Below are positions 1-64,000 of a DNA stretch of 64,000 nucleotides, piece after piece. The stretch covers positions 460,427-524,426 of the forward strand of contig NZ_HG931174.1 of NCBI RefSeq assembly GCF_000582785.1. Reading direction: 5' to 3'. Below the pieces are notes generated by a model, which was given only the letters and a program-made list of their open reading frames with translations, was not told the origin of the DNA and searched no databases. The DNA comes from Candidatus Blastococcus massiliensis AP3 (GTDB lineage Bacteria; Actinomycetota; Actinomycetes; Mycobacteriales; Geodermatophilaceae). The position numbers and the translations under genes were made by a program. Numbering within the stretch: position 1 is the first letter of the stretch; each line of letters opens with the position of its first letter.

Positions 1-423
1 AGTCCGACTCGGACGACCTCGGCCGGCACCCCCGCTCCGGCGCCGCCGGCCGGCGGGGACCGCGCGGCGCAGGTCCTCGCGCTGGTGAACCAGGAGCGAG
101 CGAGCGCCGGCTGCCGCCCGCTCAGCGCCGACGGCGGCCTGGCCGCCGTGGCCGCCGCGCACAGCGCCGACATGCGCGACCGCGGCTACTTCGACCACGT
201 CAGCCTGTCGGGACTGAGCCCCTTCGACCGGGCCGACGCCGCGGGTGTCTCCGCCCGGGCGGAGAACATCGCCCGCGGCCAGGCGGATCCGGCGGCGGTC
301 ATGGAGTCCTGGATGAACAGCCCCGGCCACCGGGCGAACATCCTCGACTGCAGCCTCACCCGGCTCGGCGTCGGCATCGCCGACGGCGGCGGCGGCCCCT
401 GGTGGACCCAGCTCTTCGGCTGA
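1..423 (+). CDS. CAP (SCP/PR1)-domain protein, 5' truncated
   Basis: The reading frame is open from base 1, so the gene begins upstream of the window; only the Pro/Ala/Thr-rich linker and the CAP domain are visible. The domain starts near LVNQERASAGCRPL and shows the usual family signatures: a His in YFDHVS, the ENIARG motif, and SWMNSPGHRANIL followed by LGVGIA. CAP-domain proteins of this type (YkwD/SCP-like) are mostly secreted and of uncertain function in bacteria. Any signal peptide would lie outside the window. A palindromic element (440-503) follows the stop and probably terminates it. Family call is secure; substrate and role are unknown. Confidence 0.9.
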   Translation, partial: SPTRTTSAGTPAPAPPAGGDRAAQVLALVNQERASAGCRPLSADGGLAAVAAAHSADMRDRGYFDHVSLSGLSPFDRADAAGVSARAENIARGQADPAAVMESWMNSPGHRANILDCSLTRLGVGIADGGGGPWWTQLFG

Positions 424-439
424 CCCGCCGGGCCACCTG

Positions 440-503
440 GTGATCACCACCGCTGCAGCGGGGTCTCGATCCGTTCGAGGCCCCGCTGGACCGGTGGTGA
501 TCA
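440..503. repeat. Palindromic element D1 (TGATCA...CCGCTG type)
   Basis: Imperfect inverted repeat: the left arm runs from GTGATCACCACCG and the right arm ends in CGGTGGTGATCAC, with GCAGCGGGGTCTCG/CGAGGCCCCGCTG in between. It lies between the convergent CAP and DUF559 genes and contains the DUF559 stop codon (TGA of TGATCA). A related element, D2, lies on the other side of the DUF559 gene. It probably works as a bidirectional terminator. Confidence 0.75.
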
Positions 504-1382
504 CTGAGCGAGGGCCGCGCCGATCCGGCGGACAAGGCGATCGGGTTCCCGCAGGTCCGCGGCGGTGACGTGGATGACCCTCCAGCCCGCCGCCACCAGG
601 CGGTTGAGCCGTCGGCGGTCCTTGGCGAACTGGCCGGGTTCGGCGTGCCAGGCACCGTCGTACTCGATCGCCACCTTGAGCTCGGGATAGGCGAAGTCGA
701 CGCGCGCCACGAACCCCTCGTCGTCGAAGACCCGGTACTGCGCCGTCGGCACGGGGAGCCCGGCCCGCAGCAGCAGGAGCCGGAGCCGGGTCTCCTGTGG
801 CGATCCCGCGAGCCCGTCGGCGAGTTCCGCGATCTCCCGGGCCAGTCGGCTGCCCCGACAGCGCGGGAGTGCCGCCACGGCGTCACGGACGTCGCGGAGG
901 TGGACGACGCCGGCGGTCACGAGCCGGTCCAGCAGGACGATGCCGTCGTCCACACGCCCCCGTCGGACGAGGTCGACAGCCGTCCGCACCCGTGACGTGC
1001 GTGGCAGCCCCCGGGGTGGCCTGACCACGTCACCGTCGAGCGACGCCGTCCGCACCACCACCCCCGGGGACGGACGCCAGCGCACACCCGGGGGGACCAC
1101 CACCTCCACCGGGACGTCGGGGTCGGCGAACGAGTCGCCGGCCCACAACGCCGCGGCGGTGAGCCCGCCGAAGACGGCCTCGGGAGGGGCGACGAGGTGG
1201 ACACCGGTGGCCTGGACCAGGTGGGTGACCTCCCGACGCGCATCCACGTAGACGTCGCGCCGCAGCCGCCGCCACGCGGAGCTGCGGAGCTGGTCCTCGG
1301 AGAGCAGCCCGCGCCGCACCGCCCAGGTCCCGCGGAAGACCTTGCCCCGGAGGCGCTCGGGACTGGCAGGCGGGACGGGCAC
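501..1382 (-). CDS. DUF559 (Vsr-like endonuclease fold) protein with AbiEi-like N-terminus
   Basis: The C-terminal third matches the DUF559 pattern related to very-short-patch-repair endonucleases: VDFAYPELKVAIEYDG, then a HAEPGQFAKDRRR stretch and WRVIHVTAADL. The N-terminal half, with RGLLSEDQLRSSAWRRLRRDVYV and a winged-helix-like LTAAALWAG region, resembles the type IV toxin-antitoxin AbiEi-type domain often joined to DUF559 in actinobacteria. The frame is open up to 1469, but the upstream part overlaps palindrome D2. The GTG at 1382 (VPVPPASPERLRGKVFRG) is therefore preferred as start. Actinobacterial genomes often carry many such genes; biological role is not established. Confidence 0.8.
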   Translation of the reverse strand: MPVPPASPERLRGKVFRGTWAVRRGLLSEDQLRSSAWRRLRRDVYVDARREVTHLVQATGVHLVAPPEAVFGGLTAAALWAGDSFADPDVPVEVVVPPGVRWRPSPGVVVRTASLDGDVVRPPRGLPRTSRVRTAVDLVRRGRVDDGIVLLDRLVTAGVVHLRDVRDAVAALPRCRGSRLAREIAELADGLAGSPQETRLRLLLLRAGLPVPTAQYRVFDDEGFVARVDFAYPELKVAIEYDGAWHAEPGQFAKDRRRLNRLVAAGWRVIHVTAADLREPDRLVRRIGAALAQ

Positions 1383-1432
1383 CCGCGGAGCGTGCCCGAA
1401 TGCGGGCGAGCGCTGCGGACGCCGTCCACAAC

Positions 1433-1500
1433 CATGATCAGCACCGCTCCACCGGGCCCTCAGCGCCACTGAGACCCCGCTGGACCGGTTCTGATCATGT
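1433..1500. repeat. Palindromic element D2, partner of D1
   Basis: Arms CATGATCAGCACCGCTCC and GGACCGGTTCTGATCATG are largely complementary. The inner GGGCCCTCAG/CTGAGACCCC segments continue the stem. The core TGATCA plus CCAGCGGGG(T/C)CTC is shared with D1, 930 bp away, so the DUF559 gene sits between two members of one palindrome family. Confidence 0.7.
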
Positions 1501-1562
1501 GCCGAACGCGCAGCGACCCCCGCGCCCGAAGGTGCGGGGGCCGCCTGCGTTCGGCGCCTACG

Positions 1563-2777
1563 TCAGGCCATGGCCTTCTTGAGGTTGGTGTCGATGGCCG
1601 CCAGGAAGTCCTGGGTGGTGAGCCACGGGCTGTCCTTGGAGATGAGCAGCGCGAGGTCCTTGGTCATCTGACCGCTCTCGACGGTCTCGATGCAGACCCG
1701 CTCGAGGGTCTCCGCGAAGGCGGTGACCTCCGGGGTGCCGTCGAGCTTGCCGCGGTGGGCCAGGCCCCGCGTCCAGGCGAAGATCGACGCGATCGGGTTG
1801 GTCGACGTCTCCTTGCCCTGCTGGTGCTGGCGGTAGTGCCGGGTCACCGTGCCGTGCGCGGCCTCGGCCTCGACGGTGCGGCCGTCCGGGGTCGCGAGCA
1901 CAGAGGTCATGAGGCCCAGCGAGCCGAAGCCCTGCGCCACGGTGTCGGACTGCACGTCACCGTCGTAGTTCTTGCAGGCCCATACGTAGCCGCCCTCCCA
2001 CTTGAGCGAGGCGGCGACCATGTCGTCGATCAGCCGGTGCTCGTAGGTGATGCCGGCGGCGTCGAACTTCTCCTTGAACTCGGCCTGGAAGACCTCCTCG
2101 AAGATGTCCTTGAACCGGCCGTCGTAGGCCTTGAGGATCGTGTTCTTCGTGGAGAGGTAGACCGGGTAACCGCGGTCCAGGCCGTAGTTGAGCGAGGCCT
2201 TCGCGAAGTCCCGGATCGAGTCGTCGAGGTTGTACATCGACAGCGAGACGCCGGCGCCCGGGGCCTGGAAGACCTCGTGCTCGATGGGCTCGGAGCCGTC
2301 GGACGGCGTGAAGGTCACGGTCAGCGTGCCCGCGGAGGGGAACTTGAAGTCGGTGGCGCGGTACTGGTCACCGAAGGCGTGACGGCCGACGATGATCGGC
2401 TTGGTCCAGCCCGGCACCAGACGCGGGACGTTCTTCATGATGATCGGCTCGCGGAAGATGACGCCGCCGAGGATGTTGCGGATCGTCCCGTTCGGGGAGC
2501 GCCACATCTTCTTGAGGCCGAACTCCTCGACCCGCGCCTCGTCCGGCGTGATCGTGGCGCACTTGACGCCGACGCCGTGCTTCTTGATGGCGTTGGCGGA
2601 GTCGATGGTGATCTGGTCGTCGGTCGCGTCGCGCGACTCCATGCCCAGGTCGTAGTACTCGAGGTTCACGTCGAGGTACGGGAGGATCAGCTGGTCCTTG
2701 ATGAACTGCCAGATGATCCGGGTCATCTCGTCGCCGTCGAGCTCGACGACGGTGCCCTCGACCTTGATCTTCGCCAC
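1563..2777 (-). CDS. icd: NADP-dependent isocitrate dehydrogenase
   Basis: 404 aa, full length for the homodimeric IDH class also found in mycobacteria and eukaryotes. It converts isocitrate to 2-oxoglutarate and CO2 with NADPH formation in the TCA cycle. Visible motifs are [12 protein letters not shown] near the N-terminus, [15 protein letters not shown], the substrate loop [14 protein letters not shown], the metal-binding DDMVA segment and the NADP-binding [10 protein letters not shown]. Start is GTG at 2777 behind an AGAAGGA Shine-Dalgarno. It lies just upstream of mdh on the same strand, separated by a palindromic element, so the two TCA genes are probably separate transcripts. Family assignment is very secure. 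Confidence 0.97.
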
Positions 2778-2811
2778 GTGCGCGTTCCTTCTCTCTGCTG
2801 GTGGTGACCCT

Positions 2812-2878
2812 CTGGAACGGCCCCCGTCCCGGGGCCCGCCCCGAGCGTGCGAGGGGTGGGGAGGACGGGGGTCCTTCG
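2812..2878. repeat. Palindromic element A1 between icd and mdh
   Basis: Member of the dispersed A family. On the minus strand it begins GAAGGACCCCCGTCCTCCCC, passes through a CTCGCACGCTCGGGG centre and ends GGGACGGGGGCCGTTCC. The arms form a long hairpin right after the mdh stop codon, so it is a likely mdh terminator. Confidence 0.75.
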
Positions 2879-3832
2879 TCAGAGGTCGGCTATGTCAGCC
2901 TGCTTGGCGCGCACGGCCTCGGCTGCTTCGCGCAGCCCGGCCAGCTCGCTCTCGGAGAGGTCGCTCTCGACGACCTTCCGCACTCCTTCTCGGCCGATCT
3001 CGGCCTCCACACCCAGGTAGACGCCGTTGATCCCGTACTCGCCGTCGACCCACGCGCAGACCGGCATGACGGCACCGGAGTCCTCGATGACCGCCTTGGC
3101 CATCCGGGCGGCCGCCGCCGACGGCGCGTAGTACGCCGAACCGGTCTTGAGCAGGGCCACCACCTCGGCACCGCCGTTGCGGGTGCGGTCGACCAGGTGG
3201 TCGATGCGGTCCTGCGCCATCACGTCGGACAGCGGCTTGCCGTCGACGGTGCAGCGCGAGGGCACCGGCACCATGGTGTCGCCGTGCGAGCCCAGGGTCA
3301 GGGTCTTCACCGAGGAGACCGGGACGCCGAGCTCCTCGGCCACGTTGTCGGTGAAGCGGGCGGTGTCGAGCATCCCGGCCTGCCCCATGACGCGGTTCTT
3401 GGGGAACTGCGTGGCCAGCTGGGCGAGCGCCGTCATCTCGTCGAGCGGGTTGGAGACGACGATGACGACGGCGTCGGGCGACGTGGCCGCGATGTTCTCC
3501 GCGACCTGCCGGACGATGCCGGCGTTGGTCTCGATGAGGTCCATCCGGCTCATGCCCGGCTTGCGTGGGATGCCCGCCGTGATGACGACGACGTCGGACC
3601 CCTCGGTGCCCTCGTAGGAGCCACCCCCGACGCCCACCACCCGGGTCTCGAAGCCCTCGATCGGGCGGGATTGGTTCATGTCGAGGGCCAGGCCCTCGGG
3701 CTTGCCCTCCACGATGTCGGTGAGGACGACTGTCTCGAAGATGTCGTACTCGGCGAGACGGAGAGCTGTCGTGGAGCCGTAGAACCCGGCGCCCACCACG
3801 GTGACCTTGCCGTTCCGAGGCTTGTCTGCCAT
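2879..3832 (-). CDS. mdh: Malate dehydrogenase (LDH-like type)
   Basis: About 317 aa. Oxidises malate to oxaloacetate with NAD. The Rossmann motif [17 protein letters not shown] lies at the N-terminus, followed by [12 protein letters not shown] (substrate loop arginines), VSNPLDEMT, and the catalytic [12 protein letters not shown] histidine. This pattern fits the LDH-like MDH group rather than the cytosolic mitochondrial-like type. ATG at 3832 is chosen because the family N-terminus begins there and a TAGGTT hexamer sits 7 nt upstream, which suggests a leaderless mRNA. The frame is open a further 16 codons upstream but lacks family similarity. Confidence 0.95.
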
Positions 3833-3839
3833 GGCCGCC

Positions 3840-3845
3840 AACCTA
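3840..3845 (-). promoter_or_regulatory. Putative -10 (TAGGTT) of leaderless mdh mRNA
   Basis: TAGGTT on the minus strand lies 7 nt before the mdh ATG, and no Shine-Dalgarno is visible. The spacing would put the transcript start at the start codon. No convincing -35. Confidence 0.45.
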
Positions 3846-3902
3846 GCGCCGGGGGCGCCACCTCGCCTCAGCGGGTGCACGGATCGCGTGCCGGGACCGT
3901 CC

Positions 3903-4208
3903 TCAGGCGGACGGGATGGCCACCGAGACGACGACGAGCGCGAGCCCGGCGCCGGACATGAGGACGACGTCCATCGGGCGGCTGCGGACGGCGAGGAAGC
4001 CGACCCGGCGCACCGGCAGGAACAAGCGCAGCAGCGCGCCGCCGACCAGCGCCAGCCCCATAACGATCAGACCCATGCGCCAGTGCTCGATGGTCACCAG
4101 CGCGAGCCCCACGGCCACCGCCGCCAGCACCGCCAGGAGCGGCAGCTGCCGGATCAGCCCGGCCAGGAAGGGCCGGCGGACGTAGAGGGGCGGGCGCGTG
4201 GTGGTCAC
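3903..4208 (-). CDS. DUF3017 small membrane protein
   Basis: 101 aa with three hydrophobic segments: [31 protein letters not shown] and [19 protein letters not shown]. Its basic N-terminus is [20 protein letters not shown] at 4208 overlaps the folD stop (GTGA), so it is translationally coupled to folD. DUF3017 genes commonly follow folD in actinobacteria. Function is unknown; an integral membrane location is likely. Confidence 0.85.
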
Positions 4209-5074
4209 GCGGAGAGGGCCTCGGTGGCGGCAGCCTGCTCGGCGGCCAGGACGACGTTCTGCAGCAGCATCGCCCGGGTCATCGGGCCGACACCGCCCGG
4301 GTTGGGGGCCACGAACCCGGCGACGTCGACGACGTCCTTCGCGACGTCGCCGGCGATCTTGCCGTCGACCCGGCTCACGCCGACGTCGAGCACGGCGGCA
4401 CCGGGCTTGACGAGGTCCGCGGTGACCAGACCCGGCACGCCCGCGGCGGCCACGATGACGTCGGCCGTCCGGAGGTGCGCGGCGAGGTCCCGGGTGCCGG
4501 TGTGGCACAGGGTCACCGTGGCGTTCTCCGACCGACGGGTCAGCAGCAGCCCGAGCGGGCGGCCGACGGTGATGCCCCGGCCGACGACGACGACCTCGGC
4601 GCCGGCGATCGGCACCTCGTAGCGGCGCAGCAGCTCGACGATGCCGACCGGGGTGCAGGGCAGGGGGCCGGGGACGTTGAGGACCAGACGGCCGAGGTTG
4701 ACCGGGTGCAGCCCGTCAGCGTCCTTCGCCGGGTCCATGGCCTCGAGGATCCTGCTCTCCTCGATGCCCGCCGGCAGGGGCAGCTGCACGATGTAGCCGG
4801 TGCAGTCGGGGTCGGCGTTGAGCTCGTCGACGACGGCGAGCACCTCGGCCTCCGTCGCGGTGGCCGGCAGCTCCCGCTGGATGCTGGCGATGCCGACCTG
4901 GGCGCAGTCGGAGTGCTTGGCGTTGACGTACCAGCGGCTGCCGGGGTCGTCGCCCACGAGCAGGGTGCCGAGCCCGGGGCGGTGCCCCGCGGCGGTCAGG
5001 GCGGCCACCCGCCCGGTCAGTTCGGAGCGGATCGCCGCCGCCGTCGCCTTGCCGTCCAGGATCGTCGCGGGCAC
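4205..5074 (-). CDS. folD: Methylenetetrahydrofolate dehydrogenase/cyclohydrolase
   Basis: 289 aa, normal FolD length. Interconverts 5,10-methylene-, methenyl- and 10-formyl-tetrahydrofolate; the formyl form feeds PurN and PurH encoded nearby. Motifs: [14 protein letters not shown] (catalytic Lys region), [30 protein letters not shown], the nucleotide-binding [17 protein letters not shown], and the C-terminal [18 protein letters not shown] at 5074 gives the canonical start; the long open frame upstream has no family similarity. Last four bases overlap the DUF3017 start. Confidence 0.97.
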
Positions 5075-5173
5075 GCGGACAGTGTGCCCGAGGACTGCCC
5101 ACGACGGTCGGCACGGTCCTAGGCTCGGTCGTGGCGGGCGCTGCCGACGCCCCGCTCGAGCCGGAGGTGCGCC

Positions 5174-5698
5174 ATGACCGAGCGCGATCAGAGCTTCGGA
5201 GGGGCGAGCGCCGCCTCCGGTCCCCCGACGGACACGACGACGCCGGTCTACTCGGCCGAACCGGTGGCGGTGCGCGGTCCCTCCAGCCTCGCTGGGCTGC
5301 TGCTCATCCTCGCCGGCATCGCGGCGGCGATCAGCCTCGTCCTCGACTGGGTGGACGGCGAGGACACCACCGCCCTGGACCTGGTGCGCGAGGGTTTCGA
5401 GGACCTCGGGGGGATCGTCGACAACGGGCTGTGGCAGCCGATGGCCGTCGTGCTGGGCGGCGGCGTGCTGCTCGTGCTCGGCATCCTGATGTGGCTGCCC
5501 GCGCGGTCGCACCGCTTCCTGGGCCTGCTCGGGCTGATCGTCAGCGGCCTGGTCACCTGGGCGGTGCTCGTGCCGCTGTACGAGGCCGACTGGGAGCTGG
5601 CCGTCTTCGGTCCCGGCTTCTGGTGCGCGATCGCCGTCGCCGTCCTCGGGCTGCTGGGCAGCCTCAAGGCCCTGCTCACCGGCAAGCGCTACCGATGA
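5174..5698 (+). CDS. Uncharacterised four-helix membrane protein
   Basis: 174 aa. A 35-residue hydrophilic Ser/Thr-rich N-terminus precedes four predicted transmembrane segments: [57 protein letters not shown] and [19 protein letters not shown]. Acidic loops ([19 protein letters not shown]) lie between helices. ATG is preceded by a good GGAGG (5161-5165). It is divergent from folD and convergent with the pentapeptide gene. No family recognised; no function assigned. Confidence 0.75.
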
Positions 5699-5771
5699 CA
5701 CCGTCGTCCTCCGGACGACACCGCATCCAGGAGCCGTCCCCCATCGGCGACGAGCGCGTCAGTCGCTCGAT

Positions 5772-5795
5772 CGCGGGACCCTCCGGGCCCCACTC
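5772..5795. repeat. 24-bp exact repeat copy C1
   Basis: A 24-base string beginning CGCGGGACCCTCCGGGCC and ending CCACTC is identical to 34144-34167. It contains a small GGACCCTCCGGGCCC hairpin and lies between two convergent genes, here beside the pentapeptide gene's stop. Confidence 0.6.
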
Positions 5796-5813
5796 CTCAC
5801 GACGCCGTTCCGG

Positions 5814-6482
5814 CTAGTCGGCCACCTGCGCCCCATGGGCGCGGGCGAACTCGACCGCCTGGGCGATGTCGAGCCGCACGCCGGTCAGCTCGAAGGACCG
5901 CCAGTTCACCTCGTCCATCGACGCGCCGCGCAGGTCGGCACCGCGCAGCTTGGCCGACTGCAGCCGCGCGCGGTCCAGGTCGGCGTTGGTCAGCGTCGAG
6001 CCCCGGAGGTCGGCGTCGGTGAGGTCCGCCTCGCGGAGGCGCTGACCGGACAGGTCCAGCTCGGCGAGGTCGGCGCCACGCAGGTTCGTGTAGCTCCAGT
6101 CGCACTCGGTCGCCGTCATGGGCCGCAGCACGGCACCGGGGAACTGCGAGCCGGTCAGCTTGCAGCCGTCCCAAGTGACGTCGACGAGCTTCGCGCGGTC
6201 GAACCGGCAGGACAGGAACGCCGAGCCGAGGTGGCGCGACCCGGCCAGCCGCGCGCCGGTCAGGACGCACTCCTCGAACACGCAGCGCCGGGTGACCAGC
6301 TCCTCGAGGGAGGCGTCGTCGAACCGGCACCGGGTGAAGGTGACGCCGTCGAGCTCGGCATCCCACCAGTCCACCCGCGCGAAGTCCTCGCCCTCCAGCA
6401 CGGATCCCGCAGCCGGAGGCCGGACGTGCGGCTTCGGCCCCGTGTAGGGACCCGAGCCGAGCTTGCGAGGTGTGGGGGGCAC
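5814..6482 (-). CDS. Pentapeptide-repeat protein
   Basis: 222 aa. From about residue 40 to 200 the sequence follows the A(D/N)LXX pentapeptide rhythm (TGARLAGS, TNLRGADLAELDLSG, READLTDADLRGSTLTNADLDRARL), which predicts a right-handed quadrilateral beta-helix. Some family members mimic DNA and bind gyrase, but many are of unknown role and no target is implied here. Start is uncertain. GTG at 6482 follows AGAAGGA but lies inside palindromic element A2, which would encode the first 15 or so residues (MPPTPRKLGSG). GTG at 6401 (VLEGEDFARV) is a plausible alternative. It follows purH by 9 bp, so it may be read from the pur operon. Confidence 0.85.
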   Translation of the reverse strand: MPPTPRKLGSGPYTGPKPHVRPPAAGSVLEGEDFARVDWWDAELDGVTFTRCRFDDASLEELVTRRCVFEECVLTGARLAGSRHLGSAFLSCRFDRAKLVDVTWDGCKLTGSQFPGAVLRPMTATECDWSYTNLRGADLAELDLSGQRLREADLTDADLRGSTLTNADLDRARLQSAKLRGADLRGASMDEVNWRSFELTGVRLDIAQAVEFARAHGAQVAD

Positions 6483-6492
6483 GGGGTCCTTC
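6446..6492. repeat. Palindromic element A2 overlapping a gene start
   Basis: Shorter A-family copy: minus strand GAAGGACCCCGTGCCCCCC, centre CTCGCAAGCTCGG, end CGGGTCCC. It starts at the purH stop codon and runs into the annotated start of the pentapeptide gene. Confidence 0.6.
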
Positions 6493-8045
6493 TAGTGGGC
6501 GAAGTGGCGGGTGCCGGTGAGGTACAGCGGAACGCCCGCCGCGGCCGCCGCGGCGATGACCTCCTCGTCGCGCACGGACCCACCGGGCTGGACCACCGCG
6601 CGCACCCCGGCGTCGAGCAGGACCTGCAGCCCGTCGGCGAAGGGGAAGAACGCGTCGGAGGCCGCGACGGAACCGGCCGCCCGCTCCCCCGCCCGCGAGA
6701 CGGCCAGCCGAGCGGAGTCCACCCGGTTGACCTGGCCCATGCCCACGCCCACGGTGGCGCGGTCGTGGGCCAGCAGGATCGCGTTGCTCTTCACCGCGCG
6801 GACCGCCCGCCAGGCGAACACCAGGTCGTCCAGGCCGGCCGCGTCCAGCGGCTCCCCCGTCGCCAGCGTCCAGGTCGTCGGGTCGTCACCGGCGGCGTCG
6901 ATGCGGTCGGTGGTCTGGAGCAGCAGCCCGCCACCGATCGGGCGGAGCTCGGCGCCCGCGGCCGGCAGGTGCGGGAGGCGCAGCAGGCGGATATTCTTCT
7001 TGCCGGTCAGCACCTGCAGGGCGTCGTCGGTGAACGACGGCGCGACGACGACCTCGGTGAAGACCTCGGACACCTGCTCGGCCATGGTCAGGTCGATCTC
7101 GCGGTTGGCCGCGATGACCCCGCCGAAGGCAGACAGCGGGTCGCAGGCGTGCGCCTTGCGGTGGGCAGCGGCGATGTCCGGGCCGACGGCGATCCCGCAC
7201 GGGTTGGCGTGCTTGATGATCGCCACGCACGGGTCGGCGTGGTCGTGCGCCGCCCGCCAGGCGGCGTCGGTGTCGACGTAGTTGTTGTAGGACATCGCCT
7301 TGCCGTGCAGCTGTTCGGCGTGGGCGAGGCCGGGCACGGCGGCGCCGCGGTACAGCGCGGCGCCCTGGTGCGGGTTCTCGCCGTAGCGGAGCACGTCGGC
7401 CCGCTCCCAGCTCGCGGCCACCCACTCCGGGAAGTCGCTCTCCGGGTCGGGGGCGAGGACGTTGCCCATCCACGACGCGACGGCGATGTCGTAGGAGGCG
7501 GTGTGCCGGAAGGCGGCGACGGCCAGCCGTTGCCGCTCGGCCAGCGTGAAGCCGCCGGCAGCGACGGCGCCCAGGACGTCGGCGTAGCGCGCCGGGTCGA
7601 CGACGACCGCGACCGACGGGTGGTTCTTCGCCGCGGCCCGCACCATCGCGGGCCCGCCGATGTCGATCTGCTCCACGCACTCGTCCGGCGAGGCGCCCGA
7701 GGCGACCGTCTCGGTGAACGGGTACAGGTTGACCACGACGAGGTCGAAGGCGGCGATGCCGAGTTCCTCGAGCTGCGTCACGTGCTCGGGCCGGCGCCGG
7801 TCGGCGAGGATGCCCGCGTGCACGGCCGGGTGCAGCGTCTTGACCCGCCCGTCGAGGCACTCGGGGAAGCCCGTGACCTGCTCCACCGGCGTCACCGGGA
7901 TGCCGGCGTCGGCGATGCGCCGTGCGGTCGCCCCGGTGCTGACCAGCTCCACGCCGGCCCCGGCCAGCCCGCGCGCCAGCTCTTCGATGCCGGTCTTGTC
8001 GTACACGCCGAGGAGGGCGCGACGGATCGGGTTGCGGTCGCTCAT
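6492..8045 (-). CDS. purH: Bifunctional AICAR formyltransferase/IMP cyclohydrolase
   Basis: 517 aa, full length. Last two steps of de novo IMP synthesis: formylation of AICAR with 10-formyl-THF, then ring closure. The N-terminal IMP cyclohydrolase (MGS-like) domain starts [17 protein letters not shown], with STGATARRI and [19 protein letters not shown]. The C-terminal transformylase shows [55 protein letters not shown] and [14 protein letters not shown] overlaps the purN stop (ATGA). FolD, encoded nearby, makes the formyl donor. Confidence 0.98.
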
Positions 8046-8656
8046 CGGAGCTCTCGTCCTCTCGTTCCGGTGGTCACCAGCCGGGCCACCGTCTCCACCA
8101 GGAGCTCGCGCTCCACGGCCTTGATGCGTTCGTGCAGTCGGGCCTCGTCGTCGTCGGGCAGCACCGGCACCTCGCGCTGCGCCAGGACCGGCCCGGTGTC
8201 GACCCCGGCGTCCACGAGGTGGACGGTCGAGCCGGTCACGGTCGCACCGGCGGCCAGGGCGTCGCGCACCGCGTGCGCGCCCGGGAACGCCGGCAGCAGC
8301 GCGGGGTGGGTGTTGATCAACCGGCCGCCGAAGGCGCCCAGGACGGCGGGTCCGACGATCTTCATGAAGCCGGCCGAGACCACGAGGTCGGGCTCGAACG
8401 CGGCGATCTCGGCGGCCAGCGCCCGGTCCCAGGCGGCGCGGTCGGCGTGCTCGCCCACCGGGCAGACGAACGTGGGCAGACCGTGGCGACGGGCGTGCTC
8501 CAGCCCGGCGGCAGGGCGGTCGGCGCCGACGGCGACGACGTCGGCGGGATAGCCGGGCTCGTCGGTCGCGGCGAGCAGCGCCGCGCAGAGCGATCCGGCG
8601 CCCGAGATGAGGACGACGACCCGTGCCCGAGAGGTCGATCGCCCGGGCCCGCCCAC
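8042..8656 (-). CDS. purN: Phosphoribosylglycinamide formyltransferase
   Basis: 204 aa. Transfers the formyl group of 10-formyl-THF to GAR, step three of purine synthesis. Motifs: [16 protein letters not shown] (GAR-binding loop), [34 protein letters not shown] with the catalytic Asn-His, and [25 protein letters not shown] at 8656 has no Shine-Dalgarno but a TAGTGT hexamer 6 nt upstream, suggesting a leaderless mRNA. Overlaps purH by 4 nt; the order PerM-like/purN/purH matches mycobacteria. Confidence 0.97.
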
Positions 8657-8662
8657 GCCGCG

Positions 8663-8668
8663 ACACTA
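8663..8668 (-). promoter_or_regulatory. Putative -10 (TAGTGT) of leaderless purN-purH mRNA
   Basis: TAGTGT on the minus strand, spaced 6 nt (CGCGGC) from the purN GTG. No Shine-Dalgarno is visible. Evidence is spacing and hexamer only. Confidence 0.45.
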
Positions 8669-8700
8669 TCCGCCGCTGCGGAGACCTCCGCGGGGCGGCA

Positions 8701-9915
8701 TCAGCCGGGGTTCCGCCACCGGGTGACCGCGGCCGCCAGTGCCGCCGCGATGCCGGCCTGCGCCGCGATCGCCAGGCCCGTCGCGATGGGCGGTGCGCCG
8801 ACGTCGGCGAGGGCGCCGTCGCCCAGCGAGCCGCCGGCCGCCCAGACCACGACGCCGCACACCACGCCGACGAGCACGCCGGCCAGGACGCCCGTCAGCC
8901 CGGCCACCACCGAGCCGCCGTCCCGCGCGGAGAACCGGCGGGCGACGGTGAACCCGGCGACGAGCCCGGCGAGCGCGGGCACCGCCTGCGAGGCGAACGC
9001 CAGCAGTGGCACCGCCTGGGTGTCCGGCAGCGCGGCCAGGAGCGGGAGTGCCGGCACCGGGCCGAGGGTCACGCCGTGGACCGAGATCAGCGTCCCGCTG
9101 CCCACGGTGAAGCCCGGGCCCGCGGCCAGTCCGAGCACCGCGGCCGCCGCGTTGGGCAGCAGCAGCACGCCCAGCAGGAGGAGACCGAGCGCGCCGGCGC
9201 CGGCGCCGCCGAGCTGTCCGGAGACGGCGGCGTACCCGCCCGCGTCCGCGGCGAGGGCGATCGCCACCACGGCGAGGCACAGGGCCAGGGCGGCCAGGAC
9301 ACCGGCGAGGACACCGCTCAGGAGCGGGCGGGTGGGGCCGGGCAGGCGGTCGAGAACCGCGTCCAGGACCCCGGACTCCCGGCCGACGCCCCATCCGGCC
9401 GACACGACCGCGAGCAGCGCGGCACCGCCCACCGCGCGGAGCAGTCCCACCTCGGCGCCGGGCCCGTCGACCGCCAGCGACGTGACCGCCGTGAGGGCGA
9501 CGTGCACACCGGCGACGGCGCCGGCCAGGCGCAGCGCCTCCGCCGTCCCGAGCCCGTCGGCCCCGGCGACCGCCCGGCCGGCCCGGGACAGCCCCCAGGC
9601 GATCCCGAGGGTCAGCAGCAACGGGGCCAGCGCGATCGGACCGGACGAGACCGTGATGTCGGCGCCCTGGGCGAGCACCCACAGCCGGCCGGCGAGGGTC
9701 ACCGATCCGCCGAGCGCCAGGCCCCCGGTCGGGTCGAGGGTGGAGACGACGCCGACGGCGAGCGAGAGGCCGGCGAGGCCCGCCGCCGTGACGGCCACCG
9801 CCGCCGCGAGCGCGAGCCAGACGCGCGGGATCGCGGGCCCCCCGTCGCCACCGTCGGCACCCCGGGAGGGCAGACGCGCGAGGAGGGAGACCACGGGCCC
9901 ACTCTCCCAAGTCAT
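8701..9915 (-). CDS. DUF6350 (PerM-like) polytopic membrane protein
   Basis: 404 aa, almost entirely hydrophobic, with roughly ten or more membrane spans separated by short Gly/Ala-rich loops. The position directly upstream of purN-purH, downstream of sucC-sucD and a DUF5336 gene, matches the mycobacterial arrangement in which this gene encodes PerM. In mycobacteria PerM is linked to cell division and magnesium limitation. Family assignment rests mostly on context plus the [22 protein letters not shown] start; no catalytic motif is visible. Function in this organism is inferred only. Confidence 0.75.
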
Positions 9916-9971
9916 GCGGCCCGGGGCCGGGCGTACGCGCCGGTGGACGCTCGGGCCCCGTCAACGCGCAC

Positions 9972-10013
9972 CGGCGCGTCCCCACGCAGAGCGATGCGAG
10001 GGGACGCGCCGGG
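9972..10013 (-). terminator. Hairpin after the DUF5336 gene
   Basis: Perfect 13-bp arms CCGGCGCGTCCCC / GGGGACGCGCCGG around a 16-nt loop, 27 bp past the DUF5336 stop on the minus strand. No U-tract, as usual for such GC-rich genomes. Confidence 0.7.
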
Positions 10014-10039
10014 TTCGGACGCGCTCGTGCGTGGGGCGG

Positions 10040-10768
10040 TCAGACCCCGGTCGAGGGACCGGCCGGCGGCGGCGGGGGCGGCGGCGGGCCCTGCTGACCG
10101 TAGGTCTGACCAGGCTGTCCCGGCTGCCCGGGACCGGAGGCGGGCCGGTTCGCCCACTGCGCGGCTCCGCCCAGCGCACCGGGGAGCGCCGGCCCGTTGC
10201 GCAGTTCGGGCAGCAGCGACAGGACGGCGAACAGCAGGATGGCCGCCGCGGTAATCATGCCCAGCAGCGCGAAGACCGAGAACTCGTACAGCTCGTCGAA
10301 GGTGTCGAACCAGGCAAGCAGGGCGAAGAGGAAGCCCAGCGCCGCCAGGGCCACCGTGATCCACGACCGCGGGAAGCCCAGCTTGATGTCGGTGAACGCC
10401 GGGAGCACGGTCCAGACCGTGGCGAGGAGGAACAGGAAGAAGGCGAGCTTCACGTCGCCGTTAGCCCAGCCCCTGACGCCGAAGTCGCCACCGAAGAAGT
10501 CTGCATCGAGGGTGTACCACTTGAAGAGGCTGAGGACCAGGAAGAGCAGGGTCAGACCGGCGATCGCGTAGTCGGCCATCCTGAGCCGCTTGGCGTCGAA
10601 CGAGACGCCCGATCCGCCGGTCCCGGCGGGCTGCCCGTGGGCACCCGGGCCCGGCGTGGGGGGCTGCTGCCCCGGAGGGGGGCCGTACCCCGCGGGCTGC
10701 TGCGGGGGCTGCTGCCCGTGCGGGGGCTGACCGCCCACGGGCGGCTGCGGAGGCTGGCTGGACGTCAT
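10040..10768 (-). CDS. DUF5336 (Rv0954-like) membrane protein with proline-rich ends
   Basis: 242 aa. A Pro/Gln/Gly-rich disordered N-terminus (about 1-55) precedes VSFDAKRLRMADYAIAG and four transmembrane segments. A Gly/Pro/Gln tail with a run of nine prolines follows. This layout and the position between sucD and the PerM-like gene match the Rv0954-type family of mycobacteria, which is not functionally settled. ATG at 10768 has GAGGAG about 10 nt upstream. A hairpin terminator (9972-10013) follows the stop, so it is probably a single-gene transcript. Confidence 0.8.
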   Translation of the reverse strand: MTSSQPPQPPVGGQPPHGQQPPQQPAGYGPPPGQQPPTPGPGAHGQPAGTGGSGVSFDAKRLRMADYAIAGLTLLFLVLSLFKWYTLDADFFGGDFGVRGWANGDVKLAFFLFLLATVWTVLPAFTDIKLGFPRSWITVALAALGFLFALLAWFDTFDELYEFSVFALLGMITAAAILLFAVLSLLPELRNGPALPGALGGAAQWANRPASGPGQPGQPGQTYGQQGPPPPPPPPAGPSTGV

Positions 10769-10993
10769 CGCGGGGCTCTCCTCGCAGAGGGTCGGATTGG
10801 CGCGAGGCGCATGGTTCTCGCACCTGCCCGTCCAGCGCAACCACCCTGTGCGCCCCGTCACCCGCTCGTGATCATCCGTCACCCTCGGGCACGGAACAGC
10901 AGGGGTTTCCTCGCAGCGCGTCACTCGACCCGGTCAGCGGAAGCGGTCGACGCCGGCCAGCCGGCGGAGGAGGCCGGTCCGAGGAACGACACG

Positions 10994-11023
10994 GGCCCGG
11001 CCCCTCGAACGAGGGACCGGGCC
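10994..11023 (-). terminator. Terminator hairpin after sucD
   Basis: GGCCCGGCCCCTCG and CGAGGGACCGGGCC form a 14-bp stem with one G-U-type mismatch and a 2-3 nt loop, 15 bp beyond the sucD stop. The rest of 10769-11038 holds only the leader of the DUF5336 gene. Confidence 0.7.
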
Positions 11024-11038
11024 ACGTGGGCGGGGACG

Positions 11039-11917
11039 TCAGCCCCCGATGATCTCCCGCATGAGCTGCGCGGTCTCCGACGGCGTCTTGCCGACCCGGA
11101 CACCGGCGGCCTCGAGGGCCTCCTTCTTCGCCTGGGCGGTACCGGCCGAGCCGGACACGATCGCGCCGGCGTGGCCCATGGTCTTGCCCTCGGGGGCGGT
11201 GAAGCCCGCGACGTAGCCGACGACCGGCTTGGTGACGTTGGCCTTGACGAAGTCGGCGGCCCGCTCCTCGGCGTCGCCACCGATCTCGCCGATCATCACG
11301 ATCGCCTCGGTCTCCGGGTCCTCCTGGAAGGCCTGGAGGGCGTCGATGTGGGTGGTGCCGATGACCGGGTCACCACCGATACCGATCGCGGTGGAGAAAC
11401 CGATGTCCCGCAGCTCGTACATCATCTGGTAGGTCAGCGTGCCCGACTTCGACACCAGGCCGATCTTGCCCTGCTTGGTGATGTTGGCCGGGATGATGCC
11501 CGCGTTGCTGCGCCCGGGGCTGATCAGGCCGGGGCAGTTCGGGCCGATGATGCGCGTCGCGCCACCCTGGGCGTGCGCCCAGAAGTAGGTCGAGTCGTGC
11601 ACCGGGATGCCCTCGGTGATGACGACGGCGAGCCCGATCTGGGCGTCGACGGCCTCGATGACCGCGGCCTTCGCGAACGGCGGCGGCACGAAGATGACGC
11701 TGACGTCGGCGCCGGTCTCCTTCATGGCGTCGGCGACGTTGCCGAACACGGGCACGCTGGTGCCGTCGAAGTCGACGGACGTGCCGGCCTTGCGCGGGTT
11801 GACGCCACCGACGATCGCGGTGCCGGAGGCGAGCATGCGAGCGGTGTGCTTGCTGCCCTCGGAGCCGGTCATGCCCTGGACGATGACCTTGCTGTTCTCG
11901 TTGAGGAAGATCGACAT
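11039..11917 (-). CDS. sucD: Succinyl-CoA synthetase alpha subunit
   Basis: 292 aa, full length. Forms the alpha2beta2 or alpha-beta enzyme with SucC and interconverts succinyl-CoA and succinate with nucleotide triphosphate formation. The N-terminal CoA-binding Rossmann region is [37 protein letters not shown] and [10 protein letters not shown] follow. The phosphorylated histidine is in [16 protein letters not shown]. It follows sucC by 84 bp holding palindromic element A3, so read-through or partial termination between the subunits is likely. Confidence 0.97.
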
Positions 11918-11940
11918 TCTGGTGTCCTTCGAAAGGTTTT

Positions 11941-12001
11941 GGAGGCCCCCTCCAGGGGCCCGCCGCGAGCTTGCGAGTGGTGGGGAGGAGGGGGTCCTTC
12001 C
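11941..12001. repeat. Palindromic element A3 inside the sucCD operon
   Basis: Minus strand GAAGGACCCCCTCCTCCCC, centre CACTCGCAAGCTCGCGG, end GGCCCCTGGAGGGGGCC. The arms can pair over about 18 bp. It lies right after the sucC stop, between two cotranscribed subunit genes. Confidence 0.75.
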
Positions 12002-13162
12002 TCAGGCGGCGAGTTCGGCGGCCCGGCGCGCGGCGCCGTCCATCGTGTCGACCACGGTCACCAGGGAGTGGTTGGCCTCGGCGAGGATCCGCCGGCCCTC
12101 CTCGACGTTGTTGCCGTCGAGTCGGACGACCAGCGGCTTGGTCGCCTCGTCGCCGAGGATCTCCAGGGCGGAGACGATGCCGTTGGCGACCGCGTCACAG
12201 GAGGTGATGCCGCCGAAGACGTTGACGAACACGCTCTTCACGGCCGGGTCGGACAGGATGATCTCCAGGCCGTTGGCCATGACCTCGGCCGAGGCGCCGC
12301 CACCGATGTCGAGGAAGTTGGCCGGCTTGACGCCGCCGAACTCCTCACCGGCGTAGGCGACGACGTCGAGGGTGCTCATGACCAGGCCGGCACCGTTGCC
12401 GATGATCCCGACCTCGCCCTCGAGCTTGACGTAGTTGAGGTTCTTCTCCTTGGCGCGCGCCTCGAGCGGGTCGGCCGCGGCCGCGTCCTCGAGCGCGGCG
12501 TGCTCGGTGTGCCGGAAGCCGGCGTTCTCGTCGAGGGTGATCTTCGCGTCCAGGGCGAGGACGGTGCCGTCCGGCGCCTTGGCCAGCGGGTTCACCTCGA
12601 CCAGCGTGGCGTCCTCCTTGCTGAAGACGTCCCACAGCTGCACGGCAATCGCGATCACCTGGTCGCGCACCTCGGCGGGGAAGTTCGCGGCGTCGACGAT
12701 CTCGGCGGCCTTCTGCGCGTCCACGCCGACGGAGGCGTCGACGCGGATGCGGGCCAGCGCCTCGGGGCGCTCGACGGCGAGCTGCTCGATCTCCATGCCG
12801 CCCTCCTTCGAGGCCATCGCCAGGAAGGTGCGGTTGGAGCGGTCGAGGAGGTAGGAGAAGTAGTACTCCTCGGCGATGTCGGACGCCTGGGCGACCATCA
12901 CCTTGTGGGTGATGTGCCCCTTGATGTCCAGACCGAGGATGTCCTGGGCGCGGGCGCGCGCCTCGTCGGCGTCGGCGGCCAGCTTGACGCCGCCGGCCTT
13001 GCCGCGGCCGCCCACCTTCACCTGCGCCTTGACGACGACCTGCTGCCCGATCTCGCGGGCGATCGCCTCCGCCTGCTCCGGCGTCTCGGCGACGCCGCCG
13101 GGGAGCACGGGGACACCGTGCGAGGCCAACAGGTCACGGGCCTGGTACTCGAAGAGATCCAC
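12002..13162 (-). CDS. sucC: Succinyl-CoA synthetase beta subunit
   Basis: 386 aa. The ATP-grasp N-terminal part begins [23 protein letters not shown] and includes [20 protein letters not shown]. The CoA-ligase C-terminal domain shows [24 protein letters not shown] and [17 protein letters not shown]. Start is GTG at 13162, with TACGGT 8 nt upstream and no Shine-Dalgarno. SucD lies downstream on the same strand. Divergent from the secreted hydrolase; the 170-bp spacer between them serves both promoters. Confidence 0.97.
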
Positions 13163-13170
13163 GATCAGGC

Positions 13171-13176
13171 ACCGTA
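13171..13176 (-). promoter_or_regulatory. Putative -10 (TACGGT) of leaderless sucCD mRNA
   Basis: TACGGT, then 8 nt (GCCTGATC), then the sucC GTG. No Shine-Dalgarno and no clear -35. Confidence 0.45.
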
Positions 13177-13332
13177 GCCCGCCCGTAACCGAGTTGCCCC
13201 CTCGGGCGTTGTACGAAGCAGGCAGGCGTGGGACGCATCACACGGTGCGTCACCCCATCGCGGCAGGTCCGGCCCCGTCCGGGTGGCCGCACCGGCGCCG
13301 GCCACCGCGTCCCGACGTCGAGGAGCCCACAC

Positions 13333-15183
13333 GTGCGCCGAGCCATGACCGTCCTGGTCACGACCCTGCTGACCGCAGGGGGGATCGTCGCGTCGGCCCC
13401 GTCCGCGGTGGCCACGGGGATCGCCGTGCGCGACCTGACCATCACGGTGACGGGGATCGGCCCGGAAGCGCGGACCTGCCAGATCGACGCCGATCTCTAC
13501 GTGCCCGCCGGCGTGAACCGGAAGAACCCCGCGCCGGCCCTCCTGGCCACGAACGGCTTCGGCGGGGAGAAGGGTGACCAGGCCGACCTGGCGCACGGCT
13601 TCGGCGAGCACGGCTACGTCACGCTCTCCTACACCGGGCTGGGCTTCGTCGACGGCGACCCGTGCCCGATCACCCTCGACGACCGCGAGCACGACGGGGA
13701 GGCGGCCAGCCAGCTGCTGCGCTTCCTGGGCGGGGACCCGGCCATCGAGGCCGTGGACGACGCCACCGGCGAGCGGGTCGTGGTCGACCAGGTGATCCGC
13801 GAGGACCGGCGCGGCAAGAAGACCTACGACCCGCAGGTCGGCATGGTCGGCGGGTCCTACGGCGGGCAGATCCAGTTCGCCGCCGCGGCCGTCGAGCACG
13901 CTGCCGGGACGAACCGGCTGGACGCGATCGTCCCCATGATCACGTGGAACGACCTCTCCTACTCCCTGAACCCGGACAACAGCGGCCTGCCCGGCGGCAC
14001 GGCGCAGAGCGGCTCGATCGCCTCGGCCACCACCGGGGTCTTCAAGTACCAGTGGTCGCTGTTGTTCACCGCCCTGGGCCTCGCCAGCGGGCTGCAGGAC
14101 CTGCCGGCCTTCTCCGACCCCGCCCAGGTGCAGAACGCGGCCCGCGAGAACTGCCTGAACTTCGACGCACCGGTGTGCCAGGCGCTCCTGGAGGTGGCAG
14201 CCGTCGGCTACGCGAGCCAGGAGTCCGTGGAGTTCCTGCGGTCCAACTCGGTGGGCAGCTACACCGAGCACGTCCGCGTGCCGACCCTGATCGCCCAGGG
14301 GCAGGCCGACACCCTCTTCAACCTGCAGGAGTCGGTGGCCACCTACACCGCGCTGAAGGCGCAGGGCACGCCGGTCTCGCTGGTCTGGCACTCCTGGGGC
14401 CACAGCGGCCTGGGTCCCCAGCCGGGCGAGTACGACCCGCGCCACCCCGCCGACTCCTACCAGGGCCGGCAGGTGCTGGCCTGGTTCGACCACTACGTCC
14501 GCGGCAAGGGCACGGCCCCGGAGCCCGTCTTCGAGTACTACCGCGACTGGGTGATGGAGGAGACCGGCGACGTCTCCGCGGCGTACGCCTCGGCGCCGTC
14601 CTACCCGGTGGGCCAGGAGCAGACGCTGCACCTCTCGGGCGGCGGGCTGAGCGAGGGCACGCTCGTGTCCGATCCGAACGCCGTCGCCCCGGGCGTCAGC
14701 TCCTACAGCAGCGTCGCGCCCGTCGGCCCGAACTACACCGAGACGGCGTTCCTCGACCAGTCGGGCCCGGTCACCGACCCGCCGGGGACGGCGATCCGGT
14801 TCGCGACGCCGCCGCTGGCGCAGCCGTTGGACGTCGTCGGCTCCCCCCGGCTGACGGTGCAGCTGGACGCGCCGTCCGTCGCGGCGACCCAGGGCACCGG
14901 CCCGGGCGGGCAGCTCGTGGTCTACGCGAAGGTCTACGACATCGGTCCCGACGGTGCCGTCGAGCTGCCGCACCGGCTGATCTCACCGGCCCGCGTCGCC
15001 GACGTGACCCAGCCGGTCACCATCGAGCTGCCGGGCATCGTGCACCGCTTCGAGGCGGGGCACCGGCTCGCCGTGGTCCTGGCCGGTGGCGACCTCGCCT
15101 ACCGAGGCTCCACGCTGCCCCAGCCGGTGAGCCTGGCGACCGGCCCGGGCCGCACGCAGCAGCTCACCGTCCCGGTCGCCTGA
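13333..15183 (+). CDS. Secreted S15/CocE-type alpha/beta hydrolase
   Basis: 616 aa. Start GTG at 13333 has AGGAG 7 nt upstream and gives a signal peptide (VRRAMTVLVTTLLTAGGIVASAPSAVA) with an AVA-type cleavage site. The hydrolase core carries the nucleophile in MVGGSYGGQIQF, a probable acid in QGQADTLFNLQES and a His in WHSWGHSG. From about residue 430 a beta-rich domain (LDVVGSPRLTVQLDAPS, RFEAGHRLAVVLAGGD) matches the PepX C-terminal jelly-roll of X-Pro dipeptidyl-peptidases and cocaine esterases. Substrate cannot be told; acyl-ester or Xaa-Pro peptide hydrolysis outside the cell is plausible. Convergent with the next gene, 7 bp apart. Confidence 0.88.
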   Translation: MRRAMTVLVTTLLTAGGIVASAPSAVATGIAVRDLTITVTGIGPEARTCQIDADLYVPAGVNRKNPAPALLATNGFGGEKGDQADLAHGFGEHGYVTLSYTGLGFVDGDPCPITLDDREHDGEAASQLLRFLGGDPAIEAVDDATGERVVVDQVIREDRRGKKTYDPQVGMVGGSYGGQIQFAAAAVEHAAGTNRLDAIVPMITWNDLSYSLNPDNSGLPGGTAQSGSIASATTGVFKYQWSLLFTALGLASGLQDLPAFSDPAQVQNAARENCLNFDAPVCQALLEVAAVGYASQESVEFLRSNSVGSYTEHVRVPTLIAQGQADTLFNLQESVATYTALKAQGTPVSLVWHSWGHSGLGPQPGEYDPRHPADSYQGRQVLAWFDHYVRGKGTAPEPVFEYYRDWVMEETGDVSAAYASAPSYPVGQEQTLHLSGGGLSEGTLVSDPNAVAPGVSSYSSVAPVGPNYTETAFLDQSGPVTDPPGTAIRFATPPLAQPLDVVGSPRLTVQLDAPSVAATQGTGPGGQLVVYAKVYDIGPDGAVELPHRLISPARVADVTQPVTIELPGIVHRFEAGHRLAVVLAGGDLAYRGSTLPQPVSLATGPGRTQQLTVPVA

Positions 15184-15190
15184 CGACCCC

Positions 15191-15583
15191 TCAGGCCGAG
15201 GTCAGCCGCCCGCGGAGCCAGTCGGCGATCTCGGTCGGAGCGGTACCGGGAGGGAAGACCCGCCCCACGCGCTCGAGCCCGGGCCGGTCCTCCTCGGGGA
15301 CCGCGCCGCCGGCGAAGACGGCGACGTCCTCGACCCCGCGCTCGGCCAGCACCTCGACCAGGCGGGTGAGCCACGTCAGGTGCGCCGCGTCGGCGACCGC
15401 GACACCGAGGGCGTCGGCGTCCTCCTGGACCACGGTGGCGGCGAGCTGCTCCGGGGTCTGGTCCAGCCCGGTGTAGACGACCTCCATGCCGGCGTCGCGC
15501 AGGACGCGGGCCACCACCTCGGCACTCGGCTCCGGCCCGCCGGGGCCCGGTCCGGCGACGACGACCCGGATGCGCTCCTCCAC
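15191..15583 (-). CDS. B12-binding-fold protein lacking the cobalamin His motif
   Basis: 130 aa standalone relative of the C-terminal cobalamin-binding domain of methylmalonyl-CoA mutase. AEVVARVLRDAGMEVVYTGLDQTPEQLAATVVQEDADALGVAV, AAHLTWLTRLVEVL and PGTAPTEIADWLRGRL follow the family closely. The DxHxxG motif near residues 15-19, which supplies the axial His ligand to cobalt, is replaced by Gly-Gly-Pro-Glu-Pro. It therefore probably does not bind B12 in the usual base-off/His-on way. Start GTG at 15583. No mutase gene is nearby. Confidence 0.8.
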   Translation of the reverse strand: MEERIRVVVAGPGPGGPEPSAEVVARVLRDAGMEVVYTGLDQTPEQLAATVVQEDADALGVAVADAAHLTWLTRLVEVLAERGVEDVAVFAGGAVPEEDRPGLERVGRVFPPGTAPTEIADWLRGRLTSA

Positions 15584-15599
15584 GAGCCCACCGTAGTAA

Positions 15600-15660
15600 A
15601 GGGACCCCGCTGCCCCCACCACTCGCGAGCTCGCGGTGGGTCCCTGCAGCGGGGCCTTCT
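15600..15660. repeat. Palindromic element A4
   Basis: Plus strand GGACCCCGCTGCCCCCACCACTC, centre GCGAGCTCGCGGTGGG, end CCCTGCAGCGGGGCCTTC (A family). It lies between two minus-strand genes, right after the stop of the upstream membrane protein. Confidence 0.7.
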
Positions 15661-16678
15661 AGGTGCGGCGGCGGAGGCGCCAGGTCAGGGCGGTGAGCGC
15701 CACGAAGCCCAGACCGGCGACGAGCAGCCCGGCGCCGGGCAGCGTCCAGTCCAGGTCGTCGGAGACGACGGCGTCCCGGAGCCCCGAGAGCCCGAGGGAC
15801 AGCACCGTGACGGCGATGGCGAGGAGAGCGCCCACGGCGGCCAGACGGGGGCGCAGCGACGGGGCGACCACCGAGCAGAGCACCAGCGCCCCGGCGAGCA
15901 GCAGTCCACCGAGGAGCGCCAGTCCGGGACGCTCCAGCAGCGCCTGCGGCCCCTCCCGGGTCACGACGACCTCGAGGCCACTGATCGGGTCGGTGACCAG
16001 GTCGTCCGGGACGTCGGCGGCCGGGAGCGTCAGGCAGAGCACCGTGCCCGCCCCCAGCAGGAGGGAGGCGCCGCCGAGCGGGCCGCGGACGGCGTCGAGC
16101 GCGCCGCCGTCGTCCATCACGGTGCGCCCCCAGACGGCGACGGCGACACCTCCGGCGAGCACCGTCAAGGCGAGCGCGACGACGCCGAGCACCCAGCCGG
16201 GCCCGATCTCGATGCCACTGGTGAGCACCCGCTCGCCGGCGAACACCTCCACCCCGGGGCGGTCGACCGAGCTCCTCCCCCGGTAGACCTCGATGAGCAG
16301 CTGCCCGAGGGCGAGGGCTCCGGCGACGGCGGCGTACGCCAGACCGAGCTTCGGGAGCACCTGGCGCGCGAGCGAGACACCCATCGCGGCCGTAACCACG
16401 GGCACGAGCAGCACGACCAGCGCCTCGCCGATGCTGCCGGCCTGGACCAGCGTGCGACCGCCCACCTCCAGGTAGGTGGGAAAGGCCGAGGCCGCACCCG
16501 CCAGCGCGGCGAGAACGAGGAGGATGCCGACCACCCGGACGCCTGGCGGCACGGTGCCGACGACGAGGCCTTCTCCGGCGAGGGTGCCGGACCGGCGCAC
16601 GTCTGGACGGTTCTCCCGCCGTGCGGTCGCCGGCCGGCCGCTGCGCCGGGCCGTCGCGGTACGGACCTCGCGGGGCAC
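15659..16678 (-). CDS. Uncharacterised polytopic membrane protein
   Basis: 339 aa. A basic, Arg-rich N-terminus (about 1-45) is followed by seven to eight hydrophobic segments, such as VRVVGILLVLAALAGAASAF, IGEALVVLLVPVVTAAMGVSL and LGVVALALTVLAGGVAVAV. GTG at 16678 follows a strong GGGAGGA. It ends in the basic tail WRLRRRT. No domain recognised. The stop overlaps the edge of palindromic element A4. Confidence 0.7.
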   Translation of the reverse strand: MPREVRTATARRSGRPATARRENRPDVRRSGTLAGEGLVVGTVPPGVRVVGILLVLAALAGAASAFPTYLEVGGRTLVQAGSIGEALVVLLVPVVTAAMGVSLARQVLPKLGLAYAAVAGALALGQLLIEVYRGRSSVDRPGVEVFAGERVLTSGIEIGPGWVLGVVALALTVLAGGVAVAVWGRTVMDDGGALDAVRGPLGGASLLLGAGTVLCLTLPAADVPDDLVTDPISGLEVVVTREGPQALLERPGLALLGGLLLAGALVLCSVVAPSLRPRLAAVGALLAIAVTVLSLGLSGLRDAVVSDDLDWTLPGAGLLVAGLGFVALTALTWRLRRRT

Positions 16679-16851
16679 GGTCCTCCCTTCAGTTCGGTCA
16701 CGAACCGGCCTCGATCGGCCGTTCCCGGGGGGCGTTCATGTGACGCCCGCCACACCCGGGCATTACCGTCGGGTGAACGGACACAACCAGTGCAACGACA
16801 CCGGCGCGGTCGAGCCCAGGCACCGCCGGCGGCACACACGGGGAGCAGGCC

Positions 16852-17748
16852 ATGCAGCCGACGAACATCCGGGGCTCCGAACCAGCGTCGCACACCACGG
16901 CGGCTCCGGAGGGTGCGCCACGAGGGGCGCTGCGGGCCCTGTGCAGCCCCGCCGCGCTGGCCGGTGGACTCACCGAACTGGCCTGGGTGGGCGCACACGT
17001 CCTCATGTATCCCCTGGGCACCCGGACCGAGCAGTGGCGCCCCGATCTCAGGCATCGGCCCGGGGCGCAGTCCCCCGCCGTCCGGGCGCTCTTCGCCGCC
17101 GATCCGCTGGCCGCGCGCACTCCCGTCCTGCTCGTCCACGGCCTCGTGGACAACCGCTCGATCTTCGCCGTGATGCGCCGCAGCCTGCGCCGGCGGGGCT
17201 TTGCGTCGGTGTGCTCCTGGAACTACAGCCCGCTGCTGCGCGACGTCGGGCGTGCGGCCCAGGACCTCGGCGACCACATCGAGCGCATCTGCGCGCAGAC
17301 CGGGCACGACCGCGTGCACGTGGTCGGGCACAGCCTGGGTGGCCTCATCTCCCGCTACTACGTCCAGCGCCAGGGCGGGGACCGGCGGGTCGACTCGCTG
17401 GTCACGCTCGGCACTCCGCACGGCGGGTCGCTGCTGGCCCACGCCCTGCCGACGCCGCTGGTGCGGCAGCTCCGGCCCGGGTCGCCGGTCCTCCAGGAGC
17501 TGGCCGAGCCCGTCGACCGGTGCGACACGCAGATCACCGCCGTCTACAGCGACCTGGACCAGATGGTGCTGCCGACGTCGGCAGGCCGGTGCGACCACCC
17601 CGACCTCGCGGCGCGGAACCTGCTCTTCCGGGGCGTCGGGCACATGTCACTGCCCATCCACCGGGGCGTGCTGGACGAGGTCGCCCTGACCCTGGCCGGG
17701 GCCGGTCGCAGCGTCGCGGAACGCTCGCCGGTGCACGCCGTCGCCTGA
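16852..17748 (+). CDS. Lipase-like alpha/beta hydrolase
   Basis: 298 aa. Typical of bacterial lipase/esterase proteins of the triacylglycerol lipase (LipB-like) type: oxyanion-hole region PVLLVHGLVDNRSIF, nucleophile elbow VHVVGHSLGGLISRYYVQ, then TLGTPHGGSLLAH, ITAVYSDLDQMVLP (Asp) and a C-terminal GVGHMSLPIH (His), so the full triad is present. No clear signal peptide. The N-terminal ALAGGLTELAWVGAHVLM stretch could be a membrane anchor. GGGGAGC precedes the ATG. Natural substrate unknown. Confidence 0.85.
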   Translation: MQPTNIRGSEPASHTTAAPEGAPRGALRALCSPAALAGGLTELAWVGAHVLMYPLGTRTEQWRPDLRHRPGAQSPAVRALFAADPLAARTPVLLVHGLVDNRSIFAVMRRSLRRRGFASVCSWNYSPLLRDVGRAAQDLGDHIERICAQTGHDRVHVVGHSLGGLISRYYVQRQGGDRRVDSLVTLGTPHGGSLLAHALPTPLVRQLRPGSPVLQELAEPVDRCDTQITAVYSDLDQMVLPTSAGRCDHPDLAARNLLFRGVGHMSLPIHRGVLDEVALTLAGAGRSVAERSPVHAVA

Positions 17749-17809
17749 AGAAGCACCCCTTCCTCCCCATCCCTCGCAAGCTCGGGGCGGGCCCCTGGAA
17801 GGGGCCGCG
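17747..17809. repeat. Palindromic element A5
   Basis: Plus strand GAAGCACCCCTTCCTCCCC, centre CTCGCAAGCTCGGGG, end CCCCTGGAAGGGGCCG. Directly follows the lipase stop codon. The remaining 165 bp to the M23 gene contain a TTACGG hexamer and GC-rich leader but no recognisable riboswitch. Confidence 0.7.
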
Positions 17810-17974
17810 ACACGTGCCACGCGGTGCTTGGTGACGCCCTCACGCCCCGTTACGGTTCGGTCACGGCGCCGGTAATCACCGGCGGGCGACCGCTCCGCGA
17901 CCGCCCCCGCCGCCCTCGCTCCCCCGACGGGCCGCCACGGACCACGGGGAAGCACTCGCCCGGGAAGGTGCGCC

Positions 17975-18811
17975 GTGTTCCCCACCAGTGCGCCCCCGCT
18001 CCTCGAGCGGCCGGCGAGCGGGAACGACACCGGCCGCGCGCGACTGCCGATCCCCGCCCCGCGCTCGGAGGCCGTCCTCGGCGACGACGTCGTGCGCCCC
18101 GAGCCCGTCGAGCAGGCCGAGCCCGCTGCCGGCCGCCGCCTCCCCGGGCTGTCGCGGCTCGCTCGGGTGCCGCACCCTCCTGGCCGCCGCGCACCGCTGT
18201 GGTTCGCCGCCCTGGTCGCCGGGGCCCTGGTGGCCGGCGCTCCCGCCGTCGTCGGCGGCCCCGACCCGGTCTCCGTCACCGCGTCCGAGCTGGGCCTGGG
18301 CGGCGCCGAGCACAGCTTCAGCGGTGGCCTGGACGACGCCGGTGTGCGTCGCGGCATCACCGAGGCCGAGGCGCAGGCCCGCCTGGGCGAGCTCGCCGCC
18401 TCGCGTGCCGCCCGCCAGCCGAAGACCGTCCTCCCGGTGAGCGGCCGGCTGACCACCTGCTTCTGCAAGCGCTGGGGCACGATGCACTACGGCCTCGACC
18501 TGGCGGCTCCCCTGGGCACGCCGATCTACGCGGCCTCGGACGGCGTCGTCATCAAGGCCGGGCGGGCCTCCGGCTACGGCAACGCCGTCTACATCCAGGA
18601 CGCCGACGGCAACGTGCACATCTACGGGCACATGCGCTACTACAGCGTCGCGGCCGGCGACATCGTGCACGCGGGCGATCAGATCGCCAAGGTCGGCAAC
18701 GAGGGCCAGTCCACCGGCCCGCACCTGCACTACGAGATCCACCGTGGCGGCATGGACGGCCGGCCCACCGACCCCAAGGTCTGGCTGGCCGACCGCGGCG
18801 TCAGCATCTGA
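17975..18811 (+). CDS. M23-family peptidoglycan endopeptidase
   Basis: 278 aa. A cytoplasmic basic N-terminus and one hydrophobic segment (LWFAALVAGALVAGAPAVVGG, about residues 75-95) suggest a membrane-anchored or long-signal exported protein. The C-terminal LytM/M23 domain carries the zinc ligands in HYGLDLAAPLGTPIYA and HLHYEIH, plus YGHM and GNEGQSTGPHLH. It would cut peptide crosslinks in peptidoglycan during growth or division. A 25-bp perfect terminator hairpin follows the stop. Start GTG is assigned from the open frame and is less certain than the domain call. Confidence 0.92.
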   Translation: MFPTSAPPLLERPASGNDTGRARLPIPAPRSEAVLGDDVVRPEPVEQAEPAAGRRLPGLSRLARVPHPPGRRAPLWFAALVAGALVAGAPAVVGGPDPVSVTASELGLGGAEHSFSGGLDDAGVRRGITEAEAQARLGELAASRAARQPKTVLPVSGRLTTCFCKRWGTMHYGLDLAAPLGTPIYAASDGVVIKAGRASGYGNAVYIQDADGNVHIYGHMRYYSVAAGDIVHAGDQIAKVGNEGQSTGPHLHYEIHRGGMDGRPTDPKVWLADRGVSI

Positions 18812-18817
18812 ACCCAG

Positions 18818-18872
18818 CGTTGAACCCCTGAGGCCCAGAACCTGTCCGGTTCTGGGCCTCAGGGGTTCAACG
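18818..18872. terminator. 25-bp perfect bidirectional terminator
   Basis: Arms of 25 bp (left starts CGTTGAACCCCTGAGGCCC) pair perfectly around the 5-nt loop TGTCC. Sits between the convergent M23 and pcrA genes. Confidence 0.9.
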
Positions 18873-18889
18873 GTCCGGAGGAATGCTCC

Positions 18890-21187
18890 TCAGAGCTTGA
18901 CCAGCGGGGCGTAGCGGAGGACGAGGCGCTTGGTGCCGCCGGAGCCGAAGTCCACGGTCGCCTGCGCCTTGTCGCCCACGCCGTTCACCTCGACCACCGT
19001 GCCCAGCCCGAAGGCGTCGTGGCTCACGCGGTCGCCGACGTCGACCGAGATGACGGCCCGGTTGCCGACACCGCCGCGCAGCCCGCCCGTGGACAGGCCT
19101 GTGGCCGCCACCCGGGACTGCGCCGACTTGTAGCCGGTCGACGGGGCCGGGGTCGGGTCGAGCCGCTCCCAGTGGATGGTCTCGGCCGGGATCTCGTCGA
19201 GGAACCGGGACGGCGGGTTGTAGGAGGGCTGGCCCCAGCTGGTGCGCACCTGGGCCCGGGAGATGAACAGCCGCTGCTGCGCGCGGGTGATGCCCACGTA
19301 GGCCAGCCGGCGCTCCTCCTCCAGCTCCCGCGGGTCGCCGAGTGCCCGCAGGTGCGGGAACACGCCGTCCTCGAGGCCGGTGAGGAAGACGACCGGGAAC
19401 TCCAGGCCCTTGGCGGTGTGCAGGGTCATCATCGTGACCACGCCGGCGTCGTCGCCCGTGACGGGGATCTGGTCGGCGTCGGCGACCAGGGAGACCTGCT
19501 CGAGGAAGTCGGTGACCGTGCCGTTCGGGTTGGCCGCCTCGAACTCGGCAGCCACCGAGATGAGCTCGTTGAGGTTGTCGACCCGGCCCTCGTCCTGCGG
19601 ATCGGTGCTGGCCTGCAGCTCGGTCAGGTAGCCGGTGCGGTCGAGGATGCTCTCGAGCAGCGCGGCCGGCCCGGAGCCGGTCTCGACCAGCTGCTCGAAC
19701 TCCTCCAGCAGCGCGACGAACTCCTGGATCGCCTTCAACGAGCGGGTGGCGAGCTCGCCCACCTCGGCGCAGCGGCGCAGGGCTCCGGCGAACGGGATCC
19801 GCTCGCGGTCGGCGAAGTTCTCGATGCACGCCTCGGCCCGCTCGCCGATGCCGCGCTTGGGGGTGTTGATGACCCGGCGCAGGCTGACGATGTCGGTCGG
19901 GTTCGCGACGACCTTCAGATAGGCCAGGGCGTCGCGGACCTCCTTGCGCTCGTAGAACCGGACGCCGCCGACGACCTTGTAGGGCATGCCGACCCGGATG
20001 AAGACCTCTTCGAAGACACGGGAGGCGTTGTTGGTCCGGTAGAAGACCGCAATGTCCTTCGGCTGGGCCACGCCCTCGTCGACCAGCGCGTCGATCTGCT
20101 CGGCGACCCAGGCGGCCTCGTCGTGCTCGTTGTCGGCGACGTAGCCCTCGATCAGCTCGCCGTCGCCGGAGTCGGTCCACAGGTTCTTGGGACGGCGGCC
20201 GGTGTTCTTGGCGATGACCGTGTTCGCGGCCTTGAGGATGCGCTGGGTCGAGCGGTAGTTCTGCTCCAGCAGGATCGTCGTGGCCTGCGGGTAGTCGCGC
20301 TCGAACTCGTCGATGTTGCGGATCGTCGCGCCACGGAAGGCGTAGATCGACTGGTCGGCGTCGCCGACGACGCACAGCTCGGCCATCGGCACCGGCCCCT
20401 CGCCGGTGCCGACCAGCTCGCGCACCAGCATGTACTGGGCGTGGTTGGTGTCCTGGTACTCGTCCACCAGCACGTGCCGGAACCGGCGCCGGTAGTGCTC
20501 GGCGACGTCGGGGAACGCCTGCAGCAGGTGGACGGTGTTCATGATCAGGTCGTCGAAGTCCATGGCGTGCGCCTGGCGCAGCCGCTGCTGGTAGAGCGTG
20601 TAGGCCTCGGCCAGCACCTTCTCCGGCGCCGTCCCCGGGACGTAGCTCTCCTCGTCGATCAGCTCGTTCTTCAGGTTCGAGACCTGGGCGGCCAGGCTCC
20701 GGCCGGGGTAGCGCTTGGCGTCGAGGTCGAGGTCGCGGGCGACCATGGTCATCAGCCGCACCGAGTCGCCCTGGTCGTAGATCGTGAACGACGACTTCAG
20801 GTTCAGCTTGGCGGCCTCGGCGCGCAGGATGCGCACGCACATCGAGTGGAAGGTCGACACCCACATCGCACGCGCGCGCGGGCCGACGAGGGCGGCGACG
20901 CGCTCCTTCATCTCGCCGGCGGCCTTGTTGGTGAAGGTGATCGCGAGGATCTCGCCGGGCTGGGTGTTCCGGGCGCCCAGCAGGTAGGCGATGCGGTGCG
21001 CCAGCACCCGGGTCTTGCCCGAGCCCGCCCCGGCGACGATGAGCAGCGGCCCGCCCTCGTGGACGACGGCCTGACGCTGCGGGCCGTTCAGGCCGGCCAG
21101 CATCCGGTCGAGCTCGCGCCCCACCTGGCCCTTGGCCGATCGCTGGAGGGCGGCTGTTCCCGGCAGGGCTTCCTGGACGCTGCTCAT
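18890..21187 (-). CDS. pcrA: ATP-dependent DNA helicase PcrA/UvrD
   Basis: 765 aa SF1A 3'-5' helicase for DNA repair and removal of blocked forks. Visible motifs: Q-motif LNGPQRQAVV, Walker A VAGAGSGKTRVLAHR, FTNKAAGEM, motif II VDEYQDTNHAQ, GDADQSIYAFRGA, LEQNYRST, TLHTAKGLEFPVVFL, and motif VI EERRLAYVGITRAQQRLF. The C-terminal region ends with a Tudor-like VGDRVSHDAFGLGTVVEV segment that in homologues contacts RNA polymerase. ATG at 21187 is preferred; an in-frame GTG lies two codons upstream. Confidence 0.97.
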   Translation of the reverse strand: MSSVQEALPGTAALQRSAKGQVGRELDRMLAGLNGPQRQAVVHEGGPLLIVAGAGSGKTRVLAHRIAYLLGARNTQPGEILAITFTNKAAGEMKERVAALVGPRARAMWVSTFHSMCVRILRAEAAKLNLKSSFTIYDQGDSVRLMTMVARDLDLDAKRYPGRSLAAQVSNLKNELIDEESYVPGTAPEKVLAEAYTLYQQRLRQAHAMDFDDLIMNTVHLLQAFPDVAEHYRRRFRHVLVDEYQDTNHAQYMLVRELVGTGEGPVPMAELCVVGDADQSIYAFRGATIRNIDEFERDYPQATTILLEQNYRSTQRILKAANTVIAKNTGRRPKNLWTDSGDGELIEGYVADNEHDEAAWVAEQIDALVDEGVAQPKDIAVFYRTNNASRVFEEVFIRVGMPYKVVGGVRFYERKEVRDALAYLKVVANPTDIVSLRRVINTPKRGIGERAEACIENFADRERIPFAGALRRCAEVGELATRSLKAIQEFVALLEEFEQLVETGSGPAALLESILDRTGYLTELQASTDPQDEGRVDNLNELISVAAEFEAANPNGTVTDFLEQVSLVADADQIPVTGDDAGVVTMMTLHTAKGLEFPVVFLTGLEDGVFPHLRALGDPRELEEERRLAYVGITRAQQRLFISRAQVRTSWGQPSYNPPSRFLDEIPAETIHWERLDPTPAPSTGYKSAQSRVAATGLSTGGLRGGVGNRAVISVDVGDRVSHDAFGLGTVVEVNGVGDKAQATVDFGSGGTKRLVLRYAPLVKL

Positions 21188-21290
21188 GACCACATCACTG
21201 TAAGCCGGACGGGCGACACTCCCCCGCCGTCGTCCACGCCTGACCCACCTGTCCCAGGAGCGGACCTGGCGTCCTGGCCATGGCCTGTGG

Positions 21291-21296
21291 CAGACT
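21291..21296 (+). promoter_or_regulatory. Putative -10 (CAGACT) for leader/chorismate mutase mRNA
   Basis: CAGACT preceded by TG (TGTGGCAGACT), 7 nt before the leader-peptide GTG at 21304. This fits a transcript starting at the leader start codon. Weak match to TANNNT. Confidence 0.35.
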
Positions 21297-21303
21297 CCCC
21301 GCC

Positions 21304-21366
21304 GTGCTCGCCACGGTTCGCTTTTTCTACGGTCACCGGGATCCGGTGTCCGTCACCGCTGGCTGA
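21304..21366 (+). CDS. Phe/Tyr leader peptide upstream of chorismate mutase
   Basis: A 20-codon ORF encodes VLATVRFFYGHRDPVSVTAG and then a TGA. Three consecutive aromatic codons (TTT TTC TAC at 21322-21330) are control codons of the kind used in ribosome-mediated attenuation. TTT is a rare codon in this GC-rich genome. Directly after the control codons lies a hairpin (CACCGG/CCGGTG, 21334-21348). The ORF stop is followed 17 nt later by an intrinsic terminator. It is too short to be an enzyme and sits alone in front of an aromatic-pathway gene. Similar leader peptides precede aromatic amino acid genes in other actinobacteria. Function is inferred. Confidence 0.7.
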   Translation: MLATVRFFYGHRDPVSVTAG

Positions 21367-21382
21367 GCACACGCCGCAACAG

Positions 21383-21416
21383 ACGCCCCGGGCCCGAGGA
21401 GCCCGGGGCGTTTCTC
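21383..21416 (+). terminator. Attenuator terminator before chorismate mutase
   Basis: ACGCCCCGGGC / GCCCGGGGCGT, 11-bp perfect stem with a 7-nt loop, followed by TTTCTCGTTC. It lies between the leader peptide and the chorismate mutase start at 21459, and so would stop transcription before the gene. The CCGGGATCCGG segment in the leader could pair with the CCCCGG of its left arm as an antiterminator. Confidence 0.8.
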
Positions 21417-21458
21417 GTTCCCGGGGCCCGACGGCCACCCGCACCCGGAGGACGACCC

Positions 21459-21740
21459 ATGAGCACCCTCACCCCATCCGCCGCCGTGACCGGTTCCCAC
21501 ACCGACCGGATCGGCGAGCTGCGCCAGGAGATCGACGCCTGCGACGCCGCGATCATCGAGCTCGTGCAGCGCCGGCTTGCCGTCTCCCAGGAGATCGGCG
21601 CGCTGCGTAAGGCCTCCGGCGGTACCCGCCTCAGCCTGGCGCGCGAGCAGCAGGTCATCGCCCGGTTCCAGGAGGCGCTCGGCCCGGACGGTGCGGCGCT
21701 CGGGATGTTCCTGCTGCGGCAGGGGCGCGGCCGACTCTGA
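21459..21740 (+). CDS. Chorismate mutase (AroQ type)
   Basis: 93 aa, all-helical AroQ fold. Converts chorismate to prephenate, the branch point to Phe and Tyr. Signature: RIGELRQEIDACDAAIIELVQRRLAVSQEIGALRKASGG, with conserved Arg, Asp and Lys residues and REQQVIARFQEALG. ATG at 21459 has a GGAGGAC Shine-Dalgarno. The upstream leader peptide with FFY codons and terminator implies feedback by Phe/Tyr-tRNA charging, fitting the enzyme's role. Single gene; an A-family palindrome follows the stop. Confidence 0.93.
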   Translation: MSTLTPSAAVTGSHTDRIGELRQEIDACDAAIIELVQRRLAVSQEIGALRKASGGTRLSLAREQQVIARFQEALGPDGAALGMFLLRQGRGRL

Positions 21741-21800
21741 AGAAGGACCTCGCTGCCCCCGACCACTCGCACGCTCGCGGCGGGTCCCTGCACCGAGGCC
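21739..21800. repeat. Palindromic element A6
   Basis: Plus strand GAAGAAGGACCTCGCTGCCCCC, centre CACTCGCACGCTCGCGG, end GGGTCCCTGCACCGAGG (A family). Follows the chorismate mutase stop. Confidence 0.65.
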
Positions 21801-21827
21801 GTCAGAGACACGACTCGAGGCCTTCAC

Positions 21828-22121
21828 TCAGAGCCAGGCGCGCCAGACCAGCGAGTCGTCGTCGCTCAGCGCCGCCGTCTCCAGGACGTCGCCCGGGCAG
21901 CGCTCGCCCAGCTCGTCCCCGAGCGCGTGCGCCTGCTGGAGCGCCGCCTCCAGGTCCGCGGCGTCGCACTCGGTGGAGGCGCGCAGCGCGGCGCGGTCCG
22001 GCTCGCGCCAGACCCGCAGCTCACCGTCGCCGGGGCGCAGCCCCGCGGCGACCGCGTCGACGGTGGTGTCGTCCACCGGCGTGGTGGCCCGCAGCACGGC
22101 GTAGATGGTGAAGGTCGGCAC
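21828..22121 (-). CDS. Hypothetical 97-aa protein
   Basis: MPTFTIYAVLRATTPVDDTT begins a small acidic protein with regular hydrophobic spacing and a Trp near each end (LRVWREPD, SLVWRAWL). It ends close to the convergent element A6. GTG start at 22121, with a CAGACT hexamer 6 nt upstream, similar to the leader-peptide promoter above. No family recognised. It reads against the ECF41 operon promoter region. Confidence 0.55.
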   Translation of the reverse strand: MPTFTIYAVLRATTPVDDTTVDAVAAGLRPGDGELRVWREPDRAALRASTECDAADLEAALQQAHALGDELGERCPGDVLETAALSDDDSLVWRAWL

Positions 22122-22149
22122 GCCCGGAGTCTGCCGGGCCGCCGGGTGA

Positions 22150-22176
22150 TGTCACACCGGCGGGTGCTGCGTCGTC
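22150..22176 (+). promoter_or_regulatory. Probable ECF41-type promoter (TGTCACA-N16-CGTC)
   Basis: TGTCACA at 22150-22156 and CGTC at 22173-22176, separated by 16 nt, match the target motif described for ECF41 sigma factors. It lies 39 bp before the carboxymuconolactone decarboxylase-like gene, which is followed by an ECF41 sigma gene, implying autoregulation. Confidence 0.75.
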
Positions 22177-22214
22177 CTCATGGTCAGCATCCCGCCGACC
22201 GAGAGGTTCCGACC

Positions 22215-22766
22215 ATGGCCCGCATCCCGCTCGACCCGCCCCGCTCGCTGTTCATCCGGCTGACGGAGTGGTACTCGCGCCGCACCTACGGCGCCGTCCT
22301 CGACCCGGGGATGGCCATCGCGCACAACCCCCGGGTCCTGCGCACCTACGTCCGGCACGAGCTGTCCGTGGCCCGCTGGAACCGGTTGGACGACACCCTG
22401 ACGTCGCTGGCCGTCATGGCCTCCGCCGCCACCATCGGCTGCTCGTGGTGTCTGGACTTCGGCTTCTGGGAGAGCACCACGCGCGGCATCGACGCCGCCA
22501 AGCTGCGCGACGTCCCCCGCTGGCGGGACAGCGACCTGTTCACCGACCTCGAGCGGGACGTCATGGCCTACGCCGAGGCGATGACCGCGACTCCGCCGCA
22601 GGTGACCGACGAGATGGTCGCCGGACTCCGCCGGCACCTGGACGACGCGGAGCTCGTCGAGCTGACCATGATGATCTCCGTGGAGAACTCCCGGTCGCGC
22701 ACCAACAGCGCCCTGGGCCTGACCAGTCAGGGGTTCCGCGACCGCTGCGAGATCCCGGCCCGATGA
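22215..22766 (+). CDS. Carboxymuconolactone decarboxylase (AhpD-like) family protein
   Basis: 183 aa. The AhpD-like all-helical domain carries the CxxC pair in ATIGCSWCLDFGFWES, which in relatives gives thiol peroxidase-related or disulfide-reducing activity. The N-terminus (RIPLDPPRSLFIRLTEWYSRRTYG) is typical of members adjacent to ECF41 sigma factors. ATG at 22215; the stop overlaps the sigma gene start (ATGA). A TGTCACA-N16-CGTC promoter lies upstream. Substrate unknown; redox-stress role inferred from family and context. Confidence 0.9.
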   Translation: MARIPLDPPRSLFIRLTEWYSRRTYGAVLDPGMAIAHNPRVLRTYVRHELSVARWNRLDDTLTSLAVMASAATIGCSWCLDFGFWESTTRGIDAAKLRDVPRWRDSDLFTDLERDVMAYAEAMTATPPQVTDEMVAGLRRHLDDAELVELTMMISVENSRSRTNSALGLTSQGFRDRCEIPAR

Positions 22767-23674
22767 GCGACGTCCTCGACGTCTTCGGCCGTCACCGGAG
22801 GCTGCTGTTCTCGGTGGCCTACCAGATGCTCGGCAGCGTCGCGGACGCCGAGGACGCCGTCCAGGACGCGTGGCTGCGGTGGTCGGCCGCCGAGCGGAGC
22901 GACGTCGCCGACCCCCGCGCCTACCTGGTGCAGGTGATCACCCGGCTCGCGCTCGACCGGCTCGACTCGGCGCGGGCGCGGCGGGAGAGCTACGTCGGCC
23001 CCTGGCTGCCCGAGCCCCTGCTGACCGGCCGGCAGACCGTCGCGGCCGGACCGGCACCCGCGGAGCCGACCGACGTGGCCGAACTGGGCGAGCAGCTCTC
23101 GCTGGCGCTGCTCGTCGTCCTGGAGACCCTCTCGCCCGCCGAGCGGGCGGTCTTCGTGCTGCGGGAGGTCTTCGGGCTCCCGACGGCCGAGGTGGCCGCC
23201 GCTCTGGGCCGCACCGAAGCCGCAGTCCGGCAGACGGCGCACCGGGCGCGGGACCACGTGCAGGCCCGCCGCCCCCGCTTCGACACCGACCGCCGCGCGC
23301 AGCAGGAGGTGACCGAGCGGTTCGTCGCCGCCTGTGCCGGTGGGGACCTCGACGCCCTGCTGGCCTGCCTGGCCCCCGGCGCGGTGCTCGTGAGCGACGG
23401 CGGCGGCAAGGCGAGGGCCGCCCTGCGGCCCATCGTCGGAGCGGACAAGGTGGCCCGCTTCGCCGTGGGTGTCGCGGCCCAGGGCCTCGCCCTGCCCGAC
23501 GTCCGGATCGAGGTGGCGGAGGTGAACGGCAGCCCCGGCGTCGCCGTCTGGGTGGGCGGCGAGCCGTTCCTCGCGCTGTCGCTCGTCATCGCCGGAGGCG
23601 CCGTCGAGCAGGTGCTCATGGTCCGGAATCCGGACAAACTCTCCGGCCTCCGCCCCCTAGAGTCGCGCGGGTGA
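22763..23674 (+). CDS. ECF41-group RNA polymerase sigma factor
   Basis: 303 aa. Region 2 (HRRLLFSVAYQMLGSVADAEDAVQDAWLRW) and region 4 (SPAERAVFVLREVFGLPTAEVAAALGRTEAAVRQTAHRAR) are joined by the WLPEP motif (residues 81-85). A SnoaL-like C-terminal extension of about 100 residues contains SDGGGKARAALRPI and ends with NPDKL. WLPEP, DGGGK and NPDKL are the hallmarks of ECF41, in which the extension replaces an anti-sigma factor. No anti-sigma gene is present. Overlaps the CMD gene upstream and the PIG-L gene downstream (GTGA). SigJ of mycobacteria belongs to the same broad group. Confidence 0.95.
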   Translation: MSDVLDVFGRHRRLLFSVAYQMLGSVADAEDAVQDAWLRWSAAERSDVADPRAYLVQVITRLALDRLDSARARRESYVGPWLPEPLLTGRQTVAAGPAPAEPTDVAELGEQLSLALLVVLETLSPAERAVFVLREVFGLPTAEVAAALGRTEAAVRQTAHRARDHVQARRPRFDTDRRAQQEVTERFVAACAGGDLDALLACLAPGAVLVSDGGGKARAALRPIVGADKVARFAVGVAAQGLALPDVRIEVAEVNGSPGVAVWVGGEPFLALSLVIAGGAVEQVLMVRNPDKLSGLRPLESRG

Positions 23675-24411
23675 CCTTCCCGCTGCCCACGCAACCGGCC
23701 GAGCACGTCGACCGGGTGCTGTGCGTCCTCGCCCATCCCGACGACGTCGACTTCGGCTCGGCGGGCACGGTGGCGACCTGGACGGCGGCCGGCACCGAGG
23801 TCACCTACTGCATCGTCACCGACGGCGACGCCGGTGGCTTCGACGAGACGCCCCGCGAGCAGATGGGCCCACTGCGTCAGGCCGAGCAGCGCGCAGCCGC
23901 GAAGGAGGTCGGGGTCACCGACGTCCGGTTCCTCGGCTACCCCGACGGGCGGCTGGAGCTGACGCTCGACCTGCGCCGTGACATCAGCCGGGTGATCCGG
24001 CAGGTGCGGCCGCAGCGGGTGCTCACCAGCTCGCCGGAGCGGTTCTGGGAGCGCATCGGCGCCAGCCACCCCGACCACATGACCGTCGGCGAGTCGACGC
24101 TCCGGGCGGTCTACCCCGACGCCCGCAACCCGTTCGCCTTCCCCGAGCTGCTCGCCGACGAGGGCCTGGAGGCGTGGACGGTGTCGGAGGTCTGGCTGGG
24201 TGCCAGCCCGCGCGCCGACCACGCCGTCGACGTCACCGAGGTGGTGGAGCAGAAGTTCGCGGCGCTGAGCAGTCACATCAGTCAGGTCGGCCACTGGCCG
24301 CAGGGGCAGCTGCAGGAGTTCGTCGGCGGCTGGATGCGGCAGACCGCGCAGCGGTTCGGCCTGCCGGAGGGCCGGTTCGCCGAGGCCTTCCACGTCGTGC
24401 ACACCGCCTGA
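23671..24411 (+). CDS. PIG-L family deacetylase
   Basis: 246 aa. LmbE/PIG-L fold with the zinc-binding signature LCVLAHPDDVDFGSAGTVA, then TYCIVTDGDAGG, FLGYPDGRLELT and the distal His motif SHPDHMTVGES. Family members remove N-acetyl groups from GlcNAc-type compounds, including mycothiol and bacillithiol intermediates or conjugates. Which substrate applies here cannot be seen. GTG overlaps the sigma-factor stop, so it is the third gene of the ECF41 operon. Convergent with the response regulator across a long hairpin. Confidence 0.9.
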   Translation: MTFPLPTQPAEHVDRVLCVLAHPDDVDFGSAGTVATWTAAGTEVTYCIVTDGDAGGFDETPREQMGPLRQAEQRAAAKEVGVTDVRFLGYPDGRLELTLDLRRDISRVIRQVRPQRVLTSSPERFWERIGASHPDHMTVGESTLRAVYPDARNPFAFPELLADEGLEAWTVSEVWLGASPRADHAVDVTEVVEQKFAALSSHISQVGHWPQGQLQEFVGGWMRQTAQRFGLPEGRFAEAFHVVHTA

Positions 24412-24469
24412 GCCGATCAGTTCCGGCCGGCCACGCGGTCACTCCCCCGACGACAGGGACCGTCCGACG

Positions 24470-24535
24470 CCGACGAGATCTGCACACTCGCCCCCTTCAG
24501 ACGCTGAGAAGGGGCGAGTGTGCAGATCTCGTCGG
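24470..24535. terminator. 27-bp hairpin between convergent genes
   Basis: The left arm begins CCGACGAGATCTGCACACTC. The right arm, AAGGGGCGAGTGTGCAGATC and on, is complementary over 27 bp with one bulged C and an 11-nt loop. It abuts the response-regulator stop codon and serves both strands. Confidence 0.85.
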
Positions 24536-25192
24536 TCAGAGCAGGCGGTTGGTCGCCGCCCAGCGGGTGAGCTCGTTGCGGTTCGACAGCTGCAGCTTGC
24601 GCAGCACGTTGGAGGCGTGGGACTCGACCGTCTTCACCGAGATGAACAGCCGCGACCCGATCTCCCGGTACGTGTAGCCGCGGGCCAGCAGCTGCATGAC
24701 CTCGCGCTCGCGGGCGCTGAGCAGGTCCAGCCCCGGGTCGGTGGCCTCCTCCTCGGCGGGCGCGGCCGGAGCCGGGCCGGCGGCGGAGAAGGCGTCGAGC
24801 ACGAAGCCGGCCAGGCGCGGGCTGAAGACGACGTCGCCCTCGGCCACCCGGCGGACGGCGTCGAGCAGGTCCGGCCCGGAGATCGTCTTGGTGACGTAGC
24901 CGCGCGCCCCGGCGCGGATGACGGCGATGACGTCCTCCGCGGCGTCGGACACCGACAGCGCGAGCCACTTCACCTCGGGCAGCTCGGCGCGCAGCGCCTC
25001 GAGCACCGCGCGCCCGCCCCCGCCGGGCAGGTGGACGTCGAGCAGGACGACGTCGGGGCGGGTGGCGCGGATGCCGCTGATCGCGCTGTCGGCGTCCGCC
25101 GCCTCCCCCACGAACTCCACGGCGTCGCCGAGCTCGGCGCGCACGCCGGTGCGCACCATCGCGTGGTCGTCGACGATGAACACGCGGGTCAC
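24536..25192 (-). CDS. NarL/LuxR-type response regulator
   Basis: 218 aa. Receiver domain with acidic pair VDD (8-9 region), phospho-acceptor D52 in VVLLDVHLPG, Thr/Ser near 80 and K102 in VTKTIS. A 25-residue Ala/Pro/Glu linker leads to a LuxR HTH (LSAREREVMQLLARGYTYREIGSRLFISVKTVESHASNVLRKL). GTG at 25192 overlaps the kinase stop (GTGA), so it is the cognate partner of the PspC-domain kinase. Probable targets include the divergent PspC genes. Confidence 0.93.
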   Translation of the reverse strand: MTRVFIVDDHAMVRTGVRAELGDAVEFVGEAADADSAISGIRATRPDVVLLDVHLPGGGGRAVLEALRAELPEVKWLALSVSDAAEDVIAVIRAGARGYVTKTISGPDLLDAVRRVAEGDVVFSPRLAGFVLDAFSAAGPAPAAPAEEEATDPGLDLLSAREREVMQLLARGYTYREIGSRLFISVKTVESHASNVLRKLQLSNRNELTRWAATNRLL

Positions 25193-26385
25193 GTTCGGCT
25201 CCCTGGGTTGCTCCTGGGCAGTTCGAGCTCCACCTCGGTCCCCTCTCCCGGCGCCGAACGGATCTCCGCCGTCCCGCCCAGTCGGATGATGCGGCCGGTG
25301 ACCGAGTCGCGCAGCCCCCGCCGGTCGGGCGGCACGGCCTCGACGTCGAACCCCCTGCCCCGGTCGCGCACGAAGACCGACACCCGCTGCGGCGTCACCT
25401 CCGTGTACAGGTCCGCAGCGGTGACCCCGGAGTGCTTGGCCACGTTGACCAGCGCCTCGCGGGTGGCCGCGCCGAGGGCGGCGAGGGCGTCGTCGACCGG
25501 GGCGTCGCCGACCACCACGGGATCGACGATCAGCGCGTGGTCGCTCTCGACCTCGGCCACCATGCCGGCGACCAGCCCGGCCCAGGTGCCGCCCTCCCGC
25601 ACGACCTCGGGGTCGTAGAGCCAGGCGCGCAGCTCCCGCTCCTGGCTGCGGGCGAGGCGGCTCACCGCCTGCTGGTCGCCCGCGTGCCGCTGGATGAGGG
25701 CCAGCGTCTGCAGCACCGAGTCGTGCAGGTGCGCGGCCACGGCAGCCCGCTCCTCGGACCGCGCCCGGGCGGCGCGCTCCTCGTCGCGGGAGTCGACCAG
25801 GCGCCGCCACAGCGGGGCCGTGGCCAGGACGACGCCGGTCAGCACGACCAGGGTGGCCGCGAAGCCGTTGCGGGCGTTGGCGAACTGCCCCGTCGTCACC
25901 AGGAGGAACACGAGGCCGAAGCCGGCGAGCACGACACCGCCTGCCAGGGTCCAGCGGGTGCCCGCGACGGCGAGCGTGCGGTCGGTGTCCAGCTGCCGCC
26001 AGATCACGGCGAGGCCGGCGCCCACGAGGATCAGCGGCAGGACGACGTCGGAGCTGGTCCACCGGGTGAGCTGACCGAGCAGGCTGGCCAACACCAGGCC
26101 GAGGACGACCGTGGCGATCCACTGCCGCGCCCCCGAGGGCCGCCAGCCGGGGATGGGGGGCGCCTCGTCGTCGCCGGGCGCGGCCACCGGCATGGTCAGC
26201 CACAGCAGGGCGTACGCCACGATGCCGATGCCCGTCGTCGCCAGGACGGCGAACCCCACGCGGACCACCAGGGGGTCCTGCCGCAGGTGCGCCGCCGTGC
26301 CCGCGGCGACGCCGGCGATGGCGCGCCCGGAGCGGGGGCGCGCCAGCGGCGGGCGCGGCGGAGCCCCGGACACGGTGGCGGTCAC
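25189..26385 (-). CDS. PspC-domain sensor histidine kinase
   Basis: 398 aa. An N-terminal PspC domain (RPRSGRAIAGVAAGTAAHLRQDPLVVRVGFAVLATTGIGIVAYALLWLTMP) precedes four to five membrane spans. A HisKA_3 dimerisation segment with H221 in AAHLHDSVLQTLALIQRHA follows. The HATPase carries the N-box EALVNVAKHS, G1 DRGRGFD and G2 GLRDSV. PspC in a kinase suggests sensing of envelope or membrane stress, as in LiaS/MacS-like systems. GTG at 26385 fits the PspC start. The regulator gene overlaps downstream, and a PspC gene lies divergently 123 bp away. Confidence 0.92.
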   Translation of the reverse strand: MTATVSGAPPRPPLARPRSGRAIAGVAAGTAAHLRQDPLVVRVGFAVLATTGIGIVAYALLWLTMPVAAPGDDEAPPIPGWRPSGARQWIATVVLGLVLASLLGQLTRWTSSDVVLPLILVGAGLAVIWRQLDTDRTLAVAGTRWTLAGGVVLAGFGLVFLLVTTGQFANARNGFAATLVVLTGVVLATAPLWRRLVDSRDEERAARARSEERAAVAAHLHDSVLQTLALIQRHAGDQQAVSRLARSQERELRAWLYDPEVVREGGTWAGLVAGMVAEVESDHALIVDPVVVGDAPVDDALAALGAATREALVNVAKHSGVTAADLYTEVTPQRVSVFVRDRGRGFDVEAVPPDRRGLRDSVTGRIIRLGGTAEIRSAPGEGTEVELELPRSNPGSRT

Positions 26386-26508
26386 GGAGCGATCGTCGCA
26401 CCGTCCGATCCGGTGTCGGTACCGGTGATCACCCCGGAAGAGGAACCAGGGTCCGGTGGGGGCGTTCCCTGATGGTCCGCGGCCCAGGCGCTCGGCATCG
26501 TTGCTGCC

Positions 26509-27441
26509 ATGACATCGGCAACTCCTCCGCCGCCGGCCCCGCCGCTCGAGCCGCCCGCCTGGCAGCCACCCCCGCCCCCGCCGGGGCCCGCCCCGCGCCC
26601 GCAGCTGCGCCGCAGCCGTTCCGACAAGGTGATCGGCGGCGTCGGAGGCGGCCTCGCCGAGTACAGCGGCGTGGACGCGCTGCTCTGGCGGGTGGGCTTC
26701 GTGGCCCTGGCCCTCGCGGGCGGGACCGGCGTCCTGGTCTACCTGCTGCTGTGGCTGCTCATGCCGGCCACCCCGGTCGGCGAACCCGGCGCACCGGCCG
26801 CACCGCGTCCGCCGGCCGGCCCCCGCTCCCCGGTGCCCGGCGTGACGATCGCCGGTCTGCTGATCGTGCTCGGCTCGCTCGCGCTGATCGCCCGGTTCAG
26901 CGACTGGGACATCCACCCCACCGCTTACATCGGCGGCGCGCTGCTGGTCGTCGGCGCCGGCCTGGTCGCCGCCGCCTTCACCGGCGGCCGCACCGCCCGC
27001 GGCGGCCTCATCGCGCTGGGCGCCGTCCTGTCGCTGGCGCTCATGGCCTCCGCAGCGGTGCCGTGGGACGAGGTGGACGGCGGGATCGGCGACCGCACGT
27101 TCGCGCCGACCAGCCCCGCCGAGGTCCGGGACCACTACGACGGCGGCGTGGGCAACATGACCGTCGACCTGTCCGAGATCGACGTCAGCGACCTCGACGA
27201 GCCGATCCGGACGTCGGTCGGCCAGGGGCTCGGCGACGTCGAGATCATCCTCCCCCGCGACGCCGACGTCCGGGTGAGCGTCGACTCCGGCCTGGGCGAC
27301 GTGCGGCTGTTCGGCCGGAAGGGGCTCACCGAGGGCACCTTCGACGGCAGCGGCTCCGGCTCCTGGGTCGGCGACGACGAGGCCGAGATCTACCTGGACG
27401 TCGATGCAGGCATCGGGAACGTGGAGGTGAACCGTGGCTGA
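26509..27441 (+). CDS. PspC-domain protein with LiaF-like C-terminus
   Basis: 310 aa. A Pro-rich N-terminus is followed by a PspC domain (RRSRSDKVIGGVGGGLAEYSGVDALLWRVGFVALALAGGTGVLVYLLLWLLMP), two or three more membrane helices, and a beta-rich C-terminal region with repeated G-x-G-(D/N)-V units (GGVGNMTVDL, GQGLGDVEIILP, SGLGDVRLFG, AGIGNVEVNRG). The latter is the toastrack-type domain of LiaF-like proteins. Divergent from the PspC kinase operon, which fits a membrane-stress module. Overlaps the next gene by 8 bp. Confidence 0.88.
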   Translation: MTSATPPPPAPPLEPPAWQPPPPPPGPAPRPQLRRSRSDKVIGGVGGGLAEYSGVDALLWRVGFVALALAGGTGVLVYLLLWLLMPATPVGEPGAPAAPRPPAGPRSPVPGVTIAGLLIVLGSLALIARFSDWDIHPTAYIGGALLVVGAGLVAAAFTGGRTARGGLIALGAVLSLALMASAAVPWDEVDGGIGDRTFAPTSPAEVRDHYDGGVGNMTVDLSEIDVSDLDEPIRTSVGQGLGDVEIILPRDADVRVSVDSGLGDVRLFGRKGLTEGTFDGSGSGSWVGDDEAEIYLDVDAGIGNVEVNRG

Positions 27442-27688
27442 GAGCTGGGAGACCACGCCGCTGGAGACCGGTCCCGCGGAGACCGGGGACACGCAGCCCC
27501 GCCGCCGCCCGGACCTCGGTGCGCTCATCCCCGGGCTGCTGTTCATCGCCCTGGCGATCCTGCTGATGTCCCCGGCCGATCTCCCCCGGGAGCTGTTCGA
27601 CGGGGTGCTGGTCTGGGCCGCCGTGGTGATCGCCGGTGTGGCGCTCCTGGTGAGCGAACTGCGCAGGGGGCGGCGCCGGCGTCGCTAG
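27434..27688 (+). CDS. Small two-helix membrane protein
   Basis: 84 aa. Acidic-Thr N-terminus, two hydrophobic helices (LGALIPGLLFIALAILLM, VLVWAAVVIAGVALLVSEL) and a basic tail of RRGRRRRR. GTG at 27434 overlaps the end of the PspC gene, so it is translationally coupled. Probably part of the same membrane-stress module. No named family. Confidence 0.75.
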   Translation: MAESWETTPLETGPAETGDTQPRRRPDLGALIPGLLFIALAILLMSPADLPRELFDGVLVWAAVVIAGVALLVSELRRGRRRRR

Positions 27689-27694
27689 CAGCGG

Positions 27695-27738
27695 ACGACG
27701 GAGGGCCCGGGAGGATCTGCTCCCGGGCCCTCCGTCGT
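27695..27738 (+). terminator. Terminator after the PspC operon
   Basis: Perfect 19-bp arms (ACGACGGAGGGCCCGGGAG / CTCCCGGGCCCTCCGTCGT) around GATCTG, 6 bp after the stop. Confidence 0.9.
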
Positions 27739-27767
27739 GCCGGCGCCTGGAACCCGAGCGGGGCGCC

Positions 27768-29255
27768 GTGCGTCGAGGGAGTGTGCACCGCTTCGTGCTC
27801 CTCCTCGTCGGCATGCTGGCGCTCGCCGCCTGCGGCTCGGCTCCCGCCGGGTCGGGGCCTGTGGATCCGGCCACGGACGGCGAGTGGCAGCTGGTTGCCG
27901 GGACGGTCGACGGCCAGGACCTGGTCGCACCTCCCGGGGCCACCGCGACGCTCGACCTGGCCGACGGGGAGGCCCGCGGGATCTCCTTCTGCAACCACTG
28001 GTTCGCCACCTATCGCGCCGACGCGGCCGCACTCTCCTTCGACGGGATCGGCGGCACCGAGATGGGCTGCGACCCGGACGTCATGGCCGCCGAGAGCGCA
28101 TTCCTGCGGGCGCTGGGCGAGGTGCGCGAAGCGGCTCTCGACGGTGAGGACCTGGTGCTCACCGGCGACCGGGTCGAGCTCCGCTTCTCCCCCGTCGCAC
28201 CGGTTCCGGACAGCCCGCTCGCGGACACCCGCTGGGTGCTGGACACCCTGGTCGACGGCGAGGTCGCGAGCACGACGCTCGGGGAACCAGCTGTGCTGAT
28301 GCTGCGGGCAGACGGCGGCCTCCAGGGATCCACCGGATGCCGGTCGCTCACCGGGAGCTGGCTGCTCGAGGAGGGGTCCCTGGCCGTCGACGACCTGCTG
28401 TCCGACGACGCCGCGTGCCCACCCGACGTCGAGCGCCAGGACGAGCACGTGACCGGCGTCCTCGCCGCCGGTCCGGAGGTCGAGATCCACGAGGACCGGC
28501 TCACCCTCACCGCCGACGCCCGGGGGCTGATCTACCGGGCCCAGCCCGGGACGGCCGACCTCCTCGGCAGCTGGGCGCTGGTCGAGGGCACCTCGGCCAC
28601 CGGTCCCCTGCCCGTCCCGGACGGCGCCCGGGGCACGCTGACCCTCTCCCCCGGGTCGCTGGCGACCGGCATGGCGTTCTGCAACGGGTTCGGCGGCACC
28701 TACACCCTCGAGGGGAACGAGCTCCGCCTCGCGGACACGGCGCACACCCTGATGGGCTGCGAGGGGCCGGTCGGGGAGGCCGAGGGCCGCTACCTCGAGG
28801 TCCTGCTCGACCGGAGCCATCGGGCCCAGGTCGACGGCGACCGCCTCGTGCTCGTCAGCGACGCGGGGACGCTCGTCTTCGACCGGCTGCCGCCGGTCCC
28901 CCTCGCGGAGCTGACCGACCGTCGGTGGGAACTGGAGGCGGTGGTGCGCAGCACCGGTACGGCCGGCGCGGGCGCCCCCGCCGTCCTGGAGCTGCGGTCG
29001 GACGGGACGGCCACCGTGTCCACCGGCTGCCGCGAGTTCGAGGCGTCCTGGCGGACGGCCGGGGACGCCGTCCAGCTCGCCGACTGGCAGTTCGAGCTGC
29101 TCGACTGCCCGCCCGAGGTGGCCGACCAGGACGAGTCCCTGGTCCAGGTGCTGGGCGGGGCCTTCGGCGTGCACGTCGAGGGCGACGTCCTCACCGTCGG
29201 CGGCGTCGACACGCGCGGAGCCCAGACCCCGACCCTGAGCTATCGCGCCCGGTGA
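27768..29255 (+). CDS. Lipoprotein with four META domains
   Basis: 495 aa. Lipoprotein signal peptide HRFVLLLVGMLALAAC with lipobox Cys near residue 22. Four META (DUF306/HslJ-like) domains follow, beginning near DGEWQLVAGT, ADTRWVLDTL, LGSWALVEGT and TDRRWELEAV. Domains 1 and 3 share FCN...MGC cysteines; domains 2 and 4 share TGCR...C(P)P(D/E)V..QDE. The order is therefore A-B-A-B, suggesting duplication of a two-domain unit. META proteins are cell-surface and linked to antibiotic or stress tolerance in some bacteria; no activity is known. GTG at 27768 gives the full signal peptide. Confidence 0.88.
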   Translation: MRRGSVHRFVLLLVGMLALAACGSAPAGSGPVDPATDGEWQLVAGTVDGQDLVAPPGATATLDLADGEARGISFCNHWFATYRADAAALSFDGIGGTEMGCDPDVMAAESAFLRALGEVREAALDGEDLVLTGDRVELRFSPVAPVPDSPLADTRWVLDTLVDGEVASTTLGEPAVLMLRADGGLQGSTGCRSLTGSWLLEEGSLAVDDLLSDDAACPPDVERQDEHVTGVLAAGPEVEIHEDRLTLTADARGLIYRAQPGTADLLGSWALVEGTSATGPLPVPDGARGTLTLSPGSLATGMAFCNGFGGTYTLEGNELRLADTAHTLMGCEGPVGEAEGRYLEVLLDRSHRAQVDGDRLVLVSDAGTLVFDRLPPVPLAELTDRRWELEAVVRSTGTAGAGAPAVLELRSDGTATVSTGCREFEASWRTAGDAVQLADWQFELLDCPPEVADQDESLVQVLGGAFGVHVEGDVLTVGGVDTRGAQTPTLSYRAR

Positions 29256-29259
29256 CCTG

Positions 29260-29325
29260 CTGGAACGGCCCTCCTGCAGGGGCCCGACCCGAGCATCAGC
29301 GAGGGTTGGGGGGCAGGAGGGCCCT
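29260..29325. repeat. Palindromic element A7
   Basis: CTGGAACGGCCCTCCTGCAGGGGCCC, centre GAGCATCAGCGAGGG, end GGGGCAGGAGGGCCCTCATTC (A family). Lies between the convergent META lipoprotein and guaA genes, overlapping the guaA stop region. Confidence 0.7.
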
Positions 29326-30887
29326 CATTCCCACTCGATGGTGCCGGGCGGCTTGCTGGTGACGTCGAGGGTGACCCGGTTGACCTCTTCCACCTCGTTG
29401 GTGATCCGGGTCGAGATCTTCGCCAGCACGTCGTAGGGCAGCCGCGTCCAGTCCGCGGTCATGGCGTCCTCGCTGGACACCGGCCGCAGCACGATCGGGT
29501 GCCCGTAGGTGCGCCCGTCGCCCTGCACGCCGACCGACCGGACGTCGGCCAGGAGCACGACCGGGCACTGCCAGATCTCGCGGTCCAGCTTGGCCGCGGT
29601 CAGCTCCGCGCGGACGATCGCGTCGGCCTTGCGCAGGATGTCCAGCCGCTCCTGCGTCACCTCGCCGACGATCCGGATGCCCAGACCCGGGCCCGGGAAC
29701 GGCTGGCGCCACACCATCGCCTCGGGCAGGCCGAGCTGGATGCCGACCTCGCGGACCTCGTCCTTGAACAGCGTCCGCAGCGGCTCGACCAGCGTGAACT
29801 GGAGGTCCTCCGGCAGCCCGCCGACGTTGTGGTGGCTCTTGATGTTCGCCGTCCCGGAGCCGCCGCCGGACTCGACGACGTCGGGGTAGAGCGTCCCCTG
29901 CACCAGGAAGTCGACCTTCTCGCCGTGCTCCTTGGCGTCGCCGACGACGTCGAGGGCGGCCTGCTCGAAGACCCGGATGAACTCGCGGCCGATGATCTTC
30001 CGCTTCTCCTCGGGGTCGGAGACCCCGGCCAGCGCGCCCAGGAACTGCTCGCGGGCGTCAACCACCCGCAGGTCCACCCCGGTGACGGCGACGAAGTCGC
30101 GCTCGATCTGCTCGGTCTCGCCCTCGCGCATCAGCCCGTGGTCGACGTAGACGCAGGTGAGCCGATCGCCGATCGCACGCTGCACGAGCGCGGCGGCGAC
30201 GGCGGAGTCCACTCCCCCGGACAGCGCGCACAGCGCCCGGCCCTCACCGACCTGCGCCCGGATGCGCTCGACCTGCTCCTCGACGACGTTGGCCATCGTC
30301 CAGGTCGGCTCGAGGCCGGCGATGTCGAACAGGAAGTGCTCGAGCACGGTCTGCCCGTGCGCGGTGTGCCGCACCTCGGGGTGGAACTGCACACCGGCCA
30401 GGCGCCGGTCGACGTCCTCGAAGGCCGCCACCGGCGCACCGGAGGAGGTGGCGGTGACGGTGAACCCGGGAGGTGCCGCGCTGACGGCGTCCCCGTGACT
30501 CATCCACACGTTCTGCTCGACGGGGAGATCGCCGAACAGCCGGCCCTCGGTCGTGACGGTCAGCGGGGTGCCGCCGTACTCGCGGTCGCCGGTGCGGGCC
30601 ACCGTGCCGCCGAGCGACGCCGCCATCGCCTGGAAGCCGTAGCAGATGCCGAACGCCGGGACGCCGGACTCGAACAGCGTCGGGTCGACCTGGGGGGCCT
30701 CGGGCGCGTAGACGCTGGACGGGCCGCCGGAGAGCACGATCGCGGCGGGCTTGCGGGCCACGATCTCCTCGGCCGGGACCTCGCAGGAGACGATCTCGGA
30801 GTAGACCCCCGCCTCCCGGATCCGCCGGGCGATCAGCTGCGCGTACTGGGCCCCGAAGTCGACGACGAGGACGGTCGGGAAGTCCAT
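29325..30887 (-). CDS. guaA: GMP synthase (glutamine-hydrolysing)
   Basis: 520 aa. XMP + glutamine + ATP to GMP. N-terminal class I amidotransferase: [20 protein letters not shown], catalytic Cys in [11 protein letters not shown], His/Glu in [11 protein letters not shown]-pyrophosphatase: [16 protein letters not shown]-loop. Dimerisation domain: [12 protein letters not shown], ending [13 protein letters not shown] shares one base with the guaB3 stop (TGATG), so translation is coupled. Last gene of guaB-guaB3-guaA, the IMP-to-GMP branch. Confidence 0.98.
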
Positions 30888-32022
30888 CAGTCGCCGGCTC
30901 CCCCGATGACGAGGTCCACGCGCTGGAACTCCTTGAGGTCGCGGTAGCCGGTCTTGGCCATCGTCCTGGCCAGGGCGCCGAACAGGTTGGTGCGCCCGTC
31001 GGAGGACTCCGCCGGCCCGAGCAGGACCTGCTGGAGCGAGCCGGCGGGCTCGACGGGAGCGGAGGTGGCGCCGCGCGGCAGCCGGGGGTGCGCGGCCACG
31101 GAGTCCCACCAGATGCCACCGCCGGGCGCCTCGGCCGCCATGCGCAGCGGCTCCCCGAGCTGCACGGCGTCGGCACCGCAGGCCAGCGCGCGGGCGATGG
31201 CCCCGCTGGTCTCGATCCGGCCGTTGGCGATGACGTGCACGTACCGGCCGCCGGTCTCGTCGAGGTAGTCGCGGCGCGCGGCCGCGGCGTCGGCGATGGC
31301 GCTGGCCAGCGGCACCCGGATGCCCATGACGTCGTCGGTGGTCGAGTAGGTGTCGGCGCCGACGCCGACGATCACGCCGGCCGCGCCGGTGCGCATCAGG
31401 TGCAGCGCGGTCTGGTAGTTCGCCGCGCCGCCCACGATGACCGGGACGTCGAGGTCGGCGATGAACTCCTTGAGGTTGAGCGCGTCACCCTGGGAGGTCA
31501 CGTGCTCGGCGGAGACGATCGTGCCCTGGATGACCAGGAGATCGACGCCGGCCGAGAGGACCGTCGGCGCGAGCCGCACGGTGTGCTGCGGCGAGACCCG
31601 GACGGCCGTGGTGACACCGGCGTCGTGCATCTCCTTGATGCGGGCGGCGACCAGGTCGGGCTTGACCGACTCCGCGTACACCTGCTGGAGCAGCGACACC
31701 GGCGGGGCCGCGGACCCCGCGGCCTCGCGGAGCTGCCGGTAGACCGGCAGCGGGTCCTCGTAGCGGGCCCACAACCCCTCGGCGTTGAGGACGCCCAGAC
31801 CGCCGGCCTCCCCCACCGCGACCGCTGTCTGCGGGCTGACGACGGCGTCCGACGGGCTGGTGACCAGCGGAATGTCGAACCGGAAGGCGTCGATCTGCCA
31901 GGCGGTCGAGACGTCGTCGACGTCGCGGGTGCGCCGGGACGGGACGATCGAGACCTCGTCGAGGTCGTAGCCGCGGCGGGCGAAGCGGTTGAGCCCGATC
32001 TCGACGGTGTCGCGTGCGCTCA

Positions 32023-32023
<1 letters not shown>
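30887..32023 (-). CDS. guaB3: GuaB3 family IMP dehydrogenase-related protein
   Basis: 378 aa, no CBS domains. TIM-barrel relative of GuaB, typical of actinobacteria: [108 protein letters not shown]. The loop that holds the catalytic Cys in GuaB (SICTTR) has no Cys here (DTYSTTDD), so it may not be an ordinary IMPDH. Overlaps guaB upstream and guaA downstream by one base each (TGATG). Exact role is not settled in the family. Confidence 0.93.
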
Positions 32024-33657
<1,634 letters not shown>

Positions 33658-33658
33658 T

Positions 33659-33664
33659 TACCGT
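33659..33664 (+). promoter_or_regulatory. Putative -10 (TACCGT) of leaderless DUF5319 mRNA
   Basis: TACCGT, 7 nt before the GTG at 33672. No Shine-Dalgarno is present. A GTG at 33663 falls inside the hexamer, which favours 33672 as start. Confidence 0.4.
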
Positions 33665-33671
33665 GGACCCC

Positions 33672-34070
33672 GTGTCTGCGTTCGATGACGGCTCCGGCCC
33701 CAACTTCGGGGCGCCCGACCCGGACTTCGGCGCCGGCGACCACGCTCCCCCGCCCCTGACCATGGAGGAGCGGGCGGGCGTCCTCGACGACCTGGCCGAG
33801 CTCGAGGTGTTCCGCACGCTGCTCGAGCCCACCGGCATCAAGGGCATCGTCGTCGACTGCCCCGACTGCGACGAGGAACACCACGTCGACTGGCCGCTCA
33901 TGCAGGCCAACCTGCGGCAGCTCCTCGAGGAGGGGCAGACCGGCCGGCACGAGCCGCCGTTCGACCCCGACCCGGACGACTACGTCAGCTGGGACTACGC
34001 CAGCGGCTACGCCGACGGGATCGCCGCGGCCGCCGAGAGCGACGAGCCCACCGGCCGCCACGCTCTCTGA
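33672..34070 (+). CDS. DUF5319 family protein
   Basis: 132 aa, acidic. Contains VDCPDCDEEHHVDWPLMQANLRQLLEEGQ, a CxxC followed by EEHH that looks like a metal-binding knuckle. The C-terminal YVSWDYASGYADGIAAA is characteristic of the family. It sits divergent to guaB, as in mycobacteria. GTG at 33672 is chosen because of the TACCGT hexamer; 33663 is in frame and possible. Function unknown. Confidence 0.85.
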   Translation: MSAFDDGSGPNFGAPDPDFGAGDHAPPPLTMEERAGVLDDLAELEVFRTLLEPTGIKGIVVDCPDCDEEHHVDWPLMQANLRQLLEEGQTGRHEPPFDPDPDDYVSWDYASGYADGIAAAAESDEPTGRHAL

Positions 34071-34143
34071 CATCGCGATCCTCCGGATCGCACCGCGGCC
34101 ACGAGCCGTACCCCTGCTGCGCTGAGGGCGTCCCTCACGTCTG

Positions 34144-34167
34144 CGCGGGACCCTCCGGGCCCCACTC
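34144..34167. repeat. 24-bp exact repeat copy C2
   Basis: Identical to 5772-5795. Lies 15 bp past the stop of the BldM-like gene on the minus strand, between convergent genes, as at C1. Confidence 0.6.
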
Positions 34168-34181
34168 GGCGCGATCGGGCT

Positions 34182-34907
34182 TCAGGACATGACGCCGCGG
34201 CGGAAGCCGATCGCGACGGCCTCGGCGCGGTCCTTGGCGCCGAGCTTGCGGAACAGCCGGCGGGCATGCGTCTTGATGGTGTCCTCGGACAGGTAGAGCT
34301 CGCGGCCGATCTGGGCGTTGCTCTTGCCCTGACTCATGCCGGTGAGCACCTGCATCTCCCGCATCGACAGCGCGGCGGGCGCAGGGGTGTCGCGGACGGT
34401 CGAGCGCACCGTGGTCGGCGCGGATCCGGCCAGGGGCGCGGCGCTCCACGACGAGGAGCCGACCAGCTGGCCGTTCATCTGCTGCTGGGGAACACGCGCT
34501 CCCTCGGGACGGAGACCGGCGCGGGACAGCCCCAGGCCCATCTCGATGGCGCTGGCGTCCCAGCGCAGGTAACCGCGCGCACCGAAGGCGACCGCGGCCC
34601 GGACGCTCTCGGCGTCGTCGGGCGCACCGAGCACGAGCACGGGCAGGCCGGGGTGGGCGCGCAGCGCCTGAGTCGCGGCGGTCAGGCCGGTGTCGACGGC
34701 GCGCTGCGTCCCGACGATGAGGACGTCGGGCTTGCGGGTGTCCAGGCGGGACAGCAGCGAGGCGGGGTCGCCCACGACCTCGACGCGGCCGACGAAGGGC
34801 AGCGCGACCAGGCGCGAGGCGACGTCGTCACGCACCCGACGGCGCTCGTCGTACACCCAGACGGTTGCACCGGGGTTCCCGGTTCCGCGCATCCTGTCGT
34901 CGATCAC
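34182..34907 (-). CDS. bldM: BldM-like LuxR/FixJ-type regulator with degenerate receiver
   Basis: 241 aa. The C-terminal HTH (LSMREMQVLTGMSQGKSNAQIGRELYLSEDTIKTHARRLFRKLGAKDRAEAVAIGFRRG) closely follows Streptomyces BldM, a developmental regulator. The receiver-like N-terminus has lost the phosphorylatable Asp: the strand reads KPDVLIVGTQ with Gly at position 66. The acidic pair is reduced to YDERRR. A 55-residue Gln/Ser/Ala linker separates the two. GAGGAG precedes the GTG start. Divergent from a WhiD-like gene, the same neighbours as in Streptomyces. Orthology is inferred from HTH plus synteny. Confidence 0.8.
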   Translation of the reverse strand: MIDDRMRGTGNPGATVWVYDERRRVRDDVASRLVALPFVGRVEVVGDPASLLSRLDTRKPDVLIVGTQRAVDTGLTAATQALRAHPGLPVLVLGAPDDAESVRAAVAFGARGYLRWDASAIEMGLGLSRAGLRPEGARVPQQQMNGQLVGSSSWSAAPLAGSAPTTVRSTVRDTPAPAALSMREMQVLTGMSQGKSNAQIGRELYLSEDTIKTHARRLFRKLGAKDRAEAVAIGFRRGVMS

Positions 34908-35260
34908 GGCCTGCTCCTCGCTTCGCCCGACGGGTCAGTGCCGGGTCCGGACCAGCCGGGGCTCGCCCGGCCGGTTGTCGCTCGGGCGGGGGCTCCCCGA
35001 GGGGGAGCCCCGCGCCTCCGCGCTGGTCGCACCGGGGTTTCCGGGTTTCTCCCCCTCCCGGTTCCGGCACGACGCAGATTCACTGTGATCGAGGCGCGGG
35101 ACCGGCAACAGCGGCCCTCACCCCCGGGGGTGAGAGGGGCCGGAGAGGCCGCCGGCGCCAAAAGTTGCGATCACGCCGTGTTTGACCATGCGAGGCCTCG
35201 GGCACGTGGGCCTTGCAGCCGGACAGCCCCCCTCCGGCTCGATCGAGTCCTGGAGGAGAC
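34908..35260. promoter_or_regulatory. Divergent regulatory spacer bldM-like/whiD-like
   Basis: 353 bp without a gene. Holds a perfect palindrome TCACCCCCGGGGGTGA (35118-35133), a smaller TCACTGTGA (35080-35088) flanked by GAT/TC, and a GGGGCTCCCC-GA-GGGGGAGCCCC hairpin (34990s). It also holds an AT-richer patch (AAAAGTTGCGATCACGCC, 35160s) that may be the whiD promoter. The two TCAC-GTGA repeats are candidate operators for BldM-type dimers. Confidence 0.5.
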
Positions 35261-35560
35261 ATGGCCGACATCCGCAGACTCCCGACGCCCGTCGCCGAGG
35301 TCTGGGACTGGCAGCTCCACGGTTCCTGCCGTGGCGAGAACACGTCCCTCTTCTTCCACCCGGACGGTGAACGCGGACCGGCGCGGGCGCGGCGGCAGGC
35401 TGCGGCCAAGGCCGTCTGCGGTCGGTGCCCGGTCGTCGACGCCTGCCTCAAGCACGCGCTGTCGGTCCGCGAGCCCTACGGGGTCTGGGGCGGCATGAGC
35501 GAGGAGGAGCGCGCCCGGCTGATCGCCGCCGAGCCGGCCGCGATCGCCGCCGGGGTCTAG
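35261..35560 (+). CDS. WhiB-family iron-sulfur regulator (WhiD/WhiB3-like)
   Basis: 99 aa. Four cysteines for a [4Fe-4S] cluster: C23 (GSCRG), C53 and C56 (VCGRCP), C62 (ACLKHAL). They are followed by the GVWGG turn and the basic-ended EEERARLIA tail. WhiB proteins bind the main sigma factor and tune redox or developmental genes. The position next to a BldM-like gene matches WhiD of Streptomyces; WhiB3 is the mycobacterial counterpart. ATG follows GGAGGAG. A perfect terminator (35580-35620) follows. Confidence 0.95.
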   Translation: MADIRRLPTPVAEVWDWQLHGSCRGENTSLFFHPDGERGPARARRQAAAKAVCGRCPVVDACLKHALSVREPYGVWGGMSEEERARLIAAEPAAIAAGV

Positions 35561-35579
35561 CCACACCCCCACGAACGCC

Positions 35580-35620
35580 GACGAGGGCGGGTTCCGGATC
35601 ATCCGGAACCCGCCCTCGTC
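35580..35620. terminator. 20-bp terminator after whiD-like gene
   Basis: Arms GACGAGGGCGGGTTCCGGAT / ATCCGGAACCCGCCCTCGTC pair perfectly. Located between the convergent whiD-like and groEL1 genes. Confidence 0.9.
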
Positions 35621-35631
35621 ATGCGTTCACG

Positions 35632-35715
35632 GGAGGTCCTCCCTCACCGTGCGGCGTCCTCCCCCACCGCGGACGGCGAGGGAGGACGCGCCGGGATCAG
35701 GTCACCTGATCCCGG
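35632..35715. repeat. Palindromic element B1 after groEL1
   Basis: Two hairpins in series: GCGTCCTCCC/GGGAGGACGC and CCGGGATCAGGT-C-ACCTGATCCCGG. The same two-hairpin order, with similar sequence, recurs at 47627-47687 after glmS. Both copies begin 9-10 bp past a minus-strand stop codon. Confidence 0.65.
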
Positions 35716-35724
35716 CCGCGCGCA

Positions 35725-37923
<2,199 letters not shown>

Positions 37924-37979
37924 TCAACCCGGTCCCCGTCCCGGGTGACGACGGGCCCCGTCCGCCCGTAGGCCACGCT

Positions 37980-39218
37980 GTGCCGGTGCACTCCTCCGAG
38001 GACCAGGCGGCCGAGACGGTGCGCCAGCTGCGGGCGCTGACCACGCCGGAGGGGGCGGCAGCCCTGACCCGGGCAGCCGCTCTGCTCGACGCCGGTGCCG
38101 ACGCGGTCGCCGGGCTGACCCGGCTGCGCGCCGAGGTGGGAGCAGACCTCGCCGGACCCGCCTGGGGCATCGCGCGCCAGCGCCAGAAGGCACGGGCGAC
38201 GTTCGGCGCCGAGGCCGACCGGCTGCTCTTCACCGCCGACACCCTCGAGCAGGCCGGACGCCCCGAGCTGGCCGCCCGGCGCGCGGCCCGCCTGCTGGCC
38301 GGGGGCGCGGACTCGGTCGCCGATCTCGGCTGCGCCGCCGGGACCGACACGATCGCGCTCGCCCGCGCCGGTGCCCGCGTGCTGGCGGTCGACGTCGACC
38401 CGGTCGCCCGTGAGCTCACCGCCGCCAACGTCGAGGCGCTGGGGCTGGCCGACGACGTCTGGGTGCTCGCCGGGGACGCCGTGGAGCTCGTCGCCGCGGC
38501 ACGCGGTGGCGAGGTGGCCGGGTGCTCCGCCGCCGTCCTCGATCCCGCCCGGCGTGCCGGTGGCAAGCGGCTGCTGAACCCCGACACGTGGTCGCCGCCC
38601 TGGTCGACGGTCACCGCGCTGCTCGAGAGGGTGCCGACGTCGGTGGTGAAGGTGGCGCCCGGCCTCGACCACGACCGCGTGCCGGACGGGGTCGAGGCGG
38701 AGTGGGTGTCGGTCGGCGGCTCGATCGTCGAGGCGCTGCTGTGGGGGCCGGCACTCTCGACGACGTGGCGGCGGGCGACGGTGGTGCGGGACGGCGAGGT
38801 GCACGAAGTCACCGCGGACGCCGATCCAGGGCACGCGCCGGTCGGGCCGGTTCGGGGATGGCTGCACGAGCCGGACCCGGCTCTGATCCGCTCGGGCCTG
38901 GTGTCGCTCGTGGCCGCCGACCTGGGTGCCTCGCTGGTCGACCCGACGATCGCCTACCTGAGCTCGGACGCGGCCGCGGACTCGCCCTGGGTGAGCTCCT
39001 ACCGGGTCGACGAGGTTCTGCCGTTCAACCTGAAGAAGCTCAGGGGGCTGCTGCGCACCCGCGGCGTCGGCCGGGTGGTGGTGAAGAAGCGGGGCTCCCC
39101 CATCGAACCGGAGTCGCTGGCCCGGCAGCTGCGCACGGACGCCCGAGGGACGGCGACCGTCGTCGTCACCCGGGTGGCCGGCGCACCGACCGTCCTCGTC
39201 TGCGACCTCACCACCTGA
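37980..39218 (+). CDS. SAM-dependent methyltransferase with THUMP-like domain
   Basis: 412 aa. Central Rossmann methyltransferase motif VADLGCAAGTDTIALARAGARVLAVDVDP, then LDPARRAGGKRLLNP (catalytic-loop region). The C-terminal 100 residues (SYRVDEVLPFNLKKLRGLLRTRGVGRVVVKKRGSPIEPESL) match the THUMP-like extension of this family. An RNA substrate is likely but not shown. GTG at 37980. Both its stop and the tsaD stop lie in a shared palindrome (39215-39246). Divergent from groES. Confidence 0.85.
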   Translation: MPVHSSEDQAAETVRQLRALTTPEGAAALTRAAALLDAGADAVAGLTRLRAEVGADLAGPAWGIARQRQKARATFGAEADRLLFTADTLEQAGRPELAARRAARLLAGGADSVADLGCAAGTDTIALARAGARVLAVDVDPVARELTAANVEALGLADDVWVLAGDAVELVAAARGGEVAGCSAAVLDPARRAGGKRLLNPDTWSPPWSTVTALLERVPTSVVKVAPGLDHDRVPDGVEAEWVSVGGSIVEALLWGPALSTTWRRATVVRDGEVHEVTADADPGHAPVGPVRGWLHEPDPALIRSGLVSLVAADLGASLVDPTIAYLSSDAAADSPWVSSYRVDEVLPFNLKKLRGLLRTRGVGRVVVKKRGSPIEPESLARQLRTDARGTATVVVTRVAGAPTVLVCDLTT

Positions 39219-39242
39219 GGGCCACGATGGCCATCGTGGCCC

Positions 39243-39246
<4 letters not shown>
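39215..39246. terminator. 32-bp perfect palindrome holding two stop codons
   Basis: CTGAGGGCCACGATGG / CCATCGTGGCCCTCAG. The TGA of the methyltransferase is in the left arm, and the TGA of tsaD (reverse strand) is in the right arm. One element ends translation and probably transcription of both convergent genes. Confidence 0.9.
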
Positions 39247-40272
<1,026 letters not shown>

Positions 40273-40280
<8 letters not shown>

Positions 40281-40728
40281 GGAGCACCTCCCTCCTCATC
40301 ACGACGGCGTCGGTGCCGCTCGGTTGGTAGTAGCCCCGGCGCCGGCCGATCTCGGCGAACCCGCGCCGCCGGTACAGCTCCTGGGCCTGCTCGTTGTCCG
40401 CGCGGACCTCGAGCAGTACCACGGGGCTGCGCCGCCGGTCTGCCTCGGCGAGCAGCGCGTCGAGCAGCTGGGCGCCGATCCCCTCGCCCTGGCGCGCTCC
40501 GGTGACGCCGATGGTGGCCACGTGCGCCTCGTCGTCGTAGGCGATCAGCCCGGCGTAACCGACGACCCGCCCGCCCTCCTCGGCCACCAGGTAGTGCCGG
40601 GTGTCGGTCCGCGCCAGCTCGTCGCGGTACATCGCCGCCGTCCAGGTGTCCGGCGCGAAGAGCTCCTCCTCGAGCTCCATGACGGCGGGCAGGTCGGTGA
40701 GGCGCATCGGACGCAGGCTCGCCGTCAT
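40273..40728 (-). CDS. rimI: Ribosomal-protein-alanine N-acetyltransferase RimI
   Basis: 151 aa GNAT enzyme. Acetyl-CoA loop [22 protein letters not shown] is the R/QxxGxG/A motif. [20 protein letters not shown] is the usual N-terminus, and [31 protein letters not shown] is characteristic of RimI. ATG overlaps the tsaB stop (ATGA). RimI between tsaB and tsaD is the standard actinobacterial order. Confidence 0.94.
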
Positions 40729-41360
40729 GACGGGGACACCGGCTTGATCGACGTCGGCGGGACGGCGTCGGGACGGCGCAGGTAGAGCGGCACGAGCGGC
40801 GCGGCGGACGCCGGGGCGTCGAGCTGGGGCGTGGCCGTGCGGAGCAGCCCCGCCGTCGTCACCTCCGCGCGCTCGACCGGCTCACCCAGTCGCCCCTCGA
40901 AGGCCGGGTCCCCGACGAACGGGCCGGACCGCCCCAGCTCCTCGGGCCGGACCACCCCTGGCCCCTCGATGCGGTTCCCCGCGCTGTCGTAGGCGGCCCA
41001 GTAGACCTCCTTGCGCCGCGCGTCGGTGACGACGGTGCGCGCACCGGACCCGACCGCGTCGAGCGAGCAGACCCCGATCACGGGGAGTCCCCGGGCATCG
41101 GCCAGCGCCGCGGCGGTCACGATGCCGACCCGCAGCCCGGTGAACGGGCCGGGCCCCAGACCGGTGACGACGGCCTCGACGTCGGCCAGCGTCAGCCCCG
41201 CGTCGGCGAGCACACCCCGGATCGCCGGGGTGAGCAGTTCGGCGTGCCTGGTCCCGGAGGGGACGGCGCGCTCGGCCAGGACGTCGCTGCCCTCGGACGA
41301 CCAGCGGGCCACGCCGGCGACGAGGGTCGGCGTGGCGGTGTCGAGCGCGAGGACGAGCAC
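40725..41360 (-). CDS. tsaB: tRNA t6A dimerisation protein TsaB
   Basis: 211 aa. Inactive ASKHA paralogue that scaffolds TsaD and TsaE. LVLALDTATPTLVAGVA, GLGPGPFTGLRVGIVTAAALADARGLPVIGVCSLDA are diagnostic. GTG at 41360 has TACGCT 8 nt upstream and no Shine-Dalgarno, suggesting a leaderless promoter for tsaB-rimI-tsaD. Separated from tsaE by a GtrA gene on the other strand and a small membrane protein gene. Confidence 0.95.
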   Translation of the reverse strand: MLVLALDTATPTLVAGVARWSSEGSDVLAERAVPSGTRHAELLTPAIRGVLADAGLTLADVEAVVTGLGPGPFTGLRVGIVTAAALADARGLPVIGVCSLDAVGSGARTVVTDARRKEVYWAAYDSAGNRIEGPGVVRPEELGRSGPFVGDPAFEGRLGEPVERAEVTTAGLLRTATPQLDAPASAAPLVPLYLRRPDAVPPTSIKPVSPS

Positions 41361-41368
41361 GGGAGGCC

Positions 41369-41374
41369 AGCGTA
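41369..41374 (-). promoter_or_regulatory. Putative -10 (TACGCT) of leaderless tsaB operon
   Basis: TACGCT, 8 nt (GGCCTCCC), GTG. No Shine-Dalgarno. Same layout as glmS and sucC. Confidence 0.4.
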
Positions 41375-41468
41375 GTGCGCTCCGGCGGACGGGAGAGAAT
41401 GCCGGGACCGGCGCGGGAGCCGGAGCCGGGATCGCGGTCCCGGATCGGCACATCGGGAGGACGTGGTC

Positions 41469-41882
41469 GTGGCCCAGGACGACGCGGTGGCACCGGCCCG
41501 CCCCGGACTGCTGACCCAGCTCGTCCGGTTCGCGCTGGTGGGCGGCTTCAGCGCGGTCGTCGACCTCAGCGTGTACTCGCTCGGGCTGCACCTCGGCCTC
41601 GCCACCTACGTGGCGCGCGCGGTCAGCTTCGTCGCGGGCACGACGACGGCCTACGCCCTCAACCGGCGCTGGGCCTTCCAGGTGACGGGCGGAGCACGCC
41701 GGGCGGGGAGCTTCGCCCTGCTCTACGGCACGACGTTCTTCCTGATCCTGGGCGTCAACGCCCTGGCGCTGCTGGTGCTGCCGGAGTCCTCGTGGCGCAT
41801 CACGCTGGCCTGGGCGATCTCCCAGGGGCTGGGCACGGCCTGGAACTTCGTGATGCTGCGGCTGGTGGTCTTCCGCGACTGA
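41469..41882 (+). CDS. GtrA-family membrane protein
   Basis: About 137 aa. Four membrane helices and the GtrA signature QLVRFALVGGFSAVVDLSVYSLGLHL and TTTAYALNRRWAFQV, ending VFRD. GtrA-like proteins help move polyprenyl-linked sugars across the membrane or support wall polysaccharide synthesis. GTG at 41469 has GGAGG with ideal 8-nt spacing; GTG at 41463 is too close to it. Single gene within the tsa cluster on the opposite strand. Confidence 0.88.
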   Translation: MAQDDAVAPARPGLLTQLVRFALVGGFSAVVDLSVYSLGLHLGLATYVARAVSFVAGTTTAYALNRRWAFQVTGGARRAGSFALLYGTTFFLILGVNALALLVLPESSWRITLAWAISQGLGTAWNFVMLRLVVFRD

Positions 41883-41891
41883 GCGGCGGTC

Positions 41892-42149
41892 TCAGAGGAA
41901 GGGCTGCGGCCGGTCCGGCTGCGCGTCGTCGTCGCGGGTGACGAAGGTGCCCAGGGAACCCTTCTCCGAGAAGGCGGCCCAGGTGTTCAGCGCCGTGATG
42001 CCGACGCCCGCGCACCAGAACACCAGGAAGGCGAGTCCACTGCCCTCTGCGTCCCTGAAGGCCGTGATGCCGAACACGAGCATCCCGATGCCGAAGACGA
42101 TGCCCAGGGCAGCGGCCGGCTTGCTGGGTTTGTAGTTCGTGCGGCGCAT
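41892..42149 (-). CDS. Small two-helix membrane protein
   Basis: 85 aa. MRRTNYKPSKPAAALGIVFGIGMLVFGITAF then LAFLVFWCAGVGITALNTWAAF, ending in an acidic/Pro tail TRDDDAQPDRPQPFL. ATG at 42149, no strong Shine-Dalgarno. Lies 107 bp after tsaE on the same strand; no family recognised. Confidence 0.65.
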   Translation of the reverse strand: MRRTNYKPSKPAAALGIVFGIGMLVFGITAFRDAEGSGLAFLVFWCAGVGITALNTWAAFSEKGSLGTFVTRDDDAQPDRPQPFL

Positions 42150-42256
42150 GGCGGCGGGGAAACCCTTCGTGACGGCACGTCCTGCCTGGTCAGGCGGGCG
42201 TCGGGCCTCCCGCCAGCGGTCATCCTGCACCGCGCCGGCCCGGTCCGCACCCGGGA

Positions 42257-42703
42257 TCAGCCGATCCGCTCCTCCCAGCCGGGGCCGTGCGGGACCAGCA
42301 GCACGGCTCGGACGTCGTCGTCCCGCCGCTCCAGCCGGACCTCGAGGTGCTCGTCGGCCAACTGCTCCACCAGGCCCTGACCCCACTCGACGACGGTCAC
42401 CGAGTCGGCGACGGTGACGTCGAGGTCCAGGTCGTCGACGTCGGCCATCCCGCCGAGGCGGTAGGCGTCGACGTGCACCAGCGGGAGCCGGCCGCCGTCG
42501 TGCACCCGGGCGATCACGAACGTCGGCGAGGTGACCGGCTCCCGGACACCCAGCCCCCGGCCGATGCCCCGGGTCAGCGCGGTCTTGCCGGCCCCGAGCG
42601 GACCGACCAGGACGACGAGATCGCCGGGGCGGAAGAGGCCCGCCAGCTGGACCCCCAGCTGCTCGGTGTCCTCGACGGTCGGGAGGTCGTGGGCGGCCTT
42701 CAC
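42257..42703 (-). CDS. tsaE: tRNA t6A ATPase TsaE
   Basis: 148 aa. Walker A VVLVGPLGAGKTALTRGIGRGLG, SPTFVIARVHDGGRLPLVHVDAYRLGG, and the TsaE signature VVEWGQGLVEQL. ATPase that resets the TsaBD complex. GTG at 42703 overlaps the UDG stop (GTGA), with GGAGG 6 nt upstream inside the UDG gene. Confidence 0.95.
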   Translation of the reverse strand: MKAAHDLPTVEDTEQLGVQLAGLFRPGDLVVLVGPLGAGKTALTRGIGRGLGVREPVTSPTFVIARVHDGGRLPLVHVDAYRLGGMADVDDLDLDVTVADSVTVVEWGQGLVEQLADEHLEVRLERRDDDVRAVLLVPHGPGWEERIG

Positions 42704-43338
42704 GGAGCACCTCCGAGCGAGCCGGCGACGGCGGTGAGATCGGCGAGCAACCCGGCCCGTGGCGCTCCCCGCGGCCCGAACCGGATGGCCGCCGACGGGT
42801 GGTAGGTCGCCCAGACCGCCCGGCCGTCGACCTCGTGCGGCCGTCCGCGGACCGCGGCCAGCACCGTCCGCGGGCCGAGGAACCACCTGGCCGACGACAG
42901 GCCGAGCGCGACCACGACGGGAGCGTCGAGGAGGTCGAGCTGGCGGCGCAACCACCCGCTGCAACGCGCGACCTCCGGCGCCTTCGGGGTGCGGTTGCCC
43001 GGCGGGCGGCACTTGACGATGTTCAGCACGGCCGCCGTGGCGCGGTCGAGACCGGCCTCCCCCAGCAGCTGGTCGAGCAGCATCCCGGACCTGCCCACGA
43101 ACGGCCGGCCGGTCTCGTCCTCGGTCGCTCCCGGGGCCTCGCCGACCAGGACCAGCCGCGGCCTGCCCGAGGCCGGCACGTCGCCGACGACGACGTGCTG
43201 TCGCGTGGCCGCCAGCTCGGGGCAGGCGACGCACGCCCGGGCGGCCCCGGCCAGGGCGGTCCAGTCGGCCGCGGCCTCAGCGGTGCGCGCCACCTCCTCG
43301 GCGGACGCGTCCAGCCGCGGCGGTCGGGGGGCGGCCAC
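42700..43338 (-). CDS. Uracil-DNA glycosylase, family 4-like
   Basis: 212 aa. Removes uracil from DNA for base-excision repair. LVLVGEAPGATEDETGRPFVGRSGMLLDQLL is the family 4 motif A. NIVKCRPPGNRTPKAPEVARC and the N-terminal CVACP supply the four Cys of the Fe-S cluster. TYHPSAAIRFG is motif B. Start GTG at 43338, two bases after the hydrolase stop. Its place between alr and tsaE is unusual; translationally coupled to tsaE. Confidence 0.92.
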   Translation of the reverse strand: MAAPRPPRLDASAEEVARTAEAAADWTALAGAARACVACPELAATRQHVVVGDVPASGRPRLVLVGEAPGATEDETGRPFVGRSGMLLDQLLGEAGLDRATAAVLNIVKCRPPGNRTPKAPEVARCSGWLRRQLDLLDAPVVVALGLSSARWFLGPRTVLAAVRGRPHEVDGRAVWATYHPSAAIRFGPRGAPRAGLLADLTAVAGSLGGAP

Positions 43339-43340
43339 CG

Positions 43341-44516
43341 TCAGCGGCCCGCCGGCTTCGCGGCGGCCACGCGCCGCACCAGGGCGGCCAGCGCCTCGCT
43401 GACCTCGTCCGGCCTCTCCAGCAGGACCATGTGCCCGGCGTCCGGGACGACGACGAACTCGGCGCTGCCGCCTCCCTCCCGGGTGAGTCGCTCGAGGATC
43501 AGCTCGCTGTGCTCCTTGGGGATCATCCGGTCGGCGTCCCCGGTGAGCACGAGGGTCGGGATCGCGCGCAACGGCTCCAGCGAGCCGGTCTCGTCGAGGC
43601 CGGCCAGGGCCGGGTAGAACTCCGCGATCACGTCGACCGGCGTCCCGGCGATCATCGCGTCGACGTAGTGCACCAGCGCGGGGTCCACGTCGGCCGAGGC
43701 GAACGACAGCGAGCGGGTGAGGACCGAGACGAGGTCGGCGGCCACCCGCCGGGTGCGCTCGGCGAAGGCCGGACGCCGGCGCATCGTCCACGCCGCGAGG
43801 GGCAGCGTCACCGCCCGTACGCGCGTGAGGAACTCGGGCATGCCGAAGTTCAGGTCGGCCAGGTTGCCGCTGGAGGTCGAGAGCAGCGCCGCGCCGACGA
43901 CGCGGGTGCCGAACAGCTCGGGGCGCATCGCCGCCAGGCCCATGATCGTCATGCCGCCCATGGAGTGGCCGACCAGGACCACCGGGCCACGGGGTACCCG
44001 CGTCGCGAGCACGGTGGCGAGGTCGCGGGCCAGCTGCTCGATGGTCGAGTGCCCGCTGCTCCCGCGCCCCGACGCCCCGTGCCCGCGCTGGTCGTAGAAG
44101 ACCAGCCGGGCGGTGGGCCGGTGCCCGTTGGCGGTGGCGAGCCGGGCGCCGAGCGTGCGGCGCTGGAAGGCCCACGAGTGCATGGACAGCGTGTAGCCGT
44201 GCACGAAGACGACGGTCAGCGGAGCGTCCCGGGGGCCGACCTCCTCCACGTGCAGCAGCACGCCGTCGTCGGCCCGGACGTGCGCCGTGCGGTCGGCGCG
44301 CCGGGCCTCGGCACCTAGGGGGTCGCTGGCCAGCAGCTCCGCGTCCGGCACCGCCGCGAGGTCCGCGGGCCGGGGCCCGGCCACGTCCAGCCGGCGGCGG
44401 GCCATCCGGGTGAGCGCCACCCCGGCCGCGGTTCCCGCCGCGGCCAGACCGACGACGGCGCCCACGACTCCGACGGCGTGCGCCGTGTGGTGGGCACGCT
44501 GTGGTGCGCGCGCCAT
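43341..44516 (-). CDS. Membrane-anchored alpha/beta hydrolase
   Basis: 391 aa. One N-terminal hydrophobic helix (AVGVVGAVVGLAAAGTAAGVAL) then VVFVHGYTLSMHSWAFQRR, YDQRGHGASGRGSS, nucleophile LVGHSMGGMTIMGLA, acid LTGDADRMIPKEHSEL and His DAGHMVLLERPDEV. Full catalytic triad, substrate unknown. Such a gene next to alr is common in actinobacteria. ATG shares one base with the alr stop (TGATG). Confidence 0.88.
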   Translation of the reverse strand: MARAPQRAHHTAHAVGVVGAVVGLAAAGTAAGVALTRMARRRLDVAGPRPADLAAVPDAELLASDPLGAEARRADRTAHVRADDGVLLHVEEVGPRDAPLTVVFVHGYTLSMHSWAFQRRTLGARLATANGHRPTARLVFYDQRGHGASGRGSSGHSTIEQLARDLATVLATRVPRGPVVLVGHSMGGMTIMGLAAMRPELFGTRVVGAALLSTSSGNLADLNFGMPEFLTRVRAVTLPLAAWTMRRRPAFAERTRRVAADLVSVLTRSLSFASADVDPALVHYVDAMIAGTPVDVIAEFYPALAGLDETGSLEPLRAIPTLVLTGDADRMIPKEHSELILERLTREGGGSAEFVVVPDAGHMVLLERPDEVSEALAALVRRVAAAKPAGR

Positions 44517-45661
44517 CAGACCGCTCCGGCCGTGCCGACGTACCGCCGGACGAACCGCCCCCCGACGCGGGTGACCAGCTCGTAGTGGATCGTGTCGGCG
44601 GCATCGGCCCACTGCTGCGCGGTCGGCTCCCCCGCGTCGCCGGGGCCCCACAGGACGACCTCGTCGCCGGCGGCGATCGCGTCGTCGCCGATGTCCAGAA
44701 CGAACTGGTCCATGCACACCCGGCCGGCGATGGTGCGCTGCGCTCCCGCGGCCAGCACCGGCGCCCGGTTGCCGAGCGATCGGGGCACGCCGTCGGCGTA
44801 CCCGACCGGCACCAGGGCCAGCGTGGTCTCCCGGTCCGGGGAGTAGGTGTGCCCGTAGGAGACGCCGACGCCCGCCGGCACCCGCTTGGTGAGCGCGACC
44901 TGGGCGCGGACCGTCATCGCCGGCCGCAGGCCGTGCCGCGCCGGGTCCCCGCCCATCGGGTCGAGCCCGTACAGGGCGATGCCGGGGCGCACGAGGTCGT
45001 ACCAGGTGTCGGGCAGCGCGAGGGTCGCCGCCGAGTTGGCCAGGTGCCGCCGGGCGTCGGTGAGCCCGGCGGCGCGCGCCACGGCGACCGCCTCCTCGAA
45101 GACCCGCACCTGGGCGCCGATCGTGGGATGCGTGGGTGCGTCGGCGTAGGCCATGTGGCTCCACAGCCCCACGACGGCGACGTCCCCGTCGGCCTGCGCG
45201 CGCGCCGCAGCCGCCACGAGGTCGGGCCACTCGTCGGGCGGAGCCCCTTCGCGGGACAGCCCGGTGTCGACGGCCAGGTGCACGCGGGCGGTCCGTCCGG
45301 TGCTGCGGGCGGCGGCGGCGACGTCGGCCAGCCCCCATCCGGCGTTCACCGACACCTCGACGTCCGCCGCGAGCGCGGCCGGGTAGTCGGCGTCCGGGCC
45401 GTTCAGCCAGGCGAGGACCGGGGCGGTCACCCCGGCCGCGCGCAGCGCGAGCGCCTCGTCGATCACAGCCACACCCAGCTCGTCCGCGCCGCCGGCGAGC
45501 ACGGCGCGGGCGGCGGGCACCAGGCCGTGCCCGTACCCGTCGGCCTTCACGACGGCCATCAGAGGGCGGGCGACCCGTTCCCGCAGCACCGCGGTGTTCG
45601 CGGCGATCGCGTCGAGATCGACCACCACCTCGGCACGGCCGGCCCCCGGATCTGTCGTCAC
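44516..45661 (-). CDS. alr: Alanine racemase
   Basis: 381 aa, fold type III PLP enzyme. Makes D-Ala for peptidoglycan. PLP lysine in PLMAVVKADGYGHGLVPAARA, HLAVDTGLSREG, LANSAATLALP, YGLDPMGG, and the catalytic Tyr in VSYGHTYSPDRE. GTG at 45661 overlaps the nnrD stop (GTGA). Part of a tightly packed acpS-nnrD-alr-hydrolase-UDG-tsaE string, all coupled by 1-4 bp overlaps or a 2-bp gap. Confidence 0.97.
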   Translation of the reverse strand: MTTDPGAGRAEVVVDLDAIAANTAVLRERVARPLMAVVKADGYGHGLVPAARAVLAGGADELGVAVIDEALALRAAGVTAPVLAWLNGPDADYPAALAADVEVSVNAGWGLADVAAAARSTGRTARVHLAVDTGLSREGAPPDEWPDLVAAAARAQADGDVAVVGLWSHMAYADAPTHPTIGAQVRVFEEAVAVARAAGLTDARRHLANSAATLALPDTWYDLVRPGIALYGLDPMGGDPARHGLRPAMTVRAQVALTKRVPAGVGVSYGHTYSPDRETTLALVPVGYADGVPRSLGNRAPVLAAGAQRTIAGRVCMDQFVLDIGDDAIAAGDEVVLWGPGDAGEPTAQQWADAADTIHYELVTRVGGRFVRRYVGTAGAV

Positions 45662-47169
45662 GCGCCCGAGTCTTCCAGCCCGGGCGGCAGCAGCCCCCGC
45701 ACCCGGCCGATCGCCTCGGGCAGGCACCGCACGAGATCCCCGGCGACGAGCGGCCCGGTCCGGGCGGCGAGCCGCCCCGCCAGGCCATGCAGGTGCGCAG
45801 CCACGGCGGCTGCCGCCGCGGTGGACAGCCCCGTCGTCCCCTGCGTCGCCAGGACGGCCCCGGCGATCCCGCTCAGCACGTCGCCGGTGCCGGCGGTGGC
45901 CAGCCAGGCGGTGCCCGTGCCGTTGACGAACGTGGTCCCGTCCGGATCGGCGACGACGGTGGCGTCGCCCTTGAGCAGGACGACGGCGCCGAGGTCGGCG
46001 GCGAGCGTGCGGGCCGCCGCGATCCGGTCCCCGCCCACTCCGTGTCCACCCGCCCCACCGCCCCGAGCGTCCACGAACCGCTCGAACTCGCGGTCGTGCG
46101 GGGTGAGCAGCGTGGGTGCCGACCTCCCGCGGACCAGCGCCGGGTTCCGGGCCAGCAGCGTGAGGGCGTCGGCGTCGACGAGCACCGGGACGTCGCTGTC
46201 CAGGACCTCGGCGAGCGCCTCGCGCGCCGCGTCGTCGGTGCCCATGCCCGGCCCGACGACCCACGCCTGCACCCGCCCGGCCTCCGAGGGGCGGCCCTCG
46301 GTCACGATCGCCTCCGGCCATGCCGCCCGCACGCCGTCGGCCGCACCGCCGGCGTAGCGGACGAGGCCGGGCCGGGTGCGCAGCGCGGCACCGGTGCAGA
46401 GCACCCCGGCCCCGGGGTAGGTGGCCGATCCGGCGACGACGCCGACGACGCCCTGCGAGTACTTGTCGTCCCCGGCCGAGGGCGGCTCGAGCCGGGCGGC
46501 GACGTCGGCGTCGGTGAGCTGCCACGCGGTCGCTGCGGGCAGGTGCGGGCCCAGCCCGATGTCGATCAGGTGGACCTGCCCGGCGTGCCCACGGCCCTCG
46601 CCCACGACCAGGCCGCGCTTCACCGCTCCGAACGTCACCGTGTGCATCGCGGGGAAGGCCACGCCGTCGACCTCGCCGGTGGAGGCGTCGATCCCGCTCG
46701 GGACGTCGACGGCCACGGTGATGCCCGCGCCGTCCGCGGCGGCCCAGGTCAGCTCGACGGCGTCGCGGCGCAGGCCACCGCGCCCGCCGATGCCGAGCAT
46801 CCCGTCCAGGACGAGGTCGGCCCGGGCGACCAGGTCGTCCACCCCTTCCTCCCCCGCGGCGACGACGCGGCCGCCCGATCGGCGCAGCGCGACGAGCCCG
46901 GGCCCGTGCGCCCGGTCGGGGTCGAGCAGGACGGCGGTGACCCGCGCCCCGCGGCCGGCCAGGTGCGCTCCGGCGAACAGCGCGTCGCCGCCGTTGTTGC
47001 CGGTGCCGACCAGCAGCGCGACCTGGCGACCGTAGACGGAGCCGAGCAGCCGGCCGCAGACGGTGGCCAGGCCGGTGGCGGCACGCTGCATGAGCGCGCC
47101 CTCCGGGGTGGCGGCCAGCACCGGCTCCTCGGCGGCGCGCACCTCGTCGGCGGTGTACAGCCCGATCAT
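45658..47169 (-). CDS. nnrD: Bifunctional NAD(P)H-hydrate epimerase/dehydratase
   Basis: 503 aa fusion. The N-terminal YjeF_N epimerase ([55 protein letters not shown]) and C-terminal ADP/ATP-dependent dehydratase ([65 protein letters not shown]) repair damaged NAD(P)HX. ATG overlaps the acpS stop (ATGA). Confidence 0.96.
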
Positions 47170-47570
47170 CCGTCGTCCCCCCGCGCCTCGTCCGCCCGCT
47201 GCACGCCCTCGGCCACGACGACCGCCGAAGCGATCCCGCCGTCGTGGCTGAGCGAGACGTGCCAGGTGTTCACACCGAGCTGGGCCGCGCGGCCCGCGAC
47301 GCTGCCGCGGACCTCCAGGTGCGGCCGGCCGTGCTCGCCGACGCTGACCTCGGCGTCGTGCCAGTGCAGATCGCCGGGGGCGCCGAGGGCCTTGGCGATC
47401 GCCTCCTTGGCAGCGAACCGGGCGGCCAGGGACTCACCGCTGCGGGGCGCTCCCGAGGGGGTGACCTGCTCGGCGGCCGTGAACAGCCGGTCGCGCAGCC
47501 CCGGCGTGCGGGTCAGTGACAGCACGAACCGCTCGACCGGCACGACGTCGATCCCGACCCCGATGATCAT
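47166..47570 (-). CDS. acpS: Holo-ACP synthase
   Basis: 134 aa. Transfers 4'-phosphopantetheine from CoA to acyl carrier protein. [15 protein letters not shown] with the metal Asp, [13 protein letters not shown] with the Glu/Lys motif, [22 protein letters not shown] at 47570 gives the invariant [10 protein letters not shown] start. First gene of the string leading to alr; element B2 separates it from glmS. Confidence 0.95.
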
Positions 47571-47626
47571 CGGCTCAGTCTGCCGCGCCACCGGAACCAG
47601 CGCCCGACGCCGTCCACCCTCGCCGC

Positions 47627-47687
47627 AGCGCGTCCTCCCTCACCGCCCACCACGAGGGAGGAGGCGCTGGGATCAGGTCCGCTGATC
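47627..47687. repeat. Palindromic element B2 after glmS
   Basis: AGCGCGTCCTCCCT/AGGGAGGAGGCGCT followed by GATCAG-GTCCG-CTGATC: the same two-hairpin order and much of the sequence of B1 (35632-35715). Starts 10 bp past the glmS stop. Confidence 0.65.
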
Positions 47688-47697
47688 GTCGCCCCAG

Positions 47698-49575
47698 CTA
47701 CTCGACGGTGACGGACTTCGCGAGGTTGCGGGGCTGGTCGACGTCCAGGCCCCGGGTGTCGGCGATCTCGCAGGCCAGCACCTGCAGCGGCACCGTGGTG
47801 ACCACCGGCGCGAGCAGCGTCGGCGTGCGAGGCACCCGGATCAGGTGGTCGGCGTAGGGGACGACGTCCTCGTCGCCCTCCTCGGCGATCACGATGGTGA
47901 GCGCCCCACGGGCCCGCACCTCCTGGATGTTCGACACGACCTTGCCGTGCACCGACTCGCGGCTGCGCGGAGAGGGCACCACGACGACGACCGGCGTGCC
48001 CTGGTCGATGAGCGCGATCGGGCCGTGCTTCAGCTCGCCCGCGGCGAAGCCCTCGGCGTGGATGTAGGCGAGCTCCTTGAGCTTGAGCGCGCCCTCCAGC
48101 GCGACGGGGAACCCGACGTGCCGGCCCAGGAACAGGATCGTGTCCGCGTCGGCGAGCGACCGGGCGAGCTCGCGCACCGGCTCCATCTCCGCCAGCACCT
48201 GGGCGACGGCGTCGGGCAGCTTCCGCAGGTCCTCGACGATCGAGGCGACCTCGTCCTCGAACTTCATCCCGCGCACCTGGGCGAGGAAGAGGCCCACGAG
48301 GTAGCAGGCCACGACCTGGGTGAGGAAGCCCTTGGTGGAGGCGACGGCGATCTCGGGGCCGGCGTGGGTGTAGAGGACCGCGTCGGACTCGCGCGGGATG
48401 GTCGACCCGTTGGCGTTGCAGATCGCCAGCACCCGGGCCTTCTGGTCGCGGGCGTGGCGCAGGGCCATGAGCGTGTCCATCGTCTCGCCGGACTGGCTGA
48501 TGACGACGACGAGCGTCGAGCGGTCCAGCACCGGGTCGCGGTACCGGAACTCGCTGGCCACCTCGACCTCGACCGGGATGCGCGTCCAGTGCTCGATGGC
48601 GTACTTCGCGATGAGCCCGGCGTGGTAGGCGGTGCCGCACGCGACGACGAAGATCTTGTCGATGTCACGCAGCTCCTGGTCGGACAGCCGCACCTCGTCG
48701 AGCACCAGCTCGCCGTGGGCACCCAGCCGGCCCAGCAGGGTGTCGGCGACCGCCTGCGGCTGCTCGGCGATCTCCTTGAGCATGAACCAGCCGTACCCGC
48801 CCTTCTCGGCGGCGGCGGCGTCCCAGTCGACGGTGTAGGCCACCGGCTCGGCGGCGGCACCGCCGAAGTCGGTCACGGACACGCCGCGGGTGCGGTCGAT
48901 CTCGACGACCTGGTCCTGGCCCAGTTCGAGGGCGTTGCGGGTGTGCCCGATGAACGCCGCGACGTCGGAGCCCAGAAAATACTCAGCAGTACCGTCCGCA
49001 GTCCTTCCAGAGCCGACGACGAGAGGACTGCTGCGCCGCGCGGCGACGAGGGTGTCCGGCTCGGCGACGTGCGTGGCGACCAGGGTGAAGGCACCCTCCA
49101 GACGACGGCAGACCGCGCGCATCGCCTCGGCCAGCCGGCCCTCGCCCTCGGGCGCCTCGCGGTAGGCGGCCGCGAGGAGGTGCGCGGCGACCTCGGTGTC
49201 GGTCTCCGACAGGAACTCGATACCGGTCGCCTCGCACTCGGCGCGCAGCGAGGCGAAGTTCTCGATGATGCCGTTGTGGATGACCGCCACGCTCCCGTCG
49301 GCGGAGACGTGCGGGTGGGCGTTGCGGTCGGTCGGCCCGCCGTGCGTGGCCCACCGGGTGTGACCGATGGCCGTGGTGGCCGACGGCAGCGGCGTCTCGG
49401 CGAGCACCTTCTCCAGGTTCGCCAGCTTGCCGGCCTTCTTCGCCGTCGCCAGCGAGCCGTCCGCCAGGACTGCGATGCCCGCGGAGTCGTACCCCCGGTA
49501 CTCCAGCCGGCGCAGCCCCTCCAGGACGACGTCCCGGGCGTCCTGCGGGCCGACGTACCCCACGATTCCGCACAT
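47698..49575 (-). CDS. glmS: Glucosamine-6-phosphate synthase
   Basis: 625 aa. Fru-6-P + Gln to GlcN-6-P. N-terminal Cys MCGIVGYVG, HTRWATHGGPTDRNAHPH, and two SIS domains with VACGTAYHAGLIAKY, VVISQSGETMDTLMALRHA and CNANGSTIPRESD, ending DQPRNLAKSVTVE. ATG at 49575 has TACGCT 7 nt upstream and no Shine-Dalgarno (leaderless). A segment of about 20 codons (48971-49033; SSPLVVGSGRTADGTAEYF) has many A/T-ending codons, unlike the rest of the gene. Confidence 0.97.
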   Translation of the reverse strand: MCGIVGYVGPQDARDVVLEGLRRLEYRGYDSAGIAVLADGSLATAKKAGKLANLEKVLAETPLPSATTAIGHTRWATHGGPTDRNAHPHVSADGSVAVIHNGIIENFASLRAECEATGIEFLSETDTEVAAHLLAAAYREAPEGEGRLAEAMRAVCRRLEGAFTLVATHVAEPDTLVAARRSSPLVVGSGRTADGTAEYFLGSDVAAFIGHTRNALELGQDQVVEIDRTRGVSVTDFGGAAAEPVAYTVDWDAAAAEKGGYGWFMLKEIAEQPQAVADTLLGRLGAHGELVLDEVRLSDQELRDIDKIFVVACGTAYHAGLIAKYAIEHWTRIPVEVEVASEFRYRDPVLDRSTLVVVISQSGETMDTLMALRHARDQKARVLAICNANGSTIPRESDAVLYTHAGPEIAVASTKGFLTQVVACYLVGLFLAQVRGMKFEDEVASIVEDLRKLPDAVAQVLAEMEPVRELARSLADADTILFLGRHVGFPVALEGALKLKELAYIHAEGFAAGELKHGPIALIDQGTPVVVVVPSPRSRESVHGKVVSNIQEVRARGALTIVIAEEGDEDVVPYADHLIRVPRTPTLLAPVVTTVPLQVLACEIADTRGLDVDQPRNLAKSVTVE

Positions 49576-49582
49576 TCGTCCG

Positions 49583-49588
49583 AGCGTA
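49583..49588 (-). promoter_or_regulatory. Putative -10 (TACGCT) of leaderless glmS mRNA
   Basis: TACGCT, 7 nt (CGGACGA), then ATG. No Shine-Dalgarno. The glmM-glmS gap of 87 bp carries nothing else recognisable. Confidence 0.45.
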
Positions 49589-49662
49589 CCGGGGGGAACG
49601 GCGCGACCGAGCAAAGCGCGGACGCAGCTCGCCCCTCCGGGGCAGGCGATCCGCGCCGGACG

Positions 49663-51006
49663 TCAGCTGACGTGCGCGACGATCTCGGCCAGCCGGCCGG
49701 CCACCGCGTCGGCCTGCTCCTGGGTGGGCGCCTCGACCATCACGCGGACCAGCTGCTCAGTGCCCGAGGGCCGCAGCAGGACCCGGCCGGTGTCCCCGAG
49801 CTCCGCCTCCTCCGCGGCGACCGCCTCGGCCACCTCGGCGCTCCCGACCACGGCGTCCCGGTCGGACACCGGGACGTTGACCAGGATCTGCGGCAGCTTG
49901 CGCACGACGCCGGCCAGCTCGGCCAGCGGGGCGCCCGTGGCCGCCATCCGCGACATCAGCGCCAGACCGGTGAGCAGCCCGTCGCCGGTGGTGGCGTGGT
50001 CGAGGAAGACCAGGTGCCCGCTCTGCTCGCCGCCCAGGCTCAGGCCGCCGGCACGCAGCGCCTCGAGCACGTAGCGGTCGCCCACGGCCGTGGTCTGCAC
50101 GGCGATGCCGGCGTCACGCATGGCGTGGTGGAAGCCGAGGTTGCTCATGACGGTGGCCACGACCGTCTCGTCCTTGAGCGCGCCCCGCTCGTGCAGGCCC
50201 AGCGCGCAGACGGCGAGGATCTGGTCGCCGTCGACGACCTCACCGGCCGCGGTCACGGCCAGGCAGCGGTCGGCGTCGCCGTCGTGGGCGAGCCCCAGGT
50301 CGGCGCCCCGCGCGCGGACCGCCGCGATCAGCGGCTCCAGGTGGGTCGAGCCGATGCCGTCGTTGATGTTCCAGCCGTCGGGCTCGCAGCCGATGGCGTG
50401 CACGGTGGCACCGGCTCGGCGGTACACCTCGGGTGCGACGCCGGCGGCCGCGCCGTGCGCCCCGTCGACGACGAGGGAGATGCCGCGCAGCGGACGGTCG
50501 ACGACGCCCAGCAGGTGGTTGACGTAGTCGTCGACCGCACCGGCCAGCGGGCGCACCCGGCCGATTCCGGCGCCGGTTGGCCGGAAGCCCGTGGGATGGC
50601 CGTCGGCCACCGCTTCCTCGATCGCCGCCTCGACGGCGTCGGGCAGCTTGTGCCCACCCCGGCTGAACAGCTTGATGCCGTTGTCGGGCATGGGGTTGTG
50701 GCTGGCCGAGATCATGACGCCCAGGTCGGCGCCGGTCGATCCGGTCAGGTGGGCCAGGGCAGGCGTGGGCACGACACCGGCGAGGAGCACCTCGGCCCCT
50801 GCGCTCGACAGCCCCGCCACGACCGCGGCCTCGAGCATCTCCCCGCTGGCCCGGGGGTCGCGGCCGACGACCGCGACGGGACGCGAGGTCCCGTCGCGGT
50901 CGGCGAGCACGCCTGCGGCGGCACGAGCCACCGAGAGCGCCAGCTCCGGCGTGAGGTCGGCGTTGGCACGACCCCGGACGCCGTCGGTCCCGAACAGGCG
51001 ACCCAC
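49663..51006 (-). CDS. glmM: Phosphoglucosamine mutase
   Basis: 447 aa. GlcN-6-P to GlcN-1-P, the step after Glm[23 protein letters not shown], phosphoserine loop [18 protein letters not shown], metal loop [13 protein letters not shown], sugar loop GGEQSGHLV, phosphate-binding [18 protein letters not shown] at 51006, 11 bp after rpsI, so it is probably cotranscribed with rplM-rpsI. Confidence 0.97.
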
Positions 51007-51017
51007 GGAGGTACCGG

Positions 51018-51437
51018 TCAGCGCTTGGAGTACTGGGGCGCCTTGCGGGCCTTCTTCAGCCCGTACTTCTTGCGCTCCTTGACCCGCGGGTCACGGGTGA
51101 GGAAGCCGGCCTTCTTGAGGGCCGGGCGGTCCTCGGCCTCGATCTCGATGAGGGCGCGGGCGATGCCGAGGCGGAGCGCGCCGGCCTGCCCGGTGACGCC
51201 GCCACCCTTGAGGAGCGCGATGACGTCGTACTGCTCGGCCTTCTCGAGGGTCACGAACGGCTCACGGATGAGCTGCTGGTGCACCTTGTTCGGGAAGTAC
51301 TGCTCGAGCGTGCGGCCGTTGAGGGTGAACTGGCCGGTGCCGGGCACGAGGCGGACGCGGACGACGGCCTCCTTGCGGCGACCGACGGTCTGGATCGGAC
51401 GCCCGTCGGCGTCGGTCACGGTCAGAGCGCTGGTCAC
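51018..51437 (-). CDS. rpsI: 30S ribosomal protein S9
   Basis: 139 aa. [35 protein letters not shown] is the S9 core; [24 protein letters not shown] follows. The basic tail [25 protein letters not shown] reaches the P-site tRNA. GTG overlaps the rplM stop (GTGA). Confidence 0.98.
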
Positions 51438-51877
51438 TGGGCCACCTGCTTGATCTCGTAGTTCTGGGGCTGCTGCGCAGCGTGAGGGTGCTCGGGGCCC
51501 GCGTAGACCTTGAGCTTCTTGAGCATCTGACGGCCCAGGCTGTTGTGCGGCAGCATGCCCTTGACGGCGCGCTCGATGACGCGGTCGGGGTGCGTGCGCA
51601 GCTGGTCGCCGACGTTGATGGTCTTCAGACCACCCGGGTGGCCGGAGTGCCGGTAGGCCACCTTGTCGTCCCGCTTCGACCCGGTCAGAGCGACCTTGCC
51701 GGCGTTGACGATGACGACGAAGTCGCCGACGTCCACGTGCGGTGCGTACTGGGGCTTGTGCTTGCCGCGCAGGAGCTGCGCGGTCTGGCTGGCCAGTCGA
51801 CCGAGCACCACATCGGTGGCGTCGATGACGAGCCAGGCCCGGTCGACCTGACCGGGCTTAGGGGTGTACGTGCGCAC
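51434..51877 (-). CDS. rplM: 50S ribosomal protein L13
   Basis: 147 aa. [58 protein letters not shown] is typical L13. [32 protein letters not shown] closes it. GTG at 51877 with GGAGGA about 9 nt upstream. Heads rplM-rpsI-glmM. The 241-bp spacer to the divergent FAH gene holds its promoter but no distinct motif could be read. Confidence 0.98.
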
Positions 51878-52118
51878 GGCGCTCGTGTCCTCCGTCGTCG
51901 TCGGGATGCTGGTGGTTCGCCTCGCCGAGTACGGGAGACGGATCTGCACGCGCGGCACCAGCCGGCACACGCGCCAACCGTGCACCTTACCAGCCCGCCG
52001 GCACCCCTCCGCCGGCGCGGACGGGGCGGCTCCCGCCCGGCGGGCCGGACGTTGACAGGCCGCCGTCCCGAGGATGCGATGAGCCCTCGGCCCCGGGACG
52101 AGAGGCGGACGGGACATC

Positions 52119-53060
52119 GTGCGGTGGGTGACGTACCGGTCGGCAGTCGACGGGTCCGATCGGGTCGGGCTGGTGGACCAGGGCGAGATCCGGGGGCTCC
52201 GGCAACCGGTCCGGCTGATCGACCTGCTCGGGGACGACGGCGAGCGACTGGCGCGCGCGGCCAAGGACGCCCGGCGCGACCCGGTGGAGGTCGTGCCGCT
52301 GGCGAGCGCGACGCTGCGGGCTCCGATCCCGGTGCCGCCGTCCGTCCGCGACTTCATGGTCTTCGAGGCGCACGTCCGCAACGCCCGCGGCGGAGCCGAG
52401 CTGGATCCGGCCTTCTACGACGCGCCGGTCTTCTACTTCACCAACCCGGCCGCCGTCCTCGGCCCGCACGACGACGTGCCGGTCTCGCCCGGCTCGGCCG
52501 CCTTCGACTACGAGTTGGAGCTCGGCGCGGTCGTCGGACGCGCCGGCGCCGACCTCGACCCCGCCGAGGCCGAGGAGCACATCGCCGGTTACCTGATCTT
52601 CTGCGACTGGAGCGCCCGCGACCTCCAGCGCAGCGAGATGCGCCACGGGCTCGGCCCGGCCAAGGGCAAGGACGGCGCCACCACCCTGGGCCCTGCGCTG
52701 GTCACCCCCGACGAGCTGGCGCCCCACCGGCGGGGCAAGGGCTTCGACCTGCAGGCCTCCGTCACCGTGAACGGCCGGACCTTCACGACGTCGAGCGCCG
52801 CGGACCCGCTCTGGTCGTTCGGCGAGATGCTGGCCTACGCCTCGCGCGGCACCCGGCTGGTCCCGGGGGACGTCATCGGCAGCGGCACGGTCGGCACCGG
52901 GTGCATCCTCGAGCTCTCCGCGCTGCACGGCGCCGAGGCCTACCCGTGGCTGCGGCCGGGCGACGAGGTGCAGGTCGCCGTCGACGTGCTCGGGGAGCTC
53001 CGGGTCACGGTCGTCGAGGGCGCACCCGTGCGACCGCTGGCCCGGCCCGCCGGGCACTGA
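52119..53060 (+). CDS. Fumarylacetoacetate hydrolase family protein
   Basis: 313 aa. FAH-fold metal site in [19 protein letters not shown] and [14 protein letters not shown]. The N-terminal domain is [22 protein letters not shown]. The active-site lid [14 protein letters not shown] and the loop [18 protein letters not shown] are typical. Family members split C-C bonds of acylpyruvates or fumarylacetoacetate; substrate here is unknown. Two downstream genes follow at short spacing, including acetoacetyl-CoA synthetase, which would fit if acetoacetate were released. Confidence 0.88.
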
Positions 53061-53071
53061 GAGGAGCCGAC

Positions 53072-54004
53072 GTGTCAGGACACGGGATGGACGGCGCCCT
53101 GCCGGATCCGCGGCTGGAGGAGGTGGCGGACGGGGTCCACGCCTACATCCAGCCCGACGGCAGCTGGTGGATCAACAACACCGGCTTCGTCGTCGGGAGC
53201 TCCCGGGTGTTCGCCGTCGACGCCTGCTCGACCGAACGGCGCACCCGCGGCCTGCTGACGGCGATGCGGCGCGTCACCGACGCCCCGGTGCGCACCCTGC
53301 TCAACACGCACCACCACGGGGACCACACGTTCGGCAACGGCTACTTCCCCGAGGCGACGATCATCGGCCACGAGGAGACCCGCCGGCTCATGCTCGGCCA
53401 GGAACCGCCGCCGAACGGCGTGATCTTCGAGCCGGTCGAGTGGGGGGACCTGCCGCCGGCGCCGCCGTTCCTCACTTACCGGGACGGCGTCGACGTGTGG
53501 GTGGACGACCGCCGGGTGGAGGTCCGCCACATCGGCACGGCCGCGCACACCACGAACGACTCGATCGCCTGGCTGCCCGAGGACGGGGTGCTGTTCACCG
53601 GGGACCTGGTGTTCAACGGTGGCACGCCGTTCCTGCTGGCCGGCTCGATCGCCGGAGCGCTCGACGCGCTGGACCGGCTGAGGGCGCTCTCGCCGCGGGT
53701 CGTCGTCCCGGGCCACGGGGCGGTGTGCGGGCCGGAGATCTTCGACCGGACCGAGGGCTACCTGCGGTTCGTGCAGCGCACCGCGGAGCAGGCGAGGGCC
53801 GCCGGGGTATCCGCGCTGGACGCCGCCCGCCAGACCGACCTCGGCGAGTACGCCGAGTGGCTGGACTCCGAGCGGATCGTCGGCAACCTGCACCGGGCCC
53901 TCCTGGAGCTCGACGGCGGCGCACGCGGTGCGGAGCTCGACATCGTCGCCGCGCTGCGCGACATGGTGAGCTTCCACGGCGGCCCGCTGCGCTGCTACGC
54001 CTGA
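53072..54004 (+). CDS. MBL-fold metallohydrolase
   Basis: 310 aa. Zinc motif THHHGDHTFGNGYF (HxHxDH), later His in VRHIGTAAHTTNDS, Asp in LFTGDLVFNGGTPF and His in VVPGHGAVCGPEIF. Long C-terminal helical region. GTG at 53072 with GAGGAG 5 nt upstream, 11 bp after the FAH gene. Probable hydrolase of a thioester or lactone-like intermediate in the same pathway; not determined. Confidence 0.87.
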   Translation: MSGHGMDGALPDPRLEEVADGVHAYIQPDGSWWINNTGFVVGSSRVFAVDACSTERRTRGLLTAMRRVTDAPVRTLLNTHHHGDHTFGNGYFPEATIIGHEETRRLMLGQEPPPNGVIFEPVEWGDLPPAPPFLTYRDGVDVWVDDRRVEVRHIGTAAHTTNDSIAWLPEDGVLFTGDLVFNGGTPFLLAGSIAGALDALDRLRALSPRVVVPGHGAVCGPEIFDRTEGYLRFVQRTAEQARAAGVSALDAARQTDLGEYAEWLDSERIVGNLHRALLELDGGARGAELDIVAALRDMVSFHGGPLRCYA

Positions 54005-54036
54005 CGGCCCCACCGGCACCGAGGAGAGCGACCCCC

Positions 54037-56019
54037 ATGACAGAGCTGAGCGGTGAGCACCCCGCACCCGGTGAGGTGCTGTGGCGGCCGACGCCGGAGC
54101 GGGTGGAGAACTCGCAGCTCACCGCCTTCGCCCGGGGTGTCGAGACGCGGCACGGGGTGCGCTTCGAGGACTACGAGTCGCTGTGGCGCTGGTCGGTCGA
54201 GAACCTCGAGGACTTCTGGGCCGAGGTCTGGAGCTTCTTCGACGTCGCCCCTGGGACGTCCTACGAGACGGTGCCGGCCGACCGCACCATGCCCGGCGCG
54301 ACCTGGTTCCCCGGCGCGCGGCTGAACTACGCCGAGCACGTCCTCCGGAAGGGCGCGGGCCGCGGGAACGATCCGGTGCTGGTCGCGGTGGGTGAGGACG
54401 GCGAGAGCTACGAGCTCACCTGGGACGAGCTCACCGCGCAGGTCGGCGCGGCCGCCGCGTGGATGCGACGGCTGGGGGTGCGCGCGGGCGAGCGCGTCGT
54501 GGGGTACCTGCCCAACGTGCCGGAAGCGGTCGTGGCCGTCCTCGCCGCAGCCAGCATCGGTGCGGTGTGGTCGGCGTGCGGGCCGGAGATCGGCCTGCGC
54601 AGCGCGATCGACCGGTTCGGCCAGCTCGAGCCGGTGCTGCTCATCGCGACCGACGGCTACCGCTTCGGCGGACGAACCCACGACCGCCGGGAGCTGGTCG
54701 ACGAGCTGGCAGCCGCCCTGCCCACGCTGCGTGCCGTGGTGCGGGTGCCGGTCGTCGGTCCCTCCGGCACGGGCACCCCCTGGGCGGAGCTGGTCGCGGA
54801 GCCGGCCGAGGTCGAGCCGGTCCAGCTGCCCTTCGACCACCCGCTGTGGATCGTCTACTCCTCCGGGACCACCGGCCTGCCCAAGGGGCTGGTGCACGGG
54901 CACGGCGGGGTCCTGCTGATGGCGCTGGCCCAGGGCGGATTGCAGGGCGACCCGCAGCCCGGTGACCGCGGCATGTCCTACACCTCCACCACCTGGATCA
55001 TGTGGAACGGGATGGTCAGCGGGCTGCTGCACGGTGGCACCGCGGTCCTCTACGACGGCAACCCGATGCACCCCTCGGTCGACCGGCTGTGGGAGCTGGC
55101 CGCCGAGCACCGGCTCACCAGCCTCGGGGTCAGCCCCGGCTACCTGGCCGCCTGCGCCAAGGCGGGACTGCATCCCGGGCGGGACCACGACCTGTCGAAC
55201 CTCCGCTCGATCGGGGTGACCGGCTCCCCCCTGCCGGCCACCTCCTACCGCTGGGTCTACGACGAACTGGGGCCGGACATCCTGCTCCGGGTGTTCAGCG
55301 GTGGCACGGACTTCGCTGCGTCGCTGGTCGGCGGCGCACCGTGGCTACCGGTGTACCTCGGCGAGATGTCCGGGCGGCAGCTCGGTTGCCACGTCGAGTC
55401 CTGGGACGCCGAGGGCCGGCCGGTGGTCGACGAGGTCGGCGAACTGGTCATCCGCTCGCCCATGCCGTCGATGCCGCTGCGCATCTGGGGGGACGACGAC
55501 GGCCGCCGGTACCACGAGGCGTACTTCGACACCTATCCCGGCGTCTGGCGGCACGGCGACTGGCTGACCGTCACCGGTCGCGGCACCTGCATCATCAGCG
55601 GCCGCTCGGACTCCACGCTCAACCGGCACGGCGTGCGCATGGGCAGTGCGGACATCTACCAGGCGGTGGAGGCGCTGCCGGAGGTCGCCGAGGCCCTCGT
55701 GGTCGGCGTCGAGCAGCCCGACGGCGGCTACTGGCTGCCGCTGTTCGTGCGGCTGGCCGAGGGCGCCGTCCTCGACGATCCCCTGGTCGACCGCATCCGC
55801 GAGGCCGTCCGGACCCAGGCCTCGCCACGGCACGTGCCCGACGACGTGCTCGCGGTGCCGGCGATCCCGCACACCACCACGGGGAAGAAGCTCGAGGTGC
55901 CGGTGAAGCGGATCATGTCGGGCGTCCCGGTCGAGAAGGCCTGCAAGCTGGACGCCGTCGACGATCCGGCCGCGGTCACCTGGTTCGCCGACCTCGCGGC
56001 CCGGCGGCGGTCGGGCTAG
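54037..56019 (+). CDS. Acetoacetyl-CoA synthetase
   Basis: 660 aa, ANL superfamily. Acetoacetate + CoA + ATP to acetoacetyl-CoA. N-terminal ENSQLTAFARGV and FPGARLNYAEHVL are typical of acetoacetate-CoA ligases. P-loop WIVYSSGTTGLPKGLVHGHGG, motif YTSTTWIMWNGMVSGLL, adenylate GGTDFAASLVGG, and hinge GRGTCIISGRSDSTLNRHGVRMGSADIY; catalytic Lys in TTTGKKLEVPVKRI. ATG with GAGGAG. Third gene of the FAH-MBL cassette; the stop overlaps the carbonic anhydrase stop on the other strand (CTAG). Confidence 0.93.
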   Translation: MTELSGEHPAPGEVLWRPTPERVENSQLTAFARGVETRHGVRFEDYESLWRWSVENLEDFWAEVWSFFDVAPGTSYETVPADRTMPGATWFPGARLNYAEHVLRKGAGRGNDPVLVAVGEDGESYELTWDELTAQVGAAAAWMRRLGVRAGERVVGYLPNVPEAVVAVLAAASIGAVWSACGPEIGLRSAIDRFGQLEPVLLIATDGYRFGGRTHDRRELVDELAAALPTLRAVVRVPVVGPSGTGTPWAELVAEPAEVEPVQLPFDHPLWIVYSSGTTGLPKGLVHGHGGVLLMALAQGGLQGDPQPGDRGMSYTSTTWIMWNGMVSGLLHGGTAVLYDGNPMHPSVDRLWELAAEHRLTSLGVSPGYLAACAKAGLHPGRDHDLSNLRSIGVTGSPLPATSYRWVYDELGPDILLRVFSGGTDFAASLVGGAPWLPVYLGEMSGRQLGCHVESWDAEGRPVVDEVGELVIRSPMPSMPLRIWGDDDGRRYHEAYFDTYPGVWRHGDWLTVTGRGTCIISGRSDSTLNRHGVRMGSADIYQAVEALPEVAEALVVGVEQPDGGYWLPLFVRLAEGAVLDDPLVDRIREAVRTQASPRHVPDDVLAVPAIPHTTTGKKLEVPVKRIMSGVPVEKACKLDAVDDPAAVTWFADLAARRRSG

Positions 56020-56501
56020 GAGACTTCCCGCAGCAGACCCGTCGTGACGTCGTAGACGAACCCCCGAACCTCGTGGGAGAGCAGGTAGGGGCTCTCCTTG
56101 ATCAGCATGATCGACTCGCGCACGTCGGCGTCCACGTCGGTGAAGGCGCGCGCCGCCCACGGTGGCCGCCGGCCGGTCGCCTCGAAGACCGTGTCGGAGA
56201 AGCTGACGTCGTCCGTGGACTGCAGCCCGCACTCGGTGTGGTGGATGAGCACGATCTCCCGGGTGCCCAGCGCGTGCTGGCTGATGGTCAGCGACCGGAT
56301 GGCGTCCTCGGTGATGACGCCGCCGGCGTTGCGGATGACGTGCGCGTCGCCGATCTCGAGACCCAGCACCCCGAAGAGCGGGATGCGCGAGTCCATGCAC
56401 GCCACCACGGCGACCTTGCGGGCAGGGCGCACCGGCTTGCTGCCGGGGAAGTTCTGCGCCCACTGCCGGTTCGCCTCGAGCATCCGGTCGATCTCGGCCA
56501 T
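56016..56501 (-). CDS. Beta-class carbonic anhydrase
   Basis: 161 aa. Interconverts CO2 and bicarbonate. Zinc ligands in VVACMDSRI (Cys, with the Asp-Arg dyad) and LIHHTECGLQ (His, Cys). RNAGGVITEDAIRSL is the type signature of the small beta-CA group common in actinobacteria. ATG with GGAGGA. Divergent from sbtA-sbtB 155 bp away, which points to a shared role in bicarbonate supply. Its stop overlaps the AACS stop by 4 bp. Confidence 0.94.
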   Translation of the reverse strand: MAEIDRMLEANRQWAQNFPGSKPVRPARKVAVVACMDSRIPLFGVLGLEIGDAHVIRNAGGVITEDAIRSLTISQHALGTREIVLIHHTECGLQSTDDVSFSDTVFEATGRRPPWAARAFTDVDADVRESIMLIKESPYLLSHEVRGFVYDVTTGLLREVS

Positions 56502-56619
56502 GGTCTCCTCCGCTTCCCCTCTGGGTTCCGGCGATGATCGTGGTCCCTGCGCGCGGGCGCCGCACGGGGACCGGTAGAGGCGTTCGTCACGGTATGGACG
56601 CATCCCGGCCGCGCCCCAT

Positions 56620-56625
56620 TACGCT
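56620..56625 (+). promoter_or_regulatory. Putative -10 (TACGCT) upstream of sbtA
   Basis: TACGCT lies 8 nt before a GTG at 56634 that opens an 8-codon ORF ending on the sbtA start. A transcript starting at 56634 would be leaderless for that ORF. Confidence 0.4.
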
Positions 56626-56633
56626 CCGGCACC

Positions 56634-56660
56634 GTGAGACGCCGCTCGGGGACGACGTGA
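56634..56660 (+). CDS. Eight-codon upstream ORF coupled to sbtA
   Basis: GTG AGA CGC CGC TCG GGG ACG ACG TGA encodes VRRRSGTT. Its TGA overlaps the sbtA GTG (GTGA), the usual coupling arrangement between operon genes. A TANNNT hexamer sits 8 nt upstream, so a leaderless transcript would translate it first. AGA is a rare Arg codon here. It may set sbtA translation or respond to arginine codon supply. Could also be chance. Confidence 0.35.
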   Translation: MRRRSGTT

Positions 56661-57610
56661 CGACGCTCAGCACCCTCACCTCTCCCGCGGTGCTGGCCTT
56701 CCTCCTGGGGGTGCTGGCGGCCCTCCTGCGCAGCGACGTCCGCTTCCCGGACGCGGTGCACACGGCACTGTCGTCCTACCTGCTGCTGGCGATCGGCCTC
56801 AAGGGCGGCGCCGGCCTGCGGGCGTCCGACGTGGGGGACGTCGTGCTGCCCGTGCTCGCCGCCGTCGCGCTCGGCGTCGTCACCCCTCTGCTCGCCTGGG
56901 CGGCGCTGCGCCTGCTCACTCGGCTGGAGCGGGTGGACCGAGCGGCGGTCGCGGCCCACTACGGATCCACCTCGCTGGTCACGTTCACCGCTGCCGTGGC
57001 GCTCCTGGAAGAGCAGGCCGAGCCCTACGAGCCCTACGCCGCCACGCTGCTCGCCGTGCTGGAGGTGCCCGGGATCCTGATCGGGTTGCTCCTCGCCGGC
57101 AGCGTGGCCGGGGCAGCCGGAGCGGGGCGGGGCGAGGCGGTCCGCGAGATCCTCACGGGCCGCAGCATCATGCTGCTGGTCGGCGGCCTGGCCATCGGCG
57201 CGGTGGCCCAACCGGCCTCCTACGACACCATCGCTCCTCTCTTCGTCGGCCTGTTCCCCGGCATCCTCGTGCTCTTCCTGCTCGACCTCGGGGTCCTGGC
57301 CGGCCGGCGGCTGCGCGACGTCCCCGCTGCCGGGCCCGGCCTGTTCGTCGCCGCACTGGCGATCCCGCTGGTCAACGGCACCCTCGGTGTGCTCGTCGGC
57401 ACCGCGGTCGGCCTGTCCGTCGGCGGCGCCGCGCTCCTGGGGGTGCTGACCGCCAGCGCCAGCTACATCGCGGCCCCCGCGGCCGTACGGCTGGCGCTGC
57501 CCCAGGCGAACCCGGCCTACTACCTGACGACCAGCCTCGGGGTCACATTCCCGTTCAATCTGGTCGTGGGGATCCCGCTGTTCGTCGCGCTCGCGCGCGC
57601 CCTCGGCTGA
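56657..57610 (+). CDS. sbtA: SbtA-like sodium-dependent bicarbonate transporter
   Basis: 317 aa, about ten membrane helices in two inverted halves. LTSPAVLAFLLGVLAALLRSDVRFP, SSYLLLAIGLKGGAGLR, AAHYGSTSLVTFTAAVALLE and YIAAPAAVRLALPQANPAYYLTTSLGVTFPFNLVVGIPLF are hallmark segments of the SbtA/DUF897 family known from cyanobacteria. It would import HCO3- with Na+. GTG at 56657 is preceded by a GGGGA and a short upstream ORF. sbtB follows 14 bp later, and a carbonic anhydrase is divergent, completing a bicarbonate-supply set. Confidence 0.9.
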   Translation: MTTLSTLTSPAVLAFLLGVLAALLRSDVRFPDAVHTALSSYLLLAIGLKGGAGLRASDVGDVVLPVLAAVALGVVTPLLAWAALRLLTRLERVDRAAVAAHYGSTSLVTFTAAVALLEEQAEPYEPYAATLLAVLEVPGILIGLLLAGSVAGAAGAGRGEAVREILTGRSIMLLVGGLAIGAVAQPASYDTIAPLFVGLFPGILVLFLLDLGVLAGRRLRDVPAAGPGLFVAALAIPLVNGTLGVLVGTAVGLSVGGAALLGVLTASASYIAAPAAVRLALPQANPAYYLTTSLGVTFPFNLVVGIPLFVALARALG

Positions 57611-57624
57611 AAGGCGGCACCGGC

Positions 57625-57927
57625 ATGAGGACCGTCCCGGTCATCTGCGTGACCATCGTCGGCGAGGCGGTCGTGGAGAAGCGGCTGCTCCGCGCCATCG
57701 AGGCCCTGGGGGCCGGCGGCTGGACGGTCACGTCAGGGCACGGACGCGGCACCGGGTTCGTGCAGGCCAGCGAGTGGGAAGGCGCCAACGTCCGGATCGA
57801 GACGCTGGTCTCGCCGCCGGTGGCCGACTCGATCCTCGAGATGCTCGCCCGCGACTACTTCCCCCACTTCGCGGTCATCGCCTGGACCAGCCCCGTCTCG
57901 GTGGTCCGCGCCGACAAGTTCCTCTGA
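57625..57927 (+). CDS. sbtB: PII-like regulator SbtB
   Basis: 100 aa. PII-like ferredoxin fold with VPVICVTIVGEAVVEKRLLRAIEALGAGGWTVTSGHGRGTGFVQASEWEGANVRIETLV and YFPHFAVIAWTSPVSVV. In cyanobacteria SbtB binds SbtA and adenine nucleotides such as cAMP. This protein ends VVRADKFL and lacks the CGPEGC-type redox tail (R-loop) seen in many cyanobacterial SbtBs. Lies 14 bp after sbtA, so is cotranscribed. Confidence 0.88.
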   Translation: MRTVPVICVTIVGEAVVEKRLLRAIEALGAGGWTVTSGHGRGTGFVQASEWEGANVRIETLVSPPVADSILEMLARDYFPHFAVIAWTSPVSVVRADKFL

Positions 57928-57988
57928 CCGGCCCGCGCCGCCCCGCTCCGGGCAGGGCCGCCCGGCGTCCATCGGCGAGGATGTGCCC

Positions 57989-59191
57989 GTGCGGACGGTC
58001 GAGGAACACCAGGCAGCGGTCGAGGCCCTGCTGTCCCCGCTCGCCGAGGAGTCGGTGCCGGTGACGGCGGCCCACGGCCGGGTACTCGCCCGCGACGTCC
58101 TCGCGGCGGTCGCCCTGCCCGGCTTCGACAACTCCGCGATGGACGGCTACGCCGCGCGCTGGGCGGAGGTGGGCGGGGCGGCGGACCACGTCGTCTCGCT
58201 CCCGGTGGCCGAGGACATCCCCGCCGGGCGCACCGACGTCGTCCCCCTGGCGCCCGGGACGGTGCACCGGATCATGACCGGCGCCCCGCTGCCGCCCGGC
58301 GCCGACGTCGTCGTGCCCGTGGAGCTCACCGACGGCGGCACCGACGTCGTGGAGATCCGCGACTGCCCCGCCGCCGGCGCGCACCTCCGCCGGGCCGGCG
58401 AGGACATCGCCGCCGGCAACGTCGCGCTCGCCGCCGGTTCGCCGCTGGGCGCCGCGCAGCTCGGGCTCGCGGCCGCCGTCGGTCTCACCGAGCTGCCCGT
58501 GCGCCGTCGGCCGCGGGTGCTGATCCTCTCCACCGGCAGCGAACTGGTGGCGCCGGGCGTTCCGCTGGAACCCGGGCAGATCTACGAGTCGAACTCGCTC
58601 CTGCTGGCGGCCGCGGTCGAGGAGGCCGGCGGCATCCCGCGCCGGCTGCACTTCGTGCCCGACGACGTCGACGCGTTCCTCGGTACGGTGCGGGCGCAGC
58701 TCACCACGGCCGATCTGCTCCTCACCAGCGGCGGGGTGAGCGCCGGGGCCTACGAGGTCGTGAAGGACGCCTTCAGCGGGCTGGGCACTGTCGAGTTCCT
58801 CAAGGTCGGGATGCAGCCGGGCGGACCGCAGGGTGCCGGCACCGTCGACGGCGTCCCGGTGGTCACGCTGCCCGGCAACCCGGTGAGCGCGTTCGTCTCG
58901 TTCGAGGTGTTCGTGCGGCCGGCACTGCGCCGCGCTCTCGGGCACGCCGCTCCCGACCGCCTCCGCGCCCCGGCCCGGCTCACCGGCCCGCTGCGGTCCC
59001 CGGCCGGCCGCCGCCAGTTCCTCCGCGGCCGCTACGAGGACGGCGAGGTGTCGCAGGTCGGCGGGCCCGGGTCGCACCTGGTCGCGCACCTCGCGCGCGC
59101 CAACTGCCTGGTCGTCATCCCGGAGGACGTCACCGAACTGCCCGCCGGCGCCGAGGTCGACGTCGTGCTGATCGAAGGAGCTCTCCAGTGA
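57989..59191 (+). CDS. moeA: Molybdopterin molybdenumtransferase
   Basis: 400 aa. Inserts Mo into adenylated molybdopterin. RTVEEHQAAVEALLSPL, the DNSAMDGYA motif (LPGFDNSAMDGYAARWAEV), RIMTGAPLPPGADVVVPVE, LTSGGVSAGAYEVVKDAF, LPGNPVSAFVSFEVFVRPAL. GTG at 57989 has GAGG 8 nt upstream; GTG at 57983 is closer. Overlaps moaC (GTGA). Head of moeA-moaC-mog. Confidence 0.95.
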   Translation: MRTVEEHQAAVEALLSPLAEESVPVTAAHGRVLARDVLAAVALPGFDNSAMDGYAARWAEVGGAADHVVSLPVAEDIPAGRTDVVPLAPGTVHRIMTGAPLPPGADVVVPVELTDGGTDVVEIRDCPAAGAHLRRAGEDIAAGNVALAAGSPLGAAQLGLAAAVGLTELPVRRRPRVLILSTGSELVAPGVPLEPGQIYESNSLLLAAAVEEAGGIPRRLHFVPDDVDAFLGTVRAQLTTADLLLTSGGVSAGAYEVVKDAFSGLGTVEFLKVGMQPGGPQGAGTVDGVPVVTLPGNPVSAFVSFEVFVRPALRRALGHAAPDRLRAPARLTGPLRSPAGRRQFLRGRYEDGEVSQVGGPGSHLVAHLARANCLVVIPEDVTELPAGAEVDVVLIEGALQ

Positions 59192-59661
59192 CCGGACCCC
59201 GGTTGACCCACGTCGACGAGACCGGTGCCGCGCGCATGGTCGATGTCAGCGCCAAGGCGGTGACCGCGCGGGAGGCGACCGCCGCCGGCCGGGTGCTGGT
59301 GAGCGCCGAGGTCCTGGGCCTGCTGCGCGGCACCGGCGTGCCCAAGGGCGACGCCGTCGCCGTCGCGCGGATCGCCGGCATCGCCGGCGCCAAGCGGACG
59401 CCGGACCTCGTGCCGCTGTGCCACCCCATTGCGCTGCACGGGGTGACGGTGGACATCGAGGTGGCCGACGACGCCGTCGAGATCACCGCGACCGCGCGCA
59501 CCGCCGACCGCACGGGCGTGGAGATGGAGGCGCTCACCGCCGTCACCGTGGCGGGGCTGACGATGATCGACATGGTGAAGTCGGTCGATCCGCGGGCCTC
59601 GATCACCGACGTGCGGCTGCTGCGGAAGTCCGGCGGCAAGAGCGGCGAGTGGGTCCGGTGA
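59188..59661 (+). CDS. moaC: Cyclic pyranopterin monophosphate synthase
   Basis: 157 aa. Completes the first stage of Moco synthesis after MoaA. LTHVDETGAARMVDVSAKAVTAREA, PLCHPIALHGVTVDIEV and GVEMEALTAVTVAGLTMIDMVKSVDP are the family motifs. GTG overlaps moeA; last bases overlap mog (GTGA). moaA is not in the window. Confidence 0.95.
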   Translation: MTGPRLTHVDETGAARMVDVSAKAVTAREATAAGRVLVSAEVLGLLRGTGVPKGDAVAVARIAGIAGAKRTPDLVPLCHPIALHGVTVDIEVADDAVEITATARTADRTGVEMEALTAVTVAGLTMIDMVKSVDPRASITDVRLLRKSGGKSGEWVR

Positions 59662-60158
59662 GCGACCTCCCCGCCGGCGCCCGCGCCCTGGTGGTGACCG
59701 CGTCCAACCGCGCCGCCGCCGGCGTCTACGAGGACCGCAGCGGTCCGGTGCTGGCTGCCGGTCTGGTCGGGCTGGGCTTCGACGTGGAAGGACCCAAGGT
59801 CCGCCCGGACGACGCCGACGAGCTGGAGGACGTGCTGCGGGCGGCGGTCGACGCGCAGATCGACGTCGTCCTCACCACCGGGGGCACCGGGCTCTCCCCC
59901 ACCGACGTGACCCCGGAGGCCACCCGGCGGGTGCTCGAACGGGAGGCGCCCGGCATCGCCGAGGCCCTGCGCCGGTACGGCGCGGAGAACGGCGTGCCGA
60001 CGTCGGTGCTCTCCCGTGGCGTGGCCGGCACCGCCGGCCGCACGCTGATCGTCAACCTCCCCGGCTCGACCGGCGGGGTGAAGGACGCGCTCGCCGTGCT
60101 CGGCCCCCTGCTCCCGCACGTCGTCAGCCAGCTCCGCGGCGGCGACCACCCGGGCTGA
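59658..60158 (+). CDS. MogA/MoaB-like molybdopterin adenylyltransferase
   Basis: 166 aa. ARALVVTASNRAAAGVYEDRSGPVLAAGL, TTGGTGLSPTDVTPEATRRVLEREAPGIAEALR and GTAGRTLIVNLPGSTGGVKDAL match MogA/MoaB. Adenylates molybdopterin before Mo insertion by MoeA. GTG overlaps moaC. Ends 20 bp before a convergent small membrane protein gene. Confidence 0.92.
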   Translation: MSDLPAGARALVVTASNRAAAGVYEDRSGPVLAAGLVGLGFDVEGPKVRPDDADELEDVLRAAVDAQIDVVLTTGGTGLSPTDVTPEATRRVLEREAPGIAEALRRYGAENGVPTSVLSRGVAGTAGRTLIVNLPGSTGGVKDALAVLGPLLPHVVSQLRGGDHPG

Positions 60159-60178
60159 CGCGAGGTCGTGCCGCCGGC

Positions 60179-60358
60179 TCAGCTCCGGCGGGACCGCAGC
60201 CCGGCGATCAGCCCCGCGCACAGGACGAGCGTCCCGCCGGTGGCGATGCCGTAGCCCGACGCGTCGTCGTCGCTGACGAGAACCTGCAGCATGCCGAGGA
60301 CGGCGAAGGCGGCTCCGGCGCCGAGGAGGCCCCGCAACCCCCGGTTCCGCATACCCAT
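60179..60358 (-). CDS. Small two-helix membrane protein
   Basis: 59 aa. MGMRNRGLRGLLGAGAAFAVLGMLQVLVSDDDASGYGIATGGTLVLCAGLIAGLRSRRS: two helices, a short acidic DDDAS loop and a basic tail. ATG at 60358 follows GGAGG 7 nt upstream, which supports a real gene. Family and function unknown. Lies between the Moco genes and fdhD. Confidence 0.65.
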   Translation of the reverse strand: MGMRNRGLRGLLGAGAAFAVLGMLQVLVSDDDASGYGIATGGTLVLCAGLIAGLRSRRS

Positions 60359-60417
60359 GACCGCACCTCCGGTGACCGTGCCGCGACTGGGCGGCACACC
60401 CTAGTGCCGCGGGAGGC

Positions 60418-61248
60418 CTACGCGGGCAGCACGACCCGCTCGGTACGGGTGTAGACGTTGCAGCCGTCGCCGCGCAGGAAGCCGACCAGGGTGATGCCCA
60501 CCTCGCGGGCCAGTTCCACCGCCAGGGACGACGGCGCCGACACCGCGGCCAGCACCGGGACGCCGGCCATCGCCGCCTTCTGGGTCAGCTCGAAGCTGGC
60601 CCGCCCGCTCACCATGAGCACGTGCCCGGCCAGGGGCAGCCGGCCCGCACGGACGCCGTCGCCGATGACCTTGTCGACGGCGTTGTGCCGCCCGACGTCC
60701 TCGCGCAGGGCGACCAGGGCGCCGTCGGCGGTGAAGAGACCGGCCGCGTGCAGCCCACCGGTCTTGTCGAACACCTCCTGCTCGGCGCGCAGCCGGTCCG
60801 GCAGCGCGAGCAGCGTCTCCAGGGGCAGGCTCACCCGGTCCGCCGCGACGTCGAAGGCCGTCTTCGTGCGGATCGCGTCGATGCTCGCCTTGCCGCACAC
60901 CCCGCACGAGCTGGACGTGTAGAAGTTCCGCTCCAGCCCCGTGTCGGGGATCGGCACGCCGGCGGCCAGGTCGACGTCGACGACGTTGTAGGTGTTGCGA
61001 CCGTCGGCATCCACCGAGTCGCAGTAGCGCAGCCCGGCGACGTCCTCCGGGCCGGTGATGACGCCCTCGGTGGCCAGGAAACCATGCACCAGGTCGAAGT
61101 CGTCGCCGGGCGTGCGCATGGTGACCGCGAGCGGCGTCCCCGCCAGCCGGATCTCCAGCGGCTCCTCGGCGGCCACCGTGTCGGCGCGGGTGGTGCGCTG
61201 CGCCCCGCGGATGCGCAGGACCGGTGTCCGGCTCGTGACTCGTCCCAC
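60418..61248 (-). CDS. fdhD: Formate dehydrogenase accessory sulfurtransferase
   Basis: 276 aa. Passes sulfur to the bis-MGD cofactor so that formate dehydrogenase becomes active. The redox-active CxxC is in YTSSSCGVCGKASIDAI. EEPLEIRLAGTPLAVTMRTPGDDFDLVHGFLATEGV and ALREDVGRHNAVDKVIGDG are typical. Convergent with the Moco operon and divergent from mobA, so part of a Mo-enzyme support cluster. No formate dehydrogenase is in the window. Confidence 0.95.
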   Translation of the reverse strand: MGRVTSRTPVLRIRGAQRTTRADTVAAEEPLEIRLAGTPLAVTMRTPGDDFDLVHGFLATEGVITGPEDVAGLRYCDSVDADGRNTYNVVDVDLAAGVPIPDTGLERNFYTSSSCGVCGKASIDAIRTKTAFDVAADRVSLPLETLLALPDRLRAEQEVFDKTGGLHAAGLFTADGALVALREDVGRHNAVDKVIGDGVRAGRLPLAGHVLMVSGRASFELTQKAAMAGVPVLAAVSAPSSLAVELAREVGITLVGFLRGDGCNVYTRTERVVLPA

Positions 61249-61273
61249 GGCGTGGACGCTACCCAGGCGGGCC

Positions 61274-61279
61274 TACGGT
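61274..61279 (+). promoter_or_regulatory. Putative -10 (TACGGT) of leaderless mobA mRNA
   Basis: TACGGT, 6 nt (GACGCC), GTG. No Shine-Dalgarno. Confidence 0.4.
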
Positions 61280-61285
61280 GACGCC

Positions 61286-61876
61286 GTGGACCAGCTGCCG
61301 CCGTACACCGCCCTCGTCCTGGCCGGTGGGCGGGCCGCCCGGCTCGGCGGCCAGGCCAAGCCGCAGCTGGAGGTCGGCGGCCGGTCCATGCTCGCCACCG
61401 TGCTGGGCGCGGTCGCCGATGCCGAGCGCCGGATCGTGGTCGGCCCGCCGCAGCCGGTACCCGGCGACGTCGCCGTCGTGCGCGAGCACCCTCCCGGCGG
61501 CGGACCCGTGGCGGCGCTGCGCGCCGGCCTGCCGTCGGTCCGCACGGAGGTGGTGGCCGTGCTCGCCGGCGACCTGCCCTTCCTGACCGCCGGGCTGATC
61601 GCCGAATTGCGTGCGGGACTGACCGACGACGGGGTGCTCGTCGTCGACGAGACCGGTCGCGACCAGCTGCTGGTGGGGGTCTGGCGGACCGCGGCGCTGC
61701 GGGACGTCCTGCCCGACGGGGACGGGCCCACGGCCCTGCGCCGCGTGCTGGCCCCGCTGACGACGACCCGGCTGCGCCCCACCGTCGCCCCGGGCACCCC
61801 GCCGCCCTGGCTCGACTGCGACACCCCCGCCGATCTGGCCCGGGCGCGGGCGATAGCCGGCGACGGTCGCGGGTAG
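61286..61876 (+). CDS. mobA: Molybdenum cofactor guanylyltransferase
   Basis: 196 aa. YTALVLAGGRAARLGGQAKPQLEVGGRSML is the nucleotidyltransferase start with LAGGR and Lys. AVLAGDLPFLTAGL supplies the metal Asp. Adds GMP to molybdopterin to form MGD, used by formate dehydrogenase and matching the adjacent fdhD. GTG at 61286; leaderless-type promoter. SDR gene follows 9 bp later. Confidence 0.92.
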   Translation: MDQLPPYTALVLAGGRAARLGGQAKPQLEVGGRSMLATVLGAVADAERRIVVGPPQPVPGDVAVVREHPPGGGPVAALRAGLPSVRTEVVAVLAGDLPFLTAGLIAELRAGLTDDGVLVVDETGRDQLLVGVWRTAALRDVLPDGDGPTALRRVLAPLTTTRLRPTVAPGTPPPWLDCDTPADLARARAIAGDGRG

Positions 61877-61885
61877 GGGGCGGGC

Positions 61886-62551
61886 ATGCGCATCGTCGTC
61901 GCCGGAGCACACGGGCAGATCGCCCGCCGTCTCGGCCGCCTGCTGTCCGCACGCGGGGACGCCGTCATCGGACTGATCCGCAACCCGGACCACCGGGCCG
62001 ACCTGGAGGACGACGGCGTGACCCCGGCCCTCCTCGACCTGGAGACGGCGACGGTGGAGCAGGTGGCCGACGTCCTCGCCGGCGCCGATGCGGTCGTCTT
62101 CGCCGCCGGCGCGGGCCCGGGCAGCGGCGCCGCCCGCAAGGACACCGTCGACCGCGGGGCCGCCGTGCTGCTCGCGGACGCCGCCGAGCGGGCCGGCGTC
62201 CTCACCTACCTCCTCGTCTCCTCCATGGGCGTGGACCTGGTCGCCGACGGAGCCACTCCCGCGAGCGTGGACGAGGTCTTCACGGCCTACCTGCGGGCCA
62301 AGCTCGCCGCGGAGGAGGACCTGCTGGCCCGCCGGGACCTGGCGGTCACCGTGCTGCGCCCCGGGGGGCTCACCGACGAACCGGGCACCGGCCGGGTCAC
62401 CCTCGCCCGGCACGTCGACCGGGGCAGCATCCCCCGGGACGACGTCGCCGCCGTCCTGGCGACGCTGCTCCACGGGAGCCGCGACGGCGTGGTGGCCGAG
62501 CTGGTGAGCGGGCCCACCCCCATCGCCGAGGCTGTCGCCACGCTGCCCTGA
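61886..62551 (+). CDS. NAD(P)-binding (SDR-like) protein
   Basis: 221 aa. MRIVVAGAHGQIARRLGRLLSARG gives the atypical SDR Gly motif. VVFAAGAGPGSGAARKDTVDRGAAVLLADAAERAGVLTYLLVSSMGVD and LRPGGLTDEPGTGRV follow the NAD(P)H-binding YwnB/BVR-B-like group. Probable oxidoreductase or redox sensor; substrate unknown. Follows mobA closely; its stop abuts the truA stop with no spacer. Confidence 0.85.
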   Translation: MRIVVAGAHGQIARRLGRLLSARGDAVIGLIRNPDHRADLEDDGVTPALLDLETATVEQVADVLAGADAVVFAAGAGPGSGAARKDTVDRGAAVLLADAAERAGVLTYLLVSSMGVDLVADGATPASVDEVFTAYLRAKLAAEEDLLARRDLAVTVLRPGGLTDEPGTGRVTLARHVDRGSIPRDDVAAVLATLLHGSRDGVVAELVSGPTPIAEAVATLP

Positions 62552-63346
62552 CTACACCCGGCGGGCGCGGGTGACCTGGCTGCGCGCGGCGAGCATGTCG
62601 TCGGGCGGGTAGTCGACGCGCACGAGGGTCAGACCCCCGGCCGGCGCGACCGGCACCTCGCTGGCCCGCTCCTCCCGCGCGAAGAGGGATGCCGGCCACT
62701 CGGGCGGACGCCGCCCCTCCCCCACGGCGGTCAGCGCCCCGACCAGGCTGCGGACCATCGAGTGGCAGAAGGCGTCGGCGGAGGCCTCCACCGTGACCAG
62801 GTCGGCGTCCCGCGCGACGTCCAGCGCCAGCAGCGTGCGGATCGTCGTCGCCCCTTCGCGGCGTCGGCAGAAGGCCGCGAAGTCGTGCTCTCCGAGCAGC
62901 AGCGCGGCCGCCGCCGCCATGGCCGGGACGTCGAGCGGGCGTGGCCACGCGGCTGTGTCGGCCCGGCGCAGCGGCGGTGGGCCCCAGGGGGCGTCGGTCA
63001 GGCGGTAGACGTAGTGCCGCCCGAGCGCGGCGAAGCGCGCGTCGAAGTCCGGGTGCGCCTCCGTGACTGCGGGGACCGCGATGTCCGGCGGCAGGATCCC
63101 CCGCAGCCGGCGGACCAGTCGCTCGCGCTGCCCCTCCCACAGCTCCCGGGGGACGTCGCAGTGCGCGACCTGCCCGGCGGCGTGCACGCCGGCGTCGGTG
63201 CGGCCGGCGACGGTGAGCTCGACGGGTGTGCGCAGGATGGTGCTCAGCGCCCCCTCGAGGTCCCCCTGCACGGTCCGAAGCTCCGGTTGACGGGCCCAGC
63301 CGTGCAGCGCCGTGCCGTCGTAGCAGACCGCCAGACGGAGACGCAC
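62552..63346 (-). CDS. truA: tRNA pseudouridine synthase A
   Basis: 264 aa. Makes pseudouridine at 38-40 of tRNA anticodon stems. [20 protein letters not shown], catalytic Asp in [51 protein letters not shown], and [24 protein letters not shown] at 63346 gives the family start; no strong Shine-Dalgarno. Lies 61 bp after a small acidic ORF, downstream of rplQ as in other actinobacteria. Confidence 0.95.
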
Positions 63347-63407
63347 GAGCCCGCCACCGGGGTCGGTGACGGGCTCGGGCGGGTGCTGCTCGGTGTTCAG
63401 CGACGCG

Positions 63408-63668
63408 TCACTCGGGGTCGGGAGCCGACTCGCCGCCAGGGGCGTGCAGGCTCGCAGTGGCCGCGTCGCCCTGCTCGGCGGCGTTGACCTCGGCGGCCGC
63501 GGCATCGGCGAGCTCCGGGGAGACGTTGCCGCCCTCGACGACGACGCCGTTCTCCGCGGTCGGCTCGCGGTCGACGTCGCCGTCGTCCTGACGCTCACCG
63601 TCGGGGATGAAGACGTCGGCGACGACTTCCTGCGCCTCGTCGCCCGGCTGCGCGCCCGGGCTGGTCAC
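63408..63668 (-). CDS. Small acidic protein coupled to rplQ
   Basis: 86 aa, very acidic and without hydrophobic segments ([46 protein letters not shown]). GTG at 63668 overlaps the rplQ stop (GTGA), the standard coupling arrangement here. No family recognised. It may be a real small protein or a remnant of an ORF split from the acidic L17 tail, whose composition it resembles. Its frame differs from rplQ. Confidence 0.5.
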
Positions 63669-64000
63669 TTGTCGCCGTCCGTGCCGGCGTCGGCCTCCGC
63701 GGTGGCGTCGTCGGCATCGTCCGGGCTGTCGGCGCTGTCCGCGGAATCAGCGCTGTCGGCGCTGTCGGCCGAGTCCGCGCTGTCCACCGAGTCGGCGGCA
63801 GTGTCGTCGGTCTCGACGGCGTCGGCGGTCACCTCTCCGGCAGCCGCGGCGGAGCCGGCGCCGGCGGCGAACTGCGTGCCACGGGCGCGCTCTGCCTCGC
63901 CGACCGCCTGCTGGGCGACGGTCAGCGCCTCGACCAGCTCGATGACCGCCATGGGGGCGTTGTCACCCTTGCGAGGTCCGACCTTGGTGATGCGGGTGTA
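63665..64000 (-). CDS. rplQ: 50S ribosomal protein L17, 5' part outside window
   Basis: Only the C-terminal 111 codons are visible; the gene continues past 64000. [26 protein letters not shown] is the conserved L17 end. After it comes a long non-conserved acidic tail of about 70 residues with SAD repeats ([20 protein letters not shown], 63718-63800). Core L17 ends soon after IELVEA in most bacteria, so the tail is an extension. The last bases overlap the small acidic ORF. Confidence 0.93.

Follow-up and report, generated by a model that had tools for sequence, protein, structure and literature searches.

Does a short open reading frame (ORF) upstream of a chorismate mutase gene act as an attenuator of that gene? 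The question was raised by a 64,000-nt stretch of Blastococcus DNA (hereafter the window), in which the original prediction had placed a 20-codon ORF with three aromatic codons in a row, a hairpin and a terminator ahead of the gene. We identified the gene (21459..21740, plus strand) as a chorismate mutase (CM) of the AroQ type, similar to Rv0948c: NCBIfam PRK07857 and TIGR01808 both scored over the NCBIfam cut-off, and the top match among solved structures was Rv0948c (2qbv; phmmer, E 3.8e-19). Its ATG at 21459 lies 92 nt from the leader stop and 47 nt from the end of the terminator hairpin. The leader ORF (MLATVRFFYGHRDPVSVTAG*, 20 codons; 21304..21366, plus strand), defined by sequence reading, an in-frame start and family comparison, runs from a GTG at 21304 to a TGA at 21364–21366, and its translation contains ...RFFYGHRDPVSVTAG. 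The in-frame ATG at 21280 is probably not the leader start, as it precedes the –10-like hexamer described below. Upon re-reading, the ORF at 21304, the hairpin and the subsequent terminator hairpin at 21383–21411 were all present where they had been predicted.

We then considered whether this arrangement could arise by chance. Among 452 short ORFs in the window (one ORF per stop, both strands), a single ORF, ending at 21366, contained three consecutive aromatic codons, and this survey, together with the conservation of the interval, confirmed that the combination of leader ORF, hairpin and terminator exceeds chance. The neighboring helicase gene pcrA (18890..21193, minus strand) runs the opposite way, which rules out a terminator serving pcrA. 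With pcrA divergent and no plus-strand gene just upstream, the simplest target of the plus-strand terminator is the CM leader.

To compare the interval among relatives, we used a CM protein scan, which yielded 21 loci: 20 from Blastococcus, Modestobacter or Geodermatophilus, and one labeled 'unverified Bacillus sp. AZ43'. Blastococcus belongs to Geodermatophilaceae (family f1). The leader motif appeared exactly once in each of the 21 loci and in the window, and from these 22 sequences we built a model, R1. R1 matched 109 of 112 family genomes, which constitutes a census rather than an independent test because the model was trained on the same family; each genome had a single strong match except G328 (a 76% complete assembly), which had two. 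In the 22 family leaders the Tyr codon is preceded by 8, 9 or 14 codons, always in frame. The N-terminal codons drift, hardly any variation is seen beyond the N-terminus (mean column identity, 90%), and the C-terminal half of the leader peptide is strongly conserved (YGHRxPVxVxAG). The comparison proposed as a check of the original prediction was accordingly favorable: in relatives the Phe..Tyr codons persist, as do the stop and the terminator.

The element was also found outside the family. A CM match was present in 111 of 296 genomes drawn from the class, and we inspected the DNA ahead of 89 further CM matches (L024–L112, a part of all matches; L095 offered only 91 nt). R1, trained on the family only, matched 38 of 55 loci at E <= 7e-6, a cut-off chosen after antisense matches at 1.1e-5; 33 of these were outside the family, and 17 loci were unmatched. 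A model partly built from leaders that it then matched (R2) had matches just upstream of CM, on the same strand, in each of the 48 genomes compared, namely 26 of f21, 15 of f2/g2 and 7 from f3, f4, f24, f34 and f38. Among genomes with a CM match, an R2 match lay beside CM in 26 of 27 from f21 and 15 of 17 from f2/g2; the f21 exception, G285, has a remote CM match (E 1.5e-4). We take f21 to be Streptomycetaceae-like and f19, which appears below, to be Micromonosporaceae-like; f2 is probably mycobacterial, because the f2/g2 CM (one locus) closely matches Rv0948c. A rough scan for short ORFs rich in aromatic codons, which misses the leaders of L056, L062 and L073 and takes unrelated ORFs in L069 and L084, found none in the 16 loci with remote CM matches (L097–L112). 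The original prediction had understated the element, which reaches beyond the lineage, pairs its 5΄ end with its stop region and resembles leaders found before DAHP synthase genes.

The proposed regulatory codons are TTT TTC TAC (Phe Phe Tyr; 21322..21330, plus strand). With Tyr numbered 0, all 22 family leaders have this Tyr together with Phe at –2, and 21 of the 22 use TTT for that Phe. Across CM leaders, Tyr was observed at 0 in 71/71 and Phe at –2 in 69/71, encoded by TTT in 66/71; position –1 is variable, and Phe-x-Tyr-Gly is nearly invariant. Nine f20 rows were omitted from these codon counts and from the Trp counts below, since they are divergent and no –10 element was found in them. 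The Tyr codon is TAT in all 26 f21 leaders. The CM leaders thus comprise a short ORF with codons for the end products of the pathway. As had been claimed, TTT is rare here, being used for 3 of the 279 Phe codons that the window contains in 32 coding-like open stretches, some of which may not be genes. Both Phe codons are normally read by one tRNA-Phe; it is possible that the fixed rare TTT at –2 sharpens stalling.

We further analyzed R2 matches located elsewhere. Forty matches away from CM, selected from the stronger ones, were fetched, and 30 of them stand ahead of a DAHP synthase-like gene (confirmed with NCBIfam for two examples and recognized for the rest by the conserved start seen). The other ten looked like chance matches (L151, L152, L155, L198, L201, L202, L204, L206, L207 and L208). 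In f19, 20 of 21 inspected matches precede DAHP synthase, with leaders such as MQRNFWRFYGYRP... or MRTAWSFWYGDGP...; the f19 loci L136–L144, L189–L197, L199 and L200 have Phe, Trp and Tyr codons and a terminator before the gene. The DAHP synthase leaders of L203 (f31; FFSYG) and L205 (f40; FFYGYRSGAP) lack Trp. A DAHP synthase protein search (E <= 1e-40) detected the enzyme in 127 of 198 genomes of the phylum. Of the best 30 loci (L159–L188), 23 had an aromatic-rich leader, in f53–f56 and f93, for example FGFWFFYGG or YFWFFGTSG among the leaders in L159–L184, outside the class; none was seen in the other 7 of these 30, and the gene start is unreliable in L177, L187 and L188.

The two groups of leaders differ in their codons. 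Trp was present in 39/45 DAHP synthase leaders (absent in 6/45) compared with 7/70 CM leaders (Fisher P = 3e-17, relatedness ignored; L069, whose start was not found, and the f20 rows were omitted), and by family majority in 5/7 compared with 0/8 families (P = 0.007). DAHP synthase supplies Phe, Tyr and Trp, whereas CM supplies only Phe and Tyr, and the distribution of Trp therefore fits the pathway. DAHP_synth_1, DAHP_synth_2 and PDT are each matched once in the window genome, and such a leader was not seen in the 500 nt upstream of these domains.

A –10-like hexamer, CAGACT (21291..21296, plus strand), which is conserved in the leader comparison, lies 7 nt ahead of the leader GTG. We searched for the patterns CA[GC]ACT, CAGAAT, CATACT or TANNNT at 6–7 nt before an in-frame ATG or GTG, and found a candidate in 76 of 89 leaders, a set that includes nine DAHP synthase leaders of f19. 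No candidate was found in 13 of the 89, among them all nine f20 rows; L061 has a second hexamer 5 nt from the same start. In all 76 leaders with a candidate the start is in frame (out-of-frame candidates, 0), and the N-termini vary in codon number. Because the hexamer is conserved, these results suggest that the leader mRNA is leaderless and starts at or near the GTG; a consensus scan found no σ70 consensus promoter. The frame kept in 76/76 leaders with a start candidate is an indirect sign that the leader may be translated.

We computed the folding energies of the hairpins and compared them with those of shuffled sequences. Hairpin 1:2 (21329..21353, plus strand; strand 1, 21329–21339; strand 2, 21343–21353) begins in the Tyr codon and is unremarkable by energy alone (–16.4 kcal/mol, z = –1.33; 23 of 200 shuffles were equally stable). 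The stem of terminator hairpin 3:4 (21383..21411, plus strand) comprises 11 pairs with –28.3 kcal/mol (z = –4.70), and 0 of 200 shuffles were as stable; the mean z was –4.32 over the 22 family leaders and ranged by group from –3.7 to –6.0 (four groups, 64 leaders). The fold of the whole leader (21304–21420) had a z of –6.01. The hairpin of the terminator that had been predicted was thus borne out, whereas its T-rich tail (21412..21420, plus strand; UUUCUCGUUC), as read in the sequence, is an imperfect U-tract. A consensus terminator scan did not report 21383–21411 and instead gave a weaker site at 21301, and a crude hairpin-plus-T test returned a score of 0 for the leader ORF ending at 21366. 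The intrinsic terminator between leader and gene is accordingly represented by a conserved hairpin with an imperfect U-tract.

A comparison between families, made on alignment A3, revealed co-variation in hairpin 1:2 and the terminator: two-sided changes occurred at 7 pairs and in 58 cells, a level that 0 of 500 shuffles attained. A3 had been fitted to the structure, which favors this result, but slid versions pair in only 35–45% of cells. Inside the family no co-variation of 1:2 and 3:4 was found, because both hardly vary there. Across leaders, hairpin 1:2 starts in the Tyr codon or a few nucleotides from it, so that a leader hairpin with compensatory pairs stands at the regulatory codons. 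Rfam searches of the window (best matches unrelated and far under gathering scores) and of 12 related loci (two unrelated matches, both under gathering) gave no membership in a described Rfam leader, T-box or riboswitch.

In the minimum-energy fold, the full leader forms one long hairpin, in which the start codon side pairs with the stop region. This closing helix (21304..21370, plus strand) joins 21304–21317 to 21355–21358, 21360–21363 and 21365–21370, and leaves the Phe codons in an internal loop (21318–21328). At least six closing pairs were present in 22/22 leaders of f1, 22/23 of f21, 13/16 of f2, 6/6 other CM leaders and 19/19 DAHP synthase leaders of f19. Compared with shuffled 5΄ ends, the mean z of the closing duplex was –2.60 in f1, –3.42 in f21, –0.97 in f3/4/24/34/38 and –1.94 in the f19 DAHP synthase leaders. 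When the partners of 5΄ ends and stop regions were swapped, 1 of 5000 swaps was as good in f1, 12 in f21, 130 in other CM leaders and 28 in f19; the swaps were made within each group, with relatedness uncontrolled, and a second run had a similar outcome. In f2 the closing helix was not significant (mean z = +0.37; 3394 of 5000 swaps as good). L049, L055, L065 and L069 (no start candidate) and L142 (pattern missed) were left out of this test. The closing helix is thus supported in f1, f21 and f19, and weakly in f3/4/24/34/38.

An alternative pairing is predicted for strand 2. The antiterminator 2:3 (21338..21395, plus strand), obtained with alifold from the 22 family sequences, would pair 21338–21346 with 21388–21395 and 21351–21353 with 21383–21385. 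A small antiterminator helix with the leader stop in its loop (21358..21377, plus strand), seen in folds of family and other leaders, was formed in 22/22 leaders of f1, 23/23 of f21, 1/14 of f2 and 4/5 others folded, and is mutually exclusive with the closing helix. When we folded the RNA that a ribosome halted at Tyr would leave exposed, as far as strand 3, strand 2 paired with strand 3 in 64/64 leaders. These were 22 of f1, 23 of 26 from f21 (without L052, L065 and L078), 14 of 16 from f2 (without L035 and L037, which have lost the terminator) and 5 of 7 others (without L055 and L074); for A5, 24 of 25 references were made, L052 being left out.

The complementarity of CCGGG in the leader with the left arm of the terminator does exist, and the re-pairing envisaged for it is possible in every leader folded, but it is indistinguishable from composition. 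Compared with shuffled sequences, the z of the nascent-region fold was –0.24 in f1, –0.60 in f21, –1.62 in f2 and –1.98 in others, and the mean z of cognate 2:3 duplexes relative to shuffled strand 2 was +0.53, +0.08, –1.30 and –0.93, respectively. A putative, mutually exclusive antiterminator folds in 64/64 leaders, though not above shuffled controls in this GC-rich RNA, and 2:3 is treated here as a predicted pairing. With strand 4 included in the folded stretch (6 of 7 family leaders, and L055), the terminator formed and the 2:3 pairs were gone; 2:3 would therefore need a kinetic advantage.

These features, in our judgment with good confidence, point to a ribosome-mediated transcription attenuator of CM that senses the charging of tRNA-Phe and tRNA-Tyr, and the attenuator reading of the original prediction is supported, given that relatives keep the codons, the stop and the terminator. 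Sequence and comparison show that the leader ORF is present and in frame, that its Phe and Tyr codons are fixed and that it is linked to CM; on the RNA side they provide hairpin 1:2, the terminator and, in f1 and f21, the closing helix. In the mechanism that we infer, transcription would begin at the leader GTG or close to it, and a ribosome would translate the 20-codon leader. With ample charged tRNA, the ribosome would reach the UGA and cover strand 2 and the stop region; with strand 2 covered, terminator 3:4 would form and CM would not be transcribed. When charged Phe- or Tyr-tRNA is scarce, the ribosome would stall on the TTT-TTC-TAC codons and occlude strand 1 together with most of the leader 5΄ end, which includes most of the 5΄ strand of the closing helix. 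The stop region and strand 2 would then be free, strand 2 would pair with strand 3, no terminator would form and CM would be made. Without translation the leader would remain shut, its 5΄ end and stop region paired around hairpin 1:2, and transcription would stop. Because hairpin 1:2 begins at or near Tyr and a ribosome footprint extends ~12 nt downstream (PMC4833913), a stalled ribosome would mask strand 1, whereas a ribosome at the leader stop would mask strand 2 and leave strand 3 free.

The main alternative, which we consider improbable, is that the leader is translated and control is exerted through Rho or translational effects, with the hairpins only punctuating the RNA. It would accommodate the imperfect U-tract, the 2:3 complementarity that does not exceed composition, the retention of the leader frame without a terminator in L035 and L037 (f2), and the f20 leaders, which have the Tyr-Gly motif and a hairpin and lack a U-rich terminator. 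However, the terminator hairpins have mean z values of –3.7 to –6.0 in four groups, and in the window 92 nt separate the leader stop from the start of CM, too great a distance for simple coupling. It is still less probable, and in our view very unlikely, that the leader is an arrest peptide sensing something besides tRNA charge. The conserved C-terminal half of the family peptide would suit such a role, but the conserved residues are encoded by RNA arms, and in f21, where the stem has slid by one base (GGCAACCGG compared with GGCACCGG), Asn-Arg is replaced by Thr-Gly and the stem is retained. That the hairpins are an untranslated riboswitch or protein-binding RNA with an incidental ORF, as the very high nucleotide conservation in the family and the closed start-to-stop fold might suggest, is scarcely credible given the in-frame starts and fixed Phe and Tyr codons, the greater frequency of Trp before DAHP synthase and the lack of a relevant Rfam match in the window and 12 related loci.

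The attenuator reading can be extended to the DAHP synthase leaders, albeit tentatively and with rather less than even confidence. According to this hypothesis, one cassette would have spread over Actinomycetota and relocated between two points at which aromatic synthesis is controlled: a leaderless Phe-x-Tyr-Gly leader, closed on itself by a helix between start codon and stop region and exposing only the regulatory codons, would carry Phe/Tyr codons before CM and usually have gained Trp before DAHP synthase, its codon set being tuned to the branch and its fixed rare TTT perhaps sharpening the stall. Leaders with Phe/Tyr and with Phe/Tyr/Trp would offer a natural comparison for asking if the codons of a leader follow its branch of the pathway, and the purpose of the closed start-to-stop fold is open to test. 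More generally, the element offers a testable model of how actinobacteria may match aromatic synthesis to tRNA charge.

In E. coli, the pheA leader PheL combines Phe codons with a terminator, and tRNA charge controls a chorismate mutase gene. The arrangement described here is similar in its leader and terminator ahead of a chorismate mutase gene and in the control by tRNA charge that we propose, but the target of PheL is a fused CM-prephenate dehydratase, whereas here a stand-alone CM follows a leader with Phe and Tyr codons on a probably leaderless mRNA. PheL is mentioned in a review (PMC11802643), and the AroR leader of C. glutamicum, upstream of aroF, is described as having Phe-Tyr-Phe and responding to Phe, reportedly with no response to Tyr (PMC4046766, PMC11802643). 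AroR is likewise an actinobacterial leader with Phe/Tyr codons; as described, it differs in preceding the DAHP synthase gene aroF, in contrast to the CM gene downstream here. The ilvB-II motif of Corynebacterium is reported as a conserved RNA that turned out to be a uORF containing codons of its pathway, together with a terminator, occurring once per genome with lengths divisible by three (PMC10272879); our element resembles it in being such a motif, once per genome, but ilvB-II, as presented there, concerns branched-chain amino acids, another gene and a single genus. In S. lividans, leuL, trpL, ilvL and other amino-acid leaders are reported, several of them described as leaderless and as having a terminator behind them, as proposed here, but among the eight leaders in Table 4 of that report none is for chorismate mutase or Phe/Tyr (PMC8079986). 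The portion of a 2005 survey that concerns Actinobacteria records no conserved RNA regulatory structures upstream of Phe/Tyr operons (PMC1262725), and the CM leader element, present in several families, is a counter-example to that statement for chorismate mutase. A mycobacterial copy could already be depicted in a figure of attenuated M. tuberculosis loci, the legend of which leaves the genes unnamed (PMC13236596). No description of a leader for a stand-alone actinobacterial CM was found in the open-licence literature, subscription papers being outside the search; the best reading is that the CM leader represents a known attenuation principle at a gene whose leader was not found described in the open-licence literature searched.

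Variants of the element were also observed. In f20 (nine rows, L080–L096), a Phe-Tyr-Gly motif and a hairpin (e.g. GGGGACCG..CGGTCCCC) lie ahead of CM, and neither a –10 hexamer beside the start nor a U-rich terminator was found in these rows; possibly these leaders are a divergent form. Among the 27 CM loci of the same order that were read, 19 had a leader, including L035 and L037 without a terminator, and in eight the leader was absent (L039, L041, L042, L043, L046, L047, L048 and L051). The leader frame persists in L035 and L037 (both f2), with the leader stop displaced in L037, and the attenuator looks in both as if it were decaying. Upstream of CM in L047 and L048 (f2, genus g3), where no aromatic leader was found, the two loci share a stretch around GGTCTGTTTCACGGTGAA, and a –10-like site is followed by a different short ORF beginning with ATG.
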